The position numbers and the translations under genes are program-made. Below are positions 1 to 36,903 of a stretch of 36,903 nucleotides of DNA, in pieces (position 1 is the stretch's first letter; every line of letters begins with the position of its first letter). The stretch covers positions 1 through 36,903 of the forward strand of contig PBOZ01000058.1 of the NCBI GenBank assembly GCA_002724555.1, given 5' to 3'. A model generated the notes under the pieces. The model was not told where the DNA came from. It ran no database searches and saw nothing but the letters and a program-made list of their open reading frames with translations. The stretch comes from Rickettsiales bacterium (lineage in GTDB: Bacteria; Pseudomonadota; Alphaproteobacteria; UBA8366).

Positions 1-2
1 GA

Positions 3-644
3 CTGGTTGCCGAGGCGGAAGCCGAAAAGGCGAACGCCTTTTTCACCACTTCGACCCATAATGCCTATTTGACGCCGGCGCGAGATGACTTGCCTCCGAC
101 GCATGTGTTAAACCGGCAGATCACCTCGACAAAGGGCTGTATTACCACAGATCAGGTGCCGTCGGTATCGGCGCTGCATACAATCTACGACTCCGACAGC
201 TTTCGCAGGTTCTTGGCGGCTATTGTCGCCGAGGACGCGCTTTACGAATATGCCGACCCGTTGTCATCGATCAATGTGCATTTCGCCGATGAGGGGCAGG
301 AGCTCGGCTGGCATTTTGACAATTCATCCTTTGCAGTAACGCTGCTGTTACAAGCGCCGCGGAAAGGTGGGCAGTTCCAGTATGTGCGCGACCTGCGCGA
401 CGCCGATGCCGGCGACATGAATTATCAGGGGGTCGGCGATGTCCTGGATGGTGACATCGCACCATGTAACCTTGCCATCAACCCGGGCACGCTGGTGCTA
501 TTTCGTGGGCGCAATTCCATACATCGGGTGACGCCAACCATTGGCCCTTTGACGCGTATTCTTGTGGTTCTTGCATACAATAACGCCCCCGGCATTTCCC
601 TATCAGAGGCGGCACGGATGACATTTTTTGGGCGTCTTGGCTGA
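3..644 (+). CDS. Fe(II)/2-oxoglutarate oxygenase, HalD/BesD-like, 5'-truncated by window edge
   Basis: The frame is open from the first base, so the start lies upstream of the window; an internal TTG at 69 is not needed as a start. Counting from that TTG, the double-stranded beta-helix metal triad is visible as H82-F-D84 (in GWHFDNSSF) and a distal His at 152 (IHRVTP), with R163 placed to bind the 2-oxoglutarate carboxylate. The segment WHFDNSSFAVTLLLQ resembles proteins annotated as HalD/BesD-family halogenases. True halogenases of that family have Gly or Ala in place of the Asp so that chloride can bind iron. Here the Asp is present, which points to a hydroxylase of an amino acid or small molecule. 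Substrate is unknown. The gene has no same-strand partner inside the window. Confidence 0.8.
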   Translation: MVAEAEAEKANAFFTTSTHNAYLTPARDDLPPTHVLNRQITSTKGCITTDQVPSVSALHTIYDSDSFRRFLAAIVAEDALYEYADPLSSINVHFADEGQELGWHFDNSSFAVTLLLQAPRKGGQFQYVRDLRDADAGDMNYQGVGDVLDGDIAPCNLAINPGTLVLFRGRNSIHRVTPTIGPLTRILVVLAYNNAPGISLSEAARMTFFGRLG

Positions 645-954
645 AAGCCAATATACCCAGAGAGCCCTCCCAACCTTAACCGTCAGGAAATCACCACCGC
701 AGACCAAAATCACTCTATTTAATCTGACTGACTATCCAATAAAGTCCAAGCTCGTTGAAAAAAAACCAGAGAATCTGACCGAAAATTAGAGCGCTTACGC
801 CAGCTTCGCGTTGGCCTCCTCGCGCGCTTATACCGGAAAACCGGATGATCTAAAAAAGGGGGCATCACTGTCCAATTTTGGACCTTTCCCCGCGGATTAA
901 AACGCGTGTTACCGTGAGGGTGCCGGCGACGTTGGAGGGCCAATATTAGGAAGG
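645..954. other. Intergenic region with a small palindrome, no supported gene
   Basis: About 310 bases with stops in all frames except short ones. A perfect 6-bp inverted repeat with a 2-nt loop (GTCCAATTTTGGAC) lies at 870-883, just after a run of A and G. Its setting vaguely resembles terminal sequences of some insertion sequences, but I can show neither a transposase nor a matching second end. The short leftward frame at 719-943 has no recognisable family. Confidence 0.35.
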
Positions 955-1482
955 CTAAAAAGCTTCCAATAATGTTCGCTTTTCAGGTGCCATGGCATTG
1001 ATCTCGATCCAGTCGAGCTCGAAGCTCTGTCCAATGTAAGCGGAGACAAAACAGGCATGATGCATCTCGATGTCGCGCGTAATGGGGTGGCCTGAAACAA
1101 GGATGAACTTTGGCGGAAACACCATGATTGCTGGGATTTCTGCGCGTTCATCGTGCTTTGACAGGTAGAACTTTTCGAGCTTTTCCCTTCGGTTCAACCA
1201 GCACTGTTCTGTCAAAAAATAGGCGTTGGTTTTCAGTTCAACGACGAGTGCGCTGGAAAAAGCGCGATCGAACATGCTCTGCATCTCAAGGGCGTCAAAA
1301 GCGTGTTCGATAAAGAGGCGATAGATCTCGGAAAATCGCGCCCCGCTCCGGCGTGCAATCGTGGAGAGCGCTTCATAACGCGCACCTGAAGGCGGTCCCA
1401 AGAGAAAGGTCAAGTCCTGATAGGTTTGGAGTGAACCGTTTGCCTTCAATCCAATGGATTCTGATATCGCGTGAATAGCCAT
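955..1482 (-). CDS. Hypothetical protein, 175 aa
   Basis: I do not recognise the family. The start is well supported: the leftward ATG at 1482 is preceded by GAGAGGAGG about 6 nt away, one of the strongest ribosome binding sites in the window. The protein is soluble, with no signal peptide or membrane segment. It has an amphipathic helical first half (about residues 20-80) and a second half with hydrophobic strands such as IPAIMVFPPKFILVSGHP. It carries several scattered His and Cys residues (IEMHHACF near 140-147) but no recognisable metal motif. It stands alone, convergent with the oxygenase to its left. Confidence 0.7.
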   Translation of the reverse strand: MAIHAISESIGLKANGSLQTYQDLTFLLGPPSGARYEALSTIARRSGARFSEIYRLFIEHAFDALEMQSMFDRAFSSALVVELKTNAYFLTEQCWLNRREKLEKFYLSKHDERAEIPAIMVFPPKFILVSGHPITRDIEMHHACFVSAYIGQSFELDWIEINAMAPEKRTLLEAF

Positions 1483-1936
1483 AATGGCCTCCTCTCTTTA
1501 GTGCTTTTGGCGTAAGGCCGGGGGCACAAGCTGAAGTTCAAATCCCCAATCCGTAAGGTGGATTAAACCAACAAAAAAGCCGCCGCAGCTATGGCCGGGC
1601 GACCCCAGCGCTTTAGCTGAATTTATTATGCGCCCGCAATCTGTCTTTCAAATCGGCGCTGATCTCTACGTAGCTTATTTCATTGAATAAGGGAAGTAAT
1701 TTTTCCCTAAAAGAGGCGTTATAGAGTATTTTTTGCGCTTACTTTTAAGGTATCGCGCTACCTCAGGTTGAACCGATAGTCATATTTTTGACCCAGTTCT
1801 ATCTATTTAAGTTATACCTATACGGTAAGTAAAGATTCTTGCATCAAGGGTTGTACTATCGTGAATCCAGATGATTAAATTTCAATATTGGCGTTAACAC
1901 ACCCGCCGCACGTGAAGCCACTACTCACCGGTAATT
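1483..1936. other. Intergenic region, no supported gene
   Basis: About 450 bases. It holds a weak hairpin with 6-bp arms (AGGGAA at 1690-1695, TTCCCT at 1703-1708) and a tRNA T-loop-like string near 1537-1547 that has no matching acceptor or D arm. The right part is AT-rich and may contain the promoter of the small membrane protein that follows. I see no recognisable coding sequence. Confidence 0.4.
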
Positions 1937-2107
1937 ATGAAACTCTCCACCCGAATTACTATTATCGCCGTCGTTTGCTGGGTTGCTGGGGCTGCAATCT
2001 TTGCATTGGACTTATTATCAACATTAATTGGCATCATAATACTTTCGCTTCTTAGACCCCTCCTCTTTGAAAAAGTTTTTGATAAGGGGCAAGATACGGA
2101 GTTTTAG
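1937..2107 (+). CDS. Small two-segment membrane protein, 56 aa
   Basis: An ATG at 1937 opens 56 codons. The product has a basic N-terminus (MKLSTR), then an almost unbroken hydrophobic stretch, residues 7-38, with a single Asp at residue 25 that could mark a tight turn between two membrane helices. The tail is charged (FEKVFDKGQDTEF). This helix-turn-helix layout and the charge bias suggest a genuine small inner-membrane protein. The ribosome binding site is weak (ACCGG about 6 nt upstream) and no family is recognised, so a chance frame cannot be excluded. Confidence 0.45.
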   Translation: MKLSTRITIIAVVCWVAGAAIFALDLLSTLIGIIILSLLRPLLFEKVFDKGQDTEF

Positions 2108-2247
2108 GCGTATTTCTATTGCCGTCATCATAATGATTGACATTGGATAGCCTGCAAAACCTGCAGACTGTGGGCAGAGTTCCGAAAACTACCAAACAAA
2201 TTATCGCAGAAGCTCAGCTAAGGCTTTGGAAGTCGTAAGACCCCAAA

Positions 2248-2649
2248 TTACGGTGCCTCTGTAATAAGCTCGTAGGCACAAGGTAAATCTTCTCTAAAAG
2301 TTAGCCGCCAAGCTTCCATTGCTCGTAATAAGGCGGTTGAGCCTGCAAGGACAAACATCAAGTTGCATATTTCGAACAACTCTTCTTTGCTTGCTCCCGC
2401 TTTATTTGCCGCCTTCATATGCGCTATAATTTGCGCCTTATCAGTCGCCAGGGCTATATTCACCGCGATATGCAAAAATTCTTTAGTCTTCCGATCGACT
2501 TGCCCGTCGTTAGTGTAGGCAGATTCTACAAATGTTTGATACTGCTCAAATGCGCTTGGGTTTGCATCTGCCATAATTTCGTGAACGCCAAGATGAAAAC
2601 CGCGGGCCTCGTGGGCACGCTTTAGCAACTCGTTTTCTTTTGAAGCCAT
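2248..2649 (-). CDS. Carboxymuconolactone decarboxylase-family (AhpD-like fold) protein
   Basis: 133 residues with the all-helical CMD/AhpD-like fold. The core is KEFLHIAVNIALATDKAQII, followed by H-M-K-A-A-N-K-A-G-A-S-K-E-E and a hydrophobic helix (LMFVLAGSTALLRAM). In peroxidase-type members (AhpD) a CxxC lies before the conserved His. Here those positions are Asp and Gln, so disulfide redox chemistry is not expected, and the protein is closer to the decarboxylase-type or uncharacterised branch. The leftward start at 2649 has a GGGAGA site about 9 nt upstream. It stands alone, divergent from the hypothetical gene at 2756. The substrate cannot be read from the sequence. Confidence 0.75.
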   Translation of the reverse strand: MASKENELLKRAHEARGFHLGVHEIMADANPSAFEQYQTFVESAYTNDGQVDRKTKEFLHIAVNIALATDKAQIIAHMKAANKAGASKEELFEICNLMFVLAGSTALLRAMEAWRLTFREDLPCAYELITEAP

Positions 2650-2755
2650 AGTAATTTTTTCTCCCTAATTTTTTTTACTGTGACGACCGTCACTGCAGCT
2701 CCCATTTGAAATATTTATTTTTCCATTCGCATGATGGTGATTGGGAGCTTTAGCG

Positions 2756-3193
2756 ATGATCAATTTTTTAAACATAACAGGGCGGAAAAATAAGCAATCG
2801 CCCGAAAAAACAGTGGCCACAGAAATTGGTACACAACTTCAAATCTGCATTCGCAGTGCACTGCATATGAATAAAATGGAGACACGCAAGCGTTTTAACC
2901 ATCCCTTCGTGAGTAAGTATATCGTTGCTTATGTTGAAGGGTATTTTTTATCAAAGGGCTGCAATGGGAAACGGTGTTTAAACAAGTATTTAGAAGAAAT
3001 TTGTGAAGGGTTAATCTCAGATAAATTGTACGCATTGGTGTCAAAATATAAAAACATAGACGATAAGTATGGAGGAAACTGGGGCGAATTAGAAATTACG
3101 GAAAAGACGGCGAAAGAATACGCCGGCGATGATATTTCCATGGGTGGAGAACCACGCAGCCTGGAATGGTTTCTCATTGGAAAATTGGAATAA
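2756..3193 (+). CDS. Hypothetical protein, 145 aa
   Basis: I do not recognise this protein. The ATG at 2756 is preferred over a TTG at 2741 because GGGAG lies about 8 nt before it. The product is basic in its first third, helical and soluble, rich in Lys, Tyr and Cys (ICIRSALHMNK, FLSKGCNGKRCLNKYLEEIC). The three Cys near residues 90-105 do not form a standard zinc motif. The base composition is more AT-rich than the housekeeping genes further right, as in its neighbours up to about 6.2 kb, which fits an accessory or acquired segment. Confidence 0.6.
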   Translation: MINFLNITGRKNKQSPEKTVATEIGTQLQICIRSALHMNKMETRKRFNHPFVSKYIVAYVEGYFLSKGCNGKRCLNKYLEEICEGLISDKLYALVSKYKNIDDKYGGNWGELEITEKTAKEYAGDDISMGGEPRSLEWFLIGKLE

Positions 3194-3444
3194 CCAAGAG
3201 AAAAATTGAAATGTGCTGAGAAATAACCGATGAGTGGAAAATGATAAGCTTTTTTCAGGAAGTTTTAAAAATCCCCGTCGACCAAAATTTAAGAGGAAAA
3301 GAAAGCCTCAGATCTACAAAGCAGACGTTGCCCCCTGCAAATTTTGCCTTTTTATCTATTATACCATCTAACTAATCCGCTGCAATTTCAGTGGCAAATC
3401 GTACTGTGTCGGTAAAATGGTGCACCGGAATCAGAGCTTTAATC

Positions 3445-3894
3445 TCAAGATTGCATCCGAGCCCTATAATCCCAACTCATGAACCGTTTCGGTTCGATTA
3501 TTATTCCAACTTCCTCTGTTTTCCGAAGCAGTAACCAATTGCGAAAAGAAATTTTTTCCTTATCGACAAAGCGATCAATCAGTCGCGGCAAAAGTTCTGG
3601 CCCTAGGTTATCGTCTAATGTTACGCTACCCTGGCCCCGGACACCAAAATATGGTGGATTTTCAAAAGAAATTTCAAATCCACACCGAGGATTATGTTTA
3701 AGTAATTGAATAATCCGAGAGGTGTCTTTGCTCGCGCACTTCAAATAGCCATCTTCAAATATGAACCAAAGAGATACGATTGTGGGCCAACCTTGTGGAG
3801 AGATTGCCGATATTCGAATTGGAATAGCCGCGTTTTTTAAAAATTCTTCTATCTCCTGAGAAGACCATGGCCCGCTTAGTATTGGTTTTGACAC
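3445..3894 (-). CDS. Pyridoxamine 5'-phosphate oxidase-like split-barrel flavoprotein
   Basis: 149 residues with the FMN-binding split-barrel layout: a first strand pair (IPIRISAISPQGWPTIVSLW), a second pair (FEDGYLKCASKDTSRIIQLL), then NPRCGFEI, YFGVRGQGSVTL and a C-terminal strand (VGIIIEPKRFMSWDY). The GVRGQG turn and the terminal SWDY are typical of this family. Members bind FMN, F420 or haem, so the cofactor cannot be fixed here. It is divergent from the luciferase-like oxidoreductase at 4185, a pairing that suggests shared flavin or deazaflavin chemistry. A TATAAT-like -10 element lies at 3929-3934 on the leftward strand, about 35 nt before the start, but without a good -35. Confidence 0.8.
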   Translation of the reverse strand: MSKPILSGPWSSQEIEEFLKNAAIPIRISAISPQGWPTIVSLWFIFEDGYLKCASKDTSRIIQLLKHNPRCGFEISFENPPYFGVRGQGSVTLDDNLGPELLPRLIDRFVDKEKISFRNWLLLRKTEEVGIIIEPKRFMSWDYRARMQS

Positions 3895-4184
3895 GTGAAA
3901 CCTTTATTTAAAAAGTAATTTACTATCCATTATATAGGATTATCGGCAGCACTCATACATACCTGGCACAAACTGCTCAAAATTATTGGCTCAGCTATAT
4001 TTAGAACCAAAATCGAAAGGAAGTTGATAGAAAACTTTTTATTTATTGAATCTAACTATTTTAAAGCGAGAAAATACTGTGACCTTTCCCGCTAACATTC
4101 GGATAGCCTTTCAAAAAAACAAATTATATCCCTCTTAAATCTGAATTTTCCTGCTTTTAAGATGGCTCAAAAAGGTAAATTAAT

Positions 4185-5114
4185 ATGGCAAACGATCGAT
4201 TTGGAATGGGTTGGGGCATGGCAGGTGGCACCACGCTGGCATCGGTCGCGGAAGCCCGTGATGCGGCACGACTTGCAGAAAATGCCGGCTTCGATAGTTT
4301 CTGGATTTCACACGCGATGGGAGTGGATTCCATTGCGGCACTTGCCTGCTTAGGTAACGAATTCCCCAACCTTGCCGAGTTTGGCACCTCGGTCGTCCCA
4401 ATCTATGGGCGCCACCCTGTGGGGCTGGCACAGCTTGTAAGAACAGCCCAAAGCGCGGTCGATGGTCGTTTGACCTTAGGAATAGGAACCGGAAACCAAG
4501 GGTATGCAGAGGGTAAGCTTGGCCTTACCTTTGATAAGCCATTTTCTTATATGCGTGACTTTATCGAGGGCCTAGAGCCATTGTTGAATGGGCAGCCTGC
4601 CAATACCAATGGAATGCATGTTGCCGCCCACGCAGAACTTGGTATTGAAGCAGCGGCAACACTAATCCTTCTGGCAGCGCTTGGCCCGAAGATGCTGCGC
4701 TTAGCTGGAAGTTATTTGCAGGGAACCACGCTTGGTCAATGCGGGCCTAAAACCATTTCAAACTATATTTGCCCGCTTCTTAATGAAGGAGCTGAGAGTG
4801 CCGCTCGCGAAGACACCCCTCGAATTATGGCACTGGTAAGAATTTGCGTGACGAAAGACTTCGCGGGAGCGAAGGCATTAGCCAAAGAAATTTCGAGCCA
4901 TTACCAGGCTATACCTTCTTATGCTAATGCTACAAAACACGAAGGTTTGGAAGACCCATCTGATTTACACCTGATTGGCGGCTGGCAAGAAGTTCTGGAT
5001 GGACTGGGTGAATATGCTGCTGCCGGCGCCACAGATCTGCGAATTCAAATAGCGGCGCACGACGAGCCATCGTACGAAGCGAGTTACAGCGCGCTTTTGA
5101 ATTACCTCTCATAA
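4185..5114 (+). CDS. Luciferase-like (LLM class) flavin/F420-dependent oxidoreductase
   Basis: 309 residues of a bacterial-luciferase-type TIM barrel. Recognisable segments are ARLAENAGFDSFWISHAMG (strand 2), FGTSVVPIYGRHPVGLAQ, the GGRLTLGIGTGN-like DGRLTLGIGTGN, then PFSYMRDFIEGLEPLL, and near the C-terminus a GATDLRIQI strand. The pattern, especially VVPIYGRHP and TLGIGTGNQGY, fits the subfamily often annotated F420-dependent (TIGR03564-like). No F420 biosynthesis gene is in the window, so FMN use is equally possible. An AAAAAGGT ribosome binding site precedes the ATG. The gene is transcribed away from the split-barrel flavoprotein, with about 290 AT-rich bases between them holding both promoters. 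Confidence 0.8.
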   Translation: MANDRFGMGWGMAGGTTLASVAEARDAARLAENAGFDSFWISHAMGVDSIAALACLGNEFPNLAEFGTSVVPIYGRHPVGLAQLVRTAQSAVDGRLTLGIGTGNQGYAEGKLGLTFDKPFSYMRDFIEGLEPLLNGQPANTNGMHVAAHAELGIEAAATLILLAALGPKMLRLAGSYLQGTTLGQCGPKTISNYICPLLNEGAESAAREDTPRIMALVRICVTKDFAGAKALAKEISSHYQAIPSYANATKHEGLEDPSDLHLIGGWQEVLDGLGEYAAAGATDLRIQIAAHDEPSYEASYSALLNYLS

Positions 5115-5442
5115 CGACCGAGCGTGAAGCAGGAAGTATGAGTTAAATTTTCAAACTTCGGAAAAACTGGTGACAAAATAGCTCAATCTCGTGCCATTGC
5201 CATCATTGTTATTCTGTTTTGTAACTACAGCGCATACTCAAATAGAGAACCGGCGTTGTGTTCCTATTTACCAAATTTAACTTAGTTTGTAACGACAACA
5301 TCGAGGGTCCGCTCAGTATAACACTCATGATGTCCGGGGCTAAACACGCTCTTTTTTAGGAGTCGGCTAAGATCTAAAAAAGACGAGCATACGGTGTAAG
5401 ATAATCCTTATATCGCCACGCACGCCGTATTTTAACCCTCGA
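5115..5442. other. Intergenic region with an imperfect inverted repeat
   Basis: About 330 bases without a supported gene between convergent genes. An imperfect inverted repeat pairs GCTCTTTTTTAG (5348-5359) with CTAAAAAAGACGAGC (5374-5388), allowing a 3-nt bulge. It contains U-runs inside the arms and lies about 55 nt beyond the end of the leftward zinc-ribbon gene. It could serve as a terminator for either side, but it is not a classical GC-rich one. Confidence 0.35.
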
Positions 5443-5628
5443 TTAATCGTCAAAGGGTCCCGAACCCTCTCTCCAAGTCTGAGTATCTTTACACCTTCTG
5501 CAAATCCGGTTGTTTATACCTCTGGACGCAAATGTTTTTCGACACATGAGACAGGTTCTAACGCCCGGACGAACATCTTTTACTCGGGGTTTCTGATAAT
5601 CTCTCTGCTTCGTTCTGTAGCCCCTCAT
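5443..5628 (-). CDS. Small zinc-ribbon-like protein, 61 aa
   Basis: The frame is open further upstream to a TTG at 5712, but that extension looks non-coding; the ATG at 5628 gives a compact 61-residue protein. It is very basic in its first 25 residues, then has two CxxC knuckles: C26-LM-C29 (RTCLMCRKTF) and C43-RR-C46 (NRICRRCKD), 14 residues apart. The acidic tail is EGSGPFDD. The pattern of a Cys pair, an aromatic, a basic loop ending in N-R-I-C and a second pair is typical of short treble-clef or zinc-ribbon proteins of Alphaproteobacteria, so I treat it as real. It probably binds zinc and perhaps nucleic acid or ribosomes. The ribosome binding site is weak. Confidence 0.65.
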   Translation of the reverse strand: MRGYRTKQRDYQKPRVKDVRPGVRTCLMCRKTFASRGINNRICRRCKDTQTWREGSGPFDD

Positions 5629-6181
5629 GACGATAAGGATCAGATCAAAATGGGCAAAAACGTTAGGAAAAAGAGCACCGTTAAGAATGGAAGGAATGAT
5701 AGTGACATCCAATTCACCGATCTCTTCTCAGCCGCTATAACTCGGGTTTTTTTCATCACGCGCACCAAATATTGTTTAAATCACGTTATTTACGGATCAG
5801 GTTGATTTACAGATCTGTGTCACGATGTCGCGTTGTTTTAATTGTCTTCGGAATACCCGCCACTTTCTATTCTCAGGGCGTACGAAATTCGGCTTCTCCC
5901 CGTCACCTCAAGCTTCAAGAGGATGACCTAGTTTAAAAGGCACTTGAATTAACAATTTGTGAAATGCACAGGATAAATCGACTGCCAAACTTGAACTCCG
6001 GTGGGTACACTGCTCGCACTTTACTTATTCAAAGTATATAATTATATATTTCTACTAAATTATAAGAATATATTCATAACTAATTGTTTTAGTTAATTTT
6101 TATTTATTTCGTATGCGTTTTCTGTTAAGATGGCAGGGTGTCCTCGAAAAGTTAAAAAACACTCAATTAAAAAACATAACT
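5629..6181. other. AT-rich intergenic region
   Basis: About 550 bases between two leftward genes. The part 6010-6180 is extremely AT-rich, with runs such as TATATAATTATATATTT, and contains two copies of TTAAAAAACA near 6150-6175. It should hold the promoter of the zinc-ribbon gene and the transcript end of the SMP-30-like gene. I see no GC-rich terminator and no convincing gene. Confidence 0.4.
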
Positions 6182-7078
6182 TCAATCTGCGTCGAGATTA
6201 ATCCTCGTGATATTCCCGGCATAGGGAAATAGAACATTATTAAATGCTCCCGCGGCAAAAATAGCGTTTCCACCCTTTAAAAATGATACAGTAGTTAAGT
6301 AAGTCTCAGGTCGCGCGAGCGAGCGGACATATGTTCCCGTTACGTCAAACACCATTATGCGGCCTGCGCCATAAATAGCCGCATAGAGACGACCATTAGA
6401 TCCGAACTCCAATCCGTCAGGACCAGTTAAAGGCCCCAATAAGGCCAATTTACTCTCTAAATTTGCAAAAATGCGCGGCAGTCCAAGTTCTCCTTTTCCA
6501 ATTATTGGAAAAGCAAGAATGCGACGCCCAAGATGTTCGGACACGAAGAGCGTTTCCCCGTTACTATCGACGGTCACGCCGTTTGCGTAGTGTAATCCTC
6601 CAATGATGCGTTCCATTCCATGTTCTTGGGACCAGTAAAAGATTGCCCCGCTTGCCGTCGCGTTGGGGTTAAAACTTCCAGAATCAGTTAGATAAACCCC
6701 ACTCCCAAGACTTACTATATCGTTTGGGTTTTGTAATTTCTCCCCACGATTATCGGTTTTAATTTCCTCGACAAGGCGGCCGTGATGATCGGTAATAATA
6801 AGAGACCGTCCAAAGTGGCAGGTTATTGCCCACTGAACACCAATCGGCGCCATACTAGTGGGGCCACACCCCTCATTTTCGAAAAACACAGTGCTTCGGG
6901 TATTATTGTACCGCATTACGCGGTCATGAGGCATTTCTGCATAATAGAGGCTATCTGTTCGGTTGTCCCAGAACAAACCTTCCGGATAATGAGCGGACTG
7001 AACGATAATTTCATTTTGTGCAAGAACATGAAATGGGCTGAAAGAAAATACAAAACAGGCAAAAAACAGACGCCTCAT
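6182..7078 (-). CDS. Exported SMP-30/gluconolactonase-like beta-propeller
   Basis: 298 residues. The N-terminus is a classical signal peptide (basic MRR, hydrophobic core, cleavage after HVLA near residue 20), so the mature protein is predicted periplasmic. The rest is a six-bladed propeller of the SMP-30/gluconolactonase/LRE type. The three protein metal ligands of that family have counterparts here: E33 (YPEGLFWD), N166 (YANGVTVD) and D221 (GPDGLEFG); NPND near 117-120 is also conserved. Family members hydrolyse lactones or related esters with a divalent metal. The ATG overlaps the stop of the upstream membrane-protein gene as ATGA, so the two are translationally coupled and belong to one operon with the spermidine-synthase-like gene. 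The true substrate is unknown. Confidence 0.8.
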   Translation of the reverse strand: MRRLFFACFVFSFSPFHVLAQNEIIVQSAHYPEGLFWDNRTDSLYYAEMPHDRVMRYNNTRSTVFFENEGCGPTSMAPIGVQWAITCHFGRSLIITDHHGRLVEEIKTDNRGEKLQNPNDIVSLGSGVYLTDSGSFNPNATASGAIFYWSQEHGMERIIGGLHYANGVTVDSNGETLFVSEHLGRRILAFPIIGKGELGLPRIFANLESKLALLGPLTGPDGLEFGSNGRLYAAIYGAGRIMVFDVTGTYVRSLARPETYLTTVSFLKGGNAIFAAGAFNNVLFPYAGNITRINLDAD

Positions 7079-7677
7079 CGTTTAAGCCGTAAAAAATATA
7101 AAAGGATAGCCCCTAAAGCAGAAACCAAGGCTAGCAATTCAGTCACCTGGCTCACGGAGACTTGCGGGATCAGAACAAACGTCACAACAAGCGTTCCAAA
7201 TATGTTGCCCAAAGTGGAAATGGCGTAACTGAGACCAGCAACACGGCCAGCGTGATCAATATCGGTTAGGATCACGCGAATCACGAACGGTAATAGCGTA
7301 CCAAGACAGGACAACGGCAAAAATATTATCATGAAGGACGCAGAAATCGTTCCTACAGCTCCGTCGCCCAAGGTCTGTAGAATGAACAACAGCAAAGGTT
7401 TAGACAGTGAAGGTATAAAGTAGAGCCAAATGGCTGTGAAGGCGATCAGTAGGGAGCAAAACCTCAGATCCGGGCGACGGTCAACAAGATACCCTCCAAA
7501 AGAATAGCCAAACATCAAAGCCGCAAGGACTGTTGAGATGAGTGCGCCCCAAGTCTCAATACTGCCGCCAAAGTAAGGAAATAGATAGCGGCTCGCGAGC
7601 ATTTCATAGCCCATAACAACAGAACCAAGCAAAAACACGATGGCCTGTACTAATATGATCCGGACCGAAAATTTCAT
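7075..7677 (-). CDS. Membrane protein matching the N-terminal half of fused MFS/spermidine synthases
   Basis: 200 residues with about six membrane helices. The N-terminal signature MGYEMLASRYLFPYFGGS, then WGALISTVLAALMFGYSFGG and YLVDRRP, matches the membrane half of proteins annotated 'fused MFS/spermidine synthase', where E, R, P, G and WG are conserved. In those proteins a spermidine-synthase-fold domain follows on the same chain. Here that domain is a separate gene just upstream. The start is either ATG 7689 or, as I prefer, ATG 7677, which overlaps the upstream stop as ATGA exactly like the next junction. Function is unproven; members are thought to be transporters or membrane-bound aminopropyl transfer partners. 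Confidence 0.75.
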   Translation of the reverse strand: MKFSVRIILVQAIVFLLGSVVMGYEMLASRYLFPYFGGSIETWGALISTVLAALMFGYSFGGYLVDRRPDLRFCSLLIAFTAIWLYFIPSLSKPLLLFILQTLGDGAVGTISASFMIIFLPLSCLGTLLPFVIRVILTDIDHAGRVAGLSYAISTLGNIFGTLVVTFVLIPQVSVSQVTELLALVSALGAILLYFLRLKR

Positions 7678-8603
7678 TTTTCCAGCCATTTTGCATTATG
7701 GCGTTCAATTGAACGAAGCGTTTCTACCGGCGCAAAATCATCCGTTAAAGGGCCTTGACTTGGTGTATCTCCCAAGAACCGGCGAGCCTTTAGCAATTTC
7801 GGTAATTGATAGCGAAAATTATGGTGTTTTTGAAGTTGCTTGGCGGCCTTTTCAAGTTCAGCTTTTGATCGCCGAAAACCATCATACGCAATTGTCACCA
7901 CATTCCCCGAAGCTGCGTAAAACTCAACTTGGTCAAAAACGGATTGGAGGGTGGCAACTGCTGCTTCGAAAAGCATGGTAGTTGGCTCCACGTTTTGGAT
8001 TAAGGCGCCACCTGGTTGCATTCTGGCCTTAGCGATTTCATAAAATTCTTTGGTCATTAAATGGAAGGGTACGAAGGGACCGCGATAGGCATCGATCATG
8101 ATGACGTCATATTTCTTCTTCGAACGCATCAAATGCATGCGACCATCAGAAATGCGAACATTGAAGTTCGGGGCCTTCTGGATGCCGAAATACTCTTGAG
8201 AGAGCTCAAATACCCTTTCATCAAGCTCAACACTTGTGATATTGGACCTCGGAAGATAGCGGTGCATATACCACGCTGTCGTGCCACCGCCAAAACCAAT
8301 ATCCAAAATATTTTTTAGATTCTTGGCGTATGCAAGTCCTGCCGTCATATAGCGTGTATAAATAACTGGGAGTTCTGTTCGGTCCTTCGTATTAGAAATG
8401 CTTTCGGTAAATATTCGTTTATTATATCCAAAAGTCATTTTTACATATTCATTATTTTTATAAATAAAAATAGTATTATATTTAGATTCTATTCTTTCAA
8501 TTAAATTTTCCGCAAACAAATTACTTGGACACACAAATATAAGAAAACACGATATCAAAAATATTGTCGCCTGTATTGGATTAAAGTGATCGATTTTTTG
8601 CAC
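7674..8603 (-). CDS. Spermidine-synthase-fold protein with N-terminal signal/anchor
   Basis: 309 residues. Residues 10-31 form one strongly hydrophobic segment ending in SNLFA, which reads as a signal peptide or membrane anchor; such a segment is not usual for cytosolic SpeE. The body is a Rossmann methyltransferase-like fold of the polyamine synthase type: ILDIGFGGGTTAWY (99-112) for nucleotide binding, the acidic SVELDER end of strand 2 (E126), ISDGR (D153), and IMIDAYRG (D171) at the catalytic aspartate site. Ordinary spermidine synthases have a D-x-x-D-P-type motif there, so the substrate may differ. It is the first gene of a three-gene overlapping operon. Orientation of the anchor is ambiguous from flanking charges. 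Confidence 0.8.
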   Translation of the reverse strand: MQKIDHFNPIQATIFLISCFLIFVCPSNLFAENLIERIESKYNTIFIYKNNEYVKMTFGYNKRIFTESISNTKDRTELPVIYTRYMTAGLAYAKNLKNILDIGFGGGTTAWYMHRYLPRSNITSVELDERVFELSQEYFGIQKAPNFNVRISDGRMHLMRSKKKYDVIMIDAYRGPFVPFHLMTKEFYEIAKARMQPGGALIQNVEPTTMLFEAAVATLQSVFDQVEFYAASGNVVTIAYDGFRRSKAELEKAAKQLQKHHNFRYQLPKLLKARRFLGDTPSQGPLTDDFAPVETLRSIERHNAKWLEK

Positions 8604-8653
8604 TTGGACCGCTGTCCTAAATTCTACTTAATAGGTTAAAAAACATACTTTAA

Positions 8654-8669
8654 CGGAAGAGATCTTCCG
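8654..8669. promoter_or_regulatory. Palindrome in divergent promoter region, candidate operator
   Basis: A perfect 7-bp inverted repeat with a 2-nt centre, CGGAAGA-GA-TCTTCCG, lies in the 216-base region between two divergent units (spermidine-synthase-like operon starting at 8603 and the oxygenase-NUDIX gene starting at 8820). Its place and symmetry suit a dimeric repressor site or a short 5'-UTR hairpin. No regulator gene is adjacent. Confidence 0.4.
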
Positions 8670-8819
8670 ATGGCATCCATTTTAGGCTATTTTCATAATA
8701 GAGGAAAAAAGAAAGACCCACCTCGTCAATCCGATGTATAGCTTGAGAAGCCGTTACGGGTGCGTACCTAATAAGGTCATAAGGATTTTGTTCTCTTCGA
8801 TAAACAGAAGGCCGAAGCG

Positions 8820-10196
8820 ATGAAGGAAGAATTCGAAAATAATGGCTATTACGTCCTTAGGGGTGTGTTGACGGAAACTGAGGTTGACCAGCTTGCAACC
8901 CCAATTCGCGCAGCCTTCTCCCGAGGTGACTACGATACCTATCACAAAGGTCCAGCCTATCCAGCGCCAGGGATCCATTCCATGGGACCGCGTGTCTTGG
9001 AGGATCATCCGGAAATCGCGAACGTTAGTCTAGCCCATCCTGCAATCATGGAGGCAATCGAAGAACTCTTTGGCGAACCAGCGACTTTGGCTCAATATTG
9101 GTCAATTATGCGGCCCCCGGGGGCAGGTCTTAGCGATAAACCCTTTGTGAATGGCAGCGGCGCTCATTACGACTACAAGCCTTGGCGCTGCGTTGGGTCA
9201 TACGTAAAATGGATGTTTGCCGTAATCCCATTTATTGACTACACGGAGACAGCAGGCCCTTTAACCGTATCACCTGGCTCGCATAAAAAGTCGAACTTGA
9301 TGCCGTCTGACGGTCGTGTACATCAGGTGGAAGCGGCTCAAGTCCCAAAGCCATCCGAAATCGAATTAATTGACCCATCCCTAAAAAAGGGTGACGTCGT
9401 CTTAATGGATGGCTTCCTTTGGCATGAACCACGGCCCAATTATGGCAATTCGGATCGTTGCGGCCTTTATATGAAATTTCATGCGAAGTCATCCCCCCCA
9501 GCCTGTGGGCCAACAATTTATCCAACCGCGGTACATCAACACCTATCGGAGCGGGCCAAGCACCTGGTGCCGTATCATCGCAACGACGGGCGTTATGCAG
9601 CGATTGAAGAAACGCCAGTTAATTGCATTGAAGAAGGACAAGTGCTGGTGGAAGATGCTGAAGGCAGAGTTCTGCTTCTTCGTAATGACACAAATGCCTA
9701 CAGTCTCCCAAAATTTGATGCCTCTGAAGACGAAACCGCCGGCATACTAGACGCATGCAATGTCATGGGATCTGTTATCAAAGCTGCGAAAGAGGAGTTG
9801 GGCCTTAAATTGTCATGGTTAAGTTGGTTGGCGGACCGCTCAAACAGTACCAAAGAAGTTGATGGAAACGAATGGCGTTGCAGGGTGTATGGGCATCGCC
9901 TGACCAATACAGCTCCGCCACTCATGCAACCAATAAATCAATATGCCTGGATGACCGCAGCCGAGTTGGAAGAAACCCATTCGGCTGGGCAATTGGTCGA
10001 TGGTGCGGATACCCTGAAATGGCTGCAAATGTGGCAAAATGAGGAAGATGAGGACGGTCGTCCAGTCACTCGTAGCTTTGGTGTACCCACGACGCATGTC
10101 GCGTATTTCAAATACAACGGCAATGGCAACCCTGAGGGCAGCTATATTGTTGGCAGGTTCGACGAAGACGGGGTTCCGATGCCAGCGGATGCATAA
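8820..10196 (+). CDS. Phytanoyl-CoA dioxygenase-type oxygenase fused to a NUDIX-like domain
   Basis: 458 residues. Residues 1-240 are a PhyH-type Fe(II)/2-oxoglutarate oxygenase: N-terminal NGYYVLRGVL, iron ligands H116-Y-D118 (GAHYDYKPW) and H202 (LWHEPRPNYG), with R213 placed for 2-oxoglutarate binding. Residues 265-385 look like a NUDIX fold: QVLVEDAEGRVLLLRND, LPKFDASEDETAGI, then a degenerate Nudix box ending KAAKEELGL (E325, E326, G328), followed by strands WRCRVYGHRLT and YAWMTAAELEE. The box keeps the EExG core but has Lys-Ala where Arg-Glu is usual. The ATG has AGAAGG about 8 nt upstream. The gene is complete and there is no stop or frameshift between the two parts. It lies upstream of and on the same strand as the hydantoinase genes. 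Substrate is unknown. Confidence 0.8.
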   Translation: MKEEFENNGYYVLRGVLTETEVDQLATPIRAAFSRGDYDTYHKGPAYPAPGIHSMGPRVLEDHPEIANVSLAHPAIMEAIEELFGEPATLAQYWSIMRPPGAGLSDKPFVNGSGAHYDYKPWRCVGSYVKWMFAVIPFIDYTETAGPLTVSPGSHKKSNLMPSDGRVHQVEAAQVPKPSEIELIDPSLKKGDVVLMDGFLWHEPRPNYGNSDRCGLYMKFHAKSSPPACGPTIYPTAVHQHLSERAKHLVPYHRNDGRYAAIEETPVNCIEEGQVLVEDAEGRVLLLRNDTNAYSLPKFDASEDETAGILDACNVMGSVIKAAKEELGLKLSWLSWLADRSNSTKEVDGNEWRCRVYGHRLTNTAPPLMQPINQYAWMTAAELEETHSAGQLVDGADTLKWLQMWQNEEDEDGRPVTRSFGVPTTHVAYFKYNGNGNPEGSYIVGRFDEDGVPMPADA

Positions 10197-10261
10197 GCAA
10201 TTATTAGTTGTTGCGGGATAAATAAGAAAATTTTTTTTGTTTGGGGTTTTAAGCAATTATT
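10194..10261 (+). repeat. Direct repeat pair, 12 bp
   Basis: TAAGCAATTATT occurs at 10194-10205, across the stop of the oxygenase-NUDIX gene, and again at 10250-10261, 56 bases later. The region between contains a run of eight T. A third, partial match (GCAATTA) follows near 10271. It may be a protein binding site upstream of the hydantoinase genes or chance in AT-rich DNA. Confidence 0.35.
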
Positions 10262-10485
10262 TCGATGCGGTGCAATTACCTGCAATAAACGATGGTTCGG
10301 TCCCACTTTGGTCAATCCTTGGGTCTTAAGGGTGAGGCAGATCATCCTTCCTAAATCTAAAATGATATATTTTAATGTAATTTATTAGTATGTTTCCGAA
10401 ATTTCGATAATCCGTCATAATTTTATACTTTTAAGCCACGTATTCCTTGAAGGGCAGCGGCAATAGGCCATGTCTCAATAGCATC

Positions 10486-12501
10486 ATGATTATACTCGGT
10501 ATCGATGTTGGCGGCACCTTCACAGACTTGGTGTTGCACGATGCGCAGACAGGGCAATTGCGCTCACTAAAGACGCCTACCACACCGCCTGCCTTTGCAG
10601 ACGGCGTATTAAACGCCATTAATAATACCGGGCTCCCCGCAGTAGAAATCGGCAGCATTGTTCACGGAATGACAGTTGCGACGAATACAGCGCTTGAGAT
10701 GAACGGCGCGAGGCTTGGCGTGATCACAACACGAGGGTTTCGAGACGTTCTGATTGTCGGCCGCGGTAACCGAACGCAGTTATACGATATTAAAGCAGTG
10801 AGGCCCCCGCCGCTTGTAGAGCGCGCTCGCGTGCTTGAAGTCGACGAACGAATCACAGCGACCGGCGAAGTGTATCTTCCGTTAAACAATGATCATGTCG
10901 CATCCGCTTGTGAGCAGCTTATGGACGAAGGCGTCGAAGCGATCGCTATCTGTTTTCTTCATTCCTATGCCAACCCAGATCACGAACGCCGTGCAGCTAA
11001 AATCGTCCAGCGTGCCCTTCCAAATATTCCAGTTTCGATTTCATCCAACATCTTACCCGAATACCGTGAGTTCGAGCGGTTCTCAACAACGGCGTTGAAT
11101 GCTTATGTTGGGCCAAAAGTTTCGCAATATTTAGGACGCTTGTCGAATAGTTTGGCGAAGAGCGGCATTGTCGCGCCCTTGCGGATTATGGGATCAAATG
11201 GTGGCACCTGGAGTGCGGAAGCGATGTCGGCCGAACCGGTTAATGCCATGCTCTCCGGACCCGCCGGCGGTGTTACGGCGTCTATCGGCATCGCAAAGCT
11301 GCTGGGACTGCCAAATATAATCACCTATGACATGGGTGGCACCAGCACCGATGCATGCCTAATACGTGATTACGAGTATAATATGACCACAGAGGGGCAT
11401 GTCGGGATGTGGCCGAACCGAGCGCCACAAATCGAGATCAAGACCGTTGGTGCTGGAGGTGGGTCAATCGCGTATATCGATCCTGGTAAATTCCTTAATG
11501 TAGGCCCGCGTTCGGCAGGAGCAGCTCCCGGCCCTGCGTGTTACGGTAAGGGTGGAACAGAGCCTACGGTCACCGATGCCAATGTAATTTTGGGAAGGTT
11601 CCGTCCAGATTTAGCCCTTGGCGGTGAAATTAAGCTCGATCAAGACGCAGCATTAAGCGTCGTCTCATCACTAGGCGATCAGCTCGAACTATCGCCAGAG
11701 CGAATGGCAGAAGGCATCATCCGTCTGGCAGTTGCACGGATGACCGCCACCGTTAAGGAGATTTCAGTAATGCGCGGACTTGATCCCCGCGATTTTACAC
11801 TTTTTGCCTATGGCGGCGCCGGCCCTCTGCATGCTGCGGATATTGCCGAGGAACTTGGCATTACACGGATCGTCATACCACCGATGCCAGGTACGTTTTC
11901 AGCATTTGGCCTCCTGACTGCCGATACACGATACGACATCACAAAAACCCGTCTTACAAAGCTACAAGATACTGACTTGGCTGGCCTCGAAGATATTCTT
12001 GAGCCGATGCGGGCGGAGGCACGAGATCGATTGCACCGCGATGGATTTGAAGATGACGACATTCGGCTTCAGGTCTATCTCGATATGCGATTTGTCGGAC
12101 AAGCGTTTGAATTGACCACGCCCATGCCCGACAGTCCACGACACATCACCGAAATTACGGAAGCGTTCCAAACAATCTACGAAGAACGTTACGCTCAAAA
12201 GGATAGCGGGCCATGCGAAATTGTTTCGTTCCGGGTCGTCGGATTTGGAAGTGGCCCGTCAATAGATTTGCCAGTCAAGTCAGACGACGCCAAAGCTACG
12301 CCGACAGCGATACGGCCAATTTCCTTCGAATCACAATTTGTCGACACGCCAATCTACCAACGCGCTAAATTGCCGACGCATACCATTATTTCCGGACCTG
12401 CTGTTATTGAGGAAGACGGAGCCACTACGGTCGTCCCCCCTAAATTTACTGCCTCGGTCGACAATTATGGCATTTTAACGCTTATGCGGGAGGGGGCATG
12501 A
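10486..12501 (+). CDS. hyuA: Hydantoinase/oxoprolinase A subunit
   Basis: 671 residues from the ATG at 10486. A TTG at 10447 would add 13 residues that do not belong to the family, which starts just before the phosphate loop IGIDVGGTFTD. The order is the N-terminal hydantoinase A domain (actin-like ATPase fold; LGIDVGGTFTDLVLHD), the central domain with SGPAGGVTASIGIAKLLG and YDMGGTSTDACLI, and the end of the ATPase fold with FAYGGAGPLHAADIAEELG and PPMPGTFSAFGLL. Family members use ATP, with the B subunit, to open hydantoins or oxoproline or to carboxylate ketones; the substrate here is not determined. The stop overlaps the hyuB start as ATGA, so the subunits are made together. Confidence 0.9.
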   Translation: MIILGIDVGGTFTDLVLHDAQTGQLRSLKTPTTPPAFADGVLNAINNTGLPAVEIGSIVHGMTVATNTALEMNGARLGVITTRGFRDVLIVGRGNRTQLYDIKAVRPPPLVERARVLEVDERITATGEVYLPLNNDHVASACEQLMDEGVEAIAICFLHSYANPDHERRAAKIVQRALPNIPVSISSNILPEYREFERFSTTALNAYVGPKVSQYLGRLSNSLAKSGIVAPLRIMGSNGGTWSAEAMSAEPVNAMLSGPAGGVTASIGIAKLLGLPNIITYDMGGTSTDACLIRDYEYNMTTEGHVGMWPNRAPQIEIKTVGAGGGSIAYIDPGKFLNVGPRSAGAAPGPACYGKGGTEPTVTDANVILGRFRPDLALGGEIKLDQDAALSVVSSLGDQLELSPERMAEGIIRLAVARMTATVKEISVMRGLDPRDFTLFAYGGAGPLHAADIAEELGITRIVIPPMPGTFSAFGLLTADTRYDITKTRLTKLQDTDLAGLEDILEPMRAEARDRLHRDGFEDDDIRLQVYLDMRFVGQAFELTTPMPDSPRHITEITEAFQTIYEERYAQKDSGPCEIVSFRVVGFGSGPSIDLPVKSDDAKATPTAIRPISFESQFVDTPIYQRAKLPTHTIISGPAVIEEDGATTVVPPKFTASVDNYGILTLMREGA

Positions 12502-14558
12502 TGTCGAACATCGATCCCATTACCCTTGAAGTAGTCACAGAAGGCCTGATTTCGGTTGTCCGCGAGATGCGAGCAACAGTGTTTCGTACTGCTCGCTCGG
12601 TTGCAATTTATGAAGCCCGTGATTTCTCATGCGGCTTATTTGATGCAAAAGGTCAGGTAGTCGCCCAGTCGGAAGACATTGGCTCCCATGTCGTACCGCT
12701 CCCCTGGTCAGTCGAAAGCGCGCTTACCGAGATAGGCGATAACCTTGAGCCTGGTGATATCATTTTGATGAACGATCCTTACCTTGGCGGAACGCACTTA
12801 AATGACGTCACGATTATCTATCCCGTCTTTGAGGATGGAGAGTTAGTCTTCTTTCCGGCGGTTCGTGAGCACTGGGCGGACGTTGGCGGAGCTGTGCCGG
12901 GCTCAATGTCTGGTACCGCGACAGAGATATATCAAGAAGGTATACGAATTCCGCCAGTTAAAATAGTTGAGCGCGGCGTAATTAATAAACCTCTGATGGA
13001 GGTCTTGCTCTCAAATATGCGGGTCCGTGAAGAGCGCCTAGGGGACTTTAATTCGAGCCTAGCGGCCTGTCGAACAGCAGAACGCCGGCTTTCAGAATTG
13101 ACGAAACGCTATTCCATGCAAACTTTGCTGGATTGTGTCGAACTCAATTTAAAACGATCAGACGTGCGGATGCGTGAGAACATCCGTGCCTTACCTGATG
13201 GCGAGTATTACTACGAGGATTATCTCGAAACTTTTGGACCGGACGGATTTGAACCGCTTTTGTTGCCCCTCAATCTGACGATCGAAGATGACGAGTTGAC
13301 TGCCGATTTTACCGGCGCATCACCGCAAGTACCGGCGCCGGTCAATTCCACCCTAGCGGTGACTGCCGCGTCCGTCTTCATTGCCTTAAAATCAACTTTA
13401 GATGCAAAACATGCGTTAAATCATGGGTCTTTTCGACCGGTAACCGTTGTAGCGCCAGAAGGTACTATAGTGAATGTTGGACATCCCGCCCCTGCGGGGT
13501 CACACGGTGAAATTCGCAAACGGGTAATTGCAACGATGCTGGGTGCACTCTCGAGAGCTTGCCCGGAATTGGTTTCTGCTGATATTCACAGGACTTCATT
13601 CCATAATCTTATCGGCGGCATCGATCCTGCAACCGGATCAGAGTTTGTGCACTATGAATGGTCTTGCGGCGGGAATGGGGGTTTTAAGGAGGCTGATGGG
13701 CCAAGTGCCATGGCAGCCATAGACTGGGGCGATCTAACTACGGTTCAGCCCACTGAGGTTTTGGAGAACCGGTTTCCACTGCATATAGAATGGACACAAT
13801 TGGGTTTAGATTCGGGAGGCGCGGGAGAGCGGCGCGGCGGTCTTGGTATGAGACGCGCACTCCGATTAACCCGTGGCAATGCAGTCTACTCGCTTCTTTC
13901 CGACGGGGCGATAATGCCGCCCTTCGGTATACATGGTGGCGAAACCGGTGCGCCCGTCGACAGTTACGTTATTGGCGCTGATGGGACCGAGCATCACTTT
14001 GATTCGCCTGGAAAAGTTGGCGGATACGCGATCACCGAGGGTGACACAGTGATCCTGCAATCAGCAGCGGGAGGCGGTTATGGCGATCCTCTCATACGAT
14101 CTACTCGTGATGTCTGGCAGGACGTGAAAAACGACATCGTTTCCATCGATATTGCAAAGCGGGTGTACGGCGTTTGTTTTGACGCTGATGGAAACGTTTC
14201 AGAAGATGAAACAAAGGCGCACCGTCGTGAAATTTCATCTGCACGTCCCAGCTTAAAAACAGTTAAATGCATTAAGGACCCTTACGTCGCTTCCGGGCCG
14301 AGTAAACGACGAATTATTCGACTTCACCCAGACGACATTGAACGTGCTTCTTTAGAGGTGGGTCAGAAGATAGAATTGTACGACAAGGTTGGTCCGCCGC
14401 TTCGCGGTTGGTTGGTTGCTGATTCAAATGTCGAACCGACAACGGTTCCCGTCGATGAACGAGGGTCCACCCTACTCGGTTTAACTGTGGATCAATGTGT
14501 AATGGTACGGCCACTTTATACGCCGCAAGTCTCCTACCGTTCGGCACCAGTTCAATAG
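12498..14558 (+). CDS. hyuB: Hydantoinase/oxoprolinase B subunit
   Basis: 686 residues. The family is plain from PITLEVVTEGL at the start, EARDFSCGLFDAKGQVVAQ, LMNDPYLGGTHLNDV and FFPAVREHWADVGG (predicted metal-binding His and Asp residues), the ADFTGASPQVPAPVNS segment, and the glycine-rich SAAGGGYGDPL that normally closes the domain. About 115 residues follow that glycine-rich end and form an extra C-terminal piece, with basic and beta-rich text such as SKRRIIRLHPDDIERASLEVGQ, that shorter HyuB proteins lack. The start has GGAGGGGG about 4 nt upstream and a tandem ATGATG, of which the first overlaps the hyuA stop. It works with HyuA as a heteromeric ATP-dependent enzyme. Confidence 0.9.
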   Translation: MMSNIDPITLEVVTEGLISVVREMRATVFRTARSVAIYEARDFSCGLFDAKGQVVAQSEDIGSHVVPLPWSVESALTEIGDNLEPGDIILMNDPYLGGTHLNDVTIIYPVFEDGELVFFPAVREHWADVGGAVPGSMSGTATEIYQEGIRIPPVKIVERGVINKPLMEVLLSNMRVREERLGDFNSSLAACRTAERRLSELTKRYSMQTLLDCVELNLKRSDVRMRENIRALPDGEYYYEDYLETFGPDGFEPLLLPLNLTIEDDELTADFTGASPQVPAPVNSTLAVTAASVFIALKSTLDAKHALNHGSFRPVTVVAPEGTIVNVGHPAPAGSHGEIRKRVIATMLGALSRACPELVSADIHRTSFHNLIGGIDPATGSEFVHYEWSCGGNGGFKEADGPSAMAAIDWGDLTTVQPTEVLENRFPLHIEWTQLGLDSGGAGERRGGLGMRRALRLTRGNAVYSLLSDGAIMPPFGIHGGETGAPVDSYVIGADGTEHHFDSPGKVGGYAITEGDTVILQSAAGGGYGDPLIRSTRDVWQDVKNDIVSIDIAKRVYGVCFDADGNVSEDETKAHRREISSARPSLKTVKCIKDPYVASGPSKRRIIRLHPDDIERASLEVGQKIELYDKVGPPLRGWLVADSNVEPTTVPVDERGSTLLGLTVDQCVMVRPLYTPQVSYRSAPVQ

Positions 14559-14573
14559 ACTTAGCTGTCCGTT

Positions 14574-14601
14574 ATACCGCTTTGATATAAAATAGCGGTA
14601 T
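14574..14601 (+). promoter_or_regulatory. 8-bp inverted repeat between hyuB and the MFS gene
   Basis: ATACCGCT (14574-14581) and its exact reverse complement AGCGGTAT (14594-14601) flank a 12-nt AT-rich spacer. The right arm ends two bases before the GGAG ribosome binding site of the transporter gene. It is not followed by a T-run, so it is more likely an operator or a translation-controlling hairpin than an intrinsic terminator. Confidence 0.5.
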
Positions 14602-14611
14602 TGGAGACCGC

Positions 14612-16114
14612 ATGAACGACACTGCAAGCAGCACAATGTCTAATATTCCGAGAGGACTGATCCTCCTAGCGGTCTCCCTGTGCACGATGCTTTACGCAAT
14701 CACCCTCACAATCGTGAATGTCGTACTGCCGCAAATGCAAGGAGCATTATCAGCAACACCGGACCAGATAAGCTGGGTTGTCACCCTCAACGTAATTGCT
14801 ACCGCGGTCGCGACCCCAATTACGGGTTGGATGGTTGCTCGTTGGGGCCATCGCAATGTTCTAATCTGGTCCATAATCGGATTTTCACTTTTCTCGGCGC
14901 TATGCGCCTTCGCAGATACTCTTTTAGCGCTTCTGATATACCGAGTGGGCCAAGGGGCATTCGGCGCGCCTCTTGTGCCTTTAGCCCAGGCCATTATCGT
15001 TGCCGTCTACCCACCAGAAAGACGCGCTTTTGCTCAAGGTATTTTTGGCATTGCCGTTGTAATTGGACCGGCAATCGCACCTGCACTCGGTGGATTTTTA
15101 GCGGAGGAGTATAACTGGCGTTTCGTTTTTTTCCTGATACTGCCACTTTGCGCAGCAACATTTCTTGCAGTCTGGTTTTGGGTACACGATAACGATGAAC
15201 GCCGCCCAACTGGGTTAAATTGGACGGGTTTTCTTGCACTTTCGGTTGCAGTCACTTGTGGCCAGTTGATGATGGATCGAGGTGAACGCCTCGATTGGTG
15301 GGATTCCTATGAAATTTTAGCCTATTTGGCCCTGATCGTGACGGCGTTTTGGGTCTTCGTTGTTGATACGGTGACGCACGATAGACCCTTTATAAATCCG
15401 CGATTGTTCATAGACCGTAATTTCTCAATCGGCCTGATACTCGTCTTCATTTACGGAATGCTGAATATTACGCCGACCGTTTTGATACCGACAATGCTGC
15501 AAAATTTAATGGGTTACCCGGATTCGATAATAGGTATTCTGCTGGCATCGCGCGGAGCCGGCATGGTTCTCGGGTTTTTCGCGGTGGCATATATAGCCAA
15601 ATTTGACCCACGAATTGGAATGATAATTGGTGTTGCGGCAATTGGTCTTTCAGGTTGGAACATGGCGTTGTTCAACCTTGAAGTAGACCCATTTACGGTT
15701 GCGTTAAACGGAATTTTACAAGGCATTGGCTCTGCAATAATGTGGGTTCCGCTATCAGTCGTGGCGTTTGCTACACTGCCAATACATTTGTTACCGGATG
15801 CTTCCTCGATATTTCATTTACTCCGTAATTTTGGCAGCAGCATTTTCATTTCAGTCAGTGTCCTGGCAATTTCGCGCACAGGCATGATCAGTTATTCGGA
15901 ACTCGCAGAAAACATAAACCCCTTCTCAGACAACGCCCAATTTCCCGAAATAATGGGCTTATGGTCTTTTGATTCGGTCCAAGGTCTCGCAGTGTTAGGC
16001 TCTGAGGTCACCCGCCAAGGAATGATGGTCGGTTATGCCAATTCGTTCGCACTTTACGGGGCTGTTGCCTTTGCGGCTATTCCTCTAATGCTTCTCGTAA
16101 AAATAAAGGAATAA
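14612..16114 (+). CDS. DHA2-type (EmrB/QacA) MFS transporter
   Basis: 500 residues with about 14 membrane helices, the DHA2 number. The family is shown by VVLPQMQGALSATPDQISWV in helix 1-2, motif A GWMVARWGHRNVLI, and motif C GIAVVIGPAIAPALGG, the antiporter signature. It should be a proton-driven exporter in the inner membrane. EmrB-type pumps usually sit with an EmrA membrane-fusion protein; none is present here. The position 53 bp after hyuB, on the same strand and behind an inverted repeat, suggests transport of the hydantoinase substrate or product, or export of a toxic intermediate. The start ATG follows GGAG at 14603-14606. Confidence 0.88.
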   Translation: MNDTASSTMSNIPRGLILLAVSLCTMLYAITLTIVNVVLPQMQGALSATPDQISWVVTLNVIATAVATPITGWMVARWGHRNVLIWSIIGFSLFSALCAFADTLLALLIYRVGQGAFGAPLVPLAQAIIVAVYPPERRAFAQGIFGIAVVIGPAIAPALGGFLAEEYNWRFVFFLILPLCAATFLAVWFWVHDNDERRPTGLNWTGFLALSVAVTCGQLMMDRGERLDWWDSYEILAYLALIVTAFWVFVVDTVTHDRPFINPRLFIDRNFSIGLILVFIYGMLNITPTVLIPTMLQNLMGYPDSIIGILLASRGAGMVLGFFAVAYIAKFDPRIGMIIGVAAIGLSGWNMALFNLEVDPFTVALNGILQGIGSAIMWVPLSVVAFATLPIHLLPDASSIFHLLRNFGSSIFISVSVLAISRTGMISYSELAENINPFSDNAQFPEIMGLWSFDSVQGLAVLGSEVTRQGMMVGYANSFALYGAVAFAAIPLMLLVKIKE

Positions 16115-16166
16115 GATACTGGCAATAAACGTCTTGTCGCGTATTCCCGTTGTGTTAATTTAACTC

Positions 16167-16652
16167 ATGCTTTTACAGATTAAAATTAAGATGGTTTTTT
16201 CGGCAACCGTCGTAATTGTACTGCTTGGCGCTTGCGCACAAAATGAGCCTTTAAGCGCAACACAGTCAAACTCTGCGGCAAGTCTTAAAACTGAGATCTT
16301 CCGTCCAGTTTCTGACGTACCTATTCCAAAAGATGCGGCATTAAATGCTGAAAGGTCGCTTATCCTTAGTGATAGAGATGAATGGACCGGTCGTTTAGTT
16401 ATGTATAGTAGTATAACCGCGACTGAAGCTTACGCCTTTTACAAAACACAAATGCCCTTGTTTGACTGGACACCAATTATGTCTATCCAATCGGAGACCA
16501 GTGTGTTGACATTTTCTCGTACGGAAAGGGCCGCCACCATCCAAATAGAGCGTCGAGCATTAGGTGGTTCGTCAATTACTGTAACCGTAGCCCGAGCGCA
16601 GGATACTATTCAATCATCACAAATAAAGCCCTCTGGCCAACAGTTGCGATAG
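16167..16652 (+). CDS. Predicted lipoprotein, 161 aa
   Basis: The N-terminus has a lipobox, VIVLLGAC, with the lipid-attachment Cys at residue 23 after basic residues (KIK) and a hydrophobic core. The mature part is about 139 residues, with a low-complexity Ser/Ala/Thr start and a compact beta-rich domain (TGRLVMYSSITATEAYAFYK, VLTFSRTERAATIQIERRAL). The segment 'AYAFYKTQMPLFDWTPI' resembles small alphaproteobacterial lipoproteins whose function is not known. Start choice between ATG 16167 and ATG 16191 is open; the second would leave a signal peptide with almost no basic end. It follows the MFS gene by 52 bp on the same strand. Confidence 0.7.
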   Translation: MLLQIKIKMVFSATVVIVLLGACAQNEPLSATQSNSAASLKTEIFRPVSDVPIPKDAALNAERSLILSDRDEWTGRLVMYSSITATEAYAFYKTQMPLFDWTPIMSIQSETSVLTFSRTERAATIQIERRALGGSSITVTVARAQDTIQSSQIKPSGQQLR

Positions 16653-16817
16653 CTTGAAATTTATTTTATGGGACGATTAAATTCCGAAGTATAGGGCGCC
16701 CGGTAATATTAACGGCAAAGCGGTACTCTTTCGGTTTTTCATTATTCCCGCCATCCCCCAATACCGAGTTAACCTAAATCGAGATGCTGGGCCTGAACAC
16801 GATGCCAAGGCGTTAGG

Positions 16818-17978
16818 CTAAGCAGCACTCCGGTAAACATCATCAAAAGTCGCAACTGTGCGCTCTAACGCATATTCCTGCTTAATACGTTTGCGGGCCT
16901 CTTTTCCGACTTCTTTAATTCTTTCATGGCCACTATCGATAATGGATTGAATTGCGCCCGCTAAAGCGTCGGCATCGCGAGGCGGGACGACCTTGCCAAC
17001 ATCAGCAATTATTAGTGCACAATCACCCACATCTGTTGCAATTGGAGCTAAACCGGCAGACATTCCCTCTACCAAAACATTTGGAAAACCCTCGCCAAAC
17101 GCTGAACAAAGACCCACGATATCACAAGCAGCGTAAATTCTTTCAATATCCTCTCGTATGCCCAACCGACGAAGGTTCGGCTGATCTAAGAATTCCTCAG
17201 TGCCCTTGCCTGCTAATACACCAATCGCTCCAGGGATGAGATCAATCGCTTTTATGAAGGTATCATGATCCTTCTGAGGATCGCGCCGGGCGACCATTGT
17301 AATAGCAAAAGAATCTTCAGGAATATTCAATTCTCTGCGAACTTCACGTCTCAGATCCGCATCCGGCGCAAAACGGTTTGTATCAACACCATTTGGTATA
17401 ACAAAAAAATTTCCAGAGTTATAACCAAGGGATTTATGCACGCTCATCCCAGCATGGGAATTAGCGATAATGCCATCCGGAATCCGAGATAGCTTGGAAC
17501 ATGCCCAAATCGCAAACTTTAAGGTTATACGGTAATGACGCGTATCCATATCGGAGCAACGGACACCCCAAAAAAGCCGTGTTTTTCGAATTCGTCCCGA
17601 CAATAACAAGGCTAAGGTTGCCATCAAGTCCGCGTGATACAACCAACTTTGTATAATATTAGGTTTTTCGCGTCTTATTGTTGCTGCAATCCTAAAGAGA
17701 GACAGGATATTACCGATCGCTCGTCCCATCTTCATTTCGTCAACTCTAATGCCGCAGCCCTGCAACCGCGCTGTAAAATACCCGCCAGATAATAAACTAA
17801 CGACGAAACAGTCGAGTGGAGACTTTCGGGGAGCCATCAGATACGAAACCAACATGCGCTCTGCACCGCCAACATCTAAATCAGTGATAACATGCATAAC
17901 TTTTAGGGGGGCCTGCTCTTCTGCCCCTGGAGGTGTTGGACCATTAATCGGATCTGCAATAGATGCGCTTTTCACCAT
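16818..17978 (-). CDS. Family 4 glycosyltransferase
   Basis: 386 residues with GT-B fold. The N-terminal domain starts LKVMHVITDLDVGGAERMLV, which is typical of GT4 enzymes for cell-surface glycans. The C-terminal domain carries IPNGVDTNRFAP, the nucleotide-sugar-binding text FAITMVARRDPQKDHDTF, and the family motif FGEGFPNVLVEGMSAG, with Glu residues that hold the donor. The 25 leading residues (MVKSASIADPINGPTPPGAE) look disordered, and the ATG has a poor ribosome binding site, so the true start may be slightly further in. It stands alone here, with no other polysaccharide gene nearby, so the acceptor cannot be inferred. Confidence 0.88.
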   Translation of the reverse strand: MVKSASIADPINGPTPPGAEEQAPLKVMHVITDLDVGGAERMLVSYLMAPRKSPLDCFVVSLLSGGYFTARLQGCGIRVDEMKMGRAIGNILSLFRIAATIRREKPNIIQSWLYHADLMATLALLLSGRIRKTRLFWGVRCSDMDTRHYRITLKFAIWACSKLSRIPDGIIANSHAGMSVHKSLGYNSGNFFVIPNGVDTNRFAPDADLRREVRRELNIPEDSFAITMVARRDPQKDHDTFIKAIDLIPGAIGVLAGKGTEEFLDQPNLRRLGIREDIERIYAACDIVGLCSAFGEGFPNVLVEGMSAGLAPIATDVGDCALIIADVGKVVPPRDADALAGAIQSIIDSGHERIKEVGKEARKRIKQEYALERTVATFDDVYRSAA

Positions 17979-18392
17979 TGTTAAGCACTCTGACTTATAA
18001 AGGTTTGCCGGAATATTAGCCTGAAGGTGTAATGTCCAATAAAGACTGGAATTGGTGCGGTGTTCAACTCAAATCAAAAATAAATTCAATATCGATCCCA
18101 CACGAAAGTTTCTTCTTTAATTGCGATTTTAATAATGCATATAATTTGCGGACTAACGAAACTTCATCAACAATTTTATCGGAATTCTGGATACTTCGCT
18201 TAGGTATGAAAATGCAATTTTTAAAAACCTTTAGGCATAATTATTTCGATCGACTATTTTAAAATGCTGAAGAGACACATCCATGTCTGTTACAGTTCTA
18301 AATTATGAGTTGATTATCCGAGCATCGGTCGGCATCAGATGCCAATTATTTGCGAAATTATTTTCGGAAAATTACCGGTCAGATTAAAAAGG
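17979..18392. other. Intergenic region between glycosyltransferase and coaD, mostly AT-rich
   Basis: About 410 bases. Besides the weak reading frame listed separately at 18032-18262, a 34-codon frame at 18283-18387 begins MSVTVLNYELIIRASVG. This distantly recalls the N-terminus of sterol desaturase-like membrane enzymes but stops at once, so it may be a decayed gene start. I see no terminator or RNA gene. Confidence 0.3.
18032..18262 (+). CDS. Doubtful small open reading frame, 76 aa
   Basis: A frame of 76 codons in an otherwise empty region. The ATG follows GAAGGTG by only about 4 nt. The product is rich in Asn, Phe and Ser, with no hydrophobic signal, no recognised motif and no family I know. 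The composition follows the AT-rich background, so this could easily be chance. Confidence 0.22.
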   Translation: MSNKDWNWCGVQLKSKINSISIPHESFFFNCDFNNAYNLRTNETSSTILSEFWILRLGMKMQFLKTFRHNYFDRLF

Positions 18393-18902
18393 TTATTTCG
18401 CACCAAATTTATCTTCCAGGATATCTGCGATGCCTTCCGGTGCAAAATGCCTAACATCACCACCTAACATACTGATTTCTTTTACAAACCGTGACGAGAT
18501 GAATTGATTTCGGTCCGAGGCCATCAGAAAAACAGTCTCGACATCAGGTTCCAAATGACTGTTCATGGCTGCCATTTGAAATTCATATTCAAAATCAGAC
18601 ACTGCACGAAGTCCGCGCACCAAGACATTTGCGCCTACATCTGCAGCAAATTTAACGAGAAGCCCGTCAAAAGTCCGGACTTCTATTTTGGAAGGATCGA
18701 CCTTTCCTGATTGGACAACTTGTTCTTCAACCATTCTGCATCGTTCTTCCACAGTAAACAGGGGGCCCTTGCCTGCGTTCAACGCTACAGCGACAATCAA
18801 ATGGTCGACAACTTTTGTTGCTGCTCGGATAATGATGTCCAGGTGGCCATTTGTTATTGGGTCGAAGGTTCCTGGGTAAACCCCAACCTGTTTTTCTGCC
18901 AT
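18393..18902 (-). CDS. coaD: Phosphopantetheine adenylyltransferase
   Basis: 169 residues, the normal length. CoaD transfers AMP from ATP to 4'-phosphopantetheine, the penultimate step of coenzyme A synthesis, in the cytosol. The nucleotidyltransferase motif is YPGTFDPITNGH (residues 9-20), with T17 and H20 of the (T/H)xGH box. The second signature, ISSRFVKEISMLGG, is near the C-terminus. RGLRAVSDFEYEFQMA (the R-G-x-R region) binds substrate. The start ATG at 18902 lies 4 nt after the gyrA stop, and its AGAGGA ribosome binding site is inside the last codons of gyrA, so translation is coupled to gyrA. Confidence 0.97.
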   Translation of the reverse strand: MAEKQVGVYPGTFDPITNGHLDIIIRAATKVVDHLIVAVALNAGKGPLFTVEERCRMVEEQVVQSGKVDPSKIEVRTFDGLLVKFAADVGANVLVRGLRAVSDFEYEFQMAAMNSHLEPDVETVFLMASDRNQFISSRFVKEISMLGGDVRHFAPEGIADILEDKFGAK

Positions 18903-18906
18903 TTAG

Positions 18907-21669
18907 CTATTCCTCTTCTCCTCCGAGCGGCTCGATTGCAATCACTTCGCCATCGCTTGTTCCGTCTCGAGTATCTAAATCATCTTCTCCGTCATCATGC
19001 ACTTCGCTCAAGTGGGCAACGGAGACCACACGCTCGTCTTTTTCAATTCGGAATAAAGTCACGCCTTGCGTACGGCGCCCCGCAATCCGAACCTCGTCAA
19101 CAGCAAAACGAATTAATTGTCCGTTATCTGTCACGAGCATAATCTGGTCCGAAGATGCTACAGGGAAAGAGGCAACGACCGAACCATTTCTGTCAGTCGT
19201 TTCAATATTCGCAATTCCCTTACCACCTCGGCCAGTGGTTCGATATTCATAAGCCGAACTGCGTTTACCAAACCCACGTTCCGTAACCGTCAAAACGAAT
19301 TGTTCATCATTCGCAAGTTTTTCATAAACGCCAGGCGGTAATTCGCTGGGACTTTGTTTATTGGTGGTATCGTCCGCGTCTTCATCGTGAGCGCGACGAA
19401 GGGCTGATGCTCCTCTCAGGTATTCGTCCCGGACATCCGTCTCAACTTCTGAATGATGTAGAATTGACATAGAAATGACTTCATCGCCATCACCTAAACG
19501 AATTCCTCTAACGCCCGTAGAAGTTCTGCCACTAAATACACGAACATCTGTGACAGCAGAACGAATACACATGCCTTTTTGTGTCGCCAACAAAATATCG
19601 TCACCTTCCGTGCACACCATAACGTCGACCAGAACGTCACCCTCTTCCAGTTTCATCGCGATTTTGCCGTTTGCTTTTATATTAACAAAGTCAGACAAAA
19701 GGTTGCGACGAATATTACCGATACGGGTTGAGAACATCACATAGAAATCAGCCCAACTTTCCTCATCTTCCGGAAGCGGCATGACCGTCGTAATGAATTC
19801 ACCCTCTTCAAGCGGCAAGAGATTGATCATCGCCTTTCCACGCGCTTGCGGACTACCGAGGGGTAGTTTGTAAACTTTCAGCTGATATACGATCCCCTTC
19901 GACGAGAAGAATAAGACTGGTGTGTGGGTTGATGTAACGAAAAGCCGGCTAACAAAATCTTCGTCACGCGTGTTCATGCCGGATCGGCCTTTCCCTCCTC
20001 TCCGTTGCGCGCGGTAGGTGGATAACGGCACCCGTTTGATGTAGCCACCATGCGTAACCATGACGACCATGTCTTCACGTTGGATCAGGTCTTCGATATC
20101 GTGCTCAAATTCCATTTCCTCAATCGTGGTGCGCCGTTCACTCGCATAAGCGTCCCGCATCTCGGCTAATTCTTCCCGCATAACCTCGAAAAGTCGCGTT
20201 CGCGAAGACAAAATCTCCAGAAGGTCACCAATTCGTTCGGCAAGTTCCGCCGTCTCATCTGTGAGTTTATCGCGCTCCATCCCCGTTAAGCGCTGAAGCC
20301 TTAACTCAAGTATTGCGCGCGCTTGTGTTTCAGATAAGCGGTAATGCCCATCAATGACTTGATGGCCTGGATCGTCGATCAAATTGATGAATTCCTCGAC
20401 ATCCCTGGCTGGCCAATCCTCAGCCATTAATTTCTGACGTGCTGTTGCCGGATCTGGTGAAGAACGAATTAATTCAATTACTGGGTCCAAATTTGTTATC
20501 GCAACGAGCAGTCCAGCTAACACATGGGCGCGCTCTCTCGCCCTCTTCAATTGAAAAATCGTCCTGCGCGTTATAACTTCCTCACGAAAATCAATGAACG
20601 CGCCAATGACCTGCTTCAAATTCAGCATTTCCGGCCGGCCGCCGTTCAATGCCAGAGTATTGACGCCAAAACTTGTTTGAAGTTGCGTGTGCCTATAGAG
20701 CTGAGCAAGAACAACCTCAGGTATTACATCGCGGCGTAACTCGATAACAACACGCACACCCTCACGGTCTGATTCGTCACGCAGGTCGGAAATTCCCTCT
20801 ATCTGCTTCTCTCGAACCATAATTACAATGCGCTCAAGCAGGCGGGATTTATTAACTTGATACGGGACTTCTGTAACGACGATAGCTTCCCGGTCAGTGC
20901 GGATTTCCTCGATGTGTGTCCTGGCTCTCATTACAATAGAGCCGCGGCCAGTCAAAAGCGCAGACCGGATTCCGGATCGGCCTAAGATTATTCCGCCAGT
21001 TGGAAAATCCGGACCCACGACATATTCCATCAGAGTCTCGATATCGACCATTGGGTCGTCGATATAGGCCATGCAGGCATCAATAACTTCGCCCAAGTTA
21101 TGTGGCGGAATATTTGTTGCCATACCAACGGCAATACCACCTGCCCCATTCACCAACATATTGGGGAACCGTGCTGGCAGAACTAATGGCTCTTCAACGG
21201 TTTCGTCATAATTAGCCTGAAAATCGACAGTCTCTTTATCGATATCGTCTAGAAGGCTTTCAGCAGAACGCTCAAGGCGAGCTTCGGTATAACGCATGGC
21301 GGCGGGCGGGTCGCCGTCCATGGAGCCAAAATTTCCCTGACCATCGATCAAGGGCAAACGCATCGAGAATTCTTGAGCCATCCGAACCATAGCATCGTAA
21401 ATTGCCTGATCGCCATGAGGATGGAAGCGTCCCATAACATCTCCGACGATACGTGCGGATTTACGATACGGCTTACTCGAATCATACCCGTTTTCGTGCA
21501 TCGCATATAAAATGCGCCGATGAACAGGTTTGAGACCATCACGAACATCCGGAAGGGCTCGACTAACAATGACGCTCATCGCGTAATCAAGATACGAGCG
21601 CTTCATCTCCTCTTCTATGGCAATCGAGCTACCGTCGAAAGGATCTTCGCTTGGTGGGGGATTACTCAA
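18907..21669 (-). CDS. gyrA: DNA gyrase subunit A
   Basis: 920 residues. The breakage-reunion domain has the catalytic Tyr at about 127 ([10 protein letters not shown]) and the quinolone-resistance region [15 protein letters not shown]. The position of E. coli Ser83 is Gln88 here, while the acidic residue (Asp92, E. coli 87) is kept. The C-terminal pinwheel starts with the GyrA box RAQRRGGKG, and includes an acidic insertion ([13 protein letters not shown]) often seen in Alphaproteobacteria. The start is a TTG with no good ribosome binding site; the frame is open for 19 further codons upstream without ATG or GTG. The acidic C-terminus (GGEEE) carries the ribosome binding site of coaD. Confidence 0.97.
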
Positions 21670-21818
21670 GTTATTTTTCGCGCAGTTTGATGCATTAAGA
21701 GCAGCTAAAGACCGATGAACAAATTGTCATCGCAGTTCAAAATATAGCAGAGAAGTAACTTCCTAACAACTAGATAAGGTAGTTTTGTGGCCAGATGAAG
21801 ATCAGATCAAGTGAATAC

Positions 21819-22289
21819 TTAAAATGGAATTTCGTCATCTAAGTCGGTACTACTCGGCCCTATGGGTGCAGCGCCCATAGCATCATTCGGTGCGGTTGCA
21901 GCAGATCGCTGATCGTACCCGCTGTCCCCTCCGCCCCCTCGAGAATCAAGCATTACTAATTGCCCGCGGTACTGGCTCAGAACAACTTCGGTCGTATAGC
22001 GATCCTGGCCTGACTGGTCTTGCCATTTACGGGTTTGTAACTCCCCCTCTAGATAAACCTTGCTCCCCTTTCGAAGAAAGCGTTCTGCAATATCAACCAA
22101 TCCGCCAGCAAAGATCGCAATACGATGCCATTCGGTTCGTTCTTTCTGTTCGCCAGAATTCCGATCCTTCCAACGCTCGGACGTTGCAAGGCTGAAACTA
22201 CAAACCTTACCGCCATTTTGCATTGAACGAACCTCAGGGTCCTGTCCAATATTTCCAATCAATATGACCTTGTTTACGCTGCCTGCCAT
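21819..22289 (-). CDS. ssb: Single-stranded DNA-binding protein
   Basis: 156 residues from the ATG at 22289 ([15 protein letters not shown]), which is the usual start; a further ATG at 22352 would add 21 unrelated residues and has a GGAGG only 1 nt away, so I reject it. The OB fold is clear ([57 protein letters not shown]). It is followed by a flexible Gly/Ser/Ala linker and the conserved acidic tip DLDDEIPF that recruits replication and repair partners. It is divergent from uvrA, an arrangement also known in other Proteobacteria. Confidence 0.97.
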
Positions 22290-22472
22290 CGAAATTCCGT
22301 TCAATCGAGTATGTTGTAAAATTTCAGAATGTGAATATACGCGTTCGCTCATACCTCCGCCAATGCTTATGACAAAATTAAGGGCAAATTGCTAAGTTTT
22401 CCCTATCGCAAGCCCGCTCGTAAATGACTATATCTAATTAGTAACTTCGTGCCTTCTTCCAAAAACGGGTCC

Positions 22473-25331
22473 ATGGCCGATCAAATTCAAGTTCGCGGCG
22501 CTCGGGAACACAATCTTAAGAATGTTGAAGTGGATCTGCCACGCGATAAACTGGTCGTGTTCACTGGGTTATCGGGATCTGGCAAGTCATCGCTCGCCTT
22601 TGATACCATTTATGCGGAGGGACAGCGGCGATATGTAGAGAGCCTCTCCGCGTATGCACGCCAATTTCTGGAATTGATGCAAAAACCGGACGTCGATTCC
22701 ATTGAAGGGCTCTCCCCCGCTATCTCGATTGAACAAAAGACAACTAGCAGAAACCCAAGGTCAACGGTCGGTACCGTCACCGAGATCTATGATTACATGC
22801 GACTTTTGTTTGCGCGTATCGGGGTGCCCTATTCTCCCGCAACGGGCTTGCCGATTGAGAGTCAGACCGTCAGTCAAATGGTGGACAAGATTGCCGCATT
22901 TAACGAGGGAGACCGTTTGTATCTAATCGCCCCAGTCATTAGAGGTCGCAAGGGTGAATACAAACGCGAATTAAAGGAATTCCAAAAGAAAGGATTTCAA
23001 CGCGCGAAGATTGATGGAACAATTTACCAAATTGAAGATGTTCCAAAGCTCGATAAGAATAAGAAACACGATATTGGGATTGTTGTTGATCGCATTGTCA
23101 TCCGACCAGATTTAGAAACCCGTTTGGCCGATTCGATGGAAACTGCACTCGAATTAGCCGATGGTCTCGCTATCGTGGAAAACGCGGACACCAATGAAGA
23201 AACAATTTTTTCCGCGCGTTTCGCCTGCCCAGTATCAGGGTTTACCATCGACGAAATAGAACCCAGGCTTTTCTCTTTCAATAATCCCTTTGGCGCCTGC
23301 CCGAGTTGCGATGGATTGGGAACCACGATGTATTTTGATTCATCGATGGTCGTGCCTGACGATAGCAAAAGCCTTGATAAGGGTGCAATCGCACCATGGG
23401 CAAATAGCTCATCTCCTTACTATAAACAAACGCTTGCAAGCCTCGCAGCACATTATGGAATAAACATACAATCGCCCTTCGTTGAACTTCCTAAGGAAGT
23501 CCAAAATTCGATTTTATTTGGCAGCGGTAAAGAAGAGATCAAGATGTCTTACGATGACGGGCTTCGAACTTATAGCACATCGAAGCCATTCGAAGGCGTA
23601 TTACCTAATATGGAACGGCGTTGGCGCGAGACGGATAGTAGTTGGATCAGAGAGGAATTGGAGCGTTACCAAAGCATTCATCCTTGTGACAAGTGCCAAG
23701 GAAATCGACTTAAAGACGAGGCTCTGGCTGTCAAAATTAGCAATCTGCATATAAGTGAAGTTTCGTGCATGTCTATCGTAGATGCGATGCATTGGTTTGC
23801 GACACTCTCAACAAAACTAAACAAGACCCAATTGCAAATTGGTGAGAGAATACTCAAAGAGATAAACGAACGCCTGAGTTTTCTCACGGATGTTGGATTG
23901 GACTACTTAACGTTGAACCGCTCTTCCGGCACCCTGTCTGGGGGTGAAAGTCAGAGAATTCGCCTCGCATCTCAAATTGGCTCAGGCTTAATGGGCGTGC
24001 TTTATGTCCTTGATGAACCTTCGATAGGTTTGCATTCACGCGACAACGCACGTCTTCTCGAGACGTTAAAGCGGCTTCGGGATCTTGGTAATACGGTGAT
24101 CGTGGTTGAACATGATGAAGAGGCCATCCGAGCAGCAGACTATTTGATCGACTTGGGCCCAGGTGCTGGAGTACATGGCGGACATATAGTTGCACGCGGA
24201 ACTCCCGAGGAAGTAATGGGGACACCCGAAAGCTTGACCGGCCAGTATCTAACGCAAATGAGGCAAATTCCGCTGCCTAAAAAACGCCGCAAAGGCCATA
24301 AGCGGCAAAACCTTGTCATTGAAGGCGCGAAGGCTAATAATCTTAAGAATATTGACGCGGCTTTTAAATTGGGAACTTTCACCTGCGTAACAGGCGTTTC
24401 GGGCAGCGGTAAATCGACACTTGTAATCGAAACACTTTATAATGCACTCGCGCGGAGGCTCCACGGAACTCGTGTAGTACCCGGAGAATTCGATAGTCTT
24501 CGCGGTATAGAACATTTAGACAAAGTGATAGATATAGACCAGTCACCGATTGGCAGAACGCCACGTTCCAACCCGGCAACGTATACTGGCACCTTTACGC
24601 CCATCCGCGAGTGGTTTGCTGGGTTACCTGAAGCAAAAGCGCGTGGCTATGCCCCTGGACGTTTCTCATTCAACGTAAAAGGCGGGCGTTGCGAGGCATG
24701 CCAAGGCGATGGAGTCATCAAGATCGAGATGCATTTTCTACCTGATGTTTATGTGCAATGTGATACTTGCAAAGGGAAACGATACAATCGCGAAACCCTA
24801 GAAATATTATTCCGGGGCAAATCTATCGCCGACGTTTTAAATATGACCGTCGAAGAGGGTGCAAATTTCTTCCAGGCTGTGCCTTCAATTCGTGACAAGC
24901 TAGTAACACTGCAGCGCGTTGGCCTTGGTTATATAAAAATTGGCCAACCTGCGACTACACTATCTGGCGGGGAAGCGCAGCGCGTAAAACTGGCCAAGGA
25001 ATTGTCACGACGGGCAACAGGCAAGACGCTGTATATCTTAGATGAGCCAACAACTGGTTTACATTTCGAGGATGTCCGCCGTCTCCTAGAAGTTTTGCAC
25101 GCTCTTGTCGACCAAGGGAACACTGTTGTGGTTATAGAGCATAATTTAGAGGTCATAAAAACGGCAGATTATGTTATTGATCTTGGCCCAGATGGTGGTG
25201 AGATTGACGGTGGGCGCATTGTTGCTACGGGAATGCCAGAAGACATCGCTGCATCTCCAGATAGCCATACGGGGACATTCCTCGCTCCTCTCCTTCCGAA
25301 GAAACCAAACAAACAGCGCAAGAGCGCTTAG
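22473..25331 (+). CDS. uvrA: Excinuclease ABC subunit A
   Basis: 952 residues from ATG 22473; GTG 22449 is a possible longer start with no better ribosome binding site. UvrA is the damage-sensing ATPase of nucleotide excision repair. Two ABC modules are present: Walker [15 protein letters not shown] and signature [14 protein letters not shown] in the first, [14 protein letters not shown] and [14 protein letters not shown] in the second. Each has Walker B text of the form [11 protein letters not shown] or [11 protein letters not shown]. The C-terminal zinc module is complete ([10 protein letters not shown] and [10 protein letters not shown]). In the first zinc module the usual second Cys is Ser (FACPVSGFT, then GACPSCDG), which may be typical of Alphaproteobacteria and not a defect. 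Confidence 0.97.
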
Positions 25332-25339
25332 GAAATTCT

Positions 25340-26695
25340 ATGCCCGTGCGATCCATTGTTCACATTATTGGTGGGGGCTTGGCTGGTAGTGAAGCCGCAA
25401 TGCAGTGCGCCCGAATGGGCGTGCCCGTTATTTTACACGAGATGCGGCCCATTCGTGGTACCGAGGTTCACTTTACGGACGGATTTGCAGAGTTAGTTTG
25501 CTCCAATTCCTTTCGCTCCGATGATTTTGAGTACAATGCTGTTGGTTTACTTCACGAAGAAATGCGGCGTTGCGGCTCACTTATCCTAACCTGCGGTGAT
25601 GCCAATAAGGTTCCAGCAGGTGGAGCTCTTGCTGTAGACCGATTAGCCTTTAGCGAAGAAGTTACAGCAGCAATAGAAGCTGAACCCTTGATTACGGTAG
25701 AGCGAGGCGAAATCGATACCTTACCGCCAGATGATTGGCATAATGTCATCATCGCGACGGGTCCCCTAACCTCACCACCTCTCAGTCTTGCAATTCGAGA
25801 TTTGACAGGCGAAGATTCCTTGGCCTTCTTCGATGCGATAGCTCCTATTGTACATAGAGATAGCATCGACCTAACGCAGGCCTGGTTCCAATCACGTTAT
25901 GATAAGGGTGATGGGAAAGATTATATAAATTGTCCAATGGATCGCGAGCAATACGAGTGTTTCGTCCAAGCAATAGTGGGTGGAGACAAAACCAAATTCA
26001 AAGAGTGGGAGGCATCGACGCCCTACTTCGAGGGGTGCTTACCAATCGAGGTGATGGCAGAACGCGGTTTGGACACACTTCGCTTCGGCCCGATGAAACC
26101 GGTTGGCCTAACCAATCCTCACACTCATGGTAAGGCCCACGCGGTTGTGCAACTGCGTCAGGACAATGCACTCGGTACACTCTATAACCTCGTCGGCTTT
26201 CAAACTAAGCTAAAATACGGTGAACAAACCCGTATTTTCCGAACAATCCCAGGATTACAAACGGCTGAGTTTGCTCGTCTTGGTGGCATACACCGCAACA
26301 CCTTTTTAAATAGTCCGTACTTATTGGATGGAACACTCCGTTTGAAGGCAATGCCGCGTCTTCGCTTCGCTGGCCAAATCACTGGAGTTGAGGGGTATGT
26401 AGAATCAGCTGCAATAGGTTTGCTGGCCGGTAAATTTGCAGCGATGGATGCACTTGGCCGTGCGCCATTTTTACCACCGCCAGCGACAACAGCCCTTGGC
26501 GCCCTGCTCGAGCATATTACACGCGGGGCCGACACTAAGACGTTTCAACCCATGAATATAAATTTCGGCTTGCTACCGCCACTGGTTATCGAAGGCAAAC
26601 GCCCGAAGGGACGCGATCGCAAACGCGCTTATACAAACCGCGCACTCGCTGATTTTGAAGGTTGGCGCTCCTCTAAGAACGGAGCAACCGTGTAG
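25340..26695 (+). CDS. trmFO: Methylenetetrahydrofolate--tRNA-(uracil-5-)-methyltransferase
   Basis: 451 residues. TrmFO makes 5-methyluridine at position 54 of tRNA using methylene-tetrahydrofolate and FAD, replacing the SAM-dependent TrmA of enterobacteria. The FAD-binding end is [16 protein letters not shown] (residues 7-22). The two catalytic cysteines are in [10 protein letters not shown] (C54) and [11 protein letters not shown] (near 227), and the conserved [10 protein letters not shown] follows. It starts 8 nt after the uvrA stop, with an AGGA ribosome binding site overlapping that stop, so it is co-translated with uvrA. Its stop abuts the end of the convergent SDR gene. Confidence 0.96.
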
Positions 26696-27460
26696 CTATC
26701 CGCTAACCGAAAAAGCGCCATCGACTGGGATTGAAGCGCCCGAGACAAAGTCAGACGCGGCACTGGCCAAGAATACGGCTACCCCTTTGTGATCGTCCGG
26801 GTCTCCCCACCGACCCGCTGGCGTTCGTGAAAGAACTTTTTCGTTCAATTCCGGAAGATCGACCCGTGCTTGTCGGGTAAGGTCCGTATCAATCCAACCC
26901 GGCAAAACAGCGTTGACCTGAACATTATCCTTCGCCCATGCGGCAGCCATGCTTTTTGTCATCTGAACGATCCCGCCCTTACTCGCCGAATACGCCACGA
27001 CCATTGGTGCACCAAAAAGCGAATACATTGAGCCAATATTTATAATCTTACCGCCGCCCGCAGTGCAAAGATGCGGATAGGCAGCTTGAGAGCAAACAAA
27101 TGCACTTGTTAGGTTCGTATCAAGAACTGACTTCCACTCGGACAAACTAAGTGTTTGCGGGCTTTTCCGAATATTGGTGCCAGCGTTATTCACCAAGACA
27201 TCTAATCGCTCATACTTATCTTTAGCAAAGTCCATAAGTTCACAACATGCCGTTTCAATCGTTACGTCAGCCTCAAAGGCGACCGCTTTCGCCCCAAGAC
27301 CCTCCAATTTTGCGACGGCACCAAGATTTTTCTCTTTATTACGACCGGCAACCACAATCGAGGCTCCGGCTTCGGCCATACCGCAAGCCATTGCGAGTCC
27401 AATTCCGCCGTTTCCACCGGTAACAACTGCGACCTTTCCCGTTAAATCGAATATTTTCAT
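26696..27460 (-). CDS. Short-chain dehydrogenase/reductase
   Basis: 254 residues of classical SDR. The coenzyme motif is TGGNGGIG, the adenine-stabilising text is NNAGTNIRK, and the catalytic Ser-Tyr-Lys is in IGSMYSLFG (Ser) and YSASKGG (Tyr and Lys). The C-terminal end GDPDDHKGVAVFLASAAS and GASIPVDGAF is also classical. The closest text is that of gluconate 5-dehydrogenase or 2-deoxy-gluconate dehydrogenase and tropinone-reductase-like enzymes, so sugar acid or carbonyl oxidoreduction is likely but not certain. The ATG has GAAAGGT about 8 nt upstream. It follows the NDUFAF6-like gene by 51 bp on the same strand, so the two may share a transcript. It ends directly at trmFO. Confidence 0.88.
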   Translation of the reverse strand: MKIFDLTGKVAVVTGGNGGIGLAMACGMAEAGASIVVAGRNKEKNLGAVAKLEGLGAKAVAFEADVTIETACCELMDFAKDKYERLDVLVNNAGTNIRKSPQTLSLSEWKSVLDTNLTSAFVCSQAAYPHLCTAGGGKIINIGSMYSLFGAPMVVAYSASKGGIVQMTKSMAAAWAKDNVQVNAVLPGWIDTDLTRQARVDLPELNEKVLSRTPAGRWGDPDDHKGVAVFLASAASDFVSGASIPVDGAFSVSG

Positions 27461-27511
27461 ACCACTTACCTTTCAAAGGTTATCGTTGATTTTCAAAATC
27501 CAGTTATGCCT

Positions 27512-28378
27512 CTAATAACGGGCGCAAATACTCGCAACGGCCAAACGAATGGTGGCGATCCCTGGCGGATCAACAAGCCGCTTGTCAAAGATGTTATTTT
27601 TTATACGTCGGAGGCGTTGCAGATAAATATCTGATAAAACAGCCGGTAAAAGAGCTGGTATTGCTATTCGTGGCACAATTTGTTGATTAAAACGTGCACT
27701 GACGAGATGTTTTTTTGCTTCGGCCGACAACCTCCCAATAACGGCGGTAAGTTCCTCAGGCGATTTTAGGTCCAGCACTTTCCTTCGATCAACGCCGTAT
27801 TGCTCGATTAGGTCATCTGGGAGCATTAACCGCCCCCGTTGCAATTGATACGGCATCGCACGAATAGTTCCGACAATTGCCCAAGCACGGCCGACATCAA
27901 AAGCAATACGCTTTATCTCTTCATCAATTTTTACACCAAGCACCTGGAGTGCCAACACAATCACTGAACCAGATGTGGCATCGGCATATTTTACAAAATT
28001 AACAAGATTAGTTGCGGGAAGATCCTCAAGGTCAAGATTACGGCCATCGATAAGGCGTTCAAAATTTTCTTTATCCAAGCCGCAAATGTTAATTGTGTTT
28101 TTCAAAGCCGTCAGCACGGCATGCTTCCGCACTGGCCTCTCTTCATAAATGGCTTCTATAGCCTCTCTCCACCATTGCAATCGGATTGCACCCAGCATGG
28201 GTTCATTGACGATTTCTCTTGTTTTGGAAACTTCAATATTGAATGCGTAAAGTGTGTAGAGGTGTTCACGGAGATGCACTGGCGCAAACAGAGCGGACAA
28301 AAACCTGTCACGATCATTTCTGCGCACTTCTTCGGCGCAATAAGATAAGAGGTCGTTTTTTGACACGCCTACCACCAT
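27512..28378 (-). CDS. Squalene/phytoene synthase-family protein, NDUFAF6-like
   Basis: 288 residues of the all-helical isoprenoid synthase fold, recognised from FAPVHLREHLYTLYAFNIEV, LGAIRLQWWREAIEAIYE and QRLRRIKNNIFDKR. The two aspartate-rich motifs needed for prenyl diphosphate condensation are lost: the first is IEVSKTREIVNEP and the second DVGRAWAIVGTIRAM. This is typical of the alphaproteobacterial relatives of mitochondrial NDUFAF6 (complex I assembly factor), which sit near secDF. So it is unlikely to make phytoene; a role in respiratory complex assembly is inferred. The ATG at 28378 has only a weak GAAG site. The SDR gene is downstream. Confidence 0.82.
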   Translation of the reverse strand: MVVGVSKNDLLSYCAEEVRRNDRDRFLSALFAPVHLREHLYTLYAFNIEVSKTREIVNEPMLGAIRLQWWREAIEAIYEERPVRKHAVLTALKNTINICGLDKENFERLIDGRNLDLEDLPATNLVNFVKYADATSGSVIVLALQVLGVKIDEEIKRIAFDVGRAWAIVGTIRAMPYQLQRGRLMLPDDLIEQYGVDRRKVLDLKSPEELTAVIGRLSAEAKKHLVSARFNQQIVPRIAIPALLPAVLSDIYLQRLRRIKNNIFDKRLVDPPGIATIRLAVASICARY

Positions 28379-28524
28379 TGCTTCAATAGGAACGACATAT
28401 AACGAGTGTCACGTATAATTCGCAATCAGCGATAACCAAATCTCACGGAAAATTTGCGTATAACTTCATTTACGAGGTTTAACTATACAAGGAATAAAAG
28501 AAATATCTTGCCATTCCTAAAGGA

Positions 28525-28554
28525 TTGGCAGACATGATAAAATTAACTTATAAT
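28525..28554 (+). promoter_or_regulatory. Sigma-70 type promoter of the PuuD-like gene
   Basis: TTGGCA (28525-28530) and a perfect TATAAT (28549-28554) with 18 bases between them. Transcription would start near 28561, giving a 5' leader of about 47 nt before the ATG at 28608. It is the best promoter match I found in the window. Confidence 0.6.
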
Positions 28555-28607
28555 CAAGATATTGTGATCGAACGGACGCAATGGGACACAATTTGGGAGG
28601 TATACCG

Positions 28608-29204
28608 ATGGCGGCTATTCTGACATCGTTACAGAACACGGTAATTGCTGGTATTGTATTGGCAGTTGTTCTGTTCGGAATTTTCTTGGGAACAGGCGGA
28701 GCAGCCGACTATGCTTTTTACACGTTCTTCTTTCGCTGGCTTCATGTGCTAAGCGGAGTGATGTGGATCGGCATACTTTGGTATTTCAATTTTGTCCAAA
28801 TCCCTAATATGGGGAACATCCCGGACGACCAAAAACCAGCTATAAGTAAGGTAATTGCTCCGGCCGCCTTGTGGTGGTTCCGGTGGGGAGCGATGGCCAC
28901 GATAATTACTGGTCTAATTCTAGCCGCCATGAGTGGCTATCTAATTGAAGCGTTATCGCTTGGTGGAATGGATGGTGTTGCCAAACATACAGCGATTGGT
29001 ATTGGGATGTGGCTTGGTATCATCATGTGGTTTAACGTTTGGTTCATCATTTGGCCAAACCAGAAAGTCGCACTTGGTATCGTCGATGGTAGTGCTGAGG
29101 AAAAAGCTGCATCTGCCCGTAAAGCCATGCTGTTCTCTCGCACCAACACGATGCTATCGATCCCGATGCTCTTCGCGATGGTCTCCGCGCAGAACATATA
29201 CTGA
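28608..29204 (+). CDS. PuuD-like (urate hydroxylase family) membrane protein
   Basis: 198 residues. The ATG at 28608 is chosen over 28581 because GGGAGG lies about 7 nt before it. There are about four to five membrane helices. The signature FFFRWLHVLSGVMWIGILWY with conserved His, then FVQIPNM, ALWWFRWGAM and MWFNVWFIIWPNQK, belongs to the membrane part of urate hydroxylase PuuD. Full PuuD proteins carry a C-terminal cytochrome c domain with CxxCH. This one ends right after the last helix (SAQNIY) and has no CxxCH, so it lacks the electron-accepting part. The His and Trp residues in the helices may bind haem. Urate oxidation is therefore unproven. It has its own promoter and terminator. Confidence 0.75.
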   Translation: MAAILTSLQNTVIAGIVLAVVLFGIFLGTGGAADYAFYTFFFRWLHVLSGVMWIGILWYFNFVQIPNMGNIPDDQKPAISKVIAPAALWWFRWGAMATIITGLILAAMSGYLIEALSLGGMDGVAKHTAIGIGMWLGIIMWFNVWFIIWPNQKVALGIVDGSAEEKAASARKAMLFSRTNTMLSIPMLFAMVSAQNIY

Positions 29205-29223
29205 TCAGAACTGCATCAAAATT

Positions 29224-29252
29224 AAAAGGCGGGGTTTACCCCGCCTTTTTTT
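29224..29252 (+). terminator. Rho-independent terminator of the PuuD-like gene
   Basis: An 11-bp perfect stem AAAAGGCGGGG / CCCCGCCTTTT with a TTTA loop, ending in a run of seven T, begins 20 bases after the stop. Read leftward, the stem is followed by four T, so it may also stop leftward transcription from the Mth938-like gene that ends at 29276. Confidence 0.9.
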
Positions 29253-29275
29253 CGCCCGAATGTCAGTTAAAATAG

Positions 29276-29653
29276 TTAATCTAGTGCAATAACTGCCGCA
29301 GCAACACGGCGGCCTTCTGCTGAGAGAATATTATAGGTGCGACACGCAGCTCCAGTATCCATCGCATCGACAGCAGTGCCCAGTTCTCTCCATCTCTCCA
29401 AAAATTCGCGTGGCAATAATTGCATAGATTTCCCACAACCGATCAGCAAAATATCTATAGCGGGATCCTCTTTGAGGACAGGGTCTAAATTCTGAAAATC
29501 AATATCGTCGAGAGCTTTTACCCCCCAAGGTAGTGTTTTCGAAGGCAAAACGATAATTGAACCTTCATACGCTATCTGTGAGACCCTAAACCGTCCAATA
29601 CCATAACTTTGGATAATTTGTCGATTTTCTGGAACCAGCGGCGTGATTTCCAA
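29276..29653 (-). CDS. Mth938-like domain protein, NDUFAF3-like
   Basis: 125 residues of the Mth938/DUF498 fold, shown by GRFRVSQIAYEGSIIVLP, ILLIGCGKSMQLLP and VDAMDTGAACRTYNIL. Mitochondrial NDUFAF3 (complex I assembly) is the eukaryotic member, and its alphaproteobacterial homologues are found next to secF, as here. The start is a TTG at 29653, 3 nt after the secF stop, so it depends on the translation of secF. It has no signal peptide and is predicted to be cytosolic. A role in NADH dehydrogenase assembly is inferred from the family and not shown by the sequence. Confidence 0.85.
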   Translation of the reverse strand: MEITPLVPENRQIIQSYGIGRFRVSQIAYEGSIIVLPSKTLPWGVKALDDIDFQNLDPVLKEDPAIDILLIGCGKSMQLLPREFLERWRELGTAVDAMDTGAACRTYNILSAEGRRVAAAVIALD

Positions 29654-29656
29654 AGC

Positions 29657-30598
29657 TTAAGATCCGCTTTCTACTTTCTCAACTTCTTCGGTCTCGGAAA
29701 GCGTCCGCCGGTCTATATTTAGGAAAACGAGAAGTGGCACGGCCAACGCAATCGAGGAATAAGTACCAACAAAAACGCCCCAAATCAGTGCTATTGAGAA
29801 GCCTCGAATCACCTCTCCCCCGAAGAAAAATAAGGCGAGCAGTGCGAGCAATGTGGTAACAGAAGTCATTACAGTCCGGGCAAGTGTTTCATTTATCGAG
29901 CGATTGAAGAGCTCAATTAGCGAAAGTCGCTTATAACGACGCAAATTCTCCCGAACTCGGTCATAAACAACAACCGTATCATTGATAGAGTAGCCAGCAA
30001 TTGTAAGAACAGCGGCCACTGTCGACACATTAAACTCCAACTGCAATAACGCGAACAATCCGATGGTTGTTATCACGTCATGGGTCAAAGCGATCACGGC
30101 ACCAACGCCAAACTGCCATTCGAATCGAAACCAGATATAGAGCAGTATTGCTCCAACGGCAGCCAACACCGCCCAAATGGCAGCCTCCTTCAATTCGGCT
30201 CCAACGGTGGGGCCAACAAATTCCGTACGTCGATACTCAATCACAGACGAACCAAGACCTTCTTTAATTTTATCGACAGCAAGTTTCTGGGCGTCGTCTC
30301 CACCTTTTTGCCTTTGAACACGAATTAAAACTGTGTCTTTCGCACCAAACTCTTGGAGGGAAGTATCGCCAAGATTTAAGTAATTAATTTTAATTCGTAG
30401 ATCCGCAATATCAGCGGGCCCGTCGGTCTTAACCTCAAGAAGTATTCCGCCAAGAAAATCGATACCAAGATTGAGGCCACGACCAAAAAAAAGAGCAAAC
30501 GACAAAACCACAAGACATATCGATAGCGTCAAAGCTAACTTCCGCTTTTCAAGAAACCGGATGTTAGTCTTATCCGGGATTAAACGTATCGTTTTCAA
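29657..30598 (-). CDS. secF: Protein translocase subunit SecF
   Basis: 313 residues with six membrane helices. SecF with SecD forms a proton-driven complex that pulls preproteins through SecYEG. The signature is GLNLGIDFLGGILLEV after helix 1, then the periplasmic P1 domain, EFVGPTVGAEL, and the cluster VAAVLTIAGYSINDTVVVYD (Asp in the membrane helix, needed for proton use), with the RTVMTSVTTLLAL end. The start is a TTG at 30598, preceded by GGGGGT; no ATG or GTG fits before the first helix. The gap to secD is 13 nt. Confidence 0.96.
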   Translation of the reverse strand: MKTIRLIPDKTNIRFLEKRKLALTLSICLVVLSFALFFGRGLNLGIDFLGGILLEVKTDGPADIADLRIKINYLNLGDTSLQEFGAKDTVLIRVQRQKGGDDAQKLAVDKIKEGLGSSVIEYRRTEFVGPTVGAELKEAAIWAVLAAVGAILLYIWFRFEWQFGVGAVIALTHDVITTIGLFALLQLEFNVSTVAAVLTIAGYSINDTVVVYDRVRENLRRYKRLSLIELFNRSINETLARTVMTSVTTLLALLALFFFGGEVIRGFSIALIWGVFVGTYSSIALAVPLLVFLNIDRRTLSETEEVEKVESGS

Positions 30599-30611
30599 AT
30601 CGACCCCCGGA

Positions 30612-32168
30612 CTAGACTGGCAGAGTTTGTGGGCGCGCCCGTTTTAACCAAAACACAATCAGCAACCGCGTTACCATGATTGCAGTGAACATGGAGGTGA
30701 TAATGCCGATTGATAGCGTTACGGCAAACCCCTTAATCGGCCCAGAGCCAAATGCGAATAGCAGAACCGCAGCAATAAGAGTGGTTAAATTAGAATCGAT
30801 AATTGTTGTTAAAGCACGCTTGTAACCTGCTTCAATGGCATTAATTGGACTTCGCCCACCCAAAGTTTCTTCGCGAATACGCTCAAAAATCAGGACATTC
30901 GCGTCAACAGCCATACCCATAGTTAACACTATTCCGGCAATACCAGGCAAAGTTAACGTTGCCTGAAGGACAGACAGCAATGCAAATATAATTGCAATAT
31001 TGAAGAGAAGTGCGACATCCGCTATCAGCCCGAATCTACCATACACGACAACCATAAAGATTATCACCAGAATCAAACCGAGTAGGCTTGCATTTTTACC
31101 AGCTTCTACAGAATCGGCACCAAGCCCCGGTCCCACTGTTCGCTCTTCGAGAAATGACATCGGAGCCGGCAGGGCCCCTGCACGCAGAAGTAATGCGAGC
31201 TCTTGGGTCTCTTCAACCGTGAACTGTCCCGTAATTATGCCACTGCCACCCGTAATGGGTTCATTCACACGTGGAGCGCTAATCACTTCATTATCTAATA
31301 CGATTGCCAATAACCGACCGACATTGCGTGTCGTAACGCGGCCAAACTTCTGTGCACCGGCGGTATCAAAACGAAAAGATATCACGGGACGGTTTTGCTC
31401 AAATGATGGCTGCGCATCAACAAGACGGTCGCCGCCAACATCAACTAAGCGTCGAACCCAGTACCTCTGCCCACCTTCCGATTTCGTACCGGGCAAATCG
31501 AGATACCCTGGCGGCTTACGTTGTCCTCCACGAAATATTTGAGGGTGGACAATATGAAAGGTCAGTTTTGCCGTAGTACTCAAAAGACGTTTAATTTCCT
31601 CAGGGTCGTCCGCACCAGGCACCTGAACGAGAATTCGGTCAGCTCCTTGTTGTTGAACGGTGAGTTCTTTCGTGCCGTCCGGGTCGAGTCTTAAACGAAT
31701 GATTTTCAGCGCTTGTTGGATAACGTCAGCGCGCCTTTTTGTAATTGCTTCATCGGTAATCTCAACACGCAATCCACCGGAATCTGCACTGACGATATTT
31801 GTACCGAACTCTGATTGATATATAACCTCTCGGATTTTCTCCAGTTTGCTCTCATCCGAAACATTGAATTCAACTGCCATTCCCACGTTTTTCAAGTCTT
31901 TAGGAAAGACTTTTTCATCTCGAATAATCTGGCGAATGGCGCCTTCTAGATTGCCAACCATTTCTTCCACGGCAACGTCAGTTTCGACTTTCATCAACAG
32001 ATGGAGGCCACCCTGTAAATCGAGGCCAAGGTTAATAGTTTTGCCAGGCATCCCTTCTGGGATGCTCTGAAAAGTTTTTTCTGGCAATATATTAGGCAGT
32101 GCATATAGAACACCGAGGATACAAATCACGGCGACGGTAACACGCTGAAAAATTGAAATATTAATCAT
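30612..32168 (-). CDS. secD: Protein translocase subunit SecD
   Basis: 518 residues with six membrane helices and a large periplasmic domain between helices 1 and 2. Motifs are NLGLDLQGGLHLLM, VNEPITGGSGIITG, LRAGALPAPMSFLEERTVGP, and the membrane cluster MGMAVDANVLIFERIREE (Asp needed for proton coupling) with GYKRALTTIIDSNLTTL. The length is normal for Alphaproteobacteria. It lies between yajC and secF, as in most Proteobacteria, and all three are on one strand. The ATG at 32168 has a poor ribosome binding site 23 nt after the yajC stop. Confidence 0.96.
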   Translation of the reverse strand: MINISIFQRVTVAVICILGVLYALPNILPEKTFQSIPEGMPGKTINLGLDLQGGLHLLMKVETDVAVEEMVGNLEGAIRQIIRDEKVFPKDLKNVGMAVEFNVSDESKLEKIREVIYQSEFGTNIVSADSGGLRVEITDEAITKRRADVIQQALKIIRLRLDPDGTKELTVQQQGADRILVQVPGADDPEEIKRLLSTTAKLTFHIVHPQIFRGGQRKPPGYLDLPGTKSEGGQRYWVRRLVDVGGDRLVDAQPSFEQNRPVISFRFDTAGAQKFGRVTTRNVGRLLAIVLDNEVISAPRVNEPITGGSGIITGQFTVEETQELALLLRAGALPAPMSFLEERTVGPGLGADSVEAGKNASLLGLILVIIFMVVVYGRFGLIADVALLFNIAIIFALLSVLQATLTLPGIAGIVLTMGMAVDANVLIFERIREETLGGRSPINAIEAGYKRALTTIIDSNLTTLIAAVLLFAFGSGPIKGFAVTLSIGIITSMFTAIMVTRLLIVFWLKRARPQTLPV

Positions 32169-32192
32169 GCCGTTGCTGGTGTTCTGTAAGAA

Positions 32193-32645
32193 TTAGTTTT
32201 TGCCAGTAAGCCGGCCAAGAAGGCTAGAGCCTTCCTTTTTCTCACCAATATCCGAGTCTTCCGTCTTCTTCTCCTTTTCCTCTTTATTTTCCTCTTTATT
32301 TTCGTCTTTATCTTTTGGCTTATCTTTCACCGGCTCTGTCTTCGACATTACATTAGTTAAAGTCGCGCGCGCGATCTTTACTTTGATACCATCTGAAATC
32401 TCAACCTGGACTTCGTCATCGCTGATTACCTTTGTAACAGTCCCAAAAATACCACCACCGGTCACGACTTTGTCACCGCGACGCAAGGCTGCAAGCATTT
32501 CACGATGCTCTTTCTGTTTCTTTTGAGATGGCCTAATAATCAAGAAATAGAAAACCGCAAAAATAAGCAAAAGTGGAAACATCGTGGTTAAGATGTCACC
32601 ACCTCCACCACCGGAACCTTGCGCCCAAGCTTCGGAAATAAACAT
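32193..32645 (-). CDS. yajC: Preprotein translocase subunit YajC
   Basis: 150 residues. YajC is the small inner-membrane partner of SecDF. One membrane helix (MFPLLLIFAVFYFLIIRPSQ) is followed by KKQKEHREMLAALRRGDKVV, TGGGIFGTVTKV and DGIKVKIARATL, the normal YajC core ending near residue 107. The remaining 40 residues are an extra, highly charged Lys/Glu/Asp tail (KDKDENKEENKEEKEKK), which is encoded partly by a tandem 12-bp repeat and is likely disordered. AGGAG about 6 nt before the ATG at 32645 supports the start. It heads the secD-secF group. Confidence 0.95.
   Translation of the reverse strand: MFISEAWAQGSGGGGGDILTTMFPLLLIFAVFYFLIIRPSQKKQKEHREMLAALRRGDKVVTGGGIFGTVTKVISDDEVQVEISDGIKVKIARATLTNVMSKTEPVKDKPKDKDENKEENKEEKEKKTEDSDIGEKKEGSSLLGRLTGKN
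32279..32314. repeat. Tandem 12-bp repeat in the yajC tail
   Basis: Two exact copies of CCTCTTTATTTT (32279-32290 and 32291-32302) and a third with changes (32303-32314). The unit length is a multiple of three, so copy number change keeps the yajC frame and alters only the charged tail (E-N-K-E type tetrapeptides). Confidence 0.8.
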
Positions 32646-32965
32646 TTGGAACTCCTAATATCGCGGCGCCGATCGGCACGCAGGGCGGACTATACAGACC
32701 TCGTCGGTAATTTCAATTCACCACCTGTCGATTCCAGGCCAATTTTTGTAATGACATACCATCAGCGCTTAACTAGTTTCCCGCTCCCTTAAACATCAGG
32801 AGACACGGTAAGGGCGAACACAATATTTTCAAAATTCTTTATCAGGTTTGCAGGTTTTCCATTTTTATATTCTTCACCCATAAAAATTTATAAAAAGAGT
32901 ATGTCGAAAATCCTTCGTGCACGCCTTGTCTGCGCAAAACTTAAATAGAATTCTAACCTCACAGC
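32646..32965. other. Intergenic region before yajC, no gene seen
   Basis: About 320 bases between the LysM/M23 gene and yajC. It must contain the promoter for yajC-secDF if that group has its own. I see no clear -10/-35 pair, terminator hairpin or small gene. Confidence 0.4.
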
Positions 32966-33925
32966 TTAAGAGGAAATTTTACGTGTAAGGAATTTAATTG
33001 GGTCGATTGGCTGTCGACCAGACCTGACTTCAAAGTGCAATTGAGGTGAAGCAACACTGCCAGTGCTTCCAACCTTGGCAATTTGTTGACCTCGTCGAAC
33101 TTGTTCGCCGGGTGACACAAGCAATTTTTCGTTATGGGCATAAGCAGTCATTACGCCGTTAATATGCTTAATTAGTACGAGGTTCCCAAAACCCCGCAGC
33201 TGATTGCCCGCATACGCAACAATTCCCGACTGAGATGCGAGAACTGGTGTACCGCGCGGTGCCGCCAAATTCACTCCATCATTATGGAGGCCTTTTCCTT
33301 TAGACCCAAAGCGAGAAATAACACGTCCTTGCAGCGGCCAAACAAACCCTCCAGTATTCGCAGGTAATTTTACTTTCGTTGATCTATTTTTAATGTTTGT
33401 TTTAATTTGACTCCGCGCAACGCTTTTCCCTAATGCTTTTGAAGGAGTATTAGCATTTTTTGCCAGTGTCTGCTTGCGGCTAACCGCCACGAGAGTGCCC
33501 GGCAAACGTAAAAGGGATCCTGAAATTATTTTATAAGGCGGATTCAGTCCGTTCAGTTGTGCTAAGCCACTCATAGAAACTCCGTACTTTCGTGATATTG
33601 CGAACAGAGTATCACCCTTCAAAACTTTATGACTCCGTGGGACAGGTAGTTTGAGAAGTTGGCCCGTTTGTAGTCGAAATGGAGCGCTTAATTTATTTGC
33701 TTGTATAAGAGCTCGGCTCGAGACCCCAAATCGTTGAGCTACCAAATAAAGCGTATCACCATTTTTAACTTTATAGAAATTGTCGCGAGGAAGCGCCGCA
33801 AACGTTTTCTTTTTTAAAATATTAGAATGTCGCTCCTCGTATAACTTGATAGATAGCGGTGTCCCACAGCCGTTGACAGCAGTCAAAAGCACTAACATCA
33901 CAAGGGTTAAGAATAATTGACGCAT
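32966..33925 (-). CDS. LysM-M23 (NlpD/EnvC/DipM-like) lipoprotein, degenerate peptidase
   Basis: 319 residues from the ATG at 33925; a TTG at 33961 overlapping the pcm stop would only add residues before the signal. The signal MRQLFLTLVMLVLLTAVNGC ends in a lipobox-like VNGC, so the protein is probably anchored in the outer membrane. Then come two LysM repeats (YKVKNGDTLYLVAQRFGVSS and HKVLKGDTLFAISRKYGVSM), a basic linker, and an M23 domain (GLHNDGVNLAAPRGTPV to SPQLHFEV). The metal-binding Asp is Asn (GVN) and the first His of HxH is Gln (QLH), so hydrolysis is unlikely. Such proteins activate amidases at the septum. It lies between pcm and yajC. Confidence 0.88.
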   Translation of the reverse strand: MRQLFLTLVMLVLLTAVNGCGTPLSIKLYEERHSNILKKKTFAALPRDNFYKVKNGDTLYLVAQRFGVSSRALIQANKLSAPFRLQTGQLLKLPVPRSHKVLKGDTLFAISRKYGVSMSGLAQLNGLNPPYKIISGSLLRLPGTLVAVSRKQTLAKNANTPSKALGKSVARSQIKTNIKNRSTKVKLPANTGGFVWPLQGRVISRFGSKGKGLHNDGVNLAAPRGTPVLASQSGIVAYAGNQLRGFGNLVLIKHINGVMTAYAHNEKLLVSPGEQVRRGQQIAKVGSTGSVASPQLHFEVRSGRQPIDPIKFLTRKISS

Positions 33926-33957
33926 GCCTGCAAACCCAATATCTGCTGTCAACGCAC

Positions 33958-34608
33958 TCAATTGCTACCGACAGAATTATGACAGTTCTGCAATAATGGG
34001 ACGAAACGAACTGGTCCTAAGTTTTCTATTTTGTAGCCGGTACCATTTCTTACAACCTTGCTGATTTGCTGAACCTTCTTCTCGCCGCCAAGCGGTAAAA
34101 TTAAGATGCCCCCGTCTTGTAACTGTTTCACTAATTCTAGGGGCACTTCAGTTGCCGCGGCGGCAGAGATAATTCTTGCGAAAGGTGCCTGTTGTGGCCA
34201 ACCCAAGTGGCCATCACCCGCTATGCTTGTAAAGTTATTTCGGTTCAACGCATACAGACGCTTCTCTGCTTCCAGTCGTAATTCCTTATACAATTCAATT
34301 GTATAAACGCGGCGACAAAGATGGGTCAATAGGGCTGTTTGGTAGCCTGAGCCCATCCCTATTTCCAAGACTTTGTGAACGGGTTCGATCTCTAGTGCTT
34401 GGAGCATCGTAGCGACGACACTCGGTTGGCTAACGGTTTGACCATAGCCAATTGGAAGTGCAATATCTTCATAGCACTGATCCAAAAAGGTTTCTGGCAC
34501 AAAAACCTCTCTCGGGACGCGTTCGAAGGCGGATAATAGTTCGGTATTCGTTATACCACGCCTTCGAAGATCGAGAACAAGCCTGATCTTTCGAGTAGAT
34601 GGCGTCAT
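33958..34608 (-). CDS. pcm: Protein-L-isoaspartate O-methyltransferase
   Basis: 216 residues. Pcm methylates the abnormal isoaspartyl residue with S-adenosylmethionine and so starts repair of aged proteins. Substrate text is GYGQTVSQPSVVATML, and the SAM motif is VLEIGMGSGYQTALL. The next strand is VYTIELYKEL, and the C-terminal part has GGILILPLGG. It is upstream of the LysM/M23 gene with a 32-nt gap. In many Proteobacteria surE precedes pcm; here the gap to serS has no surE. Confidence 0.93.
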   Translation of the reverse strand: MTPSTRKIRLVLDLRRRGITNTELLSAFERVPREVFVPETFLDQCYEDIALPIGYGQTVSQPSVVATMLQALEIEPVHKVLEIGMGSGYQTALLTHLCRRVYTIELYKELRLEAEKRLYALNRNNFTSIAGDGHLGWPQQAPFARIISAAAATEVPLELVKQLQDGGILILPLGGEKKVQQISKVVRNGTGYKIENLGPVRFVPLLQNCHNSVGSN

Positions 34609-34878
34609 TTTACTACTTTGGCCAAAGCCCGCCCCATTCCGTAGTGCGTTAACTCATAATAAAGCAATATGATCGATGACTCCCAACAAAAGGTCGCTTT
34701 TTAGAAGTTCATTTTCCATCCGATTGATTGTTCCGCGACATCCTTTGTAATAATTTGGATTCCACAGTGACAATGAGATTCAATTTTTATTGCCGGTTAT
34801 ACATATTTTTAAAGTCTTATTTAAATTAAATACCGATATGACACCCTCTGGCAGATAAATTAATACTTATAAAAGACA

Positions 34879-36162
34879 TCAGGTAATTCCCGGCGATTTA
34901 ATTACTTCCATACCCCCCATATACGGGCGTAATGCCTCAGGGATGGTGACGGAGCCATCGATATTCTGAAAATTCTCAATAATCGCAATCATTGTGCGGC
35001 CAACTGCAAGCCCTGAACCATTCAGAGTGTGAACGAATTTTGTGCCTTTCATACCATTTGGCCGGAAACGGGCTTGCATACGACGTGCCTGAAAGTCCCA
35101 GCAATTAGAGCAGCTCGAAATCTCTCGATAGCGGCCTTGGCCCGGCAACCATACTTCCAAGTCGTATGTTTTTCGGGCGCCAAATCCCATATCACCGGTA
35201 CAAAGGATAATCCTTCGATAGGAAAGGCCGAGTCGTCTCAGCACTTCTTCGGCACATCCGGTCATACGCTCTAATTCTTGTTCCGAATTTTCAGGATGGG
35301 TTATGCTGACTAGTTCTACCTTGGAGAATTGATGCTGCCGGATCATCCCGCGGGTATCCTTCCCCGCGGCTCCGGCTTCGGACCGAAAACACGGAGTCCA
35401 AGCAGTGTAACGAAGAGGCAACTCATCCTCGTGGAGGATATCACCCGATACTAGGCTTGTTAGCGGCACTTCCGCAGTGGGTATAAGCCAATACCCATTT
35501 TCAGTGCGAAATAAGTCTTCAGCAAATTTTGGAAGTTGGCCGGTACCGTATAACGTTTCTTCACGGACCAAAGCTGGTGGTACAATCTCTTGGTAGCCAA
35601 ATTCCTCTGTGTGGAGATCAAGCATGAAGTTAGCAAGCGCTCGTTCCATGCGAGCAAGCCCACCCTTGAGCACAACAAATCTCGCACCGGACAACTTTGC
35701 ACCAGCTTCAAAATCCATCTGGCCGAGACTTTCCCCAAGATCAAAATGTTCTTTTGCATCTCTTACAATCTTGACCTTTTCCCCAACCACCTTGACTTCT
35801 AAATTTTCATCCTCGTTTTCGCCATCAGGAACATCGGGAGCGGCTATATTTGGTAACTGTTGGAGTAGCGTCTGCAGCATTGCCGCATGGTCACGCTCTT
35901 CTGCCTCATGAATTGAAATTCCATCTTTCAGCTCTTGCACCTCGGCCATTAAAGCATCAGCGTCACCCCCCTCCTTTTTAACCTTTCCTATTTTACGCGA
36001 CAGCGCGTTACGACGTTCCTGTTTTTCTTGAAATGCCGTTTGTGCTGAACGCCTAAGACTATCAATTTCAAGGATGCGCGCAGAAACCTCCTCTACTCCA
36101 CGCCGTTTTAATTCGGCATCGAAATTATTAGGATTATCTCGAATTATTTTGAGATCGTGCAT
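34879..36162 (-). CDS. serS: Seryl-tRNA synthetase
   Basis: 427 residues, the normal size. The N-terminal coiled-coil arm (about residues 25-105, from [11 protein letters not shown] to [13 protein letters not shown]) binds the long variable arm of tRNA-Ser. The class II core follows: motif 2 [20 protein letters not shown], the ordering loop [25 protein letters not shown], and motif 3 [17 protein letters not shown], with ALRPYMGG near the end. The ATG at 36162 has AGGTGG about 7 nt upstream. It follows tatC by 77 bases on the same strand, a common alphaproteobacterial order. Confidence 0.97.
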
Positions 36163-36239
36163 CTTTTCGCCACCTAGATAACGTTATTTTTGCGTTTATA
36201 CGAAAAGAAAATCACACCGTCCATTAACGTAGTGGCGAA

Positions 36240-36903
36240 TTACGCGTCTTCTTTTTCAGAATTATCATCGTCAAAGAACTCACGTTTCGCGCGTGATCGT
36301 TCTATTAAAACTGCAAAAAATATTGAAATCTCATAAAGAATAATGATGGGTAACGCGAGCCCAATCTGACTGAGGGGATCTGGTGGAGTTAGAATTGCTG
36401 CTGCCACAAATGCCAGAAGAATTGCATAACGGCGTTTCCTACGCATACTATCGCTTGTCATAATTCTGGCACGCGCAAGCAATGTCATTATGACTGGCAA
36501 TTCGAAACTCAATCCAAAAGCAAAAATCAAACGCATTACAAGAGACAGATATTCGTTAACTTTCGGCTCTAGCGTGATAGCCATGGCACCTTTAACACCC
36601 TCCTGTTCGAAGCTTGCGAAAAAAGGCCATGCTACTGGAAACACAAAGTAATAAACAAACGCTCCTCCGATAAAAAAGAGAAACGGTGTTGCTACTAGGA
36701 ACGGCAAAAATGCTCTCTTCTCCTGCTTATAGAGACCCGGTGCGATAAATATCCAGATTTGATTTGCAATTATTGGAAAGGCAATGAACGACCCGGCAAA
36801 AAAAGCAACTTTGATATCTGTAAAAAACTTCTCATGCATTGCGGTAAAAATAAGCCGCCGCGAACTGTCACCTTCCCAAATATCGGTCAAAGGCTGCAAA
36901 AGA
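36240..36903 (-). CDS. tatC: Sec-independent translocase subunit TatC, N-terminus cut by window edge
   Basis: About 220 residues are visible and the frame is open through the window edge, so the N-terminus is missing. TatC is the receptor of the twin-arginine pathway for folded proteins. Seen here are IFTAMHEKFFTDIKVAFFAG (conserved E and F of the first visible loop and helix), FIAFPIIANQIWIFIAPGLY, KRAFLPFLVATPFLFFIGG, FGLSFELPVIMTLL and RRYAILLAFVAAAILTPPDP, the last two typical of TatC. The C-terminal tail is charged (KREFFDDDNSEKEDA). It leads the serS block; tatA and tatB are probably outside the window. Confidence 0.96.
   Translation of the reverse strand, partial: LLQPLTDIWEGDSSRRLIFTAMHEKFFTDIKVAFFAGSFIAFPIIANQIWIFIAPGLYKQEKRAFLPFLVATPFLFFIGGAFVYYFVFPVAWPFFASFEQEGVKGAMAITLEPKVNEYLSLVMRLIFAFGLSFELPVIMTLLARARIMTSDSMRRKRRYAILLAFVAAAILTPPDPLSQIGLALPIIILYEISIFFAVLIERSRAKREFFDDDNSEKEDA

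Follow-up and report, generated by a model that had tools for sequence, protein, structure and literature searches.

The characterised precedent for the proteins described here is NHMT, a fungal seven-transmembrane N-terminal histidine methyltransferase that carries a SpdS-like domain (PMC10349129). NHMT resides in the ER, where it methylates the N-terminal histidine of secreted LPMOs, and its SpdS-like domain lacks the acidic residue that binds decarboxylated SAM; its authors asked how the ER is supplied with SAM and reported the 7TM domain as unique to filamentous fungi (PMC10349129). Many bacterial genomes carry genes annotated as 'fused MFS/spermidine synthase', a family whose model, NF037959, describes a single chain in which an MFS half is followed by a spermidine-synthase-like (SpdSyn) domain. 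The open full-text literature that we searched holds no earlier account of this family, fused or split, and no paper establishing its function. In this study we describe an operon in which the two halves of this family are encoded by separate genes and are joined by a third gene of the SMP-30/gluconolactonase family. We estimate at about 0.5 the probability that this operon encodes a transferase with the spermidine-synthase fold that binds SAM outside the cytoplasm and is most likely a methyltransferase, together with a half-MFS partner and an exported SMP-30-type hydrolase.

The operon lies on the minus strand of the window, by which we mean the whole stretch of 36,903 nucleotides that was analysed. 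Gene 1 (8603-7674, minus strand) has a GTG start and encodes a SpdSyn-like protein of 309 aa with a spermidine-synthase fold that is predicted to be exported; gene 2 (7689-7075, minus strand) encodes a half-MFS membrane protein of 204 aa with six transmembrane helices in its AF2 model; and gene 3 (7078-6182, minus strand) encodes an SMP-30/gluconolactonase-type beta-propeller of 298 aa that is likewise predicted to be exported. The open reading frame calls agree with an earlier note on this DNA, which had described overlaps at both junctions, and give 16 bp between genes 1 and 2 (7674-7689, minus strand) and 4 bp between genes 2 and 3 (7075-7078, minus strand). The same note had recognised that what the fused family joins in one chain is encoded here by two genes in reversed order, and our searches bear this out, since gene 2 matches the N-terminal half of NF037959 (positions 7-180, 73.5 bits, cut-off 40) and gene 1 its C-terminal half (positions 280-480, 89.9 bits, cut-off 40). 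The split proteins share with the fused chain its motifs and its seven hydrophobic segments, but they differ from it in being two genes with the SpdSyn part first, in having a signal peptide in the place of the seventh segment and in being linked to an SMP-30 gene. A frameshift or an assembly error that split a fused gene is ruled out, given that the SpdSyn and MFS parts stand in the opposite order to that in fused genes and that the same order of the trio is conserved in a sister species and in a genome from another family of the class. Differences at third codon positions greatly outnumber those at first and second positions in all three genes, as expected of genes under purifying selection. 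A search against PHROGs gave nothing useful.

Sequence and fold both place the gene 1 product among relatives of spermidine synthases. It matches PF01564 (Spermine_synth) with 52 bits against a cut-off of 22.9 and is also similar to NF003380/TIGR00417, and its SAM-site motifs are G103-F-G-G-G107, E126-x-D128 and D153-G-R155, followed by D171-A-Y-R-G and a C-terminal T287-D-D-F-A-P. The AF2 model of this domain, built from an alignment of 14 sequences, has a mean pLDDT of 75, with low confidence in the C-terminal part that includes the LTDDFAP motif, and its fold matches include spermidine synthases, the best being 3gjy. METTL13 (5wcj) ranks fifth among these fold matches and is also found by sequence with an E-value of 9e-10; this human eEF1A methyltransferase resembles gene 1 in both sequence and fold but has no membrane part. 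The close subfamily of gene 1 is rare, with high-scoring members in 5 of 385 genomes of the class. More distant relatives occur in another genome (L063, G276:C57, at about 4649-7434 and 15862-16782), where genes for four SpdSyn-like proteins, all exported, standing alone and lacking an MFS half, cluster near genes that look like those of spore-coat-U/Csu-type pili.

Compared with SpeE (TIGR00417, PF01564), the gene 1 product has the fold and the layout of the SAM site in common, but it differs in its predicted export and at the residues that define the canonical reaction. It has been reported that the Asp or Glu of the GxG(D/E)G motif binds decarboxylated SAM in canonical enzymes (PMC10349129). 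This position is Asp in all five canonical SpeE controls, whereas it is Gly106 in gene 1 and non-acidic in every family member that we aligned; the canonical acceptor motif D-[ST]-x-D-P reads DAYRG in gene 1, with only its first Asp retained. Our alignments thus give good support to the view that this domain is without the acid on which canonical aminopropyltransferases rely to bind decarboxylated SAM. The remaining positions of the site, namely E/D-x-D/N, D-G/A-R and the catalytic Asp, are largely retained across distant members of the family.

These data bear directly on the possibility that gene 1 encodes a true periplasmic aminopropyltransferase that supplies the cell surface with spermidine or a related polyamine. 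The similarity to PF01564 and NF003380/TIGR00417 and the fold matches to spermidine synthases would fit such an enzyme, as would the presence of spermidine on the surface of Pseudomonas, which Johnson reportedly described in 2012 (listed among the references of PMC11107197). However, both the acid that binds decarboxylated SAM and the D-[ST]-x-D-P motif are lost across the family, and gene 1 scores 62.7 bits with the curated speE model, far under its cut-off of 249.55. Moreover, G085 and G762, two host genomes listed as 100% complete, have neither a speD-type SAM decarboxylase (PF02675) nor a canonical speE above the cut-off. PF02675 is found in four other hosts (G001, G050, G307 and G381), while the genome from which the window comes, 65% complete, gave no match; PF01536, the eukaryote-type SAM decarboxylase, matched nowhere, and neither did its control. 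Since some hosts have speD and speE while G085 and G762 have neither, polyamine synthesis and the SpdSyn-like family appear to occur independently of each other. On the motifs, the score and these two genomes, we judge a canonical aminopropyltransferase to be quite unlikely. The earlier note had left the choice between an aminopropyl- and a methyltransferase-like enzyme open; our analysis speaks against the former, and it favours a SAM-dependent activity of methyltransferase type because the acid for decarboxylated SAM is lost, the acceptor motif is changed and the plan of the protein is like that of NHMT.

The location of this domain was addressed by hydropathy, the positive-inside rule and cysteine content. 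Gene 1 begins with a predicted signal peptide or N-terminal membrane segment (8511-8603, minus strand; residues 1-31), with a hydropathy peak at residues 14-30 and a plausible signal-peptidase site in FVCPSNLFA/EN, and gene 3 begins with a predicted signal peptide (7019-7078, minus strand; residues 1-20), in which a hydrophobic stretch ends at a plausible site in SPFHVLA/QN. The N-terminal signals that the earlier note had seen in both proteins are therefore apparent in our reading as well, and, at the level of sequence, the hydrophobic segment and plausible cleavage site of gene 1 lend no support to the view that its N-terminal segment is neither inserted nor cleaved. All nine split SpdSyn proteins that we read have a predicted signal peptide, two of them with a hydrophobic stretch that falls below the threshold and is visible in the N-terminal sequence. 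In the fused proteins, the segments of the MFS half are followed by a Lys/Arg loop, by a further hydrophobic segment, often with an A-x-A-like end, and then by the SpdSyn domain. Seven segments are seen in most proteins of a wider set of fused members; the exceptions are cases in which a simple threshold misses or adds one, or truncated frames. The signal peptide of gene 1 aligns exactly with the seventh hydrophobic segment of its fused relatives. Because the basic loop would lie inside, the SpdSyn domain is predicted to lie outside the cytoplasm in both forms. Cysteine content offers independent support for this prediction: no Cys occurs in the SpdSyn domains of the window, G001 and G381 or in those of four fused proteins from Alphaproteobacteria, while the canonical SpeE proteins of the class that were compared have 2-5 each. 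The domain of G762 has two, and those of Gammaproteobacteria have one conserved pair 13-14 residues apart, with a third Cys in one of five; the SMP-30 subfamily, too, has a single conserved pair. A placement of both the SpdSyn-like and the SMP-30 domains at the periplasmic side of the inner membrane is thus well supported by these predictions.

The split operons can be regarded as a natural experiment, in which the chain is cut, a signal peptide appears on the catalytic half and the domain would be found outside the cytoplasm. This arrangement is like that of NHMT, in that seven hydrophobic segments, or six helices and a signal peptide in the split form, lead into a SpdS-like domain without the acid for decarboxylated SAM. 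It is a likeness of plan, read from the published description of NHMT, and not a proof of common descent. The action of NHMT on proteins of the secretory route is a further parallel to the activity proposed here, whereas NHMT differs from the proteins of the operon in being eukaryotic and a single chain. The likeness nevertheless modifies two points of the earlier note, which knew of no pathway of this kind and asked how a donor such as decarboxylated SAM or SAM would reach a periplasmic enzyme. A precedent does exist in NHMT (PMC10349129); the puzzle of donor access is real, but it is shared with this characterised enzyme, and the donor is more likely to be SAM than decarboxylated SAM.

The half-MFS protein would provide the membrane part of such an enzyme. 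Its AF2 model has a pLDDT of 90 and six long transmembrane helices, and the matches listed for this model in the PDB are MFS-fold transporters with modest E-values (best 8e-3, probability 1.00); a sequence search of the PDB with this protein gave no match. Unlike a complete MFS transporter with twelve helices, gene 2 has six and aligns over about half of the transporter length. A survey of a sample of 385 genomes of the class finds 26 matches to the MFS half in 23 genomes, all of them fused-size frames or known split pairs (two split cases); a stop codon breaks one frame of 417 aa. Helix 1 contains two residues, Glu29 and Arg34, that do not vary among 23 diverse sequences, which suggests that the MFS half does more than anchor the enzyme. 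The same two residues, together with the MFS fold predicted for the partner and an acceptor-pocket motif unlike that of canonical enzymes, could also suit a non-catalytic SpdSyn-fold domain that captures a periplasmic nucleoside or polyamine and hands it to the MFS half acting as a dimeric transporter. We consider such a binding or sensing role unlikely, since the positions of the SAM site and the catalytic Asp are retained in distant members and the precedent, NHMT, is catalytic (PMC10349129).

The third protein is clearly a member of the SMP-30 family, matching PF08450 (SGL) with 96.7 bits (cut-off 26.3) and finding DrP35 and lactonases among the PDB structures. It has in common with DrP35 and the gluconolactonases of this family the propeller and the metal-ligand residues. 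E33, N119, N166 and D221 align with the metal-ligand positions of SMP-30 and DrP35, and these putative ligands are conserved in all members of the subfamily compared, in agreement with the earlier note that the ligands are kept. In contrast to the family at large, gene 3 belongs to a distinct exported subfamily with an invariant Cys pair, C71/C87 (GCGPT...CH), that is genetically linked to the MFS half or forms one chain with it. At E-values up to 1e-50 this subfamily occurs in 8 of 385 class genomes, and most of the genomes with the strongest matches also have the close SpdSyn subfamily. The simplest reading of this association is that the SMP-30 protein may hydrolyse the substrate or the product of the SpdSyn-like enzyme.

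The co-occurrence check that the earlier note had proposed was run and finds the association in several genomes. The sister species of the same genus (G001, a Rhodospirillaceae MAG, PAZH01000073.1) has the same trio in the same order, with identities to the window of 74% for the SpdSyn-like protein, 79% for the MFS half and 63-64% for the SMP-30 protein, and its trio adjoins the same PhyH and hydantoinase-type genes as in the window. G762, from another family of the class, also has the order SpdSyn, MFS half and SMP-30. Two genomes of family f46 have the SMP-30 gene first, with a 4-bp overlap (G085) or a 3-bp gap (G307) to a fused MFS-SpdSyn gene, and in G006, from the window's own family, one opposite-strand gene stands between the fused gene and the SMP-30 gene. 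Finally, G154 (L100:853-2436, G154:C240) encodes the MFS half, the seventh segment and the SMP-30 domain in one chain of 527 aa, which scores above the NF037959 cut-off through its N-terminal part although it has no synthase part. Since the order of the trio is conserved, the SMP-30 gene adjoins fused genes and a propeller-MFS fusion exists, the view that the three proteins form one conserved unit appears well supported. Three unrelated genes that are co-transcribed by chance would be a most improbable account; it could appeal to the split pair of G381, which has no adjoining SMP-30 gene, but it is contradicted by the conserved linkage and by the recurrence of the same parts in several families in varied arrangements, among them gene fusions of two kinds. 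Two further genomes differ from these: in G226 no SpdSyn gene adjoins the SMP-30 gene, and in G050 a fused gene and truncated pieces of SMP-30 lie at the ends of different contigs, which is compatible with linkage or with its absence. Near the fused gene of G006 we also observed genes for a HPVFHGCIDWHSAVH-motif protein and a caspase-like protein (L044:5508-6617 and 10439-11941), which are possible further partners.

The separation of the two halves, which the earlier note had contrasted with the single chain of the fused family, is confirmed, but it is not special to this operon, as G381 and Gammaproteobacteria have split genes too. In five Gammaproteobacteria-like genomes of the same phylum but other families, with the class read from their genes, the MFS half is followed by a SpdSyn gene with its own predicted signal peptide, in neighbouring or overlapping genes whose order is opposite to that in the window; no SMP-30 gene was seen beside these five pairs. 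A tree of the SpdSyn proteins joins the split genes of Alphaproteobacteria in one group inside fused relatives, with moderate support (81/66), and puts the other split genes in a group of their own, so the chain has probably been cut, or joined, more than once. Three of the genomes that encode the two halves separately (L095, L096 and L099) have the pair just downstream of a uvrA-like gene. The absence of an SMP-30 gene beside the pair of G381 and beside the gammaproteobacterial pairs suggests that the SMP-30 protein is an accessory and not a core component. The same distribution bears on a SAM-cleaving or aminocarboxypropyl-transferring enzyme that would make a lactone, such as a homoserine lactone, for hydrolysis by the SMP-30 protein. 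Such a reaction would account for the pairing with a lactonase-type propeller, and it would be in keeping with the absence of the acid by which canonical enzymes favour decarboxylated SAM, but many members of the family occur without SMP-30, and we regard this reaction as very unlikely.

We therefore return to the methyltransferase reading of this operon, in which the SpdSyn-like domain would use SAM and methylate a small molecule or an exported protein in the periplasm. The half-MFS protein may hold the enzyme at the membrane and, as a guess, may deliver SAM or the substrate to the enzyme, and the SMP-30 protein may act on the same substrate or product, for example by hydrolysis of a lactone or an ester. 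By the same reasoning, the proteins now called fused MFS/spermidine synthases are probably misnamed and most likely methyltransferase-like enzymes acting outside the cytoplasm. A much broader proposal, which is conceivable but which we find doubtful, is that they are widespread bacterial extracytoplasmic SAM enzymes in which the half-MFS carries SAM or substrate across the inner membrane to a SpdSyn-fold methyltransferase, and here also serves the SMP-30 protein; the fused family would then be renamed as the bacterial counterpart of NHMT. If these readings are true, a common annotation is wrong and SAM-dependent chemistry takes place in the bacterial periplasm, by a SAM route that becomes testable with defined genes and for which the likeness to NHMT offers a concrete activity to assay.

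Several other genes in the window deserve mention. Divergent from the trio, and a neighbour of it in the sister species as well, is a gene for a PhyH-type dioxygenase that is extended at its C-terminus by about 240 aa (8820-10196). An open reading frame at 69-644 matches HalD (PF23169, halogenase D). The 207-aa protein encoded at 28581-29204 matches only positions 173-238 of the 295 in PF06181 (urate oxidase N-terminal), suggesting that it is a short or divergent member of that family.
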